Made by a program: the position numbers and the translations under genes. Below are positions 1 to 64,000 of a stretch of 64,000 nucleotides of DNA, piece by piece; the stretch's first letter is position 1, and each line of letters begins with the position of its first letter. Under the pieces are notes generated by a model. The model had not been told where the DNA came from, did not search any database, and was given only the letters and a program-made list of their open reading frames with translations. The DNA comes from Physcomitrium patens (taxonomy: Eukaryota; Streptophyta; Bryopsida; Funariales; Funariaceae), in the NCBI RefSeq assembly GCF_000002425.4, contig NC_037261.1, positions 7,616,701 to 7,680,700 of the forward strand, in the 5' to 3' direction.

Positions 1-182
1 CTATGGTAGGCTCCATCTACATAAATGTCCTAAACTCTTTCTAAAATATTCCATAGTAGATTCTACTTGATCCATTAATTTAATTCTAATTCTAAAAACT
101 TTTATAATTTCTCAAACATGGTTCTAACTATCTATCCATATGTGGCAATATTACAAATATCTTATTTATACCCTGTTATAAT
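1..182 (-). mobile_element. Start of 3' LTR of element I (runs off window)
   Basis: On the minus strand a purine-rich tract (rc of about 183-198, core GGAGGGAGA) follows the chromodomain coding region. It is followed by TATAACAGGG, a plausible C-to-T/G-to-A-decayed TGTAACAGGG LTR start. The LTR runs out of the window, so its end and length cannot be seen. Boundary is inferred. Confidence 0.4.
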
Positions 183-224
183 TAATCTCCCTCCACTAAA
201 ACAAAATGTCTTTGTTTCCCTCTC

Positions 225-440
225 GATGGTATCTCCAAATTGTTTCTTGACAATGGGTGAGATTTTGTGCAGGTTCATACGTTGCATTATGGATGGGATA
301 ACCTTGCCAAAGAACCTCATACTAAAGTTGTGGACATCCATTTCTACAATGAAAGTAGCAATGCTCCAAAATACTTTCTACTTCATATTCTTGTTGGTCA
401 TCAACTACAACTCGTGGTGGTGGTAGTTGGTGTCAATCCA
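225..440 (-). pseudogene. Chromodomain of element I (chromovirus)
   Basis: The minus-strand translation reads P-P-P-R-V-V-V-D-D-Q-Q-E-Y-E-V-E-S-I-L-E-H, then Y-E-V-L-W-Q-G-Y-P, then A-T-Y-E-P-A-Q-N-L. This matches the C-terminal chromodomain of plant Ty3/gypsy chromoviruses (YEVE-IL, VLWxGYP, TWEPxxNL), which directs integration to particular chromatin. At least one in-frame stop is present. It lies at the 3' end of the minus-strand element, next to the presumed 3' LTR. A plus-strand open frame at 267-554 is its antisense shadow. Confidence 0.8.
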
Positions 441-1640
441 AAAAGTACTTTGGCTTGGTATGAAATTCCTTTAGATATAAAACATAAAAAACTAGATGGA
501 CCTAACTATGTGGCAAAAACTCAAGGTAATATGAGACATCAAAAATTACTATAAAAATATATAAAGATCCAAGCTATTGAGGTGCTAGTTTATGGATTTG
601 GGTTCATGTAGCAAGTAGCAAGTTGGCATTAGAAAATAACACTTGATCACCATTTCAAAAGATCTTATGTTGCTCATGGTTATCCACATACTACTTTTGT
701 AGATTTTGTGTAATAAAGAGGTAGTGTAGTACTTTTTGTAAGGCCATTATATAAATTCCTTTGTTATCCTGTTATTAGTATTGATAGGAAGATGAAAAGT
801 TGTTGACATAATTGGATGTTGATAAGTGTTGATGAAAAATGGTAAATGACTTGTATTTGTTTAAATAATATCATTGTAAGAAAATTCCAATGGTATCAAG
901 TATTCATCCCAATCATTATGATGAACCATCACAAATGCCTATAGCATATCTTCTAAGGTCTGATTTGTACGCTCTATTTGTCTATCTATTTGAAGATAGA
1001 AGGCTATAGACATAGTAAGCTGTGTACCTAATAGCTTCAATAAGGTTTACGAAAAATTTCTTGTAAAGCATGGATCTTCATTTGAAATGATAATACATGG
1101 TAATCTATGGTGATAAAAGAAAGTATCAAAAAAGATTCATAGAAGAACTAAGGCATTAATATCTAAGCACACCACGGCCAAATAAAATTGTTTCAAGAGT
1201 CAATTCACAAAGATGGCAATCATGGTATGATTATGAGGCATCTACAACAAATATGTAATGAGATCCATTGTTACCTGCTTTCAACATACCATACATAAGA
1301 AAATTGGCTACAATAGTCTAGAAGATGTTACGTTGTTTTATAATGTTGACATGACTTGCAAGAGTATATAAAAGCTCAAACATTACAATCCAAACTTGCT
1401 CAAAATCATGTCCTTGAGATTCATTTTAGAGTCTTTTTTTGCTTCAGATGTCCAAATATATGAATGTCATGTTTCTCTTGAAATATACATGTTTGGAATA
1501 TAACATTGTCAAATACATAAATCCACTTCTTGAAATAGAGCAAGCCATTACTAAGATTGTAATCTTGATATCGTATATCGTCTACCTTCAATCGATTGTA
1601 AACCATCTTAAAATAAACATTCCAATGTATAGCTTCCAAC
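441..1640 (-). pseudogene. Decayed integrase of element I (Ty3/gypsy)
   Basis: The N-terminal zinc-binding module is readable in an open stretch at 1421-1639: G-L-L-Y-F-K-K, I-Y-V, I-F-Q-E-K-H-D-I and G-H-L, the usual HHCC region. Further on (about 840-1010) the catalytic-core signature A-F-Y-L-Q-I-D-R-Q-I-E-R-T-N-Q stands for the standard S-T-A-F-H-P-Q-T-D-G-Q-T-E-R-T-N-Q. The reading frame is broken by many stops and frame changes, so no integrase can be made. Order relative to the RNase H upstream and chromodomain downstream is that of a chromovirus. Confidence 0.8.
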
Positions 1641-1864
1641 TATTCTATCTCTTTGGTTAGATTTAAAATTACATTACTAATGGTAGCGACTTCTGCTTTG
1701 TTTTTTGCTTTGTTTTTCAAATCTTGTCTTGACAATAAGCTATTTCATACAATATGTTGTCTCCTTTGCTTGTATTGAAGCTAAATATTAAAAAGCTACA
1801 ATAGTTCTTTTAAATAATAATCTCGTGATTTCATATTTTTTAGATGCAAATCATATAGAAAGGA

Positions 1865-2143
1865 TCAATGGTCAATCCAAACAACCACTGGCTTCTTCAA
1901 TAGATAGTGTCGCCACACCTTTGTGGCATGTACAATTACTAATTGATCTTGATTACATATAAAGTAATTGTGCTGTATCCTTCTAAGCTTACATGATTCA
2001 TATGCCACAATTTGAAGGCCCCTACTAAAGACTTCTTGAAGGACTGCTCCGATAACAAAGTTGGAAGTACCAATTTCAAGTATATAAAAAAGATTGAGAT
2101 CACATTGTTGTAATATTGGAGTAGTAACGAGTGTCTCCTTCAA
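1865..2143 (-). pseudogene. RNase H domain of element I
   Basis: A 92-codon minus-strand open segment reads L-V-T-T-P-I-L-Q-Q-C-D, then S-N-F-V-I-G-A-V-L-Q, then H-Y-L-L-K-K-P-V-V-V and W-I-D-H. These are the landmarks of the RNase H that follows the reverse transcriptase in Ty3/gypsy pol (standard APVLQ-PD, DASxxAIGAVL, HYLLGKPF-V-R-T-D-H). The first catalytic Asp of D-A-S is replaced (G-T-S), so this segment is inactive as written. Confidence 0.85.
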
Positions 2144-2199
2144 CCTATCAAAGGCACTTTTTTGCTCCAGTTTCCATTCAAATGAAACATCTTTCTCTT

Positions 2200-2960
2200 A
2201 TAGGTTTGTTTATGAGGCTATAATGTGTACAAATTATCAAACAAAATGGCAATAATATCTAATAAGGCCTAAAAATAATTGAACTTTAAAAGCATCTTTG
2301 GAAGTTGGTCAATCTTCTATTGCTTTCACCTTGTCTTATTCCATATGCATGCCTTCTGAGGACACCACAAAAAGATGACTTTTAACTTCTAAAGTTTATA
2401 TTTTGATTTCTTACAATAGAAGCAACTATCTTATAGTCCATGCAATACTTTTTATAGATTATATTCATGCTCTTTAAGTATTTTATTATATATAAGGATA
2501 TCATCAATAAAAAAAACTACAGACTTCTCTAAAAGATCCTGAAACAATCTGTTCATGTGACCTATAAAAGAAGCTAGAGCATTGGTGAGGCCAAAAGGTA
2601 AAACCACCCATTTAAAATGTCCATTAAGTGTATAAAATATTATATTTTTTATATCTTTTTTTATAATAGATATCTATTAATAGCCATTCCAAAGATCTAA
2701 TTTATTAAAGATGATCATATTTTGAAGTTGATCAAGAATATCATCCATGTGTAGAAGTGAATATGCATTCTTAATAATTTGCTTATTGAGGCCTTGATAG
2801 TCGATGCAAAGTCAAAGTCTATCATCTTTTTTAGATATAAAGAGTATATGTACTCTCTATAGTGATGTGCTTTCTTGAATAAAGTATTTTTTAAGAGTTC
2901 GTCCAATGTCTTCCATACCTCTTCAAGTACTTTTTGTACTAAGCAATAAATTGATCAACT
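2200..2960 (-). pseudogene. Decayed reverse transcriptase of element I
   Basis: Between the RNase H and the protease region the minus strand shows broken reverse transcriptase pieces. M-D-E-L-L at 2892-2906 begins the fragment that precedes the polymerase domain. L-Y-L-K-K-M-I-D corresponds to the V-K-K-K-D-G palm start. The fingers/palm region is scattered over several frames. Antisense L-D-D-I-L-I can be followed near 2490-2520. No intact domain remains. Confidence 0.7.
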
Positions 2961-3299
2961 TGCTAGTTTAGCTTCAAGCAAAAGTTCTATTTGAAAGTGG
3001 GCACCTTAATTAGAATGCATGTTACTAAGTAGATCAGTTAGAAAGATATCCCAATATTTCTATATATGTTGATCTGTCCATTTTACTCGTTTGGTTATCT
3101 TTCCTATCAACTAATGCAAGATTTGGAATTACCATATATACTGATTGCTTATGCTATATTTTTTTATTTATAAAGATCATTCCTACAAGTAAGTCTTTAG
3201 TTGCAAATTATCTTTTTTCTTTACTTGATACCGAGGTGCAAAGAGTCACCTTGCATCTACTATCTTTAAAAGAGATTGTCTTTGCTACCTAATCAATTC

Positions 3300-4566
3300 A
3301 CTTATTTTTCATCTCTAGCTATAGCATACCAAAGATAACATCATATCTTAGCTTTGTCACTTTGAACCTCTTTCTAAAGATATAGGTATCAATCACCCTC
3401 AAGATTTTTTCTTTACTTGTTTCCCTCAATATGTTTACTTCATCATCTGCATGGTATATACTTTTTTTTTTGATTTATTTAGTTTTAATTTCAAGTTGGT
3501 CAATAATTTTAATTGAGATGTAATTTTTTATAGAGCCACAATCATAAGCGCTTGACATAGTTGTCCTAAGTGGTTCCATTATATGATTAATTGATTTTTT
3601 TTATAATTATCTTAGGCCATGCCATTTAACTTTGAGAGACAATAGCTATCCCTAGTACTAGCCCTCATTACCTTTACTATGGAGTCTCATTTTCTTGCTT
3701 TGTCTCATTATCGACTTGGTGAGTTTTGAGACTATGAACGTGCCTTGTTTTGCTGGTGCTTGAATTTTGACGTTTTAGACAACCTCCAATCTGATGGCTT
3801 AATTCTCTATAATAGAAATATAATCTCTTTTGTACCAATATTTTTTGTTTGTATAGTGTCAATGATCCTTATAGGGCATAATCTCCATTGACATTGGTTG
3901 TTATGCTATTATACTAGATAGTAGTATAAAACTTTGTGCTATAGATTGTGTTCCATGATTTTTAAAATCTATAGCATCAATCTTTTTTGCAATCCAAATT
4001 ACCTCTTTAAATGTCTGTGGATCCTTTAGTTCTACCTCTTGTTGGACTCCGTATTTCAAACCTCATAGGAATCAATCCATCATCTCTGCTTCTAAAACAT
4101 TGCTAATTTGGAGATATTGGCACTCAAATTAAAAAACATAATCTTGCACCAATGTAGATTGTGTAAGATTTACTAACTAATCCCATGCTATCTTTTCCAC
4201 ATTGATGAGTCAAAATTTATTCCTAAACTTAGTCTCAAATTCTTCTCAATCACAAAATCCACCTTAAATTCTATAGCTTTGAATTCAATGTCGCCACCAA
4301 ATAGCTGCCACATCTCTTAAATAGCTAGTTACATATATAATTCTTTCAACAATATTTATCCTAGATAATTGGAGGTATTACTGCATCTTAAAGAGCCATT
4401 GACATACATCTTCCTGTCTTAAAATCTCAAAGTATGTACTAGACTGACTCAATTTTAGTCTTACAAATGTTGATTCCCTTATCCTCAACGCTTCTAATTG
4501 TCCTTGCAAAGTAGCTATCTAGCCTAAAAGATGTTGTATTTGTGCCTCCATTTGGGATTGTTCTGC
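3300..4566 (-). pseudogene. Decayed gag and protease region of element I
   Basis: The minus strand at about 3770-3830 carries a degenerate CCHC zinc knuckle: Y-F-Y-Y-R-E-L-S-H-Q-I-G-G-C-L-K-R-Q stands for C-F-Y-C-G-E-L-G-H-Q-I-G-G-C-P-K-R. Two Cys codons have become Tyr and Gly has become Ser, each a single G-to-A change. At about 4490-4566 a coiled-coil-like gag start is readable (M-E-A-Q-I-Q-H-L-L-G, then A-T-L-Q-G-Q-L-E-A-L). The gag is cut at 4566/4567, where an LTR of another family begins. Confidence 0.7.
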
Positions 4567-5972
4567 TCTCGTGTTGTAACATGACCATATAGTAAAAGAT
4601 TATAATATGGATCTTATTATAGAAGAGCCAAGTTAAAAGAAAAAGTAAAAAAATATGAATAAAAGATAGGAAGGTAGTAAAATTTTTAGTAGTAATGCTG
4701 CCTTTTTAGAAAAAATAGCTTCTACTTACTTTGTAGGGCCAAAAATAAGGCAAAATAAGGTAGATTAGAAAAATAAATAATATAGGCATCTTTAGGAAGA
4801 AGTTAAGAATAAATTCTAATAAAATTTACTTAGAAAAATTACATATTGATACTCGGAGAGAGCCGGTTATGAACCAAGGTCGAAATCAGACCCTAAGGTA
4901 CAAAACCGAGTACCTACAGCAATTCGGGGACTCTTTTGTAGATCAAAGAGTGGAATTAGAGAACAAACTTAATAAGGTTTCAATGAGCATTGGTTTTGGG
5001 TGATTTAAATCTATACTGACTTTGCAAGAGCTTTACAAAGTCAAGGTTTGTTTGGAATAACTTGGATTTTGTGAAATAAAATAGGATTTACTTTTTGGGT
5101 GATTTCAAGAGTTTTATAATAGATCTATTGATGAAATTTGTGAGTTAATGGTTATAGTTGTGTTCAATATGTGTTGTGAATTTGAGCTCGATCTAATAGT
5201 TGAATTGAAGATTATTAAGGTTTAAGTGAGTCAAGGTCTCAAAAAGTAGAATTTTAGGTCTAGTGATGGTTTTTAAGATTTCTTGTAATCTACTAGTTGG
5301 ATTGGAGTGAAATTTATGTAAGAGGATATTAAACTTATTTTTCTATATATATGAAAATTTTGAGATCAATTGAAAGGTGAAAAGAAGAGATATTGGCTCT
5401 GGGAGATTGGCATCAAGGTTGGAGAAGGAGGCCAACCAATACCCGAGCATGTTTTTGAGATTATTGTCTATTTGGTAATTCCGATCTTTTTCAAAAATTT
5501 TGTGTTTGTTTTCAACTTAGTTTTTAAAAAGTGTAAAAAAATTGAGTTAAGATCAACGGCTCATTCATTAGTTATTGAGGTTTAATTTTGTTATAGAAAT
5601 TACTAGGATTTGGTTAGGATTTGATTTAGGGTTAGGATTTTGTTAGGATTTCATTTAGGATTAGGATTTGGTTTAGGATTTAGAGTTTTGGATTTAGTTA
5701 GGATTTGATTTAGGATTTAGAATTTGATTTAGGATTTAGGATTTAAATAGGATTTGATTTAAGGTTTAAGATTTGGTTTAGGATTTAGGGTTTGGTTTAG
5801 GATTTAAGGTTTGGTTAGGATTTGATCAAGATTTGATTTAGGATTTAGGATTTTATTTGAGTTTATTTAGGATTTAAGATTTAGTTAGTTTTTGGCCTAA
5901 AATTTGAATGAATTCGAATAAGATTTCAATTAGAATTAAATTAAGATTAAATTGAGATATATTTGAGATATG
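4567..5972 (+). mobile_element. Truncated LTR of the element III family
   Basis: From TCTCGTGTTGTAAC at 4567 the sequence follows the 5' LTR of element III (13,122 onward) for about 1.4 kb, including the TATGAACCAAG, ACCGAGT and GAAGGAGGCC landmarks and the telomere-like array. Similarity stops near 5972, about 220 bp before the expected ...ATTACGACA end, so the copy is 3'-truncated. It is more diverged than the two element III LTRs are from each other. It interrupts the gag of element I. A 71-codon open frame at 5370-5585 lies inside it and is not a gene. Confidence 0.8.
5590..5895 (+). repeat. Degenerate TTTAGGG-like array in truncated LTR
   Basis: About 300 bp of variants of GGATTTGGTTTAGG / TTTAGGG, the plant telomere heptamer in degenerate form. 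It occupies the same relative place in the LTR as the arrays at 14,157-14,530 and 24,593-24,930, so it belongs to the LTR and is not a chromosome end. Confidence 0.85.
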
Positions 5973-6427
5973 TTTGTACTATCTTCTCATCTCTTCATTG
6001 ATTTTTTAAGAGTAGCTTATGGTAGTTTCAATACAATATCTACTATGACTACAACAATCGACCTTAGATTAAATGATGACTATCAATACACTATCAAAGA
6101 ATAGTCTAACACTTGCTCTAGAAGATTCTAAGAAGGTTCAACCTTTGTTAAGTAAATTCAATCAAGTATGTCTTCTGATTCTCTTATTTATAATATTAAA
6201 AAAAAATCTTCTAAGTTTCATGATACTTCCAAATTTGAATTCAAAAATAATCTACTCTGCTTTATAGATTAATTATATGTTCCAAAAGAAAAAGCACAAT
6301 TATATATTCTTTAAGCTCGTTATAACTTTCTAATAGCTAGATATTTTAATTACATTAAGACTTTATATTGAAAGACTAATGTCTTAATGTCTTCATATAT
6401 CCAAAATATTGGATATATTGAGCGATT
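5973..6427 (+). pseudogene. Element V integrase, N-terminal part
   Basis: The plus strand reads N-L-L-C-F-I-D, L-Y-V-P-K-E-K-A-Q-L-Y-I-L, A-R-Y-N-F, then A-R-Y-F-N-Y, matching the chromoviral integrase zinc-binding start (D-N-L-L-Y-F-K-D-R-L-Y-V-P, HHCC). The frame ends at D-F-(stop)-(stop)-P-Q-M, where the two stops are the Trp codons of D-F-W-W-P-Q-M. That motif is split by element II and resumes at 26,903. The upstream part of element V is missing at the junction with the truncated LTR near 5972. Clearly dead. Confidence 0.75.
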
Positions 6428-6432
6428 TTTGA
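6428..6432 (+). repeat. Target-site duplication of element II, left copy (TTTGA)
   Basis: TTTGA directly precedes the TGTCA LTR start at 6433 and is repeated exactly at 26,898-26,902 after the LTR end ...TAACA. Five bases is the usual Ty3/gypsy target-site size. Confidence 0.85.
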
Positions 6433-6675
6433 TGTCACAAATATATAATTGAATAAGGTTCAAGAAGCTTCTTTGAGGTTCTAGAAGGTTTTAAGAAGAT
6501 TCTTGAAGATCTTAGAAGGTTCTAAAAGATTCTAGAAGATTCTAATAGATTTTAAGAAGGTTCCAAAAGGTTTCAATAGATTTTAAGAAAGTTCTAGAAG
6601 GTCATAGGAGATCTTGGAACGTTCTAGGAGGCTTTAGATGATTTAGGAAGTTGCAGAAGAAGGATCTTAGGCTTG
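6433..6675 (+). mobile_element. Element II 5' LTR, first part
   Basis: Begins TGTCACAAATATA and aligns with the 3' LTR start TGTCATAGACATA at 26,469. It is dominated by short AGAAGATTCT-type repeats that include perfect heat-shock-element-like arrays. It is interrupted at 6675/6676 by a 2-kb solo LTR and resumes at 8702. The two parts together are about 452 bp against 429 bp for the 3' LTR. Confidence 0.85.
6470..6660 (+). promoter_or_regulatory. Heat-shock-element-like cluster in LTR U3
   Basis: Two perfect three-unit HSEs are visible: GAAGATTCTTGAA at 6495-6507 and TTCTAGAAGATTC at 6530-6542, both with 2-base spacing. More two-unit or one-mismatch sites follow to 6660. A TATA box lies downstream in the second LTR part. 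This is the arrangement of a heat-responsive LTR promoter; heat-shock factor binding is inferred, not shown. The array may also be viewed as a 10-bp minisatellite. Confidence 0.5.
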
Positions 6676-8696
6676 TGTAAGCTCTCATTTATGCTCCAAA
6701 TTTTTATTTTTTTATTTTTTTATTTTATGATAATTGAGCATGTTAGATTAAGATTTGTATAAGTAGAATCTGATTTTATTAAATTTTTAGGATTTTAACC
6801 TTTGATGGTGTAAATCCTAGCTTGATTCCTTGAATTAGGTTAATTCAGATCAAAATAATAAGGATTAAAAAATTAGAATAGTAATTTGGTTAGTTTTAAT
6901 AATTTAAAGGTCATTAATCATTACTTTAAGGGTTGATTGAGAGTCTATGAGTTCACCTAAAATCGTCTCATATGATTTAGAATAAATTAGAATTAGATAT
7001 TTCTAAAAGACTTAGTGAAGTTTAGCAATGATGGTTTTGAATCTTTTTCTTCAACTTCAACAAATCCAAGCAACAAAGTAGTTTTTTTTTTCAATTAATA
7101 GAGGCTTTCAAATACAATGGCGGCAATGAATTCACCCTATGGAGTGAAGAAAAATATATCACCACTTTTTCTTCCAATATATAAGTGGAGCAATGAAATT
7201 TTCATTTTTGAAGGATTTTACAATAATTGCTAAAATCTTTAGATATAAAAACTTTCATAAAAATTACAAATAAACATAGATTGAGGCATGTGAGTAGTCA
7301 ATCTTAGCATAAAAAGGTTTTTTGAACACAATGGTAAAGTTATATTTATCAAAAATTTCTTTTTTGATCACTTATAATAACCATTAGCCTTGATAACGAA
7401 ATTAGCTTTTGGATGAATGAAGGCCATAGATCTAGATTAAGAATCTTAAAAATCAAGGGTAGAGATGCAGCCACCCTTTTATGAGCCTCTACTCAACTAT
7501 ATAAGAGAGGCTTGATTTTTCAAGCCCTTTCTCTCTCCTCTTTTGGTGAAGGGCAAAGCCATGCCAAAATTTGGCCAAAAATCCTAATCTTAATTTCAAT
7601 TACATTTTTAAATCTCATTGTGAACTTTGTGGGTGGATGTGTATGGATTTTTGGTTATAAATGATATTCACTAGATTTTACAACATGCTTCATTGTGGTA
7701 GATAGTTCCCTTGGCCTTTCAAATATTCTAAGGGTTTCAAAAGCCTCAAATTTCCCTCAATGAGTCATTCAATTTTTATATTTTCAATGTGAAATTCCTT
7801 GTGGTTGTAGCTTTTGTTGTTAGTTTTTCAAAAAGATAAGACTTGCTCAATTTAAAGTGGAATTGAATTTTTGGTGAAATTTTGAGTACAAGGGAGTCGA
7901 CTATCTTGACAGTTTGGATTAATTAATTTTGGGAAGGCATTTCTCAGTACGTTATTATTGGATTAAATTGAAAATTTGGAAGAATTTAGCTTTGTAAGCT
8001 AAGCTTTGAAAGACATATATTTTGTTGGATTTTAAGAAAATTTGGATTTTTAGTGAATTTCTAAGTGAAGAGGGTTGGTCACCATAGTACTTTAGATCAT
8101 TCAACTTAAAAGGAGTAATTCTCATGTTGGAATTATTAGATTGTAAGAATATTTATTGAAATATAAGCGCCTTTAATTTAACCTTATAATAAACTAAAAG
8201 TAATTTAATTTGGAGCTAGTTATAATTTTTGGCAAATTTTGGAATAGAAGGAAATCATTACCTCAATCTTTTGATGTTGTCAATGTACCTTCACTTTTAC
8301 CTCTCTTATTTTATTTTTACTTTTATCTTCAAAGTGTCTTGTAATTTCCACAACTAATAAATTTTAAGTTTGAACTTTTAACTTTAATTTTTAATTTTAA
8401 CTTTTAAATTTTAACTTTTAACTTTTAATTTTAACTTAGACTTAAGTTTTTGTTCTTATTATGAATTAATAGTAATAAATTAATTCATTATTTTTATCTT
8501 TTTTTCATAGTAAATTTTATTTAATATTTTAATTTAATATTAGTAACCATTGCTTGGAAGGCATTAATTTTAATTGAACTACAAATACTTACATTTAAAT
8601 TAACTTAATAATTTCACAATTGGAAGTTCTTCCATTCTACCTCTTGAACTTATTGTGTAGTATTAATTCCATAGAATAGTGGATTTTAGGCTCACA
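6676..8696 (+). mobile_element. Solo LTR (2.0 kb) inside element II 5' LTR
   Basis: The segment starts TGTAAGCTC and ends GGCTCACA, so it is TG...CA with imperfect inverted tips. It is flanked by a perfect 5-bp duplication GCTTG (6671-6675 and 8697-8701). Removing it restores the element II LTR continuity seen at 26,675-26,700. It has no coding capacity on either strand and no internal retroelement region, so it is best explained as a solo LTR left by LTR-LTR recombination. Its family is not otherwise present in the window. Its strand cannot be decided from the tips alone; plus is given by convention. Confidence 0.75.
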
Positions 8697-8701
8697 GCTT
8701 G

Positions 8702-8910
8702 CTTTGTTCTCAAGTTTCATGAAAACTTCTCAAGAAGCTTCTTAAGACCTAGTATATATAAGAATTGAGGCTGAGAAGATCCTCAATCTCGACAACTCAC
8801 TTCTTATAGTCTAGCCAAGACCTTCTTGCCTTGTATCTAGTTAGTATTTTAATATCGACCTAACTCCATTTCTTGGTCTTGAATCCTTGTCTTGTATATG
8901 GTCTCTAATA
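8702..8910 (+). mobile_element. Element II 5' LTR, second part with TATA box
   Basis: Resumes the LTR after the solo LTR and matches 26,699-26,897 closely (AAGAAGCTTCTTA, then CTCCATTTCTTGGTCTT). TATATATA near 8754-8762, shared with 26,737-26,745, is a likely promoter TATA box. It ends ...TCTAATA, a C-to-T version of the 3' LTR end ...CCTAACA. Confidence 0.8.
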
Positions 8911-9152
8911 GTTTGTTGAGATTACCATAAAACAATATTAAAAGCTTGGTCTTTTTTGATAGAGAGTGGATTATTTTTCTTTTTAGAAGTACTACAATAT
9001 TTTAGATATTACGGATTATCCTTCCTTAAATTAATATTATTCTTATTTTAATATCTTTTTGATTTTTTTTTTATAGTATAGATCAAGTTTTTTTTTTCCT
9101 TTAAATGTGTGTATTTCTCTGATTTTCTATAGCAAAAGGTGAAAAAGTCAAT

Positions 9153-10187
9153 ATGATAGATTTCAAAGAGATCAAATTAGACTCTATTATTAATACTCTT
9201 AAAGTATTGAAGATCAAGACAGAGACTTTGTCAAAGAAGAATGAAGAATTATATATGACCATATATAATAGTCAAAGAGCTAGAGTGCCTCAACCACTAC
9301 ATCAAATAACAATAGAGGTTCCAAATTTTTAAATGACTATATCTGCTTCAATAAACATAGAAGGTGCATCCACTTAAGGTAATGATCTGACTATAATAAC
9401 AACAAAAGAATTAAGGATCAGCCTTCTAAAAAAGATTGATGGTACCTGCTCAAAATTTTATGGCTTTGTAAATCAAGTACAACTAATGACCTTCCTTTAA
9501 CTTCAACAATCTTCTACTAAAGCATCTCATATTAGTTTGATTGGAACCTTACTCTCAAATCAAGCTTTATCTTAGTTTGCTCTATTATTTGAAAAGAATT
9601 TCTCTATATTGCACAATTTTAAAGTATTTTTGGCAATATTTGCGGAAGTATTTGATGAACATGATAAGTTTCATTCTTCAATAAGTAAAATTTGAAGCCT
9701 TTGACAAAGAATATATTTTGTATCAATGTATGCTTTGAATTTTTGATAATTAGCATGTGATATAAATTGGAGAGAAGATGTGTTGATGAACCAATTTCAT
9801 TGAAGATTAAGAGATAATATCAAGGACTTATTGTTGTTTATGACAGATCTTCAAACACTCATTGAAGCCATTACTGAAGCTGTGAAGTGCGATAACCATT
9901 TATTTCAATAATAAAAAGATAAATGTTCCTCAATTATTCTTTATGTATACACCAATTATTCTATAGCTTCTTTACCATCCAATTCTAATGAGTATTTGAA
10001 AGCAAAAGATATGCAAATTGATGTACTTTGCTTCAAACTTCTTTCTAAGCAAGAAAAAAAACATCAAAAGGAACTTGGCTTATGCTTATATTGTGAAAAA
10101 TTTGGCCACAAGGTTGATAATTGTTCAGAGAAATGTCAGCGTACATATCAAATGAAGAATGTAGCCATATCATCAAAAGCTTTGTAG
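9153..10187 (+). pseudogene. Element II gag with CCHC zinc knuckle
   Basis: The first ATG after the 5' LTR opens a frame beginning M-I-D-F-K-E-I-K-L, with a Lys/Glu-rich helical start typical of gag. Several in-frame stops follow. Near the end an open stretch at 9996-10,187 carries an intact zinc knuckle C-L-Y-C-E-K-F-G-H-K-V-D-N-C (CX2CX4HX4C), the nucleic-acid-binding part of gag that packages retroelement RNA. Stops upstream mean no full gag can be made. Confidence 0.75.
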
Positions 10188-10289
10188 AAAAAAGAGGACG
10201 TCTAGCCATAGTAGGAATTAAGTGGTTGGATTCTTTACTATCACAAATCAAAAAAAGATCATATATTCTCTGCCAACCCTTTCTATTAT

Positions 10290-10640
10290 TTTATTATACA
10301 TGTTAATTAAGAGTTACAAAACTTAAATATCATGCATTACTTAATTCGGAAGCCTCTACATGTTTTATTGGCAAAGAATATTTTAGATCATACAAAATCT
10401 GTACACTCAAAAAATCCAAAGCCGTAGATGTAGAAGTAATAGATAGTTGACCTTTATTCTTAGGAGACATCATTTATGAAATGATTCTATTAGAAATAAC
10501 CTTTGACAATCATAGCAACCAAGTAGTATTTAATGTCATTAGATCACCATCAAGTCTAGTCATTTTAGGACTTTCATGGCTTAAAAAATACAATCATTAG
10601 ATAGATTGAATATCGTGAAACTTAAATTTTTTTCTAATAG
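10290..10640 (+). pseudogene. Element II protease remnant
   Basis: Between the zinc knuckle and the reverse transcriptase the plus strand shows V-I-L-G-L-S-W-L-K-K-Y-N-H (about 10,555-10,605). This is the C-terminal landmark of retroviral-type aspartic protease in chromoviruses (I-L-G-x-P-W-L-x-x-x-N-P). The catalytic D-S/T-G part upstream is not clearly readable. Broken by stops. Confidence 0.55.
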
Positions 10641-10849
10641 ATTATAGAACCCTAAGATCTATAAAAAAGCTTTGTAACATACAACAAGCCAAAACTTAAA
10701 TAATATTTATTTATTAAAGCTAGAACATTTGTGAGGGCGGCCAAACAAGGCACTATGTTTGTTGTTTACAAAAATCCATGATCAAAACTTGTGGTTGCTA
10801 CAATAACAATTTTAGAAGCATATAAGGATTTTGTTGATGTATTTGAAAA

Positions 10850-11600
10850 ACAAAATGTAAACATCTTGCCAAATCATTGTCCTTACGATTATATAATTGA
10901 CCTTCAAGAAGGTACTCAATGACTGTTTGGATCCATCTACAATTTATTCCAGAATAAGCTTACAACTTTAAAAGAGTACATTGATGAAAATTTGGCTAAG
11001 AATTTTATTTGACAATCCAAGTTGCTAGTTGGTGCTCTGATATTATTTATAAAGAAAAAAGATGGATCTTTACAAATGTATGCAAATTATTGTAGTCTTA
11101 ATAAAATCACGATAAAAAATTGATATCCATTGCAATAGATATCTAAACTTTTTGATCAACTTAGCCAAAAAAAGATCTTTATAAACATTGATTAATAAGG
11201 CATATATAACTTGGTACACAGTAAGGAGAGAGATGAATGAAAGACATCATTTCACACCAAGTATGGACATTTTGAATACAATGTCATGCCTTTTAGACTT
11301 ATCAATGCACCAGCTATATTCCAGCACTTAATGAATGATATATTTTGTGAGCATCTCAATAATTTTCTTGTGATCTATTTAAATGATATTCTAATCTTTT
11401 TTAAAAATTTGAAAGACCACAAAAAATATGTTCGCCTTATGTTGAAAAAGCTACAAAATACTAGACTATATGCAAAACTAAAAAAGTGTATATTTCATGC
11501 ACCTCAAGTCAAATTTTTTGAATATATTATTTCCAAAAAAAGCCTTTTTATGGGTCCAAAGAAGGTACAAGCAATCATTGATTAAGCAAAGCCAAAAAAT
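10850..11600 (+). pseudogene. Element II reverse transcriptase
   Basis: Readable motifs in order are [21 protein letters not shown], then Y-N-V-M-P-F-R-L-I-N-A-P-A-I-F-Q, then V-I-Y-L-N-D-I-L-I-F. The last is the Y-x-D-D catalytic box with the first Asp changed to Asn, a single G-to-A change. L-K-K-C-I-F-H-A and V-K-F-F-E-Y close the thumb. The stretch 11,286-11,585 is open; upstream there are several stops. Position and motif set are those of Ty3/gypsy pol. Confidence 0.85.
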
Positions 11601-12100
11601 GTTTGTAATGTCGAATGCCTTTTTGGATTTGCAAACTTCTATAGGATTTTTGTTATGAATTATTCTAAGATTGTTGCTCCATTTATACGATAGATAAGTA
11701 AGGACAAGCTAGATTGAAGCCTTGAAGCACAGAAAGCTTTTCAAAGCTTAAAAGATGCTTTCACAATAGCTCCAATTTTGATACATCTAGATTTTAATAA
11801 ATCCTACTTTATGGAGACCAATGCCTCAGACTTTGCATTAGAAGCAAACTTATTGTAATATAGAGAAGATGGAAAATTTCACCAAATTATATTCCATTCT
11901 AAAAAATTCTTAGCAAAAAAAATCAACTACAAAATCCATGATAAAGAGCTACTTTTTACAGTAGATTTTTTTTTAAAAATAGTGCCACTTTCTTTAGAGA
12001 GCCTCTCATGAGAAGACTGTATATATAGATCACAAGAATCTTGCATATTTCATGATAGTCGAAGTCTTGAACTATCACCAAGCATATTAAAATATATCTT
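11601..12100 (+). pseudogene. Element II RNase H
   Basis: Follows the reverse transcriptase directly. Readable pieces are A-Q-K-A-F-Q-S-L-K-D-A-F, A-P-I-L-I-H-L-D-F, M-E-T-N-A-S-D-F-A-L, then F-H-S-K-K-F, I-H-D-K-E-L-L. These match the gypsy RNase H order (F-x-L-E-T-D-A-S-D, S-R-K-L-x-x-A-E-x-N-Y, D-K-E-L-L-A). The D of E-T-D-A-S is N here. Internal stops make it non-functional. Confidence 0.8.
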
Positions 12101-12279
12101 TATCATGATTTAACTTTTATATTGTATATTCACTTTGAAGCCAATAAAAATTATCAGATACATTATTAAGACATTCCTTCCTTGAACCAAAAGAAAGAGA
12201 GCTAGCATATGATCAACAATAGACAACCTTGTTAAAGCCTAAGCAATTTTATTTTTAAGCAACCAATGTATTAATAACT

Positions 12280-13121
12280 ATGGATTTATCATTTCTTAAT
12301 CAGGTTTGTAAAGCTTCAACTACATACCTTCTTGTTCTTAATATGAAGCGTCTTGCTAATAACCTTCCTGAAAAGTCTTCTAAATTTAAGATTGAAGATA
12401 ATTTCTTATTTTTCGAAGAACTTTTGTTCATTCCTAAAGGATCAACTCACATGTGTATTCTTCAAATATGCCATGACTTCCCTACAGCCAAACATTTTAT
12501 ATTCAACAAGACCTTGGAATTTTTATCTAGAGACTTTTGATGGCCTAAAATGTAGAAGGATGTTAAGAAATTTGTACTATTATAAAATACTTGTTTAAGA
12601 TCAAAGAACCCTCAACATCGATCATATAGACTTCTTCAACTCCTTCTTATTTCAAGACAACCATGGTCATCTATCTCCATAGATTTTATTATAGATCTTC
12701 TACCATCAAGCTCATTTGATACTATCTTTGCAGTTGTTGATGGATTTATCAAGATGGTATATTTCATACCTTACAAGAAATCAATTACTAGTAAAGAGAT
12801 GGCAAGACTCTTTATTGACAACGCCTATTCTTACTAGGGATTACCAAATGATATTATGTCAGATTGTGGGCCACAATTTGTATCAAGGTTTAGGAAGGCA
12901 CTCTTCAAGATTCTTAAGATTGATATCAGCCTTTCTTCTACCTTCTATCCTCAAATTGATGGCCAAACGAAGTAAGTCAATCAAATTCTTGAGTAATATT
13001 TGAAATGCACTATCAACTATCAACAAGACGACTGGACTTCTTGCTTATCATTGGCAAAGTTTGTATATAACAATACAATCCATCTATCAACGCAACAAAC
13101 ACCAATCTATTCAAACTACGG
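12280..13121 (+). pseudogene. Element II integrase, first part
   Basis: 12,280-12,540 is open and carries the zinc-binding start, ending at H-D-F-P-T-A-K-H (standard H-D-x-P-x-A-G-H). The catalytic core is spread over frames: S-I-D-F-I-I-D-L-L-P, D-G-F-I-K-M-V, K-S-I-T-S-K-E, S-D-C-G-P-Q-F-V-S and Y-P-Q-I-D-G-Q-T. The frame reaches Q-T-P-I-Y-S-N-Y-G at 13,121, where element III interrupts. It resumes with H-H-L-K-L-D at 25,269. The last four bases, ACGG, are the element III target site. Confidence 0.8.
13118..13121 (+). repeat. Target-site duplication of element III, left copy (ACGG)
   Basis: ACGG immediately before the LTR start is repeated at 25,265-25,268 right after the 3' LTR end. Confidence 0.8.
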
Positions 13122-14860
13122 TGTCGTGTTGTAATATAACTATATGGTGAAAGATGATAATATGGATCTTATTATAGAAGAGCCAAGTTAAAAGAAAAGC
13201 TAGAAAAATATAGATAAAAGATAGGAAGGTAGTAAAACTTTTAGTAGTAATGCTTCCTTTTTAGAAAAAATAGCTTCTACTTACTTTGTAAGGCCAAAAA
13301 TAAGGCAAAGTAGGATAGATTGGAAAAAAAAATGATATAGATATCTTTAGGAGGAAGTTAAGAATAAATTCTAGTAAAAATTACTAAAAACAAAAACTAG
13401 ATGTTGATACCCGGGGAGGGCCGGTTATGAACCAAGTCGAAATCAGACCCTGAGGCACAAAACCGAGTCTCGACAACGACTCTGGTACTCTTTGGCAGAT
13501 CGGAGAGTGGGATTTCAAAGAAGATTGGATAGGGTTTCTATGGGTATTAATTTTGGATGATTTGGAGTTGATATGACTTTGTAAGAGCTTTGCAAAGTCA
13601 AGGTTTGTTTTGGATGACTTGGATTTTATGAAATAAAATAGGGTTTATGTTTTGGGTGATATCAAGAGTTTTGTAATAGATCTATGGGTGAAAATTTTTG
13701 GGTTTATGGTTATATTTGTATTTAATATATGTTGTAAATTTAAGCTCGATCTAATGGTTGAATTGAGGAATATTGAGGTTTAAGTGGATCAAGGTCTCAA
13801 AAAGTAGAATTTTAGGTCTAGTAGGGGTTTTTAAGATTTCTTGCAATATACTCATTGGATTAGAGTGAAACTTACATAAGAGAATATTAGACTTGATTTT
13901 CTATGTGTATAAGAATTTTGAAATCAATCGAATGGTGCAAAGGAGAGATATTGGCTTTGGAAGATTGGCATCAAGATTGGAGAAGGAGGCCGGCCAATAC
14001 CCAAGCACATTTTTGAGGTTATCATCAATTCCATAATTCCGATCCTTTTCAAATTTTTTTTTGCTTGTTTTTAACTTTTTTTTTTAGAAGTGTGCAAAAT
14101 TTGAGTTAAGATCAACGGTTTATTCATTAGTTATTGAGTTTTAAATTTGTTGTAGGAATTACTAGGATTTGGTTTAGGGTTTGGTTAGGGTTTGGTTTAG
14201 GGTTTAGGGTTTGGATTAGGATTTGATTTAGGGTTTAAGGTTTGATTTAGGATTTGGAATTTAGGGTTTATTTAGGGTTTAGAGTTTGGATTAAGATTTG
14301 ATTTAGGATTTAGGATTTGATTTAAGATTTGGGATTTAGGATTTATTTAGGGTTTAGAATTTGGTTAAGATTTGATTTAGGGTTTGGTTAGGATTTTTTT
14401 AAGATTTAGGATTTGATTAGGATTTGATTTAGGATTTAGGATTTGGATTAGAGTTTGATTAGGATTTGATTTAGGATTTAGTTAGGATTTGGTTTAAGGT
14501 TTGTTTAGGGTTTGATTCTGGGTTTAGGATTTTATTAGGATTTAAGATTCAATTAGTTTTGGCCTAAAGTTTGAATGAAGTTTAATAGGATTTTAACTAG
14601 AATTAAATTAAGATTGAGTTGAGATATATTTGAGTGATATTTGTGATCCTTCTAATATTTCTTTAAGAATTCTTATTATTTGTTTGAAATTTCTTTGAGA
14701 TTTGTTTTTAATTTGATTAAGCTTGTTTAGTATTATTATGGTCTAATTAGAGTATTTTTAGTATTCTATTAGAATTAGGATTTTTTATTATAATTTCTAT
14801 TCTTTATTCCACAGCTAGGTACCCATAGCATTCTCAAGTAAGACTTCACGTATTACGACA
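13122..14860 (+). mobile_element. Element III 5' LTR (1739 bp)
   Basis: Starts TGTCGTGTTGTAA and ends CACGTATTACGACA, with inverted tips TGTCGT/ACGACA. By eye it is near-identical to the 3' LTR at 23,555-25,264, which suggests a fairly recent insertion. It carries a degenerate TTTAGGG-like array near its 3' end. The same LTR family occurs truncated at 4567-5972 and as an old solo LTR at 34,520-36,376. Confidence 0.9.
14157..14530 (+). repeat. Telomere-like TTTAGGG-type array in element III 5' LTR
   Basis: About 370 bp of head-to-tail GGTTTAGGGTTTGG / GGATTTGATTTAGG variants. Exact TTTAGGG units are mixed with single-transition derivatives. The counterpart in the 3' LTR starts at 24,593. Confidence 0.9.
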
Positions 14861-14864
14861 TATT

Positions 14865-14881
14865 TGGTGAATCCAACGTGA
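14865..14881 (+). promoter_or_regulatory. Primer-binding site of element III
   Basis: TGGTGAATCCAACGTGA starts four bases after the 5' LTR. It begins TGG, as needed to pair with a tRNA CCA end. Element IV has the similar TGGTGTATCCGATGTAA at the same offset. I cannot assign the tRNA. Confidence 0.6.
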
Positions 14882-15010
14882 AATGCTTGAGGTAGAAGGA
14901 ATTTGGTTTACTTGGAATATTTGAATTTTTACAAATTTTTGTAAGTTTTTGCAAGTTTTTTCAATTTTTTGCAAGTTTTTTGCAAATTTTTACAAGTTTA
15001 TACATGTGAA

Positions 15011-15667
15011 ATGGAGACATGCCAAATCCCTGAGGCAAAGATGATTTCAAGCTTATATTTGGCTATTGAACCTAGATTTCAAATAAAGATGAAGGGAATG
15101 CTTGAAGGAAGTATAGAAACATGGTCAAAATTTTAAGAACTTTTGAAGAAAGAATTTATTGATGGATATGAAGAGAGGATTACCAAGCGAAAGTTTTTGA
15201 ATTGGATAGAGTTTCAATCAGGCAAGTATATGGATCTTTATGAATTCTTGGAAGAATTTGATAGGAGATTTTATCAACTCTCATCTTCAGAGAGACGATC
15301 ATTGAGTATTTTAAAGGTAGAATTATTTTTAAATGGCCTTGATGATGCTTTGGGAGATGAACTTTTCATGCTTCTTGTAGATGAGTCAACAGGGAATGAT
15401 TGTACCAATAATTGGGAGAAGTTGAAGAAAGTAGTGGTTGATTTAACAAGGCAACAAGAAGCAAAAGCTAAAGAAGTTGCAATATGGCCTAAAAAAACTT
15501 CTACTTTGGCTTCTATGTCATTTTTATCAATGCAAGGGACTTATCTTAAAAAAAGAGAAATAGAAAAGCAAGTGAAGGACTTTAAAGGAGAAGCCAATTC
15601 TTTACAAATGAAAGAAATTGGATCTCATAGCAAAAGTGGTGAAGGAAAGAAGAAAGATACTTTTTAA
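15011..15667 (+). pseudogene. Element III gag-like protein
   Basis: The ATG at 15,011 opens a frame with one early stop (about 15,134), then 174 open codons from 15,143. The body (L-Y-E-F-L-E-E-F-D-R-R-F-Y-Q-L-S, then V-E-L-F-L-N-G-L-D-D) parallels the element IV gag at 17,560-17,800 (L-L-R-E-F-E-R-Q-Y-S-Q-L-S, V-D-L-F-L-Q-A-A-D), so the two are homologous gag capsid regions. It is shorter than the element IV gag and I see no zinc knuckle after it. The TAA at 15,665 is followed by more open frame that continues beyond element IV. Confidence 0.7.
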
Positions 15668-15749
15668 ACTATTACTATAGAAGGCCAAGGTATCCAAAAA
15701 TTTAAAGGTAATGCAAAGATTAAGGATTTGAAAACTAATGACAATGCGG
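15668..15749 (+). CDS. Element III second ORF, first segment
   Basis: After the stop at 15,665 the same frame stays open (T-I-T-I-E-G-Q-G-I-Q-K-F, ending D-N-A) up to the element IV insertion at 15,750. It rejoins in frame at 21,696 (V-G-S-Y-G-Y-S) when element IV and one 4-bp target copy are removed. See the entry at 21,692-22,615 for the rest. Confidence 0.6.
15746..15749 (+). repeat. Target-site duplication of element IV, left copy (GCGG)
   Basis: GCGG before the LTR matches GCAG at 21,692-21,695, one G-to-A change. The 4-bp size is the same as for element III. Confidence 0.7.
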
Positions 15750-17038
15750 TGTCGTGTTGTAACTTGAGTATACCGTGAAAATATAAAGAAAGGGGACTTT
15801 TATTAATGCTCAGTTACCTCGAATATTGGGAGCAACAACCAACTCCAGTGCAAATATTGAGTGGCCAGGTTCAGTCACCCCGTTACAGTCAGCCGGGGCA
15901 TACTGAAATGCTCCGTTCGATTCCAATAACGGGAGTCAGCAGGAAGGAAAAGGACCAATTCACACGACGGATGAGCCTGGTTTGAAGAGCCAATTGGATC
16001 TAATTTCAAGAATCGAATCCGGGTCCTCTTACCCAATATGAGACCTGAATTGGTCCGGCAACCCAATGCAGTCTAATTACAGGAAAATCCAGGTCTTACT
16101 ACGGGCCTCAGCCAATCTGACGTAAAGGACCAATGTGATCCAATTACGGGAACATCCGGGTCTTACTATTGGACTCTTAACCAATATGAGACCTGAATTG
16201 GTTGGGCGACTCAATGTGGTCCCGATTGCGGGGTTTGGATTTTGTTTCAGGCTGTCCTATTCTCTGTGTCGTTTCAGGGAACGTTGTTTTTGGTAAATGG
16301 ATCTCTTAAAGGTAAAAACGGAGGAGAAAGCTCTGACGGCGAGAGCCAATTTTGGATCTAAGCCTTGATGGCGAGAGCCAATTCTGGATCCAAGCCGGAA
16401 GATTGAGGAAATTCAGAATTAAGGTTAAGAAATGAGAGTGAAGAGGAAGTTTGGGATTTATAGTTTTTTTTGGGAAGTTTTTTTTGAAGGATCGGGGAGA
16501 GCTAGCTTCATGCTTCGGGCGGGGAAAGAAGTCAGAGAATTGGGTTTTTTTTTCTTCACAGGATTTTGGGAAGACTGAGGCAATCGTTGCTGAAGTCAGT
16601 GTTGTAATGGTGAATCGGGATTTTTTAATGAAGTGGGTTTGATTACTCTTGACTGTTTTGTGAAATCGAGTTATGTCTGTGATTGAAGAATTAAAAGGAT
16701 GTCTATAGGATTGAGTATGCAGAGTGAATGAAATTTATTGGATTAATCTAACAAGACAATCAGTGGATACAAGATCGTAAGTACAAAGCGGTATCGAAGA
16801 TTAACAGTTTGGGTTGTTCGGGGTTCTCTGTAATGTCTAGAGACCTACCGGCTGGGGCAAAAAGGACTTTGACAAGCAGTCGAGGGGCATCCGTATAGAT
16901 TTACGGTGTATTCTTGCAGTTGTTTGTATTCCAACAGTCAATAACCGATAAACTGCTTGAATATTGGCGAATCTCCATACTACCTTCTACAGCCAGACGC
17001 CCAGCGCGTTCTCGAGCAGGAAAGCACGTAATATGACA
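15750..17038 (+). mobile_element. Element IV 5' LTR (1289 bp)
   Basis: Starts TGTCGTGTTGTAACTTGAG, ends GCACGTAATATGACA. It is the same length as the 3' LTR (20,403-21,691) and nearly identical to it by eye, with scattered mostly transition differences. It shares only its first and last several tens of bases with the element III LTR. The middle is unrelated and lacks the telomere-like array. An open frame at 16,451-16,642 is inside it and is not a gene. Confidence 0.9.
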
Positions 17039-17042
17039 AAAG

Positions 17043-17059
17043 TGGTGTATCCGATGTAA
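17043..17059 (+). promoter_or_regulatory. Primer-binding site of element IV
   Basis: TGGTGTATCCGATGTAA, four bases after the LTR end, is the counterpart of the site at 14,865. The tRNA is not assigned. Confidence 0.6.
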
Positions 17060-17142
17060 AAGCTTGAGGTGGAAGGTATTGGATTTCATTTGATTTTATC
17101 TTTATTTTATGGAAAACGAAAATAAAAAATTTTGAAGGATTT

Positions 17143-18570
17143 TTGGGAGGAGTTTCTGGTGGGGATTCTTCTAAAGGACAAGGTATGCACATGGATCCGT
17201 CTATTGCTAGTATGTTTCAAGCCTTCTCATTATCAATGCAGCAACAGCAAAGCAATGATCGAATGAAAGCTTTGGCAACTAAAGCATTGCAAGCAGTGGT
17301 CAATAAAATTGATCAATTTGATGGGAAGAATATTTCAAGGTATTTAAGATGTTATATTCGTGAAATGGAATTAAATCGGGTTTCTGAGAAGAAAATGGTT
17401 GAACTATTTGGACTTGCCACGATACCGGAGATAAGAGACCATATTACATCGATTACGGATCGTTATGAAGATTCATGGGAGATTTTTTTACATGCATTGA
17501 AAGACAAATATTTCTTGGAAGATGCTCATCGCGTTACGAAGAAGCTGTTTCAAGAATAGATTGAACGGCCCAATAAGAATTTGCAAGCAATAGAGCTACT
17601 AAGGGAATTTGAGCGGCAGTACTCTCAATTGTCGAAGGTAGAAAAATTGACATTACAGCCGAACAAAGTTGATCTATTTCTTCAAGCTGCTGATGGAGAA
17701 TTGCAAGGGAAATTAGAACTCCTTCTTGAAGACAAAGAAGAAGATGAAGGATTGACAACAAAGTGGAAGAATGTTAAAGATGCGGTGGGGTTGCTTACAA
17801 AAAGAGAAAGGAAGAAGGATAGGAGCAATATTCCAAAAAGAGTACAAGCACCCAAAGCTCCAGTACGTACAACACCACCAACAATGCCTACAGTTCAACC
17901 TTCGACATCCTTATCAAAGAAAGCAGATATGGGAATGGAAGAAATTATACGAGGAATGCGAGATCTTCAAATCAAATTGGCAAGACTTGAAGAGAATACT
18001 TCTACAAAGAATTTGAAGAATGTTTCAAAACAAGGATATGTACAAAGATGCATTTGGTGTGATGATGCTTCACACACTAGAAAAGATTGCAATGAATTTA
18101 ATAATATGATACGGCAGGGAATTATTTGCTGGAAAGATGGAAAGATAGCATTGAAAGATAGAGATGATCTTCTTCAAACCAATTTTGGCAAGGGAGGAAT
18201 GAGAGCATTGGTTCAAGATTACCTAAAAGAGTATGAAACAGCAGCACGAGAAAGTGCAAGTTATGGTGCTAGAGTAGATGATGAAATTGGTGGAAGTACG
18301 AAAACTAGTGAATTTTGGGCTTCTGCCATTTCTACAATACAAGAAGAGAAATTACCTCGAGAAGTGTTATTGAGGACTGCAGCTACAATACGAGGTAGAA
18401 CAGGTTGAGAGGATCCTATTGAGTCTCTTTCAGTTCATGCATATATTGCTAAGAGCCAACATGAAGCTTTGATGGAAGAAAAGAGACGAGGAAATTTTGA
18501 TGATACTAAAGAAGGAAATTCTTCTAAGAGGCAAACTTGAGGAGACAAGGCTCGAGAGGCAGCTTCACAA
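17143..18570 (+). pseudogene. Element IV gag (part of a gag-protease frame)
   Basis: One reading frame runs from about 17,143 to 19,482 and is interrupted only by TAG at 17,557, TGA at 18,406 and TGA at 18,538, each explicable as one C-to-T/G-to-A change from Trp or Arg codons. The capsid-like region holds L-L-R-E-F-E-R-Q-Y-S-Q-L-S. It is followed by a basic, Pro-rich linker and an intact zinc knuckle C-I-W-C-D-D-A-S-H-T-R-K-D-C (CX2CX4HX4C) near 18,050-18,092. The true start is unclear, since no ATG opens the frame cleanly; the ATG at 17,110 meets a stop in its own frame. Confidence 0.75.
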
Positions 18571-18573
18571 GAA

Positions 18574-19482
18574 TTGCATGTAAAGGATACCTCAGCATCA
18601 TTGGGAGAAAAAACAAAGGAGATAAAAGATAAGGGCAAATCAATTGCTTATAAGCTACTTTTTGACATTGAAGCGGCAACAAATTTGAAAGGGGTGTTGG
18701 AAGAACATATATTAAATGCTAAGGTCGAATTCACATTAAAAGAAGTTTTGGGAATTGCAAAGAAAGAGTTTCATGATGTTATCATTGACAGCATTAAGCG
18801 AAAGAGGCAATTAATGGGCGAAACTGGAATGAATCATGCTATTGATGCAAGAATATATAGAGATGAAGAAGAGGTTGGTATTGGTTACAAGCAACCAACA
18901 AATGAAAAGAATGGGTATAATCAACGAGTATGTTTCGAAGATTCTAGTGACAAAGAAATGGAAACTTTGAGCCATTATATTCGAAAGCATTGGGCAAGGG
19001 CAACTACTGAGGTATTGGTGAAAGTAGGAGATATAGAAGAACCAATAGTTGCTTTAGTCGACCATGGTTCTGAAATAAATCTCATGTCTAAAGATCTTTA
19101 TAAGAAGCAAAAATGGCCAATTGATATAGAACATGGATGGGCAATTCGAGCAGCTAATAACACACAGGGCGAATTATATGGAGCTTGTCCAGATGTCAAA
19201 ATTCGGATTGGGGATGTTGCGACGGAGCAACATTTCTTTGTTCAAGATACAACGTCTTATCTGTTGATTTTAGGACAACCTTATATTGCGGCAGCATGGA
19301 TGGAAACAAAAGTACTGGACGATGGTTCTGCTTATGCAAGGGTACGTAGTGAGGATGGGAGGAAAGCTGCACAATTTCTAACAGTACCTCCCAACCATGA
19401 ACGGAATCGAGATAGGTTGAGGGAGAAACCATTGCCAAAGATTGTTGAAGGATTTAAGGATTTTGGGGAGGTACCACTGTAA
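18574..19482 (+). pseudogene. Element IV aspartic protease region
   Basis: A 302-codon open segment in the gag frame. After a Lys/Glu-rich stretch the retropepsin fold is readable: V-L-V-K-V-G-D, A-L-V-D-H-G-S-E-I-N-L-M-S, then Q-H-F-F-V-Q-D and L-I-L-G-Q-P-Y-I. Retropepsins normally have D-S/T-G at the catalytic site; here it is D-H-G. The His may be a lineage feature rather than damage, because the surrounding fold is intact. The frame ends in TAA at 19,480-19,482. Confidence 0.75.
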
Positions 19483-19565
19483 AGCGAGATTATGGAGGCA
19501 CAAAAGAGGAGGTACTCTCGTGAGATGAAGGTGCCTTTGATGCGAGTTTTATTGGTATATTGGAG
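19469..19565 (+). repeat. Single copy of the GAGGTAC-purine unit in element IV
   Basis: The segment reads GAGGTACCACTGTAAAGCGA, then ACAAAAGAGGAGGTACTC, then GTGCCTTTGATGCGAGTTTT. It is the single-copy counterpart of the unit present four times in element III (22,724-23,190). Its purine run resembles an internal polypurine tract. Confidence 0.6.
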
Positions 19566-19942
19566 AATGGAAATATTATGTATAAAAAAGTTGATGATTT
19601 TAAAAGAAAAGAAAGAAAAAGATTATATGATATTGAAGGAAAATTACGCAAGTTAGGTACATTGTAAGATGATGAGAGGATTTTAGGTGTTTATGAAGAA
19701 AATGGACTGGAAGATTCATTAGAATTGATTACATCTATTAGGTTAGGGGATAATGATAAGATTATTGAGATTCATTCAAGAGAGGTTTATACCATACTTG
19801 AATCTTTTCAAGCACCAGAAGTCACTGTAGAGACGAGATATAAAACGGCAGATAAGAAGGTAAGCCTGTTGCTGGACCATTACCAGAAGATTCTAAAGAA
19901 CAAATAGGAGAAGCATCAAAAGAAGCAAGTTTAAGAGATCCA

Positions 19943-20290
19943 ATGAGTATTGGACATCAGTTTACTAGAGAAACTTTTGAAGAATTGAAGATTGGTTCTG
20001 ATGGTTCTTTATTGCCGGAGGAAATTACTTGCTTCAAAAAGATGTTGGCTAAACAAGATAGATCGTTTGCTTTCAAATCTCATGAAATTGGGTGTGTGGA
20101 TCGAAATATTGTAACACCTATGGTTATCTTCACTGTACCACATGTACCTTAGAATCTAAGACCGATTTCAATACCAAGGGCACATTTACCTAAATTGGTT
20201 GAGCTATTAAAAAAAAAGATAAAGATGAAAATATTGGAACCCTCGTTTGCACCGTATTCTAGTCGATGGTTTACAGTACCTAAGAACTCG
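19943..20290 (+). pseudogene. Element IV reverse transcriptase, N-terminal stub
   Basis: The frame opens M-S-I-G-H-Q-F-T and reads V-I-F-T-V-P-H-V-P, a stop (TAG, from Trp TGG by one change), then L-R-P-I-S-I-P-R-A-H-L-P-K and K-I-L-E-P-S-F-A-P-Y-S-S-R-W-F-T-V-P-K. This is the part just before the reverse transcriptase palm. The coding then breaks off into short ACTCGACAAAG direct repeats. No catalytic Y-x-D-D, RNase H or integrase follows before the 3' LTR at 20,403, so most of pol is deleted. Confidence 0.75.
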
Positions 20291-20384
20291 ACAAACTCGA
20301 CAAAGACGAACTCGACAAAGACGTAGAGGATATATTTTAAATCAAACAGCAATTGGATAAATTGGTGCATACCGGAGGATGCAC

Positions 20385-20402
20385 AGGTTCAGAGGAGGTG
20401 GA
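20385..20402 (+). promoter_or_regulatory. Polypurine tract of element IV
   Basis: GGTTCAGAGGAGGTGGA lies directly before the 3' LTR start at 20,403. It matches GTTCAGAGGGGATGGA of element III at the same position. This is the plus-strand priming site. Confidence 0.75.
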
Positions 20403-21691
20403 TGTCGTGTTGTAACATGAGTATACCGTGAAGATATAAAGAAAGGGGACTTTTATTAATATTCAGTTACCTCGAATATTGGGAGCAACAACCAACTCCA
20501 GTGCAAATATTGAGTGGCCAAGTTCAGTCACCCCGTTACAGTCAGTCGGGGCATACTGAAATGCTCCGTTTGATTCTAATAACGGGAGTCAGCAGGAAGG
20601 GAAAGGACCAATTCACACGACGGGTGAGCCTGGTTCGAAGAACCAATTGGATCCAATTTCAAGAATCTAATCCGGATCCTCTTACCCAATATGAGACCTG
20701 AATTGGTCCGACAATCCAATGCAGTCTAATTACGGAAAAATCCAGGTCTTACTACGGGCCTCAGCCAATCTGACGCGAAGGACCAATGTGATCCAATTAC
20801 GGGAACATCCGGGTCTTACTACTGGACTCTTAGCCAATATGAGACCTGAATTGGTCGGGCGACTCAATGTGGTCCCAATTGCGGGGTTTGGATTTTGTTT
20901 CAGGCTGTCCTATTCTCTGTGCCGTTTCAGGGAACGTTATTTTCGGTAAATGGATCTCTTAAAGGTAAAAATGGAAGAGAAAGCTCTGATGGCGAGAGCC
21001 AATTTTGGATCTAAGCCTTGATGGCGAGAGCCAATTCCGGATCCAAGATGGAGAATTGAGGAAATTCAGATTTAAGGTTAAGAAATGAGAGGGAAGAGGA
21101 AGTTTGGGATTTATAGTTTTTTTTGGGAAGTTTTTTTTGAAGGATCGGGGAAAGCTAGCTTCATGCTTCGGGCGGGGAAAGAAGACAGAGAATTGGGTTT
21201 TTTTTTCTTCATAGGGTTTTGGGAAGACTGAGGCAATCGTTGCTGAAGTCAGTGTTGTAATAGTAAATCGAGATTTTTTAATGAAGTGGGTTTGATTACT
21301 CTTGACTGTTTTGTGAAATCGAGTTACGTCTGTGATTGAAGAATTAAAAGGATGTCTATAGGATTGAGTATGCGGAGTAAATGAAATTTATTGGGTTAAT
21401 CTAACAAGACAGTGAGTGGATACAAGATCGTAAGTACAAAGCAGTATCGAAGATTAACAGCTTGGGTTGTTTGAGGTTCTCTGTAATGTCTAGAGACCTA
21501 CCGGCTGGGGCAAAAAAGACTTTGACAAGCAGTCGAAGGGCATCCATATAGATTTACGGTGTATTCTTGCAGTTGTTTGTATTCCAATAGTCAATAACCG
21601 ATAAACTGCTTGAATATTGGCGAATCTCCATACTACCTTCTACAGCCAGACGCCCGGCGCGTTCTCGAGCAGAAAAGCACGTAATACGATA
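20403..21691 (+). mobile_element. Element IV 3' LTR (1289 bp)
   Basis: Pairs with 15,750-17,038 over its full length. The end is ACGATA for ACGACA, one C-to-T change. GCAG follows as the target duplication (21,692-21,695). Confidence 0.9.
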
Positions 21692-22615
21692 GCAGTTGGA
21701 AGCTATGGCTATTCTATATTGAATAAGTTTGTGCAAGTTGGTGATGGCAATTTGGATGAAAAATCTCTCGATAATAAAAAGGTATTTTCTACATTTGAAA
21801 GAAGTAAGGATGTTTTGCCTAATACTTTGAATTATGTTGAAGAATTTAAGGTTGAACCTTTACAAAAAATGGATTATGAATCCATTGAAGGTTATAATCA
21901 TGAAGATTGTATGAATTCACAACATTATGATGTGAGAAGTGGTGGGATTATGCATGGATCTGATGATGAAAGTCAAATTGCATATGGCTATGAGACCACA
22001 TATGAATTGGGTGAAAGAAGTTATGAGTTTCCACATGAAGAGGGTTATGTAATTGCACAAGCTTATGATACTAAATGTGGTTGTGAAACCACAAAGGATT
22101 ATTTTGAAAGTTATGAGACTTTTCAAGAGCATGAGATTTCAAAAGGGCATGAGAATTTTCAATATTATGAGGTTATACAATGCTTTGAGACAACAAAAGA
22201 TTATGATGTTTCAGAAGGATGTATTCAAGAAGATATGAAGGATGTTATACAAGATTATGTCGCAAATAAAGATTATGGGATAAAAGATAAGGATGCTAAG
22301 TCATTGACTATGATTAAGTTAATTATGAGTACTTCACTTTTGGACCAAGGTCAAACTTACATAGATAATGTACATGTAATGGGAACACAATTGGATTTTG
22401 ACAAAGATAAGATTCATCATGAAGTATGGAATTCAAGGGTTGAAAATCTAAAAAACTTCAAATATAATGACATGGAAAATGGATTTAAAGATTACATGGA
22501 CATCTTAAATGGGACTTGGAATCAAAGAAATAAGAAAAACGATACAAGGAAGATGTATGTAGCTATGAGGAAGAGGTTTCAATTCAATCTTTTCATTTCA
22601 AATTTTGTACATTAA
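21692..22615 (+). CDS. Element III Tyr/Glu-rich ORF (unknown function)
   Basis: An open frame continuing that of 15,668-15,749 after removal of element IV. It is about 300 residues with no stop until TAA at 22,613. It is rich in Tyr, Glu, Asp and Lys with a loose repetition of Y-E-x-x and x-x-T-T-K-D-Y blocks (Y-E-T-T-Y-E-L-G-E, F-E-T-T-K-D-Y-D-V-S-E-G). I recognise no polymerase, protease or integrase motif. It occupies the place where pol would be. The open frame extends upstream into the element IV LTR (from 21,617), but those 25 codons are not part of the protein. It could be a low-complexity passenger or a fast-evolving accessory ORF. Confidence 0.5.
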   Translation, partial: AVGSYGYSILNKFVQVGDGNLDEKSLDNKKVFSTFERSKDVLPNTLNYVEEFKVEPLQKMDYESIEGYNHEDCMNSQHYDVRSGGIMHGSDDESQIAYGYETTYELGERSYEFPHEEGYVIAQAYDTKCGCETTKDYFESYETFQEHEISKGHENFQYYEVIQCFETTKDYDVSEGCIQEDMKDVIQDYVANKDYGIKDKDAKSLTMIKLIMSTSLLDQGQTYIDNVHVMGTQLDFDKDKIHHEVWNSRVENLKNFKYNDMENGFKDYMDILNGTWNQRNKKNDTRKMYVAMRKRFQFNLFISNFVH

Positions 22616-22723
22616 CAATGGTTTGGTCATGTGCAAAGGAGGATATTTGCAAAGTACTTGCACATGTGGAATAAATGAAAACATTGGCATTAAAAAAAAT
22701 AATAAAATAATAATAATAATAAT

Positions 22724-22814
22724 TAGAGAAGTATCATTGTAAAGCAAGACTATGGTGGTATTAAAAGGGAGGTACATTTATAAGATATAGATGCCTTTGA
22801 TTTAAGTTTTCTTA

Positions 22815-22853
<39 letters not shown>

Positions 22854-23190
22854 AGAGAAGTATCATTGTAAAGCAAGACTATGGAGGTATAAAAAGGGAG
22901 GTATATTTACAAGATATAGATGCCTTTGATTTAAGTTTTCTTGAAAAAAAAAAAAAAAAAACAAAAAAAAAAACAAATTAGAGAAGTATCATTGTAAAGC
23001 AAGACTATGGAGGTTTAAAAAGAGAGGTACATTTACAAGATATAGATGCCTTTGATTTAAGTTTTCTTGAAAACAAAAAGAATAAAATAAAAGAAAATTG
23101 GAGAAGTATCATTGTAAAGCAAGACTATGGAGGTATAAAAAGGGAGGTACTCTTATAAGATATAGATGCCTTTAATTTAATTTTTATTGG
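22724..23190 (+). repeat. Four tandem units with A-tracts in element III
   Basis: Four copies, starting near 22,724, 22,853, 22,979 and 23,099, of a roughly 90-bp unit (AGAAGTATCATTGTAAAGCA, then AAAGGGAGGTAC, then GATGCCTTTGATTTAAGTTT). Most are separated by A-rich runs, the longest about 34 bases at 22,817-22,850. Element IV has one copy (19,469-19,565). Confidence 0.85.
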
Positions 23191-23536
23191 CAAAAAAATA
23201 TATATATATATATTGAAAAAGAATTATTTGAGTTGACAACATTAAAAGATGATGAAAGATTTTTGATATTTATCAAGAAAATAGATTGGAAGTTTCTTGG
23301 AAAAAATTACATATATTCGATTAAAGGATGATGGCAATGGAAGCAAGTGAAGTTACTCAAACAAAAGCAAACATAAATAAATATAGAAGACTTTGTTAAA
23401 GACATAAATCTTTTAAGACAACAAGATGATTTTGATTTGAATAGTGAATATAAAGAAGAAGAATTGGATGAAGACATTGAAAATATTGTATCAATAAAAC
23501 AAAGTTGGATTATTTGGTGCATACCACAGGATGCAC
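23191..23536 (+). pseudogene. Element III 3' internal remnant
   Basis: Homologous to 19,630-19,720 and 20,340-20,385 of element IV (AAAGATGATGAAAGATTTTTG; TTGGTGCATACC...GGATGCACAAG). It contains short open pieces rich in Asp/Glu/Lys but no recognisable domain. The reverse transcriptase stub seen in element IV is not recognisable here. Confidence 0.5.
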
Positions 23537-23537
23537 A

Positions 23538-23554
23538 AGTTCAGAGGGGATGGA
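23538..23554 (+). promoter_or_regulatory. Polypurine tract of element III
   Basis: AGTTCAGAGGGGATGGA directly precedes the 3' LTR start at 23,555. Confidence 0.75.
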
Positions 23555-25264
23555 TGTCGTGTTGTAACATGACTATATGGTGAAAGATGATAATATGGAT
23601 CTTATTATAGAAGAGCCAAGTTAAAAGAAAAGCTAGAAAAATATAGATAAAAGATAGGAAGGTAGTAAAACTTTTAGTAGTAATGCTTCTCTTTTAGAAA
23701 AAATAGCTTCTACTTACTTTGTAAGGCCAAAAATAAGGCAAAGTAGGATAGATTGGAAAAAAAATGATATAGACATCTTTAGGAAGAAATTGAGAATAAA
23801 TTCTAGTAAAAATTACTAAAAACAAAAACTAGATGTTGATACCCGGGGAGGGCCGGTTATGAACCAAGTCGAAATCAGACCCTGAGGCACAAAACCGAGT
23901 CTCGACAACGACTCTGGTACTCTTTGGCAGATCGGAGAGTGGGATTTCAAAGAAGATTGGATAGGGTTTCTATGGGTATTAATTTTGGATGATTTGGAGT
24001 TGATATGACTTTGTAAGAGCTTTGCAAAGTCAAGGTTTGTTTTGGATGACTTGGATTTTATGAAATAAAATAGGGTTTATGTTTTGGGTGATATCAAGAG
24101 TTTTGTAATAGATCTATGGGTGAAAATTTTTGGGTTTATGGTTATATTTGTATTTAATATATGTTGTAAATTTAAGCTCGATCTAATGGTTGAATTGAGG
24201 AATATTGAGGTTTAAGTGGATCAAGGTCTCAAAAAGTAGAATTTTAGGTCTAGTAGGGGTTTTTAAGATTTCTTGCAATATACTCATTGGATTAGAGTGA
24301 AACTTACATAAGAGAATATTAGACTTGATTTTCTATGTGTATAAGAATTTTGAAATCAATCGAATGGTGCAAAGGAGAGATATTGGCTTTGGAAGATTGG
24401 CATCAAGATTGGAGAAGGAGGCCGGCCAATACCCAAGCACATTTTTGAGGTTATCATCAATTCCATAATTCCGATCCTTTTCAAATTTTTTTTTGCTTGT
24501 TTTTGACTTTTTTTTTTAGAAGTGTGCAAAATTTGAGTTAAGATCAACGGTTTATTCATTAGTTATTGAGTTTTAAATTTGTTGTAGGAATTACTAGGAT
24601 TTGGTTTAGGGTTTGGTTAGGGTTTGGTTTAAGATTTAGGATTTGGATTAGGGTTTGATTTAGGGTTTAAGGTTTGGTTTAGGATTTGAGATTTAGAATT
24701 TATTTAGGGTTTAGAGTTTGGATTAGGATTTGATTTAGGATTTAGAATTTGATTTAGGATTTGGGATTTAGGATTTATTTAGGATTTAGGATTTGGTTAA
24801 GATTTGGTTTAGGATTTGGTTAGGGTTTGATTTAGGATTTAGGGTTTGAATTAGGGTTTGGTTAAGATTTGGTTTAGGATTTGATTGGGATTTGGTTTAA
24901 GATTTATTTAGTGTTTGATTCTGGATTTAGGATTTTATTAGGATTTAAGATTCAATTAGTTTTGGCCTAAAGTTTGAATGAAGTTCAATAGGATTTTAAC
25001 TAGAATTAAATTGAGATTGAATTGAGATGTATTTGAGTGATATTTGTGATCCTTCTAATATTTCTTTAAGAATTCCTATTATTTTTTTGAAATTTCTTTG
25101 AGATTTGTTTTTAATTTGATTAAGCTTGCTTAGTATTATTATGGTCTAATTAGAGCATTGTTAGTATTCTATTAGAATTAAGATTTTATTATTATAATTT
25201 CCATTCTTCATTCCACAGCCAGGTGCTCGGAGTATTCTTAAGCAAGACTTCACATATTACAACA
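23555..25264 (+). mobile_element. Element III 3' LTR (1710 bp)
   Basis: Pairs with 13,122-14,860 and ends ATATTACAACA, a G-to-A version of ATTACGACA. It includes a telomere-like array at 24,593-24,930. The length difference from the 5' LTR lies mainly in that array. Confidence 0.9.
24593..24930 (+). repeat. Telomere-like array in element III 3' LTR
   Basis: GGATTTGGTTTAGGGTTTGG-type tandem variants, the counterpart of 14,157-14,530 but shorter and with more ATT for GTT changes. Confidence 0.9.
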
Positions 25265-25268
25265 ACGG
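25265..25268 (+). repeat. Target-site duplication of element III, right copy (ACGG)
   Basis: Exact copy of 13,118-13,121. Confidence 0.8.
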
Positions 25269-25566
25269 TCATCATCTAAAGTTAGATATGATAGAACCTT
25301 CAAAGTCGACAAATCCTTGAATAGAAGAATTTGCTATGAAGTTGGCTAGACTTCAAGCAATTATGAATATTCATCTAAAAAAGACTCTACAATATTATAA
25401 GCTAGCAGTGGATGAATTTAGGAAAGAAGATCCTCCATTTTAAGTTGGTGACAAAGTATGGCTTCTTTGGCACAATATAAAAACCAATAGACTATGTGAT
25501 AATTTGGACTATCAAAGTTTGGGACCATTTGTGATTCAGAATTAAGTCAATAACGTAACTTATTGC
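25269..25566 (+). pseudogene. Element II integrase, second part (GPF module)
   Basis: Continues the integrase cut at 13,121. It reads F-A-M-K-L-A-R-L-Q-A, Y-Y-K-L-A-V-D, a stop, V-G-D-K-V-W-L-L, then Y-Q-S-L-G-P-F-V-I-Q, the G-P-Y/F module found after the catalytic core of gypsy integrases. Two or three stops are present. Confidence 0.8.
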
Positions 25567-25880
25567 TTGAAGTTATCTTTATCTATGAAGATTCATTCAA
25601 TCTTTTATATTTCACTTTTAAAAAAGTATAAAGAATTACACATATCATGTCGAAGACAACCACTACTTCCTATGGTTGAAATCAATGATTATGTTAAATT
25701 TGATATAGAAGAGGTATTAGATTCAAGGACAAGATATAGAAGGCTTGAATATCTCATCCATTGGCACATATATGATATCAACAATTACATGTAGGAACTA
25801 ATTGACAACCTTGTAAATATACAAATGAAGATTCAAAAGTTCCATCAGCGACATCTATCTAGACCAAAAGCAGCAAAATG
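25567..25880 (+). pseudogene. Element II chromodomain
   Basis: A 75-codon open stretch (25,567-25,794) reads I-F-Y-I-S-L-L-K-K-Y, then F-D-I-E-E-V-L-D-S-R-T-R-Y-R-R-L-E-Y-L-I-H-W. After a stop (TAG, from TGG of the conserved S-W-E) come E-L-I-D-N-L and K-I-Q-K-F-H-Q-R-H. This is the chromodomain order of chromoviruses. Confidence 0.85.
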
Positions 25881-26468
25881 AGGAACAATAGCTTAATAAG
25901 ATGGCTTTACAATGAAGATTTCTAGTTCTTGGCTTCATAAAGAAGGGAAGGAGGCGGCGTTTGAAGAGGCAATTTTTTCAAATGTTTAAAATAATATAAG
26001 TCAGTAGTTTGAGTTCACGACCATAGCTTGTTTATATTTTTTTGATCATATCTACTTTATATGATATGAATAGTCAAGAGATAGATACCTTGTAGATCAT
26101 ACCATTTCAATCAAGTAGATTGTGGAGATGATCTCAAGATGAAGAGCCACTTGAACCATGAAGACATCAAAGGATACTCAATAATACGTTAGTAGTAATT
26201 GTATTTGAGGTAGCACCTACTTATGAAGGATGCCCAAGAAGAGTGTTTGCATGATATTTCATAGTAAAAATACCAAAGTTCATGCTTGGTGACAAGTAGA
26301 AGGCTTGGGACACTATTGATGGCTACAAGGGCCTATGAACCATTTGCCTCATGAAAAAAAACTGGAATATATAATAGACACCATGCGACAAATCTTCAAC
26401 TTCTTGCGCATATACTGATTTGTAGCAACATTACTTCTCAGAGACCTCAAAGCTAGAGGAAGAAATGA
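25881..26468 (+). other. Element II 3' non-coding spacer
   Basis: About 590 bp between chromodomain and 3' LTR with no supported coding. It contains a purine-rich run GAAGGGAAGGAGGCGGCG at about 25,951. A second purine run, CTAGAGGAAGAAATGA, just before 26,469 is the better polypurine-tract candidate. Confidence 0.5.
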
Positions 26469-26897
26469 TGTCATAGACATACAACTAAAGAAAATTTGAA
26501 GAGATTCTAAGAAGGTTCTTATAGATCTTAGAAGGTTCTAAAAGATTCAAGAAGATTTCAATAGGTTCTAAAGATTCTAAAAGATTCTAATAGATTTTAA
26601 AAAAGTTTTAGAAGGTCATATGAGATCCTATAAGGTTCTAGAAGGCTTTAGATGATTTAAGAAGTTGTCAAAGAAGGATCTTAGGCTTGCTTTGTTTTCA
26701 AGCCTCATAGAAACTTTTAAGAAGCTTCTTAGAACCTAATATATATAGAAGTTGAAACTGAAAGGATCTTTAGTCTCAACAACTCACTGCTTGTGGTTTA
26801 GCCAAGATCTTCTTAGCTTATACCCAGTTATTATTCTAATATCAAGCTAACTCCATTTCTTGGTCTTCAATCCTTGTTTTGTATATGGTTCCTAACA
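26469..26897 (+). mobile_element. Element II 3' LTR (429 bp)
   Basis: Starts TGTCATAGACATA, ends TTCCTAACA. It shows the repeated GAAGATTCT-type block (26,490-26,660) and TATATATA near 26,737, and lacks the solo LTR that splits the 5' copy. It differs from the 5' LTR at many positions, so element II is clearly older than III and IV. Confidence 0.9.
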
Positions 26898-26902
26898 TTT
26901 GA
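26898..26902 (+). repeat. Target-site duplication of element II, right copy (TTTGA)
   Basis: Exact copy of 6428-6432. Confidence 0.85.
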
Positions 26903-28085
26903 TAGCCTCAAATGTAAAAAAGAATTAAAGACTTTGTAAAATCATGTGATATTTACTCAAGATCAAAAAAACTTCATTATCAACCTTAAAGACTTTTTCA
27001 ACTATTATCTATTTTAAAACAACTATGGTCTTCTGTTTCAATAGATTTCATTATGGATCTTTCAATTTCAAGTTTGTATGATTTTATATTTGTGATAGTA
27101 GATAATTTTATCAAGATGGTACATTTTTTATTATATATAAAATCTATTATAGGTAAAGAAACAGCTAAGATTTTTTTTGACAACATCTATCACTATCATA
27201 GATTATTTAAGGATATTATATCAGATAGAGAGACTCAATTTGTATCAAGATTTTGAATAATCTTTTTCAAGACTCTAAAGATCAATATGAAACTATCTTT
27301 ATCCTTTTATCTTCAAATTGATTGACAGATAGAACAAGTGAATCAAGTTTTGAAGCAATATTTGAGGTATATCACCAACTATCATTAAGATGGTTGAACA
27401 ACTCTTTTACCATTGGTAGAGTTTGCATACAATAATTTGATAAATTTTTCTACTTAAAAAATACTTTTTTTTGCCAATTATGGTTATCATCTACAACTTG
27501 ATACTTTGGATTTTTTAGAAGTTGATAATCTTACAACAAAAGATTTGGCAAACTGTTTGCCAGAGTTAAATACAACAATGAAGGCGTAGTTAATGGAAGC
27601 TCAAGAATGAAAAAAGATCAATGCAAATACCTATTGTAAGAAACAACTACAATTCAACATGGGTGACAAGGTATGGCTACTTTGTTGCAATATCAAGACT
27701 ACTTATCTTTGTGACAAATTGGAATATTATAGGCTTAAATCTTTTCTTATTTGTGAATGAATCAATCTTGTTGCTTATTAATTATATCTATTAAAATCTA
27801 TAAAGATCTATTTTATATTCCACATATTTTTTTTAAATCATATAAGACAATGAATATCTCAAAAAGAAAAAAAATGCCACTTCCTCTTATAGAAGTGAAT
27901 AATCTTCAAGAATTCAATGTGGAAGAAGCCTTAGATTCAAGGTAGCAGTAGAATAGGTTAAAACATCTTATTCATTAGCATAGATATGACATTAGTGAAT
28001 GCATATGACAATCAGTAAAGAATCTTACAAATGCAATAAAGAAAATTGAGGCTTGTCATAGGCAACTTCTATCAAAATTGAGATA
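26903..28085 (+). pseudogene. Element V integrase core and chromodomain
   Basis: Resumes the integrase cut at 6427: (stop)-P-Q-M, R-I-K-D-F-V, S-C-D-I-Y-S-R-S-K. It goes on through F-I-M-D-L-S, D-N-F-I-K-M-V-H-F, I-S-D-R-E-T-Q-F-V-S-R-F (standard S-D-R-x-x-x-F-x-S-x-F), L-P-L-V-E-F-A-Y-N-N and G-D-K-V-W-L-L. A chromodomain follows at 27,890-28,080 (F-N-V-E-E-A-L-D-S-R, R-L-K-H-L-I-H). Stops replace several Trp, Gln and Arg codons. Same general type as element II but a different family by sequence. Confidence 0.8.
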
Positions 28086-28157
28086 AAGAATTGCAAGATC
28101 CATAAAAGATAATGATCACTCCTTTTAGAATTCTTTTTTAAAAGAGAAAATAAGATC

Positions 28158-28159
<2 letters not shown>

Positions 28160-28199
<40 letters not shown>

Positions 28200-28206
28200 T
28201 TATTTA
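28160..28206 (+). repeat. (TA)n microsatellite
   Basis: Uninterrupted TA dinucleotides followed by TTTA units, at the boundary between the element V coding region and its LTR. Confidence 0.9.
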
Positions 28207-28720
28207 TTCTAATATTTATTTATATAATTAAATAAAAATACATAAAAATAGATTTATTTCATAGTATTTTTTAGAAAATATTCTTAGAAGCTTAAAAATG
28301 CTACTTTGACTTTACATGTATTTGTAATTGATTGATAGGCTAGAAACTTGATCAACAAATTAATCATATATTAGTAGCTTATAAAACAAGCTAAGTATGT
28401 GGTATATATATAAAAAACTTGTCTTGCAAATTAAGATATGTGTCTTATAAAGTCAATATGTTTTGAAGGATCTATAGGACATCACCATATAGCTTCTAAT
28501 TAAGATTATATATGGATGCAAGAATGAAGTCTTCTTTATTCTTATGAATATATTTTTAGTCTTTAATCTTATTTCAAGACTTTCTAGTCTTTTTGTCTTT
28601 GGGAATAGCCATTCTTGTTTAATATTATATCATCTTTGAGTAAATTTTTAGTTTTTTTGAATGACACAAGAGTGTATTGACCTTTTAATTTTTTAAGGTT
28701 CATTTCCTTCATACTTGTTA
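28207..28720 (+). mobile_element. Element V 3' LTR (approximate)
   Basis: Matches 59,040-59,540 over about 500 bp (GATTTATTTCATA, AACAAGCTAA, AAATTAAGATATG, TTTCAAGACTTT, AAGAGTGTATT). Position after the element V chromodomain identifies it as the 3' LTR. Neither end can be fixed to the base. Confidence 0.7.
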
Positions 28721-30479
28721 GCTAAGTTTTCAATCTATTTATCACTTATAATTATATATAAAGTCTATTAAGCTTCTAAAAAGCTTCCTAATAAGATATC
28801 AACCATTTAACTTATTCCTACTTATTTCTAACTTGCTCTACTTATTTAAATAAGTATACTAATAAACATGACTATCTATTCTATTACCTCATCTTTTAGG
28901 TAATAACTTTTATAAAAAGCTCTATCATTACTTCATAATTTGATAAAAACTAAAATCCTTAAAAATAATATAAATAACAAACTTTGATCTTTATTATGTA
29001 CAAAGATGGTTGATTGGTCCTTTTAACTATCAATAATGTCTTATACTAGGATAAGAGGATGACCCAATTATTTGATTGTTATTGAGGCCTTTATAGCTAT
29101 CTTCAAATAATACATTTTTTTTCTATTAAGTGTAGTATCCACCTTCAATAATACTTCTAAGTATTAAGAGTCTCTTCTAAAATCATAGTACCAAACATGT
29201 TGTATATTACCATCTATTTAAAAAGAACATATCTCTTTAAAAATCTTCATCATAATTGTAATATTATCGAAGTTGAAATAATCTAAGTACTTTATCTAGT
29301 GATTTTGTAAGTAATAACTTTAAAGATGAATATGTTGGTTCTTGATTCTCCAAGTTTATATAGGAATTATACTAGTTGATTCTTAAGAAAATTGTATTGT
29401 TTGGTATAGAACATCTCTTTCAATGAGATTTTTTTTAGACCATATTAAATACTAACTATATCTATCATAATATATTAAAAAATTAATAATATATTCTAAT
29501 TTTTTAAATACATTATAATAAATTTTTAAAAAAATATTTTTATTTTAAATTATTTTTTATATTTTCTTGAATGTTATTATTTAGATGTTTAATTAAATGT
29601 ACAATATGTTTAAGAGAATAAAATATTTTTTTAAATCACTATTGGTAGTAAATGTTTTAATATTTTATATTATTTTATTTAATATAATTAATTTAAATAT
29701 TAAAATTTCTTTGTGATTTAAAAATACTAAATATTAGAGTTTTTATTAATATCATTTAAAAGAAAATATTTCATAAAAAGAAATAAAAATACTTTAAAAA
29801 AATAATTGTGTACCTTTATTTTGAAACAATGATGAGTTCAATTAGTAAATTTTGCTTCAAACAAAAAAAAAAATTGCTTTAAATGTAGATTGTATCACAA
29901 TTCAAGTAGCATCTGCAAATTGAAATAAATACCAAAATGTATGAGTACCTTAATAATAAGCCACTGGTATTAAGAAAAAAAACAAAACAAAACAAAACAA
30001 AGTAGCTTCTCAATCCATTAAAAAGCTATATAGGTTCTATTTCGTCATCTCTAATGGTTTGTTGTTATGTCTGCAGTTTAGCTGTTGTAAAAATATAAAT
30101 CATACTTGTATTTATGATGTGGATTGTTATGTAATATTATAAACACTATGAGTATGGTTATTGAATCAATGTATCATACATTTTGATCACATCTTTACTG
30201 TAATGAAATCCAATTCTGTACAATAAATCTAACGTAAATATGCATATTTGTATAAATTTAGTACCCTTCAATGTATGGACTCAATTACACAAAAGGAGCT
30301 ACTCAAAACCTTACATCACCTTTCAACTCTATGTATATTTTAGGTTTTATAATCCATGTCTAAAACAAGATAAGGAGCCCTACTCCCATAATAATCAAGG
30401 ATGGAATATAACAAAATCTCATGTGTAACAAGTGCAATAAGAACAAGTCTGCAAAATTTTTACTTTTGCTAGTTATATA
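28721..30479. other. AT-rich intergenic DNA
   Basis: No coding support on either strand. Contains A/T runs and an AAAAC-type pentanucleotide repeat at about 29,978-30,002. Nothing else recognised. Confidence 0.6.
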
Positions 30480-31460
30480 TTAGTGCGCAACCAGTTGCCA
30501 TAGTAATCCGATTGTATGAGAAATCCGGCAAACCCAACAGTAGTGGAGGAACAGATCAGCGCATACGAGGTGAAGCAGCAAAGCAGACACATGAATTACC
30601 TTGCGTCTTCTTCACTTCTGGCTAGAGTTCATCGAAGGTTTGGTCTGCTCATGTACTGGGCTATTTTTCGTTTCGTTCAAATGAATTGTCTCCTTCATGT
30701 TTTCTTGGCACATGAACACCGAGGTCATCGGTTATTACAGACATGGTTACTATCTTCCTTTCGTGCGTCTGGTTTCATGTCCATGGGATCATCTGATCAG
30801 TTTTGGAAGGGAGGATCTTTCCTCGTCCTGACTTCATCATTACCACCGGCATGAGCGCCAACAGTTATGATTCCGCATGTGCGCCGCAGAGTGATAGTAA
30901 TTAGTGATCCTCGTCTTGCGGACGCTGGGTTTGCTGTTTTGGGTTGAAGTGTGAGCTAACTTAGCGTGCCTTCTTTCACGTCGTCTTCATGCGAGTCGAA
31001 ATTCTGGACGTCCGTGGTGCTTGCAGAGGGTTGCTGTATCATCATTTTATGTCCTCGGTTCACGGCTGCTCATGTCTGTATCCATGCTCTGGAGGACATA
31101 TGTGATGTCCGTGCGGGGCAACGATCTCAATCGACCGTTCGGGAATCATTTAGATCATCATCTCCAATTTCACAGCTTGAACATCCGCAAGCTCCATTCT
31201 GGGCTGCTTCGAGTGAGTTTGTTAGAGGCAGTAGCTTGGTTGCAGATCCAGTGAAAGTACATCGGTGATAGCCTGTTGCAGTTTTTGTGTGAGCAATATG
31301 CATGAGCACCAGATTGCACTAGACATAGAATAGAATGTGGGGAATGTTGAAGTTGGATGTTCATGAGGTGTTCGGTAGGAGTTAGTTCTTCGAAATTTGG
31401 AGAAATGGATGTTGACATTGGGTTTTGGGTCTTCAAATGATGCTGATATTGATGGTTGAG
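30480..31460. other. GC-richer island, unrecognised
   Basis: About 1 kb with clearly higher GC and CpG than its surroundings. It holds overlapping short open frames on both strands, for example 112 codons at 30,516-30,854 (plus) and 88 at 31,170-31,436 (minus). None has a motif I recognise and none shows a clear splice pattern. It may be a low-copy gene fragment, a promoter region or a decayed gene. Confidence 0.4.
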
Positions 31461-33795
31461 TTGGGGATTATAGTTTTAGAGACTAGAAGAGAAGATATGT
31501 GATGTTTTGTGTTTCAACATCTTGGTCATCGGTATGGTTTATTGTGGGGAGTGAAAGGTAGTTCACTAGGGTCATGGACAAAGATAAGTGGAACAAGATG
31601 ATAGAATATATACAATGTAAGATGTAGATTGTTTAATTTAGTGGAATTCTTTGATGGAAGTTGTCATTCCAGATATGTTTTGTAATATTGATATAGAGGA
31701 TTTTACTAATTTGCATTGACTGGGAATGGTATAATAATGAATATATTTTGATATTAGCAAGTGGAGAAATGTTATTACATTTCTATCTACAAAATAAGAT
31801 ATGGAAATACTTCATAAGTCATTTTATTGTGATAATAATTGAATATGGATATTGATGCACTCTATAATATTTAATTTGTAAAAATGGTAAACTAGTATAT
31901 TGTGATTAGATACATAGAAATATGAAGGCATAGTAAATTGAGTTGATAGTTTATAAAATATGGTATTATGATTTTATATGTAAAAAGTTATATTTTAATT
32001 TGTAAACTATATGTAAATATTTTAGGTAATCTTGAGTAGAAATAGGATTCTAATTTCTATATTTTGATAATTTTTATAGAAATAAAATTATTATCATTAA
32101 TAGAAGAGACTCAAGAAATAAATAGACATACATCTATTGATTATAATAAGTAATTAGAAAATAAATTGAAGTAGTTGATTTATAAATTTATGTATTGTAA
32201 GAAATAAATATATTATTTATATAATATAGGATTTTGTTTATACCAATCTATTATGGCCAATTATTTAATTAGATGGTTGCAAAGATTTACATCAAAATTT
32301 AAAATAAGATATATTGATGTTTAAAATAATTTTTTTATTTTCAAATTCGAATTAAAAAAATTAAAAAAAAATTAAAGAATATTGAATAGAAATTAATATA
32401 TAAGATTGTACAAGATTCTTTTTTTAATATGAAGGTATTTAAAGAATTAAAGAAAATAAAAATAAATAATAATATTAAATATCATAGTCTTATACTTATT
32501 ATATTTTATATTTTAATAAGAAAATTATACTTATTGGTAGAGAATTGTAGAAAAGACAATTAATGTGAAGTATTTATTTTTTAAATAAAGAGCAAAGAAA
32601 TATTTAAAGAGTTGCTTTTGGATTAAAATAATTAGTATGATATTGCAATTTTTGTATTTGTGAGACAAAATTCAAAAAAAATTAAATTATTGCACTAATT
32701 ATATTTGATTTTTCTACCTTTGATAAAATTAAGATTGATAAGCAAAGATTTTTTGAAAAATTGATTTGTCTAATTGGAGATATAAATTCTAAAGATCATG
32801 GATTAACTTTATGAATAGAAAAATGTTGAAATAATCTACCTCTTTATTAAATAAATCTACCTTATGGTAACCAACATTAGAAAAATGGATCATCTCCAAA
32901 AACAATCATTACAATCATAGCCTTCATCTAAACCTCTACTTGTTCTAAGCCCCTACTCCCTTTATTTCTAGTCTTCTTTAATTTGATCCTTATCATTTTC
33001 CTCCCTCCATTCCCACCTCTCATCCCAACTCTTTTTTGTTCTTTATAATAGTGTGAGTCAATTTAGTAAATAGGTGAATCATTTTAAATTTTTCCTATGA
33101 ATATTGTAAAAGCATAAAGATCTTGATTGCCTTTGGAGAGGTCATATATTTAGTTTAGAACTTTTAATAATTATCAAAAGTTTAAAAATTAGTAGTTATA
33201 TTTGTATAGAATTTTTTTTAAATATATGTGATTAAAAATATTAAGTTGAATAAAAATAATTTATTGGTACTATTAATGAATTCTTATTTTTAAAAAAAAA
33301 TAAAATTATATATACCTATTTCAACTCTATTAAGTATTTTTTTTGTTATAAAAGATTAAATCAAAAAAATTGGTAAGATTCTAATAAATAAAAATAAAAT
33401 TATAAGATTATGCTTAGTAATAGAATTAATATAAATTAATTTAAATAAATTATTGAAGAAGAAAAAATTATTATATTATATTTTTTTCATTGATATGATC
33501 TATCATATTGCCAAAATAATTTATTATTTTTAATCACATAATTTGTAAGAATTTATTATTTTTAATTTTTAATTTTTTTTTCATGCATTTGATTTGATTG
33601 TTTGTTTATTAACTAATTTAATACAAAAAAATGGTTTTAGTGGTTTAGTATTAGTAATTATTACTTATAAATGTGACAATATATTCATACAAAAACTCCA
33701 AACTAAAATAAGTATATTATATGAATAGTTTTATTTTATAACTTTAGATATTTTTGTAGAAATATTATTAATATTAATTATTATTTGATAGATTT
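31461..33795. other. AT-rich intergenic DNA
   Basis: Very AT-rich, no frame of note on either strand, no recognised repeat. A C-rich patch at 32,930-33,040 (CCCCTACTCCC type) has no open frame. Confidence 0.6.
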
Positions 33796-34255
33796 TAATT
33801 TCTATATAAAAGATGTTTAAAGCTAAATTCATTGCCAAAAGAGCTAAAAAATCATACATCTTTGACAACCTTATATTTAAATAAGTGATTAAGCTTGATA
33901 TTACTATAAAATGAATCAGATAATCTTACATATTTGACAACTTTAGTTTTAGATAATTGTTCAAACTTAAGATTATTATCAAATACATTAAGCAACATAA
34001 TATCTTTGATAACCTTATATTTGAATGGATGCTCAAACTTGACATCATTGCCATATATGTTGGATAGATTTTGGTAGTTGAAAACCTTACATATAAAAAT
34101 GTATTTTAGCTTGACATTATTTCTATATAAATAAATAAAAAAATCACATCTTTAACAAATTTAAATTTAAACAACTACTTAAGTTTGGCATTATTATCAA
34201 ATAAATTAGATGATCTTATATACATCTTATATAACTTTAAATTTAGATTAAGACA
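33796..34255 (+). pseudogene. Leucine-rich-repeat gene remnant
   Basis: A ragged 70-77-bp period encodes about 24-residue LRRs on the plus strand. Successive units read L-K-L-N-S-L-P-K-E-L, S-L-T-T-L-Y-L-N-K, L-T-T-L-V-L-D-N-C-S-N-L-R-L-L-S, L-I-T-L-Y-L-N-G-C-S-N-L-T-S-L-P-Y-M-L and S-L-T-N-L-N-L-N-N-Y-L-S-L. They match the S-L-x-x-L-x-L-x-G-C-S-x-L-T-S-L-P consensus common in plant NBS-LRR and related LRR proteins. Five to six units remain, broken by stops (several in place of Trp, Gln or Cys). No NB-ARC or TIR region is visible nearby. Confidence 0.75.
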
Positions 34256-34515
34256 TGTTAAAAATAAAATTTTGGTCAAAAAACTACTATATCTATTTAC
34301 TTCAAAAAACTAATTCAAATAAATTATAGTAGAATAACATAATTTTTTTTGGAATAAGTTCCTTTTTAAAGTATGATACATAATCTTAATTAAAGAGATT
34401 AAAAAATGAGGCATAAGATAGCCTTACACCTCAAAGTAGATTAGAGAAGGAATAACTTTAGAAAAGTAGTACTAGTGAATTCTTACAAGTTACACAATTT
34501 TATCAGATAGTTATT
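34256..34515. other. AT-rich spacer
   Basis: No feature recognised between the LRR remnant and the solo LTR. Confidence 0.6.
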
Positions 34516-34519
34516 TTAG

Positions 34520-35110
34520 TATTGTGTTGTAATATAACTACATGATAAAAATATAAAATAATAATAATAATAATAATAATAATTGATTAATATTATCTTA
34601 GTTCAATAATAATTCAAGACATCAATATAAGGCTTTATAAAAGACTATTAATTTATTTTACTTATCTTTATATTTAATATTTAAAGTTAGTTGGCAACTT
34701 TTTCTTCAAGGTTATATTTTATTGTAGAAATCCTTCTACTACCTTAAAAATACCATAAAATGATAAAAATGATGTAGATTAGGTAAAAAGTTAATATAAT
34801 TGACTTCAAGGTACAGCTAAGTATAGGCTTGTGCTAAAATAATTCTAAGATTGATTGGATTAATACCAAGGAATATTTTTTTGTGAATCATGGTCAAAAT
34901 CAAACCCTTAGCCTCTAAAATGGTTGCTTAGGGCAAGTTTGGAGGCATTTGTAGATTACCATGTAGGATTGGAGAGCTAACTTTGAGTTGGTTGTAGAAG
35001 CAAAAGGTTTTTTTTCATTTAGTTTTAAAATAACTTTAAAAGAGCTATTCAAAGTCAAGATTTGTATTGCCAATTAGGAACTTATATAAATATATTAGAA
35101 GAATTTATAA

Positions 35111-35158
<48 letters not shown>

Positions 35159-36376
35159 AATAGAAAAATAATTTTTCTACATATTTTCTATGGTGAATCT
35201 CAATGGAGCATAGATTTTACTATGTTTGGCAAAATTATGCTTATTATGAAAAAATATTTTCTTTATAATAATTTATTTATAAAAAATATAATTATATATT
35301 ATTTTTAGAAGATTTTGTATAATGGTAAGTATTTTAAGTTTTAAATTAGTAGGTCTTCAAAAAAAATTAAATGTGATTTTTCAAAGGTCATTGTGGAGAA
35401 ATTAAGTTTAAAGTCAAAAAATGAATTTGTTGTATTATTCATTGACAAATCTTTTTGATGTATTATTGTCCATAATATAAATAAATAAAGTAAGTAAAAA
35501 AAATATTTCTTCTATTTGTAACTATTTTTATTTTATTTACTTATCTGTAAATACTTTAAGAATTGTTTTCTTATTTGAAAATTCTCCAAAAAACAAGGAC
35601 TAGCATTTTATGCTGTTTTATACATTTTAATTAACATCTATACTTGAAATATCTTAAATCTATGACTAATTGTGTATAGTTGATGTGTGTAAAAATTCAT
35701 GCCATTGTGATAGTGAAAATAAGAGATATCTAATCATAAATACAAAAAAATATTAGATTTAGGATATTTTAGAATTGGTTAGGATTTTTATAGTATATAA
35801 AAATTTTCCAATTAGAATGAGATAAAACTTAGCATGCAATTTGAAGCCTTAATGGCCAAGCTACTAACCATTTATAAGCCAAAGTTAATATTTGGAAAAG
35901 AATAAATTACTGCCAAAGCTTCTTTATCAACTTTCAACATGGCTGCTAAGGGACATTAATGTGGTATTTTAACTTTCCAAAAATCTTGTAAGTTGAATTG
36001 AGCTGAATTTTTATAAAAATATAGAACGCATATAATAGTATTAGTAAGAAAAACTTTCATACCACTTAAATAATCAAGTTAAGAGCTATTCCTTATTGAA
36101 GTTTATTGATTAGGATTAAAATTTATAAGAAAGTTTTTAAAATGCAAAAAGATAAAAGTAGCAAAGCAATTAGAGTTTGTATATGTATGTAATTATTAAG
36201 AAGATTTTTTTTAGCACTTTAAATTGACATTAAAATATCTTAAGTTAGAATTAGATAATATTCCTCTTGATTTATGAAAACCTATTAGAGTTTCTTAGAT
36301 AGTTGCAAAATTCAACTTAACCTTCCACAACCAAGTGCTTAGTACATTTTCAAATAAGACAACACGTAATACAATA
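34520..36376 (+). mobile_element. Old solo LTR of the element III family
   Basis: Starts TATTGTGTTGTAATATAACT (TGTCGTG with G-to-A and C-to-T) and ends CCACAACCAAGTGCTTAG...ACACGTAATACAATA, matching the element III LTR ends. Internal landmarks such as ATCATGGTCAAAATCAAACC also match the LTR. It is flanked by TTAG (34,516-34,519) and TTAA (36,377-36,380), a 4-bp duplication with one transition. The telomere-like array is absent or decayed beyond recognition. A full element reaching to about 37,300 cannot be excluded. Confidence 0.7.
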
Positions 36377-36380
36377 TTAA

Positions 36381-37380
36381 TAGACTTGTTAAATCTTAAT
36401 TTCTATTAAAAAGTTGATACCTACATGTATTTGTTAAGAATCTATTATTTACCAACTATAATAATTATTATGGATATAATAAAATAATAAAATTTAATAG
36501 TGCTCATTCTTTGATAAAAATAATATAAGAATAGCAAAGAAACTTCAAGTATTCTATTGTTCATTTCTATTTCCAACGTTTAAAAGCAAGAGTAGAAAGT
36601 GAAGTATTAAGAAAGTACAATAATTTTTTAGTTGACTATAAGGGAGTTGATATAGGAAGCAAGTAAGAAAGTCTATTAGATTCAATTTAATTGACAATAA
36701 TATTAAGAATCAAATTTTAGAATTTTGAAGTCTTAAAATAAAAAACCAACTTTTAAATTTTATTTGTAATATAGAGAACATATAGCTAACAAATTCTTTA
36801 AAAAAATTGACATTTATAAAATTTTCTAATAAAGTATTTAGATTATCTTAATCTTTATATATTTGAAAGAAAAATAAAGATCTTATAAAGAGATATGGTC
36901 TTTTTCATATAGATGGCAAGATACTATGTGTATTAGACTTCAATATTAAAAGAGACTCTTGATGCTTAGTAATATTATTAGAGGTATATACTAGATCTAA
37001 TGGAATGCAAGGTTTATTATTTGAAGTTAATTATAAAGGCTTTAACAATGATCAAATAATTAGGTCGTCTTCTTCTTCTAATATAGAATATCATCAACAA
37101 CTTAAGAAATTAATCAATTATTTTTGTATAAAATAAATATCAAAATTTGATATTAATGCTAATTGACAAATCTTGAATTTCATAAAATTATGAAATAACT
37201 TAGCTGCTTCTTATAAAACTTGTCCCTTAGAAGAAAGAATAATATAACAAATGTTCATATTACTTAAGTAAATAGATACAAATAAAAATAAGAAAAAAAA
37301 TATTAAGTAGACAATATCTTTTATATAAAACTTCAAAAATAAAATAAAATAAAATGGAACATGCCTACCAAAAACAATCA
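36381..37380. other. AT-rich DNA, possible retroelement remnant
   Basis: Mostly without features. At 36,890-37,000 the plus strand reads G-L-F-H-I-D-G-K-I-L-C-V-L-D-F-N-I-K-R-D, which vaguely recalls the start of a gypsy integrase zinc-binding region. Everything around it is broken. Weak. Confidence 0.3.
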
Positions 37381-38640
37381 CGATTGAGAGTCAAAGGTGT
37401 CAACAAAACCATCAGCCTAAAATCACATCGGATATATTGGCATTACCCAACCATATTTTGCCATTATCCAACGGAGACCCATGAGCATCCAACCAGAAAC
37501 TAAACATTGCATCAACTGTTATTGAAACAACATAGAACAGAAGGGCGATGAAATCATATTCACAAATTAACAGTGAAGGCCAAACGTTGGTCATATGGTT
37601 GAAGCCTGATTGAAGAACAGAATTGTGAGCTGTTTTGCAAAGGTCACAAGAGCTCAGCTTACTAGCTTTCGGCCAGATTTTGAATTCATAGAGGATCATA
37701 AACATGAGTCGCCCACGACACCTCAGCTTTTGGGTAGTATTTGAATTTGTAGAGGATCACAAACATCAGTGTCTTGGGCGACAGAGATTGTGGATTCCAA
37801 GCTTTGGCTTTTGATGATAACGGTGATGAGGATTTGTAGAGGATCATGAACTTCAGTGACGTAAAGGATTTCTACACAGATTGCAAGACCACGTGGCAGA
37901 TTGGGTGGAAACATTAAGACCCACAATCAAAAATTCTAAAATCTATTGTAGTATTTGTTAAAAACTACTCTATTATTTGGACCGTTCGATATGTGGAGGC
38001 AGATTTTCAGAGTGCCAATTGAAATTATTTGCCATGACGGTGTAGATCGTTGCATGCATACACAGTTGAATCTATTTGCTTCGTCATCAAGTACTGTGAC
38101 GTGGGACGTGACACGTCTAGCTTGATTTATAGAGAGAAACCACGGCTATTTGGCTGAAAAAGAGCAGGATGGTGTGACCAAGCAAGCAAATGTGCCTTCT
38201 AAAATATACCAACTAAACATCCCGATAAAGGGTTCAACCATGCGGGTCTAAAACTGATGACCAAAACTGGTGACCACATTGATGAATTAGTTAAAGAATT
38301 GTTCAAGCTGAACAAGACCGATTGATGTGTGGAAGTAATAGCAGTCCATCACAAGCGTGTATATACCCTGAATACTCCTAATTTTGGGCACTGGATACGT
38401 ATGCAAACTGGTCTAAAATGCAAGTGGTATCATGACATGCGTCCTACTAACTATGCTACACCCTAAAAGGCTTGATGAATGGACATGTTATGGATGCCCT
38501 TTTGATACTTGGTACATAAATAGAGTTACAAACCAGCAACAATGCGCATCCCTCCCACGTGCAGAAGATTTTCCCTTGCAATCATTCAGGTACTAACCGC
38601 GTTTAAGTCCTGAAAAAGAGAAAGAAACCAGCACGAGGGA
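37381..38640. other. GC-richer island with short direct repeats
   Basis: Unique-looking sequence with open frames of 97 codons (37,412-37,705) and 67 codons (37,723-37,926) on the minus strand. A GAATTTGTAGAGGATCA-type motif occurs three times on the plus strand near 37,681, 37,743 and 37,828. On the minus strand these encode V-C-D-P-L-Q-I, V-H-D-P-L-Q-I and V-Y-D-P-L, which may mark a decayed repeat protein or simple duplication. No family recognised. 37,930-38,640 has no open frame of note. Confidence 0.4.
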
Positions 38641-38989
38641 TGGGAAGAGTTAACGATTTTCCATAATACGACTCCTGATGCTTTTCTTCACAGAATATTA
38701 TTGAGACCTTCTCCATTCATATTATTAATGTTATTATCTCACTGGTTACATTTCAGGCCAAGGGTTCTCAGATTGAGAGGAAAGCAAATTAACAGAGACG
38801 AACGCCCGCAATGGTCCACATGACATTTTCCGGCAGTTCACCGGTTAATATTGTTAATTGTACGAAGTACAAAACAGGTAGATACTACAAGAGAACACAC
38901 GAGAATAGAGAGGAAAGGACTCTTACCCTCAACCCTTAAGCTTTGCCAATTGGTGCAGCGACATCTGGTCCGATACATCTTTATGGCGA
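38641..38989 (-). other. Presumed 3' UTR and downstream of the fusion gene
   Basis: Follows the TAA stop on the minus strand. No open frame. AATAAT-type poly(A)-signal-like sequence is seen near 38,700-38,730 on the minus strand. The 3' end of the transcript is not determined. Confidence 0.4.
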
Positions 38990-40279
38990 TTACTGGACGT
39001 TGATAAGTGTAGCTTCCCTCCAGATAAGAGTTTTCACATGCTCAACTGTTAGGCTGGGAAGGTAAGCATCGAAGTCGAACATAAGATGACACGTTGGCTC
39101 ATCACTTAGGTCGTGAAGCGCTGCCAAGTAAGGATGGGCCAAGGCCTCTTCCGCAGTTATTCTGTTGGATGGGTTAAACCTCAGCATCTTCTCCGCTAAG
39201 TCACAAGCTATTGCAGACGTTTGAGGAAACCTCGAAAACAAAGGCTTCCTTTCCTGACCTAACAAAGCCATTTGGATTCTTTGCCGAGCATCTGGATTCT
39301 GCAGAAACGACAGGTCCGAAGCATCGGGTGTTCCTAGAAGCTCCGTGATGAGTTTCAAATGATTCACGGGATGCTCTTGCCTTGACCGGATTGGAAACAA
39401 AGGTTGTCCTGTAAGCATCTCCATGAAGATGCAGCCCACTGACCACATATCAACAGCCGCTGTGTACATTCGGCTCCCAAGCAAGAGCTCTGGAGCTCGA
39501 TATGGTCGAGTAACAACATACTCCGTAAGGAAGTCATCCTCTGCAGATGTTCGAGCCAAGCCAAAATCACAAATCTTGAGTAGACAGTCGTTGCAATTGA
39601 TGAGGAGATTACTGGGCTTCAGGTCACGGTGCAATATATTGGCAGAGTGGATGTATTTGAGACCCCTCAACAGCTGGTAAAGCAGGAACTGGCAATGGTA
39701 TTCGTCAAGTTTTGTTGACCTCACTATCTGGTGAAGGTCTGTATCCATGAGCTCATTTGCGATATAGGCATCATGAAAGTCCTCAATGTTAGCAGGCACA
39801 ATGATATCTCTGATGGGAATGATGTTGTCGTGTTCAGTATGGCGGAGCAACAAAATCTCTCTAAGTGTGCGCCTCGCTGTAGTATTGTTCTGAAATGCGT
39901 TTCCAATCTTCTTTATGGCCACTTTCTCCCCTGTCTCCCTGTTCGTGAAAGCACACACATCGCCATAAGCTCCATGACCAATGGGACCAATCATTACATA
40001 CTTGTCGTAGACTTCAAACTTGTCGCCCCTCACATTGTACTGTGTGTACTTCATTCCTTGTAGGGTGTTTGGCACGCTCTCGATCCGTGACTCACATTCT
40101 GTATCAGGACGTGAGTCATCCAAAACCTGATCCTCTGCGTCAACTGTCTGGCAGCTTGCTTCTCCAGCGCTCTCTTCACGTGATTCACAATCCATGTCCC
40201 CTTGCCGTTCCTCTACAACGGCTGTGTACTCCACATCGAAAGTTTTACAAAGAATCTCGTATTTCATCTCTGTGACAGT
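38990..40279 (-). CDS. MPK: Exon 7: NAA40 C-terminus, linker and complete MAP kinase
   Basis: Acceptor TTACTTCAG before 40,279. Residues 1-15 ([15 protein letters not shown]) are the NAA40 C-terminus. Residues 16-75 form an acidic linker. Residues 76-429 are a MAP kinase: G-H-G-A-Y-G loop (101-106), V-A-I-K-K (120-124), H-R-D-L-K-P-S-N (218-225), D-F-G (238-240), T-E-Y activation motif (252-254), A-P-E (262-264), and an L-H-D-x-x-D-E-P-x-C docking site (388-397). The P+1 loop reads T-R-P-Y-R where MAP kinases have T-R-W-Y-R. There are no introns, whereas plant MPK genes of this type normally have several. An open frame continues upstream into the intron to 40,390, but that part (37 codons, no initiating ATG at its end) is intronic. 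An internal ATG at 40,054 (M-K-Y-T-Q-Y-N-V) could start a free kinase. Confidence 0.9.
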
Positions 40280-41638
40280 CTGAAGTAACGCAAACCAAAA
40301 CTTCAAGATAAGCTCCATGCGACAAATAAGTCGATCGACCGCAAAGAAAAGTGCTTGGTTTTCAAACATGAAACTGGGCTGTAAGTCCAAAAATACATTT
40401 CAAATACTGATGCAGGTTACAAGAGTTCACTTACTTGTGTGCTTTGTTGACTTGATGCTGATCTAATTGCCAACTTATACCTATAACAGAGGATAATGCA
40501 CACGGTGAACAAAACATCCAGGCAAAAAGAACTCTTACAAGTAACAACCATGAAAAATACACAAGGTGGTTTTGATGCAAGTTTCGCTCGACTTACCCTA
40601 AACGTTCATTGTAAAAGGTTAGCGCCCTTGTGTTTCTTTTATGCACAGCTAAAAGTACTGCTTTCATGTTGTTCTGCTCAGGAACAATCAAGGTCGTGTC
40701 AGAGAATAAGTGCAAAGGAACAAAATACTGCAGCGAACTAAGGTTGGAAATTCATCTAAACCAATTTTCACCTAAAATGTGTACGATAGAGACTCGGGGT
40801 GGAAGCAGACCTTTCGTGCAACCAACTCAAGTAACTGCATTAAAAACTTTCCAAGACCTTTCCCTTGCACTGTTTTCTCCAGCTGTGTCTCATATATATA
40901 AAGTACTGGAACCTCGTGTTCCAAACCGAATCTAAAATGGACGAAGCCCACCATTGGGTGACCTTCATCAGAACTGCCCGCTTCAATGGTAGGAGTGCTT
41001 TTCCTCACAAAAATGAAGCGCGCTTCAGGGGATACCATTTCCCACCGCTTCATGTTCTCTTCAGCAGGCCATTCATGGGGACCAAATAACACTTCCATAT
41101 TCATCTGTTCTGCATAAAAGGTAACTGTGGTGAGGACGAGGCATTGATACTTGGCCCAATCCAATAATGTTAAATAATTTGCCATCTGTGGCAACAAGAA
41201 GCACATCGCCTTTCAAAGCATGAGTTGTGTGGATGAAGCCTGACCATTAAAAGTTTATGCATACTTTCTTTCGTAGTAGCAGACAGAGCTGCGCCAGACC
41301 CAGCTTCCAAGTTCAGTTTTAAACCTGAACCACTAACACTCAATGTCAAAAATAAATACTGTATGAATGATACAGCACTGAGGCATTCATTGCCAGCACT
41401 TCTGGGTACCTACTTCAATGTATGCTCCAAAGAGGTAACCGCGAAGTGTTCGTGCAACATCAAGATGAATTTTGTGGAATGTTCTAAAAAGCTACGATGT
41501 TTCAATTGCATGAGGTAGACCGAAGATAGTGTTGCAAGACTCACCATTTCGATTGTAAATGAGAAACGAAGGGAACTCCGCTATAGGGTCTGGCTTGGCA
41601 GCGGCAGCTCTAACAGCCTTTTCAGCCTCTGGAAACTC
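38990..41638 (-). CDS. NAA40: N-alpha-acetyltransferase 40 (NatD) fused to a MAP kinase
   Basis: Six exons are supported: 41,638-41,545; 41,324-41,265; 41,124-40,811; 40,673-40,597; 40,480-40,435; 40,279-38,990. All have GT donors and AG acceptors, and their phases agree throughout: 1881 nt, 626 codons plus stop. The first coding exon, with the start Met, is not identified. Exons 2-6 and the start of exon 7 encode a GNAT acetyltransferase of the NAA40 type, which in yeast and human acetylates the N-termini of histones H4 and H2A. Exon 7 then runs in frame through an acidic linker into a full TEY-type MAP kinase. The gene predicts one protein with both activities. Alternatives are separate translation of the kinase from an internal ATG, alternative polyadenylation, or an assembly artefact. 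NAA40 identity and in-frame continuity are strong; expression is unknown. Confidence 0.85.
40435..40480 (-). CDS. NAA40: NAA40 exon 6
   Basis: Acceptor CTGTTATAG, donor GTAAGTG. Forty-six nucleotides encode [16 protein letters not shown], matching the L-x-Y-x-I-S-S-x-S-P-S segment of plant NAA40. Ends in phase 0, as exon 7 requires. Confidence 0.85.
40597..40673 (-). CDS. NAA40: NAA40 exon 5
   Basis: Acceptor CTGAGCAG, donor GTAAGT. Encodes [25 protein letters not shown], the GNAT motif B region (M-x-x-V-x-L-T-V-x-K-x-N-x-x-A-x-x-F-Y). Ends in phase 2. Confidence 0.9.
40811..41124 (-). CDS. NAA40: NAA40 exon 4 (GNAT core)
   Basis: Encodes [47 protein letters not shown], then [13 protein letters not shown]. 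The last is the Q-x-x-G-x-G acetyl-CoA-binding motif A of the GNAT fold. An in-phase alternative acceptor at TATGCAG would start the exon at 41,109 and drop five residues. Donor GTCTGC follows the Lys codon at 40,811. Confidence 0.9.
41265..41324 (-). CDS. NAA40: NAA40 exon 3
   Basis: Acceptor GTTCAG, donor GTATGC. Encodes [20 protein letters not shown] and completes the N-R-N-G junction of exon 2. The donor was chosen because it alone gives phase 1 for exon 4, so this end is less certain than the others. Confidence 0.65.
41545..41638 (-). CDS. NAA40: NAA40 exon 2
   Basis: Acceptor ATCAG before 41,638, donor GTGAGT after 41,545. Encodes [19 protein letters not shown] and I-Y-N-R-N, which corresponds to the D-P-L-x-x-F-P-x-F-x-x-Y-D-R-N-G segment near the N-terminus of NAA40 proteins. 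Ends in phase 1 with the G of the following Gly codon. Confidence 0.8.
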
Positions 41639-42699
41639 CTGATTTCAACAACACGTCAAATGTATCCACGTTCAGTAACTTGTATGGAAGAAAGCCAAGA
41701 GAGACCGCTCTAGAAAACTCAGTCAAAGTAAGAAACCTTCCACCGTCCAACTGGGAACCCCAGATCGACAGACACCTCAGCCATGAAACCAATTTGAAAG
41801 AGACTTGGTTCAATTCTTCCAAGCAAAGAACACCGGACTGGAACCCACATTGCTGTCGCCAATTACTGGCCGATGATTTCGATGAAGCCATACTTAGGAC
41901 GTTTAAAGGGAAAATATAATTTGGAGTCAGGTGCGCAATTCAATGGAATCACGAGAAAAAGGGGAAGAAGTTTGAAACCAAGTCCCGGGTCAACGATCTC
42001 TCAACAAAACCATCACACCTTCTTCAAACGGAAATTTCTCACCGAAAAACTCGGGATCGTTACTACTCAGCCATGTCCTACTCTCCCAGGGCACCATAGA
42101 TCGAAGACGACTAATTATCTCCCCCACCGACAAAACGTCCAACCTCAAACCACTCTCACCCCCCCAATAGTCATCTCCTCTCTTCAGCACAAAAAGAATC
42201 CTCTAGCATTCATCGAAGTCCAACACTGCAAATGGCCACCCCAATCAACAACAAAAACCTCGCTCCTCCTCCTCCTCATCCTCCTCCTCCCTCTCTCTCT
42301 CTCTCACTCCATCTCTCATCGTGCTTAGCAACCATTCACTCAACAACGCACCCACACCAAAAAAAGCAAACACTCCAGGGAAATAACTCACATCTCGCGC
42401 ACCCAGGAGCTTCTTCTCCCTGGTACTCCCCTCGCCAGAGTCATAATGCTTGTGCCTATCCATGCCTGCCACCTTTTCTGATCGCTGATGCTCCGCAGCC
42501 TGAGCGGTCTGTCTAGTTTTCCCCAACTGGCTCCCTCCAGATCACAAACAGCACAGCAAGCGCCGCTAACACCCACACTCCCCTACAAGGAGGACGTGCA
42601 GATCTACGCGACTCCAGCACTCACTCAGCCCAGACAGACAGACAGACAGACAGACACTGCGAGCTCGAACACGACGAGGGTTTTGTGCAACGGTTGAAA
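41639..42699 (-). promoter_or_regulatory. Upstream region and probable first exon of the fusion gene
   Basis: GC-rich and CpG-rich compared with its surroundings. It contains a (CCT)n/(CT)n run at 42,260-42,308 and a (CAGA)n run at 42,631-42,655. Several short frames overlap on both strands. One minus-strand ATG at about 41,891 (M-A-S-S-K-S-S-A-S) might start NAA40, but I cannot find a donor joining it in phase 0 to exon 2. The first exon is therefore open. The region probably holds the promoter. Confidence 0.45.
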
Positions 42700-42924
42700 A
42701 TGGAAATGGAAACAGGGCAGGATGTCCAGGCTCTCGCTCTAGGAGGCTACACGGGCACGGTCATGGAAGCCCGATCTTGTCCCCCCCCCCTACCACCGCA
42801 CCAGGTCATCCAACGCCACGCTGCTCCGAACGGAAAACTGCGGATGGTGACCGCGTGGCTCCGTCAGTCGACTTTGGATGAATGCAGTGCAGAAGTGGGA
42901 ACGGACTTTGATGCCTTCATGTGA
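42700..42924 (+). CDS. Small ORF divergent from the fusion gene (unknown)
   Basis: ATG at 42,700 opens 74 codons (M-E-M-E-T-G-Q-D-V-Q-A-L-A-L-G-G-Y-T-G, later L-R-M-V-T-A-W-L-R-Q-S) ending in TGA at 42,922. It is GC-rich and faces away from NAA40, so the region between may be a shared promoter. It includes a ten-base C run (42,781-42,790). It could be a first exon or a decayed gene start. I do not recognise it. Confidence 0.3.
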   Translation: MEMETGQDVQALALGGYTGTVMEARSCPPPLPPHQVIQRHAAPNGKLRMVTAWLRQSTLDECSAEVGTDFDAFM

Positions 42925-45900
42925 ATAAAAGTTGCAGCTCGTGAATGTGAAAGGGGTTCCAGAGTTGCACATAACATTTTTCGCATGTAGTGTATTTGGC
43001 CATTTCAATGTTTTGGGTTTTATTTTTACGAGTGCACATAGAATGCATGCAAGGAACTTTATGTTAAGTAAGAATATACATATAATATACATACTTGACA
43101 AATTGTTGTGATTTCACAGGTGGGATTTGAACAGTCAACCTTCCCAATATTGTTTTTTTTCATATTTAGGGTAAAACATGTCATACAAGGGCAACTTAGG
43201 ATCATTGTATACCAAAAGTGTTAATATCTTGGAAATAGTTATTTTTTTAGTACAAAAAATATGAAATAAAAATAACAAAGAAAACATAATAATAATAATA
43301 ATAATAATGATTCTTTTTTTTGACAATAAGTAAAGTAAAACTTATATATATATATATATATATATATGGAATTATTAAGGACCACAAGTTGTAAAATTCA
43401 CTCCAATAGTACATTTAAAGTAGAGGAAAAAAAGGTTAAAAATTCACTCTTTGACAAACAAACACATTGAATACACAATTTTATAATTAAATCTTCTTTA
43501 GAAAGGTGTAATAAGTTTATAAAGTACTTGTCATTATTATAAATTCAATTTCGAGAAGATCTTTGCAGTATTGGTTTGAAAGAGATACTCATATATGTAT
43601 ATATATATAAAGATATAACATGATTTAGTAGACATCTTTAGTATAGAATATGTAGTAAGAGAATAATTTATTATGTGTATGTAGTTGATTCATTACAAGT
43701 GTAGATTCAATGCATTGAGTGAGTGGGATATATTGGTAGATTGCAATTCTTTTTGTATGAATAAAAATATGGGAATGATAAAGCAACCCAAATTTTTATT
43801 AAATCAAACCACTCTATCCTAACCATCATTACATCCTTGTAGCTCCCATCTTTGTTCCCAGTCATTCCATATTATCAATTGTTATTAAAGGTTGAAGTAG
43901 AGAGTTGGATACATTGGGAACAAGGACAATGGTTGGGAACAAGTATTAGACATGTTAGCTAAGTTTGGTATTGATTTTAATACACTTTCATTGTTTTTGT
44001 TATCATTTACCTTTCAAATATTTCAATCTTTATAGCATGTCTTTTATTACTTTGAAATTAAATATTACTTCTATCTAAAAATTTGTATTTCTTTAATTAA
44101 ATTTAAAATAGTAATTCTAAAGATATATTTATAAAAATTTATATTCCAGAAATAAATTCACTTTTATACACTAAAATTGTTTATTACAAGAAATTGAAAC
44201 TAATTCACTTTTAAAAAGTGAAAAAAAATTGGATACATCAAAAAAAAATTGAGGTCAACCATCTAATTATAATATCTAAAAAATATACATAATAAAAAAA
44301 ACTGTTGCCACTTCTAAATTAAAATATTAAGATGAATCTTTAATATCTTATATAAATATTTATCTTTTTTATATTAATTTATTGTGGTTTTTAATATTTT
44401 CTAAGAATTTTAAGTATATGTATAACATTTTTCAAAGACTAGCTTATATTTGCAATAGAATAAATCCATACTTACAAGATAAATATGTAATTTGTAATAA
44501 TTAATTTTAACAAGTATTTATGATGAAATAAAATAAGTAATTTTTACACAATAACATAATTTGAATATATTATTTAACTTGGATGTCATATAAATAATTT
44601 AATTTAATATTTTCTAAAATATATTTTATTTATTTATTTATTTTACTTTAGTTCAATAAAAAAAGAATCTAAATAATTTATATATTTATTTATCAATTAT
44701 AGAAAAGATAAAAGTTGTGATAATTCAATAATGAAAATTATTTTTTAAAGTTTTGACCAAAACATAAAGAAATAAGATATATATATATATATATATATAT
44801 ATAATCACAAACAAGTCCTACATTGTATATTATATATAAGACATTTTTAATGCCACAACAACCTCTCATCCATCATCTACCACCTTTACTCAATACCTTT
44901 CAAATCACTAATTAGAGTAAAATAACTAATGAAATATGTTGAGTAGGTGGTAAGTTGTAGTGGCAGTGGCAAAAACTAGGATAGCATTGGCAAAATCCTC
45001 TTTCTTTCTTTCTCTCTCTATGTAATAATAATAATATAATTTTGGAAGTTTTTAATACTTAATTTATTTAATAAAATAAATTATTTTTAATTTTAGATTC
45101 TTACAATTTAAATTATATATAGAATAATTTTTAATATGAGATTGAAATTAATTTGATTATATTTCATTAGAACTATATATATATAAAAAATATTTAAAAA
45201 ATATTAATTATTTTAAACATATTGTATTATTGATTCTTTAAGAATTTTATACTCATAAAAAAAAAAAAAAAATTAATAAAACAAAAATTATAAAAGATCT
45301 TATTTTTTTTTGATCTTATAAACCTCAAATTATTGAACATATACTTTTTTTTCATTTAAAAAAATAAGATAAAAAGAAATAAAAACTTTTTGTAATAAAT
45401 ATTAAGATTGTATAATTTTGATAATAGAAATGATCAATCATCTTGATTAAAGCACATATAGTAGTATAATATTTAAATAAATAGTTTTTGATATATTTTA
45501 AATTATATTTTATTATAATTATTAGCTATTTTTTGACTTGTCTAAGTGTCTTAAGATCTGAGGAAATTAGACATAGATCTAACATCTAAATCGAAGAGTA
45601 AGAGTGACAATCAATAAATTTAAAGCATAGTTTGAGTTGTTTACCTTACAATAAATACTAAGCAATCTTATTTTAGTTTATTGTTATAATATTTCTTTAT
45701 AACAAAAAATTCTTACTACAATCAATTTTCACCTCTCCAAAATACATAAAAGAATTCTTTGCATTAATATATCATTTTAAAATCAAAGAAAAATACCTTA
45801 ATATATGTACATATACATATATAATTTCAAAGAAAATCAATATGATAATATCATGTATAAATATTATTTACAACTTGTAGAGTGTTGTTTTATAGTGGTT

Positions 45901-47000
45901 TCAATTATGTAATGATTTTTTTTATAATATTTATTAAAACTTATCAAATTGATATAGAAACAAATTAATTTTTAAAATAATAATTCAAATTATATGCAAA
46001 AAATAAAAAAATAAAAAAATTAGAAAAAAAGTATGACATAATTGAATTGTATTAAACTACATGATTAAAGTTTTGTTCAAAAATACAAATATCTTCAAAA
46101 GTTATAACATATACCAAAATTTTAAAACAAATTAAGAATATTCAGTTTAAACTTACTCTTCTCTTTATTTATATTTTTTAATATAAAGTTAGTAACTTCT
46201 TATTTGATCCTTTAATTTTTTGTAAAATATAATTTCAGAAGTATATTTTTATAATTAATCAATACATGTATAAAAATTGAACAAAATTCATTGAGCAATC
46301 TCTTATTATATTTATTTTTATAGGTTTCTTGTATGAATTTTTTTAATTTTAAAATACTAATACACATTTTTTTCAAATTTTTAAACACTCAAATAATATT
46401 ACAAAATATAATATTTATGTATCAAGGATTATCCTTTGCTTTGCACAATAAAATATTTACATTATTTTAATAGATAATAAATATTTTTTCTATTTATATC
46501 TAAAATAAGATACATATATATATATATATATCAATTCATATTTTTTTATTAAATTTTTATTCTTGTTTTGATTTTCAAATGATGATTAATTTTTACAATA
46601 TTTGTTTAATGTATTATAAAATCATTCAAATATGTACAATTAAAATCATCTTTTATTTGTTCCTGTTATTTATTTTACTTTTAGTGTATTCATTGTAACA
46701 GAAAGAATATAACACCATCTTATAAATACTTCAAAGATGAATATATTGTAATATAATGAGAATGCGTTTGTTACCTTTAATACACAAAGAAACTATGTAA
46801 ATTTATTATTGTTATTATTATAACTTACACATATGTATAATTTATATGAAATCTTTGAATACAATAATTTTAAGTATATAAATTGTAACCTCTCACATGT
46901 AATATGACTCAATTTACAAGCACACACAAATTATTACATTCACACCCATTATGTCTATATACACAGCCAATGCCTTCAATTGGCTGCTCTAGGCTCCTTC
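42925..47000. other. AT-rich intergenic DNA with microsatellites
   Basis: No coding support on either strand. (TA)n tracts near 43,345-43,367 and 44,778-44,802, an (ATT/AAT)n run at 43,287-43,311 and A/T homopolymers. No retroelement recognised. Confidence 0.6.
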
Positions 47001-48130
47001 TTTTTTGTCCCAACAAAGGTCTTGGAACTTCTCGTATTCTTTAATGTATGTATAGCAATTTTGGGTGTGCTTGTAGCCTGAGCCAAGTAATATTTGTGTG
47101 TCACAAGTACAATAACTCTAAAGATTTGCACTAAATCAAATAAGAATCTTTCGTGTGTGAAAGGGGCTTAAATGCAGGGCCGGGCTGACGGAAAGGAGGA
47201 GGGGGGGACAGCAGTGGGGTTTGAATTTCGTGGGACTCCGACAGCCCCACCAGCTGCCTAGAAACTACGCGGATTGACAATCCCTGAACACGACCAGGTG
47301 TGCGAGAATCCACGCAGCAACGGCACTAGCAGAGCAGTTGGGGGGGGGGGGGGGGGGAGAGCAGCAATGCGGTGGGTGAGGATGCAACGGACGGAACGCA
47401 AGGAGCTGCGTGGATCCCAGCGCCTGGCGCCACCGCCCTTTCCCCAAAACGCTATCGGGTTTTCGGGGCCAGACTTGGCCAGATAATCGCAATAGCCACA
47501 CAAACTAGCGACCATTCATCACCTGCGCCTCCCAATCCCGCCCGCCTCCCCCATTAGGAGTAACGGTCTGGGCAAAACCCCCCCCTCGCTCTCATTCAGC
47601 TTTTGTCTCCACCCGCACTGATGTTGGCGTCATTGCCTGATCGGTCGGTAGTCGGGGCCTGACTTCGCGGCGGCCAGACCACGGGAAATTTATAAGCAGT
47701 GGCCTGGCATCCACCTGGCCAGACCCCCATAGGCTCCAAGCCGGGGTCAGAAGCTGCGGCTTGCGGGGAAGGGAGCTTGTTACAGTCTCCGTTGCATTCG
47801 TCCTTGCATTTCTCCCCTTCGAAAGTTGTTGCGCTTGTTGGGGTGGTGCGTTTCAGGCTTTTCTGGACACCGTGGCTGTTGTTTCCATAGTCCTTGGGCG
47901 GCCAGTGGTAAAGGAGGGCTATATATGATCGCATGCAGATTGGAACTTGTGTCTCGGTTGTCGTGGTGGCCCCATATTTTCTAATCGTGGTTGTGGTTCC
48001 CGGTGGTTTGGAATGCCAGCAGGGACCAGGGCAAGTGGTAATCCAAACCTACGTGGACTCTGGTGCTTCAATGCTGGCATTTGAATTGCAACACTATTAA
48101 TGCTGATGACGTGGTGGTGGTATAAATCAT
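47001..48130. other. GC-rich CpG island with long G run
   Basis: The most GC-rich stretch of the window. It includes an 18-base G run at 47,340-47,357 and further G/C runs. Frames on both strands are long only because of base composition. A TATA-like CTATATATG near 47,918 on the plus strand would suit a promoter for a transcript running toward the exon-like segment at 48,717. No protein family recognised. Confidence 0.45.
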
Positions 48131-48716
48131 ATATTCATTGGGAGGTAGCAACGCATGAGAATGGATAAATTAGACTTGAAAAAACAAGGTTTAAAATATC
48201 ATCTGCATGTTAGTTCAAGAGAGAATCTTTGTTTAGAAAGGAAGAGGAAGGTGTTATTTGCTTCCTTTCCCTATTTCAGTCTATTTTTGGACAGTTGTCA
48301 ATATTAGATAATTTTGTGAAGTAATTTATCCATACATTTAATTGGTTTCTAGGGCAACAAGTTGCTGTAAAACTAGAGAGTAATTGGTGTGAAGAAATCT
48401 ACACAACCAAATATGTGGTCAATAGATTCTCTTTGTCTTTGACACTTTGACAAATTATTAAACAAATTTGAGGTTGAATAGTTTGTAGAGAAATGTTGCC
48501 TTATGAAAAATAGTTCGTAAAAGCAAGATTTAAGTTATCTCTGCATTATATATGTAAGTAAATAACTATAACTATAACTATTTATTTTTTTGTAAGAGAA
48601 TTTGAGCAATAGGTTGCAACACATATGGTACATAAATGCAATGAAGTATTTTCAAATTTAATCCATATTATTATTTCTGCTTCTAACTTGTTTTTTTTTA
48701 GTATTCTGCAGGTGCT
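48131..48716. other. Spacer, possible intron
   Basis: AT-rich, no coding support. It ends in a T-rich run followed by ATTCTGCAG (48,716), which looks like a 3' splice site. Confidence 0.4.
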
Positions 48717-49072
48717 AGAGGGTATGAAAAATGAAAACACACCAAACAAAAGGATTTTGTTGAAGGGAACCAGGGCTGCCGTGGTCGATACTGTGATCAA
48801 TGACTGGCACTTTTTCAATTGCAAGGTGACTGGAGAGAACCTCAAGTACGAGTGTTGGGAATGTGGGCTGCCACAGTGGACTACCGAAGGTAAACAAGGA
48901 TGTGTTGATCCCCAGCCAACTAGTGCAAGTAAAGATGGCTGGTAGAAACTACTTCCGTTGGCGAATGGGCTTTAGAGAAGACGTTGCTCGACTCAGACAA
49001 CACGTCTCCAAACGTGATAATGGAATTCTTCACACTGCAAAGTGGCTCAACAGTTTACAGCAGTATCTCTGA
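48717..49072 (+). pseudogene. Unrecognised exon-like coding segment with one frame break
   Basis: After a splice-acceptor-like TTCTGCAG, frame 1 reads V-L-E-G-M-K-N-E-N-T, then G-T-R-A-A-V-V-D-T-V-I-N-D-W-H-F-F-N, then Y-E-C-W-E-C-G-L-P-Q-W-T-T-E. From 48,896 the coding-like signal moves to frame 2: V-N-K-D-V-L-I-P-S-Q-L-V, then Y-F-R-W-R-M-G-F-R-E-D-V-A-R-L, ending Q-Q-Y-L-stop at 49,070. One extra G in GAAGGTAAAC would explain the shift. Composition is unlike the AT-rich surroundings. It may be the last exon of a real gene with a frameshift, or a cryptic donor may lie at GAAG/GTAAAC. Function unknown. Confidence 0.5.
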
Positions 49073-49452
49073 CGGGACACTGCGCCGAAGTTGAACCAAT
49101 GTAAGCTAAGAAGCTACATATGTTTTGTTTTTATTTGTGTAAACAACATGACATTGGTGCAGATTCATGCCGTTGGAAATATGTTTTAAATATTACTGAA
49201 CGAAGTCCCTAGAGATACCCTGCAATATCACACTGAAAAACATGTTTATGAAATTGCCCAACAATTACAACATCAAAAGAATCACTCTGCAAAGTAAATT
49301 GTTTACGTCCTTCAACGACAATTGCATCTGAACGAAATATCGTATAAAAATGTACATTTTTATGTATAATATTTTCTACATGATTGCATAAAATCAACAC
49401 ACTTAATAAATTAAACCACCACCATAGCATTAAAATATAATAACTTTCAATA

Positions 49453-49494
<42 letters not shown>

Positions 49495-50896
49495 ATAAAA
49501 CAAGTAACTTAAGGAAATCAATCCCAAAAAAAAATTGTTACTATGTTTCATGCATCAATACAAGTTAAAGTAGAAAATTACATTGATATGATAAATAATT
49601 ATAATTTTGTAACTTCAAAGATAATGAGTGGAATAAAGAAACATGGAGATAATATCTAAGAATGTTATAGATATTTTTTATTCATAATATTTTATTGGAT
49701 AGTTATTAGAATTAATATTAGATTATCATTTATAATATTATTTTAGCCTTGAGAAAATTTGACAAAAAATAGTTGTGGAAAGATTTAAAAAGTAAATAAA
49801 AAACTTAGAGAATTATAAAATTATTATAAGATAATATAAGTAAAGATTGATATTATTATAAATGGTATTTATTATTTAATATACTCATAATTGGATCATT
49901 TCCTTACTAATAAACATAAAATATCATTATATTTTTTCATATGATAAGTTCATTATTATATTTATATTTATTACTTTTAAAATTTTAATCCTTTATATGT
50001 ATGTTACATATGCATGCTTAAGTAATATATCTTGACTTATATTTATAGTAATAAACTAAGAAAATAAATAATATTAATAAATTATTCATAATAATAAAAA
50101 TATGTATTTTTTGTGAGAAGATAGATATTTTTTTTCATTTTAGCAGTTATTCTTTGTAATTTAAGGATTCATGTAATTTATTCTTAATTTATTGTATGTT
50201 TATATATATATATATATATCTATATATACGTTTCTTACTTATTTCTAATCCATGTTCTAAATACACATTATAGTAGAAAATAAACATTATTTACTATCTA
50301 TTTAAATTCTATTTATAAACTCAAATTAAAATATCAAAAAAATTATGGAAGAAATTTAATATTTTTTTATAAAATAAATTTATAAAGATATTGTTATAAT
50401 GAGAATTATAAAAAATTAAAAATTCCAAATAAAAATACAAAATAAATACATAATAAATAAGTATTTTAAACAATTGAAAAAGAATATTAAAAAATATTAA
50501 TTAACTCTCAATTAATAATATATTTATAAAAATTCAATGAAATTGTTATTTAACATTTAAAGTCTTTTACAAAAGTTCTAATTTATTTTGTAATCATATC
50601 AATCCTTATGCAAATAGATTGTCATAGATTCAAAAAGTTTCTATGTAGTATCATTATCTTTTAAAACTTATATCTAAAATTCTGAACTAAATAAATAAGG
50701 CAATATTTTTTTGTAAACAAGAATTTTAAAAATTTACATAATTTAATATGCGTATAAAAGTTAGATAAATAAATGATTGCATTTTGAATTAGATATGAAA
50801 ATTTTAAGTATAATGTCATGTCTTTTTGTCTCTTGAATAATCTAACTATTTGTTAGAATTTGCTAAATAATATTTTTTTATAAATTTTCAGATAAC

Positions 50897-50930
<34 letters not shown>

Positions 50931-53520
50931 AAGAAAATACTATTATATATTCTAAGAACATATGAGAATATGTATATTATTCTTATTTAATATTACAAGA
51001 ACTTAAAGATACAAGATTACATGTTAAGATAGAAAAACATGTATTTTATGCAAATCAAGTTAATATTTGATATATAACATCAAAAATTTTGGCTAAAATA
51101 TGGATGCTAATAAAGTAAAAAATCTTGTGTATTAAGAAAATTCTAAAAATATAAAATTTCTTAAATACATTTTAGAATTTGTTAAAATTTTAAATTATTG
51201 TTATTATTAATATTTTTTTAAGTTTTAACTTTATTATATAACTAATTTACAAAAGGTAATAAAGATAATTTTTAGTCTATTTATTTTTATAATTTAAACT
51301 AATTAACATACAAAATTTTAATTAGATTTATGATTTTTTATGGATTTATTATTATTTTAAATTATATATATTCAAAGTCTGATATTAAATATTGTTTTAA
51401 AAAACAATAAGGAGTATTACCTTTTATGCTTGCATGCTCCTATCTTATACCAAAAGAAGAAGATGTGTCATATAATTGAAATTTTTGTTTGTTTGTTTTT
51501 TGAAATTACATCTTTGAGTCCTAAAGTCAATAGTTTTTGTTGGATCTACATTTTTTAATGGATTTTATTTAAAAAATTCAATAAATATAATTTTTTACTA
51601 ATTTTAAGTTAAAATAAAAATTATATATTTTTTAAATTATATTTCATTATAAAAAAATCTATTGTGCTTTAAAAGATGTTTATATGTTCTAAGAAGTAAA
51701 TAAAAATAACATGTTCTTTAGGCAAAACGTGACTTCTTAGCAAAATAATATATTAGGTAAATAATAACTTTAGATGTTTTAATTTAATTTAATTTATTTT
51801 TTAGAAGTTGCAAAAGTAAAAATATGTTTAGATATGCGTTTAATCTTATGATGTGTTTTCTTTGGCAAACATTTTGTTCATTAATTGTATAGACTTTTAA
51901 ACTTTTTTTTTTGAATTTTATTTATATCTATTTTAATAGAATTTATTATGGACTCAACAATTATATTGTGTTATTACTTTTTATATTATTTGTATTTTTA
52001 AAAAAAAATCAAGTTTTGTATTGTTTATAAAATTTATTATAGGTAAAAATGACTAAACTCTCATTTAATAATATCTACTTGTATTGTAAGATTTCTATTG
52101 AAATTTTATCTAATCAAGGATTCTAGTATGTATTGAAATATTAGAGATTTTTTTTGGAGTCCTAAATTTTTTATTCTTAAATTATTAAAAAATCAAACAT
52201 GTTGACTAAGTGCTAGAATAACCAATACTTATGCAAATTTCTTAAAGAGGAATAACCTTCATTTGAAGTTGGTTTTATTATGTAATAATTTTGTCATAAC
52301 ATTAAGATCAATTAATCTTATGAAAAACTAGATTATTAATAATTTAGATTTTTTATTACATAAAAAATAAACTTAATTTCTTATCAAGTTAAAAATAAAT
52401 TAGATAATTAATATCTAACATTCTTCAATATTTATTTTATTATTTTATTATTTTTTTTTATAAATTTATGTTTTAAAAAAATAAAATATTTAAAATAAAT
52501 AAATTATTAATAAATTATATTTAATTAGTTAATATTAATATGATTAAAATAAAAGAATTTGTAGAATTAAGGTAGTATTGAAATAAATTGAAGTATCTTA
52601 TATATAGGCCTAAATATGATATAAATTTATTTAATATCCATATATGAATCTAATTAAGATATCAAAAAATGTTTTTTAATCAATAAAATTTTATAATAAA
52701 AATGTATTAATAATATCAATAATAAAACATACAAAGTTAAATTAATTTTTTTTAATAATCAAAATTCTCGAACATATTTACATATTATTTAGTAGATTTT
52801 TTAAGTAAATGAATAAGTAATAGTTATTTATTTTTATATGTACAATTATTATTAAAATTGCTTGATATCTCTTTATCTTTACAGTCTTTATGTTGAGACA
52901 AAGATTTTGAAGTTTTATTTTATTTTATTTTATTTTATTTTTAATCAATAGATTATAAAATTAGACATTTTTGGAACAAAAAGTTTATAAGAGATTTTAA
53001 ATACTTGGTGATATTTCTATAAATAGTTAAAATATCAAAGTAAACTTGTAATAAATAATATGAAGATTTTTTGTGTACCATTAAATTTTTGTATATATTA
53101 TCTAATATTGTGCAATTCAAATTTATATTATTCTTACATTATTTACAGATGAAACAATCTACATATGCATATCTATGTCTTAAAAAGTTTTATCTTATAT
53201 TTGTTTTAATAGTATTTATTAAAAAAACATTCACCTCTATTTCAAATAATAATCAAAATTTAATTATCTTACAAATTTAATTGGCTTAAATCAAAGTAAT
53301 ACTATTATATGAAATAGTTTATTTTTTGTTTGTTAGTTTTAAAATGAGTAACAACAAACAATAAATGTAGGTCTATTAGATTAAATAACAAAGATAAATT
53401 TATGATAATTACTAGCAAATAAGTTCTTACAAATGATTTTCATAAATTAAAATTGAAATTTATAAAATAAATTAATAATTTTTTAAAAATATATTAATAT
53501 TAATATATGTATTCGATAGG
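49073..53520. other. AT-rich intergenic DNA
   Basis: No coding support. (TA)n tracts at 49,459-49,491, 50,200-50,218 and 50,907-50,930, and a TTTTA pentanucleotide run at 52,916-52,941. No recognised element. Confidence 0.6.
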
Positions 53521-54640
53521 AGGGACACTGACTATGTAAGTCGGACATCTACTGATACTCGTGTGGAGAGTGAAGTCGATTGTACAAATCCACAGTTTGA
53601 CATCATCTTGAAGCGGAACATGAGTAGTGCAGTAAACGTTGTCACCTCCAGTTGCTCTTCAACGTGAGTGAAGAATGGAAACATTTTCCGTTGCTTTTGA
53701 CTTATTACAAGATTGAATTCGTATGGTGGTAAGCCCCAGCTTAGTAAAAATCCTTGTGGCCTGATGGGAATCCCTCGTTGCAGTTGAACTAGTTCTCGTT
53801 TACTTACCACTTCGCTTTTACAAAGTTCTAAGCTTGCTCAACTGGTGCACGGAGCTATCTTCAACTTTTAGTCCTAAACGATCAGACTCCCACAGCTTGC
53901 ATCGTGACAGGGTTGCTTAGTTACAGGAACTGACAAAACAACACAAATGCCCATGGAGATCTATTTCTGCAAATTCGAGTGACTTTTACCCTACCCACTA
54001 TGTCCAACACATATCACAAATGCCCAGCTAGGTCCGCCGCTTCCCTGTTTGGTGAGAAATTGCCCACCACCACTTGACTCTGGTCCATCTCGATTCCGTT
54101 TCATATGCAGCAACGGATAGCATTTTTTTCGTTTGCAGAATGAGTATAGACGCTCCTCTTCAAGAGGTCGTTAGTGACGTCGGGGGTTAGCTCCGGAAGT
54201 TTTAATGTTACACTCCTTCACACCCTGCAGGACCATGAAAACTTACTATTTCTTCTGAGCAAGCACGAGGTGTCCACAGTATTCTTAATGAGGTGCTAAG
54301 CTTCAGTGTCTTGGTAACCCAACATAAGTGAAACATGTAGCGTATTTTAACACACCATTCGGAACTTGGAAACAATCTGCACTAACCTTAACACTCCTAT
54401 GATGCTTCGCACATATTCCCAATTCAAAGTTCTAAGGTGTTCATAAGATCTTCTACATGATCCTTCTCTCAGTGTGGATCAGTCAAGCGTCAGAACTTGA
54501 GCCACAAGCTCGAGAGCTTACATTTCCAACTACTGTTCAAGTGCTTGACCCCTTTGCTATTAGTACCGCTGCGGCTGGCCAGCATTTGATGGAAACACCT
54601 TGAGACAACCAACACTCCACCCAGCTCATTGAAATTGCAA
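53521..54640. other. GC-richer island, possible gene fragment (minus strand)
   Basis: Sharp composition change at 53,520. The minus strand has an open frame at 53,532-53,810 (R-E-L-V-Q-L-Q-R-G-I-P-I-R-P-Q-G-F, then M-F-P-F-F-T-H-V-E-E-Q-L) with no ATG at its start. It is preceded by a donor-like AAGTG/GTAAGT at about 53,806. No family recognised and no complete gene model. Could be a low-copy gene relic. Confidence 0.35.
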
Positions 54641-56197
54641 ATTAGCAATAAATTTCAGTTGGAACACCATTTTGAAATTTTGATACTTATTGATCTTTTA
54701 GCATTAGCTCTCTATCCACACATGCTAATAAATATAGTAGATAAATGTTATCCCTATAAATTTACTTCTCTTACATTAATTTATTCATTGAAGTTAAATT
54801 TGATGTACTCATTAATTAGTTCAACTTTTAGATTGGTTAGAAAGTCCAATTTTTTAAAATTAGATTAATATAATGTGTCCATTTTACTATTTTGTGGTGG
54901 TCATATAATGTTTTATATAAAATACTAATTAAGATTCATTTTGAGGTTGAATAAAAAATTATTTTTTATTTCTAAATGAAGTGCTTTTTTATAGATTGTT
55001 ATGGCATTTTAATTAAAAAATATGTCAACTAATAGAAATTAAAATACATATTCAAAATTTATTTAAAAAAATTAAAACAATATTATAAGACAATTTGAAC
55101 ATTTGATTTATTATAGATATACAAGAAAACATTTGAAAAATATAAAGATTAAATTTTAATCTAAAAAATAGGATTTTTATTTATTTATTTATTTAAAATT
55201 TAATCATAAGTTTAAAATTGAATCATAAACTATATTATTTTTAATATAGAATATATTTTAAATTTATGGAAAAATAATAGTTTAATAACTATATCACCAA
55301 TGAAGAGAATCAAATATTTACATATTTTCAATAACATCTATTAATATATATGTATTTTCAATAACATCTATTAATATATATGTATTATCAAATACATATA
55401 TATTTTCAATACCTTAGTCTTATCTTCCTAACTACCTTCAAGGTACTACAACCCTTATGAGACTTGTGCACCTCTCTTCTTACAAGGACTATACTAGCTG
55501 CTTGTCCTCCTATTTTCTACTAGTAAAATCAATAATTGTGAATTTTTAACTTCACCATAGTGTTTAAAAATATCCAATTAGCATAGGAATTTGATGTGGC
55601 CTTCAAATCTTACTCCATTTCTTTATAATGGCTCTCGAAGTGATAAAACTCATTTTTATCGAAGTCTTGAAAATTACTCTAAAAATTCCTTAAAAATTCT
55701 AAATAAATTATAAAAAATCATATAATGGTTTCATAATATTAATGTCAATTTAAGGCTATAATTTCCTATCTTCATGATTTTTATAGTATTAAAATCAATC
55801 TAAATCTATTATAAATCTTACTTTCTATATAACTAACTAAAAAGATATGAGGTTCTTTCTCATGCTTCTTTTAACTACTAATAAATATTTATAGTTTTTC
55901 TTATAAATAATATGTATAAATAAAAGGCCAATATAAATATTGATCTTAATAAATATTCCCCAATACTCAATAATAAATAAAAAAAATACTAAATCAACTA
56001 AAATAATTACCTCAAAGACTTACTAAGATTCCATTTCTTCTCTATTAATACTATTCTCCATCATTTGACATCCTCTAAGCACATCTTCACCTAAAAATTG
56101 TAATTTTGGCACTCTACATGCATTTTTTTGTCCTAAAACAACTAGTGAGTCAATTTGATGACCCACACACATACATACATATGCATATATATACATA

Positions 56198-56239
<42 letters not shown>

Positions 56240-58881
56240 CTTGTATTACTTAAAAAATATAAATATAAATAAAAAAGAACTATATTAGTTAGATAATATT
56301 ATTATTTTTAAATATTAGAAAAACTTATAATTAAAAATTATATCTATAAACATTCTTAAATATGCTATATAAATATAGATGTATTTAGTTTTTAGCATAT
56401 GTATTAGACTTTGAATATAATTTTATCAAATAAAATATGAACTTTGAATATGAATTTAATTCTTATGTAGATAGAAATTTTCTAATTTTTGAGAAATATA
56501 TTGAAAGTCATTTTACTACTTTATAATATTAAAGATAATATTAATAGAATATTCAATGATAATGATGTAACTTTTGATTTATACTTATTTCTTCTTTGAT
56601 TTTATTTCATTGTATAAGTACTATCTTTACTTATATTATAGAGATTTATAAAGCATTTAAATAAAATTTTAACACTTAATAAAAATTAAAAATAATTTTT
56701 ATTATATTAAATTCTAAAAATTAAATAAATTCTATTTTTTTATAAGATAATTCTATTTTTAATTCAAATTAATGGTTTTAATATAGAAAAAAATTACATA
56801 GTATTTAATAGACAAAGAAAACAACCTTTGATTTTTTTTTTAATTAGACTTTTGTACAGCTTTTTGAGCCTAATAGTGAAAATATGATCATTCTTCTTCA
56901 AAGTTAATATAATATATGAGATAAACAAAGACTTTCATAATTTGAAAGCTTAAAGAACTTATACTTGATTGGATATTAATACAAAAAATTAATAGATGAT
57001 TTATAAATATAAAAAAGAATAAGAAGCAAATAAGCTTTGAAAATAAATAAGTGGGATTTTCTATGATAAATAGTATTCTAAACTAAAATTCTAGATAAAT
57101 ATTTTAGTATAAGATTTTATCTTCAATTATCTATTGGACAATAAATTAGATAAAATATAATTTTTTTATAAATATTAAAACATCTATATCATAGAGCACT
57201 AGCTAAAAAAGCTTGTATAAATAGTTGGGACTACCTTTTTTTATAAGGTGCAAGACTTGAGACATAATGGTAGCAATAATTGCTTCAAATAAATATAGTT
57301 TTGTCCTAACTACCAATATTTTTTTCTTTTATTCTTGCCTCTTAATTTGTTCTCCTCTTCTATTCTCCTCCAATTTCAATCCCTATAATTGAATTTCCAA
57401 TGTATGCAAGTAGATACATAATAGTAAATCAAATTAAAATCAAATATATATAAAATTATCCAAAATTTAAAAATAAATAAACATAAAAAAATCACCAAGT
57501 TCCAAGTTGGGAGAACCTCAAAAAATCACCAAGTAGGATTTTTGATGCAATATTATAAGGTTAAAAAAATATTTTTACAATCAAGTTGGTGCAATAATTT
57601 TACATTCTTTTATAATGGAGTTTGAGTAATATAAAGAATTATTAAAAAAAATTTACTCATCTCTATTTTTCTAATTTATTCATATATAAAGGTTATTTAA
57701 ATATTATTGAATAGTGATCATTGAACTAAGTTTAATTTACGTAGATGACTAGATACCATAAAGTACCAATGTATAGAGTGGGAGTGCAAACCCTACTTAG
57801 AAAAATATCCAAACAAGGACTAATGATGTCTCAATACTCTCCTTTAGTCCCTAGATAAATCAAATGAAGAACAAACCAAAGGTCTGGTATGTGAATAATA
57901 AACTAAGATGGACAAGCAATAGCAACTTTTGTGTGATGCACAAAATTGAGCATTTTTACTTATGATCTAGGTATTTTTATTGTTCTTCTTGAGTTTGTTA
58001 GATTAGTTATAAAGGATCTTAAAGCATCATGTCATTCAAGTTTATCTTGATGAACAAATTATTGAAGTGAGTGCTTTAGATTTTTGAAATAGTTTGATTT
58101 TACTATGTTGTCATGAAACTAAATTATCAATGTTTTCTTGAAATAGAATAGATGTTAGTAGCGGAAGAGAAGCTAACTTAGAGACAAATTAACCTACTAA
58201 TTTCTATGCAATACAATCCAAGCATTGTCCTAAGATTTATTTTTCTTAGAAAGAATATAAAGAGGTAATTGAAGATTTTAAAAGAGCAAGATTTTGAATA
58301 TTTTGAATAAAATAAGAAGCAAAAATCTTCTATTCTACTACTTAGATGTAATTTTTGTATAAGTCTCTCTTGCATTGACAATATTTACTTGACTTTAACT
58401 TTTTTCAGATGTAATTTCATTCTAAAATTTTCAAGTAGGAATTTGTTTAGTGGCTTAATGAACAAATTGATGAATTTTTTGTAAGATGGTTTATATATAT
58501 ATATATATATATATCTATATATATATTTTTAAAATTTTTTCCCTCAAATAATAATGTATTAAAATGTATTTATTTTAATAGTGGTATATCAGATTATAAG
58601 CTCTCTTGATGGTACTTTTATTATTATAATAAATTATAATTGATTTTTTTTGTTTAATAATAAGACCTATTAATCAAGTAATAATCTATATTAATTCTTT
58701 AATGATATTGAATAATGTTTGGTATTTTACCTCAATTCTTGATAGAGATATTATTGGCTAATATTTTGAGTGCCATAACATTAGACTACTTTCAATTTAG
58801 AATATAAATCTAATATTTTCTTTTTTATTTTCTATATTCTTAGCATAATCTAAATCCATATGTCTGATAATAATCATTTTT

Positions 58882-58913
<32 letters not shown>

Positions 58914-59039
58914 TTTTCATGAATGAAATTCTATGGTCTTTCGTTCTACTAAGGTACCTCCAAATCTACTTTATTACTTATATGTGAGATAATTATGCTT
59001 TTTTTATGTAGCTATCATGGATATATATTTTTACTTTAA
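54641..59039. other. AT-rich intergenic DNA
   Basis: No coding support. A TTTTCAATAACATCTATTAA unit is repeated with partial copies at 55,325-55,420. (TA)n tracts at 56,200-56,235 and 58,494-58,525, and a TTTTG pentanucleotide run at 58,886-58,910. Confidence 0.6.
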
Positions 59040-59540
59040 TATTTATCTATATGTTTAAATAGAAATAGATAAAAGTAGATTTATTTCATAATAGTTTCTA
59101 AAATAGCTTCTTAAAAGCTTTATAGATGTTGCTTTGATTTTATATATATTTGTAGTTGGTTGGTTGGTTAAAAACTTAATCAACAAGTTAACCACAAGTT
59201 GATAGCTTGCAAAACAAGCTAAATATGTGGTGTACATATAAAAAACTTTCCTTGTAAATTAAGATATGTATCTTGTAAAGTCAACATGTTTTGGAGGTTC
59301 TATAGGATATTGCCATGTAGCTCCTAGTTAAGAGTATATATAAAGGCAAGAGTGAAGCCTTCTTCACTCTTATCAACACTTTTTAAATCCTTAGTCTTGT
59401 TTCAAGACTTTTTAGTCTTCTTGTCTTTAACAATAGTTATTTTAGTTTAATACTATATTATCTTTAAGTGACTTTGTAGTTCTTTTGAGTCATATAAGAG
59501 TGTATTAAGGATTTCTTTCTTTGAGCTTCATGCCCTTAAT
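59040..59540 (+). mobile_element. Element VI 5' LTR (approximate)
   Basis: Homologous to 28,207-28,720. It is followed by a gag start on the plus strand, so it is the 5' LTR. Ends not resolved to the base. A TATATATAAA box near 59,335 is a plausible promoter element. Confidence 0.7.
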
Positions 59541-59623
59541 AATTTGACAAGAATGCTGACTCATTGTTCTTGTATTGTTTTAGAAGTGAGTAGATTACTT
59601 CACTTTTATTGTTGCATTTTGAA

Positions 59624-60830
59624 GATGGCAGATTATCCACCTTTAAAGAAATTGTTTAATATTTTAAGATTGATATCTTTCTTATAAAGAGAAAATTATC
59701 CTTCTTTGTGGAAATTTTTATTTGATATTAAAAGTTGATAATTATCCTCTTGTAATTTGATTTATGGATTTTTTTAAGTTGTTTGAAAGAGAAACAAATA
59801 TCATAAATGCTACACTTGGTAGAAAAGACAATAGATTTGTAACTATTGCTGATCTTCAAGAACTTGTCAATACTCTTAGAGTAGAAATTTCATCCATCAC
59901 AAGTATCAACCATCAAAATATTAATCTTACACTTATAGAAAAAGTTCAAAGTCTATGTTAAAGAGTTGTATAATTGAAAGGAAAAAAATAAATCAATCTT
60001 ACAAGTAAATCTAGGAAGTTTTGCTTCTACAAGTATGATAGGAACAAGGATTAGTATGCCTGAGAAGTTTGATGGAACAAGATCAAAATTTTGAGAATTT
60101 TTGCAACAAATCAAGTTTTATCTAAGATTGCATTTCTTCCAATATCTTCATGGATTTAGTCAAGTTGAATTCATAGGTGCACTTTTATCTGAAAGTGCTT
60201 TCTCTTGATTTACATCTTAGATGAAAAAAGATTCACAACTCTTTTATAATTTGAATTCATTCTTAGAAGTGTTTGCAATCATATTTAGAAAAAATAATTG
60301 TAAAAAATAGCAAAGAACAAGCTTTTATCTTTATAACAAGGATCATATTTAGCTACCATATATGCTGCCAAATTCCAAAACCTTGCTTGTCATAAGAATT
60401 GGAATGACAAAGTTGTCATCAATCAATTTCAATATAGATTGAAAGATAATATCAAAGATTTGTTATTAACAATGCTGAAAGTAAAATCTTTAAAATAATT
60501 TATTGCTGAAGCTATTACATGTTATAATTGATTATTTAAAAGACATTATGAAAAAAAACTTGGTTAGAGAGAAACAAGCCAAGTAATGATGAGAGCTCTT
60601 AAGTATTGAAAAACTTATTTATCAAAGCCAATGCAAATTGATATAATATATTTTAAATCTTTTATTGAGCAAGAAAAGAGTTGATGCTGTTAAAAGGGTT
60701 TGTGCTTATATTATCGAGAAGTTAAGCATACTGCTCAACATTGTCTAAAAAAAATAATGCAATCACAAAATAAAAAGTACGATTGCTAAAGAAGACAATG
60801 TATCAAAAAATAAGTTTTTTTAACTATAAT
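59624..60830 (+). pseudogene. Element VI gag
   Basis: Opens M-A-D-Y-P-P-L-K-K-L-F at 59,624. An open stretch at 59,764-59,961 (F-V-T-I-A-D-L-Q-E-L-V-N-T-L-R) is a gag-like helical region. A degraded zinc knuckle near 60,695-60,755 reads C-L-Y-Y-R-E-V-K-H-T-A-Q-H-C, with the second Cys changed to Tyr (G-to-A). Many stops. Confidence 0.65.
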
Positions 60831-60959
60831 AGAAACCATGTGGTTGGAATCATGTACAATATTTAATAAAGGTCTTATTCTCTCTTCAAATTCTTCAAAG
60901 AGATTGAATTTCTTATAATCTTATTTTTTTTTTAGTTTAATCTAAAATTTTGATAGTGA

Positions 60960-62022
60960 AGTAAAAATAAATAAGCATAGTATATCCAAACCCTTATTAG
61001 TAGGTGCAAGAGCTTACATGCATGCAACAAAAGAAGGGTCTTTTTTTGGTATATATACCACACCTATTTTTAATACTGAAAAGACATCAAATAGTATTCA
61101 TAGCCAGTATCAAGATTTCTAGGATGTTTTTTTTTTAAAAAATATAGATATTCTTTCAAAGCATCTATTCTATGATTATTCAATTAATCTACAAGAAAGA
61201 ATTCAATAATTATTTAGACTAATCTACAACTTATTGTAAAATGAGTTGGTTTTACTAAAAGAATATATTGACAAGAACTTGGGTAAAAATTTCATATGCC
61301 ACTTGAAATCTCCAACAGAAGCTCTTATGTTATTTATGAAGAAAAAAGATAAATCTCTATAGATATATATAGACTATTAAAAACTTAACAAGATTACTAT
61401 TAAGAATATGTATCTCTTATTTTTGATTTTAAGACTTCTTGACCAACTCAATCAAACAAAGATCTACACAAAAATAGATCTATAAGTAGCATACAACTTA
61501 ATCTGTATTAAAAAAAGAGATGACTAAAAGTTTGCTTTTTGAATTAAATATGTATATTTTGAATATAATGTTATGCCTTTTGGATTCACAAATGTACCAA
61601 GTACTTTTTAATATCTTAAATATGATATCTTTTGTGAATTTCTTGATGATTTTGTTGTTTGTTATTTAGACAACATTTTAATCTATTCTAAGAATATAAC
61701 AAAATATGAACTTTATGTTTGTCATGTGTTACAAAAACTTAGAAATAAAAGATTATATACAAAAGATAAAAAGTGTGTATTCCACACTATTTAGGTTGAT
61801 ATTTTAAGGTACATCATTTTTAATAAAGCATTAATGATAGATCTTAAGGAGGTCTAGACTATCATGGATTGAAAGGTTCCAAAAACAATCATAGATGTAT
61901 AATAGTTTTGAGATTTACTAATTATTATCAAATTGTCATCAAAAACTTTTTTCAAATTACAGCCCTTCTTATACATGTGATATGTAAAGACAAATTTAAG
62001 TGAAACAAAGAAGTAAAAACTA
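60960..62022 (+). pseudogene. Element VI reverse transcriptase, truncated
   Basis: Readable pieces are E-Y-I-D-K-N-L-G-K, L-F-M-K-K-K-D, then Y-N-V-M-P-F-G-F-T-N-V-P-S-T-F, C-Y-L-D-N-I-L-I-Y-S-K (Y-L-D-D with the second Asp changed to Asn), K-K-C-V-F-H-T and F-F-Q-I-T-A-L-L-I-H. It fades into the start of the RNase H region near 62,020. The rest of pol and the 3' LTR are missing; the sequence then becomes a minus-strand copia element. Confidence 0.75.
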
Positions 62023-62316
62023 TTAAATATACACAATAAGCAAGACACAAGTAAGTAAAAATCAGCAAGCTTAGACACAAGAAAAGTGTGGAATAAGATA
62101 CCTCCCACTTCCAAAACTCTTTACTTAAAGGTGGTAATTGATAATCAACAAGAAAACTTCCATCTTCTTAATATTATATCCATTTTTACTTCATCCAATT
62201 AAATCCTAGGTTTTTTTTAACCTAGCTACCACCTTAATTACTTTCCTTCATCTTTTTGCTCCCTTTTGACTATTAATAACTTGATAATATTTATTTACTT
62301 TAATACTTCTACTTTG
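62023..62316 (-). mobile_element. Probable LTR/3' end of copia remnant
   Basis: Lies directly downstream (minus strand) of the copia RNase H end and is non-coding. The boundary with element VI is near 62,020, but I cannot find clean TG...CA ends. Confidence 0.35.
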
Positions 62317-62780
62317 CTATTGATCAAAGGCTATTAATCCTAGTACCTTTATTAACTTTTGATGCCTATCCTTCACTAGTGCTTTTGTGAGAAAATCTGC
62401 AGGCATATCTTTTGTTGAACAATACTTCATATCAATCACTCCCATTTCAATCTTCTCTCTTATGAAGTGATATTGAATGTCAATGTGCTTGGTTCTTGAG
62501 TGATACTTTGGATTCTTTACAAAGATAAGGAATCTTTGATTTTCATACTTCATTGGACTTGCTTTGAATTACACAAGTCCAATGTCTTCTAAAACTTGTC
62601 TTAGCCATATTGCTTCAATTTCACCATGACTTGCTGCCATGTACTTTGCCTCTATTGTTGACCTTATAATTATTGGTTTTCTCTTATAATTTCATGAAAT
62701 TTCTTCTACTCCAACAAATAATACATATTCTATTTTTGACCTTCTATCATTTATATCTCCAATTCTTTTGCTTCTCCAAT
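62317..62780 (-). pseudogene. Ty1/copia RNase H (C-terminal pol)
   Basis: Minus-strand frame reads E-A-K-Y-M-A-A-S-H-G-E-I-E-A-I-W-L-R-Q-V-L-E-D-I-G, then N-P-K-Y-H-S-R-T-K-H-I-D-I-Q-Y-H-F-I-R-E-K, then S-T-K-D-M-P-A-D-F-L-T-K-A-L. These are the diagnostic copia RNase H motifs (E-A-E-Y-x-A, R-T-K-H-I-x-x-x-Y-H-F-I-R-E, D-x-x-T-K). One stop lies near 62,570. Confidence 0.9.
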
Positions 62781-63800
62781 TACCACAATGGTTCTACTAG
62801 TGGTGAATTTGGCCACGAGAGTAAATGTCTCATTAAAATCAACACCAACAACTTATGAGTAGCCTTTGGCAACCAATCTTGCCAATTATCTCATAACATT
62901 GTCCATTGCATCCCTCTTTGTTCTAAATATCCACTTAAAACCAATTGAAGCTTGATTTAGTGGAAGTTGAGTCAATTTCTATGTTCTATTGTTGATGAGA
63001 GATTGTTACTCTGTTTTTATGGCTTTCTCTTACTTCAAAGCATCTATGGACTTTATTGCATCATCCAAACTCAACAGATTAGTAAGAAGTATAACATTGA
63101 CATGTTCTTCACTTAATTGAAGAAAAATATGATTCTTCCACTATTTACCACATTGTTTTTTATTTCTCAAAGAATATCTCCTTTCATTTGAAGAAGACTC
63201 AATTTGTTGTATTGTGGTCTTTTTCAACCTTCTTTTCTTTTGTAGATAATCTTTTCTCATTCAAAGATTGATAATCCTCATCACCATCATTATCAACATC
63301 TTCATGCTCTTCATTGCTTGTCTTACCATTTTTAAAGGCCTTTTTTTCCACCTTCTTTGCTTCTTCATCTTCATTTCTTCTTTTACAACCATCATTGTCT
63401 TTATCTTCTTCTTTCTTTGCTGAATTTAAAGATGTGTCTAGAAATATATTATTACTCCCACTTAGACACATCTCTAAGTGCTCACAATTACTCTTGTGCT
63501 CCAAAAACTCAACATCACGACTTTTGATGATTTTTTTGGTCTCCAAACACATCAGCCCATAAGCCTTTGTATCTTCACAATATCCAACAAACATACATTT
63601 TGTACTTTTTGCATTAAATTTTGATCTCATATAAATTGGTGTCTTTTCATATTATTTGCATCTAAAAGTCTTCATGAAGAATATAAGGTTTCTTCCCATT
63701 CCAAGCTTCTTCGAGAATTTTTGACATTAGTGCATGTTGTTCTCGTTGTATTCAAGCTTCAGTATATCAAAACAATTGAACTAATAGAGGTGGGTTCAAA
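62781..63800 (-). pseudogene. Ty1/copia integrase end and start of reverse transcriptase
   Basis: Minus strand reads E-A-W-N-G-K-K-P, then K-S-T-K-C-M-F-V-G-Y-C-E-D-T-K-A-Y-G-L and K-I-I-K-S-R-D-V-E-F-L-E, the domain after copia integrase. An acidic Glu/Lys/Asp-rich linker follows (63,199-63,480). Then come G-C-K-W-I-F-R-T-K-R-D-A and A-R-L-V-A-K-G-Y-S, V-D-F-N-E-T-F, the opening of the reverse transcriptase. This joins almost directly to RNase H at about 62,780, so most of the polymerase domain is deleted. Confidence 0.85.
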
Positions 63801-64000
63801 CACGAAGAAAGACTGTTTATATGAATTGGGTCTATTAGTGTTACAATTGATCATATTCTAGCTATCTAAAATCAATTATCAAACTATAAAATACCAAAGC
63901 TTACTACTTCCGTCTTGATTCAACACATAGTCCATTCTACAACTATCAATTCAAAAATACTTCTTTCAATCACAATTCTTCATAAGCAAATAATAAAAGC
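63801..64000. other. Window end, nothing assigned
   Basis: AT-rich, probably more of the decayed copia integrase on the minus strand, but no motif is clear. Confidence 0.3.

Follow-up and report, generated by a model that had tools for sequence, protein, structure and literature searches.

Does a locus in the window, a 64,000-nucleotide stretch of Physcomitrium patens contig NC_037261.1, really encode one protein that joins the acetyltransferase NatD (NAA40) to a MAP kinase, and what might such a protein do? The gene occupies positions 42463-38990 of the minus strand. Its seven exons encode 650 amino acids in the order NAA40/NatD-like domain, acidic 60-residue linker and intronless MAPK (Table 1). 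NatD C-terminus, linker and MAPK all lie in exon 7, whose reading frame runs without a stop from YEILCKTFD (40261-40235) across the 60 linker codons into a kinase with VAIKK, HRD, DFG and TEY. A sequence-only reading had proposed an in-frame fusion here, citing the phases and GT-AG borders of exons 2-7 and the stop-free passage of exon 7 into a MAPK with its motifs, and these features are indeed present. The gene extends further than was proposed: exon 1 adds the start codon. The exon 3/4 junction is at 41245/41104, and the predicted protein P0001 agrees with both refinements.

Table 1. Features of the window copy of the fusion gene (positions within the window; C15, contig with the second copy)
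Feature	Position	Strand	Basis
Exon 1: start codon and N-terminus MDRHKHYDSGEGSTREKKLLGARD, which replaces the basic helix of stand-alone NAA40	42392..42463	-	P0001 identical; same exon in C15 copy
Exon 2: NatD domain	41545..41638	-	P0001, C15 copy
Exon 3: NatD domain, donor GTCAGG	41245..41324	-	Agrees with P0001 and C15 copy
Exon 4: NatD GNAT core with VQGKGLGKF, presumably the acetyl-CoA loop	40811..41104	-	Domain search, P0001
Exon 5: NatD GNAT core, LAVHK where stand-alone NAA40 has LTVQK	40597..40673	-	Site comparison
Exon 6: NatD	40435..40480	-	P0001
Exon 7: NatD C-terminus, linker, whole MAPK and stop	38990..40279	-	ORF, P0001
Conserved NAA40 C-terminal segment, aa 222-236	40235..40279	-	Alignment, motif mapping
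Acidic linker, 60 aa, aa 237-296	40055..40234	-	Motif mapping, dN/dS
MAPK domain, aa 297-650, intronless, T-R-P-Y clade	38993..40054	-	Domain search, tree
HRDLKPSN catalytic loop	39608..39631	-	Motif mapping
CDFGLAR (DFG)	39551..39571	-	Motif mapping
TEY activation motif and P+1 loop (W to P)	39488..39526 (TEY 39518-39526)	-	Alignment, motif mapping
QEHP four-residue insert, common to 11 compared clade members	39368..39379	-	Alignment
Motif taken to be of the common-docking (CD) type	39089..39118	-	Alignment

P0001, which was predicted on assembled contigs, equals the 650-residue model letter for letter after a 21-residue upstream leader. The comparison was made on the predicted protein; since the longest source contig (2664 nt) is too short to hold the introns of the 3474-nt genomic span, a spliced, fused RNA probably exists. 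A second intact copy is present in the same genome on contig C15, with the same seven exons and 93% identity over the linker-kinase query, and its last 566 residues equal RefSeq XP_024396997 (P0003). GNAT and kinase domains occur together in 4 of the 10 proteins matched by the NatD plus linker region (P0001 from the window, P0003 from C15, P0002 from Ceratodon purpureus, and P0004). The window gene is not the sole one of its kind: besides the C15 copy, Ceratodon carries the same fusion. A further protein, P0011, opens with a NatD C-terminus followed by a homologous linker; in neither of two comparisons did any of 500 shuffles do as well. As judged from these sequences, the fusion is no younger than the last ancestor shared by Physcomitrium and Ceratodon and has persisted since.

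Could the fusion be an artefact of assembly or gene prediction? Some NatD models are indeed combined with unrelated domains; two other NatD matches, P0006 and P0007, have ubiquitin-conjugating or acyltransferase domains. However, a single unbroken exon spans the end of NatD, the linker and the kinase in the copies on two contigs, assembled contigs gave an identical protein, the fusion occurs in more than one moss, and constraint at the codon level is strong. We consider an artefact scarcely conceivable. A merger of gene models is ruled out by the same evidence, and the independent copies (the second genomic one and the fusions elsewhere) exclude both chance and the misassembly at 40,054-40,240 that the sequence-only reading had named as a possible flaw. 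It is nearly certain that a single transcript with a single open reading frame encodes the fusion. The fusion proposed from the letters alone is therefore borne out by the P0001 identity with its probable spliced RNA, by the paralogue on C15, by the fusion in Ceratodon and by the purifying selection that acts on the linker, and the gene looks like one for a real two-enzyme protein, duplicated and kept by selection.

The kinase half matched PF00069 with 225.6 bits. VAIK, HRD and DFG are present, and the T-E-Y activation motif and the catalytic residues are intact. Catalytic competence appears very probable. Its best PDB match was 7w5c (MAPK 4). Like plant MAPKs of the MPK4/MPK6 kind, it has a full-length MAPK domain, HRD, DFG, TEY and a CD-type motif, but it differs from them in its TRPY loop, its QEHP insert, its lack of introns and its fusion to NatD. 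Within the P+1 loop (TRWYRAPE), Pro replaces Trp in 11 of 11 clade members, whereas all 27 other MAPKs compared have Trp. In the tree, the clade is split with 100/100 support from 27 MAPKs, which were picked among the best matches and do not include groups C, D and E. The fused kinases themselves formed one clade with 99/99 support in a first tree, which carries a long-branch warning, and with 90/99 in a second that omits four long rows (P0017, P0018, P0024 and P0063). By alignment and tree, the kinase is a member of a divergent MAPK clade for which we found no name. RefSeq labels the C15 fusion 'MPK4b-like'; an assignment to MPK4b was rejected, as P. patens MPK4b (P0036), an immune MAPK, is a separate protein of 380 residues with 62% identity. 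In a Sphagnum magellanicum record, the related kinase stands alone (CY35_13G028300, P0014). It belongs to the same T-R-P-Y clade and shares 293 of 354 kinase residues with the fusion, but it is recorded as a 385-residue protein with a short N-terminus of its own (MLENEV...) and without NatD. A precedent for a plant MAPK-cascade kinase with a fused accessory domain is AtMEK3 (MKK3), which carries an NTF2-like domain in the account of PMC8064577; unlike the fusion, it is a MAPK kinase, and its partner domain is no acetyltransferase.

Selection between the two P. patens copies differed along the protein. Comparing the window copy with C15, we obtained dN/dS values of 0.031 (0.014-0.052) for the kinase, 0.160 (0.061-0.329) for the linker and 0.332 (0.201-0.539) for the NatD core; the first 47 codons (0.727, 0.323-1.832) were the sole region indistinguishable from neutral. 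A decaying retrocopy is rejected by these values for the kinase and is unlikely for the NatD core. No intronless NatD copy was found in the P. patens genome (7 matches at three loci). That the kinase is far more constrained than the NatD core, and that the Met at its start is kept in 5 of 5 fusion records, would suit an explanation in which the kinase is the sole functional part, made mostly from a shorter transcript that starts in or before exon 7, while the NatD exons form a decaying leader. But the values for linker and NatD core are well below 1, and a fused product of full length apparently arises from spliced RNA. In addition, intron 6 is conserved between the paralogues (0.52) no better than introns 1, 2 and 4 (0.51-0.53), and leaky scanning is unlikely since the spliced open reading frame has 23 ATGs ahead of M297, counting all frames and the start codon. 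Such hitch-hiking of the kinase on a host gene is quite improbable; a kinase-only transcript or an internal start may nevertheless exist.

The NatD half scored 39.8 bits against PF00583 (GNAT; cut-off 20.7, scored on a 645-residue model), and its best PDB match was NAA40 (E 1.2e-25; we take the structures, 9rg7 and 4u9w, to be human). Residues aligned to human W90, E129, Y136, Y138 and Y211, presumably active-site positions of NAA40, are unchanged in 4 of 4 fusions; of the 74 columns conserved in stand-alone NAA40s, all four retain 50. NatD catalysis is rather likely to be retained. Over the NatD core, the window copy and the Ceratodon fusion are identical at 121 of 149 positions, compared with 119 of 149 for stand-alone NatD between both species, so that ordinary NatD activity fits as well as a repurposed one. 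Together with the constraint on the core (upper bound 0.539), these observations favour a straight bifunctional enzyme, whose NatD half would acetylate H4/H2A N-termini while the kinase rides along, bringing MAPK signalling to chromatin or nascent histones. Several differences speak against it. Human position 174 is Ala in 4 of 4 fusions but Thr in 27 of 27 stand-alones, and a Q-to-H exchange at 176 (4/4 versus 0/27) completes the change from LTVQK to LAVHK. Among stand-alone plant NAA40s the best 17-residue N-terminal net charge lay between +4 and +9 in 26, the 27th being without this region, whereas the four fusions reached +1 to +3; the charge and site tables leave aside the first 48 residues of RefSeq isoform X3 for the C15 copy, which lack support in the genomic exons. 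By this comparison little of the basic N-terminal helix is left in the four fusions, a loss that may be drift given the dN/dS of the N-terminus. Furthermore, both P. patens (one gene, on contig C17, besides the two fusions) and C. purpureus own a stand-alone NAA40, and no basic nuclear-localisation motif was found in the fusion protein with two crude patterns. The bifunctional enzyme appears rather unlikely. In all, the fusion resembles stand-alone NAA40 in its GNAT domain, most aligned active-site residues, intron places and YEILCKTFD end, and departs from it in the helix, the LAVHK segment and the continuation through the linker into a kinase.

The helix also bears on the suggested coupling of the kinase to nascent chains, which is weakened because human NatD, as PMC12716425 presents it, docks on rRNA through this basic helix. 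Reports disagree on the NatD N-terminus: PMC8037211 regards the short form as the principal co-translational actor.

The explanation that we favour as a whole, at roughly 55%, combines the fusion origin set out below with a MAPK output aimed or gated by a repurposed, off-ribosome NatD half. Signalling output would come from the constrained kinase, which a MAPK kinase would activate at T-E-Y, and the NatD-derived half would no longer dock efficiently on ribosomes. Instead, that half would bind acetyl-CoA and recognise N-termini so as to target or gate the kinase tethered to it, and it may still acetylate N-termini post-translationally, though a changed set of them. Taken by itself, the off-ribosome targeting or gating role is tentative. 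A more specific form, in which the ribosome-independent domain is a sensor of acetyl-CoA or of free protein N-termini and so gates or aims a MAPK with altered substrate choice, is unlikely. MAP kinases usually find their substrates via docking motifs and scaffolds, and on histone H4 Ser1 N-terminal acetylation and phosphorylation oppose each other. If this specific form is true, the fusion would physically couple N-terminal acetylation directly to MAPK signalling. Gene targeting is routine in P. patens, a model moss, and the conserved covalent union, present there in duplicate, makes cross-talk between the two directly testable. NatD is described in PMC8037211 as among the most selective acetyltransferases. 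No description of a NatD-MAPK fusion was found among the literature matches listed; this moss gene is apparently undescribed.

The stand-alone gene that survives points to a likely route to the fusion, in which a splice donor was lost. The C17 NAA40 has six introns at places matching or near-matching those of the fusion gene, and its donor at SILE/GTAAAT lies where the fusion has its linker. An intron-containing NAA40 gene would have been duplicated, the duplicate would have lost the donor near its 3' end, and read-through would have reached the coding sequence of a MAPK that had no introns and had already diverged. The linker contains 18 D/E and 4 K/R in 60 residues. When four linkers were compared with three N-terminal extensions of the stand-alone kinase, 10, 11 and 20 of 500 shuffles were as good for the best three pairs and at least 127 for the other nine, a weak signal that the linker might stem from such an extension. 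Placements of the NAA40 duplication before and after the Sphagnum split did not differ significantly (AU p 0.224). The fused NatDs form one clade (100/100) on a long stem (0.88), joined to moss NAA40s with supports of 93/87, 97/88 and 95/87 in three trees.

The window gene, the C9 copy of the fusion, comprises seven exons in model B (see table) that translate into 650 amino acids with one stop, the terminal one. An alternative, model A (645 aa), departs from it solely at the border of exons 3 and 4. The NAA40/NatD-like part takes up exons 1-6 and 15 codons at the start of exon 7, beyond which exon 7 continues through a 60-codon acidic linker (18 D/E, 4 K/R) into a whole MAPK. Using Pfam, GNAT (PF00583, 39.8 bits) and Pkinase (PF00069, 225.6 bits) were detected in the one protein of model A. 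The PDB sequence match of its NatD half was NAA40 (9rg7, E 1.2e-25), and that of the kinase part was MAPK 4 (7w5c, E 4.6e-131). Intron 3 (window 41105-41244) is 68% conserved between the paralogues over all columns, versus 22-53% for the other five introns, possibly reflecting an alternative exon 3/4 border.

Exons of the NatD-MAPK gene in the window
Feature	Position in window	Strand	Model
Exon 1	42463-42392	-	B
Exon 2	41638-41545	-	B
Exon 3	41324-41245	-	B
Exon 4	41104-40811	-	B
Exon 5	40673-40597	-	B
Exon 6	40480-40435	-	B
Exon 7	40279-38990	-	B

We searched for related proteins of approximately fusion length only, scoring the NatD and linker part alone. Ten of 3490 candidates matched, and four of these (P0001-P0004) contained GNAT and kinase together, with kinases 92-97% identical to one another. 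The remaining six (P0005-P0010) were NatD-containing models, P0005 and P0008 without a second listed domain and the rest with other domains. P0001, predicted on assembled contigs (six members, 40 contigs, longest 2664 nt), consists of a 21-aa upstream leader, starting at an in-frame TTG in the window, and the 650-aa model letter for letter. Since the gene has six introns within its 3474 nt, and searching the genome for NatD gave three loci, none of them an intronless copy, we infer that a spliced fused RNA exists and was the source of P0001.

A linker-kinase search of the genome (470.4 Mb, 101 contigs; window at C9:7616701-7680700) yielded 588 candidates, of which 100 were scored, and 103 matches. 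The second best was located on contig C15 (93% identity, stop-free). Rebuilt, this copy has seven exons and 648 aa, the last 566 of which are identical to P0003, the RefSeq protein XP_024396997.1 ('MAPK 4b-like isoform X3 [Physcomitrium patens]'). Over its initial 48 residues, this record departs from the C15 exons 1-3 that match the window gene (G000:C15:7741478-7745075, L021); the stretch is mispredicted or belongs to an alternative form. The genome holds three NAA40 loci, a stand-alone gene on C17 and the fusions on C9 and C15. Among 20 of the 103 kinase matches, T-R-P-Y occurred in two (both fusions) and T-R-W-Y in seven, while 11 did not match the motif pattern.

By the Nei-Gojobori method with 300 codon bootstraps, dN/dS between the C9 and C15 copies was 0.031 (0.014-0.052) for the kinase, 0.160 (0.061-0.329) for the linker, 0.332 (0.201-0.539) for the NatD core and 0.727 (0.323-1.832) for the first 47 codons, the last being indistinguishable from neutral. 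On these ratios, NatD core, linker and kinase are all under purifying selection, and the linker is protein-coding and constrained, as a working fusion predicts. The in-frame NatD-MAPK fusion in one gene proposed by the sequence-only reading is supported by the identical P0001, the C15 copy, the fusion in Ceratodon and the constrained linker. The C9 copy and the Ceratodon purpureus fusion (P0002) agree at 121/149 residues of the NatD core (aa 84-232), and the stand-alone NatDs of P. patens and Ceratodon at 119/149; the C15 copy has evolved faster than the C9 copy (101/148 shared with the Ceratodon fusion).

The NatD halves of the four fusions were compared with 27 stand-alones (human numbering). 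None of the four has changed W90, E129, Y136, Y138 or Y211. Every fusion has A at position 174 and H at 176, versus T and Q in all 27 stand-alones, and G at 127, where stand-alones have V, T, L, I or C; F85 is found in 4/4 fusions and 3/27 stand-alones. Fifty of 74 columns conserved in stand-alones (at least 25/27, ungapped in the fusions) are kept in all four fusions. The best 17-residue net charge of the N-terminal helix is +2, +3, +3 and +1 in the fusions versus +4 to +9 in the 26 stand-alones that have the region (P0194 does not). Judged from sequence, this helix is the clearest loss of the fused NatD. Passages of PMC12716425 place the basic helix of human NatD (residues 3-19) on 28S rRNA, and report that FRET with the ribosome complex was undetectable for a helix mutant and that H4 N-terminal acetylation, measured indirectly, was greatly impaired. 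Short NatD is supposed to be post-translational in these passages, whereas PMC8037211 makes it the main actor during translation, with a long form that is mainly nuclear. Under either view, the fused form should behave unlike full-length NatD.

In the window kinase, the catalytic residues, TEY and a 10-residue segment of common-docking (CD) type (39089..39118) are all intact. The data show a conserved gene that encodes both domains in one product of spliced RNA. We propose that the MAPK would be the output and that a repurposed NatD domain acting away from ribosomes would set its place, substrate or activity. A rival is an ordinary bifunctional enzyme, acetyltransferase plus kinase. Another is that the kinase is made alone, starting internally; the 23 ATGs up to M297 at the kinase start, start codon included, disfavour leaky scanning but do not argue against an internal promoter.

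The fused kinases form a single clade (99/99 in a first tree, 90/99 in a second). Their nearest relatives are P0011, P0012, P0013 and a Sphagnum magellanicum MAPK (P0014), in weakly supported branching order. Together with P0017, P0018 and P0024 they split from 27 other MAPKs, picked from the best hits and without groups C, D and E, at 100/100 in a tree carrying a long-branch warning; support stayed at 100/100 without P0017, P0018, P0024 and P0063. At the W of TRWYRAPE, all 11 clade members have P and all 27 other MAPKs have W, and a QEHP insert is present in 11/11 members. P0011 starts with MIFILPC, continues with QTGAVTNYDILCK and then has a linker whose homology to the other linkers is backed by two comparisons, each with 0/500 shuffles scoring as well. 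Reading MIFILPC from the amino acids alone as a translated intron tail, we take P0011 for a fusion exon 7 from a further moss. As recorded, P0012 and P0014 lack NatD and each begin instead with a short N-terminus (MLEAEV, MLENEV). In NCBI taxonomy, Ceratodon belongs to Dicranidae, Physcomitrium to Funariidae and Sphagnum to Sphagnopsida. The T-R-P-Y/QEHP clade (P0011-P0014, P0017, P0018, P0024 and the four fusions) comprises divergent MAPKs, stand-alone in a Sphagnum record; names seen were generic (serine/threonine protein kinase, hypothetical protein, MPK4b-like) or none. Separately, P0235 (173 aa, source ena, 224779-base contig), from another genome record, carries a fusion-type NatD exon 4 (71% identity over 44% of the query).

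The stand-alone C17 gene and the fusion have introns at matching or near-matching places. In C17, GTAAAT directly follows the exon ending SILE, and a further small exon is implied because P0129, the record protein, goes on with DGN; no kinase turned up when the 6-kb stretch of C17 was searched for one. At the place of this donor the fusion reads on (AVVEERQGD...), and its kinase part is intronless in both C9 and C15. The read-through and the matching introns point to an intron-bearing, DNA-level duplicate as the source of the NatD part. Such a NAA40 duplicate would have lost the donor near its 3' end and been joined there to an intronless kinase. Fused NatDs form a single clade (100/100) that groups with moss NAA40s at 95/87 (stem 0.88); for the order of the NAA40 duplication and the Sphagnum split, the AU p was 0.224.

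Titles and abstract starts among the matches listed for open-licence papers on NAA40, moss or plant MAPKs and XP_024396997 held no account of a NatD-MAPK fusion. The word 'acetyltransferase' was absent from the main text of two MAPK surveys including P. patens (PMC4363184, PMC8064577). P. patens MPK4a/b are the subject of Bressendorff 2016, as cited in a passage of PMC5350094.

Elsewhere in the window, a direct repeat (15750-16049 and 20403-20702; 4653 bases apart, 95% identical) encloses ORFs. Two were scanned; one matched DUF4100 below cut-off and neither matched a polymerase. This is perhaps a retrotransposon with terminal repeats. Retrotransposon fragments with RNase H, reverse transcriptase and SH3-like retroviral polymerase domains lie at 1868-2197 (-), 11241-11582 (+) and 63202-63651 (-). 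Just downstream of an ORF at 21614-22612, four tandem copies spaced 120-129 bases apart occupy 22692-23217, the later ones 77-90% like the first.
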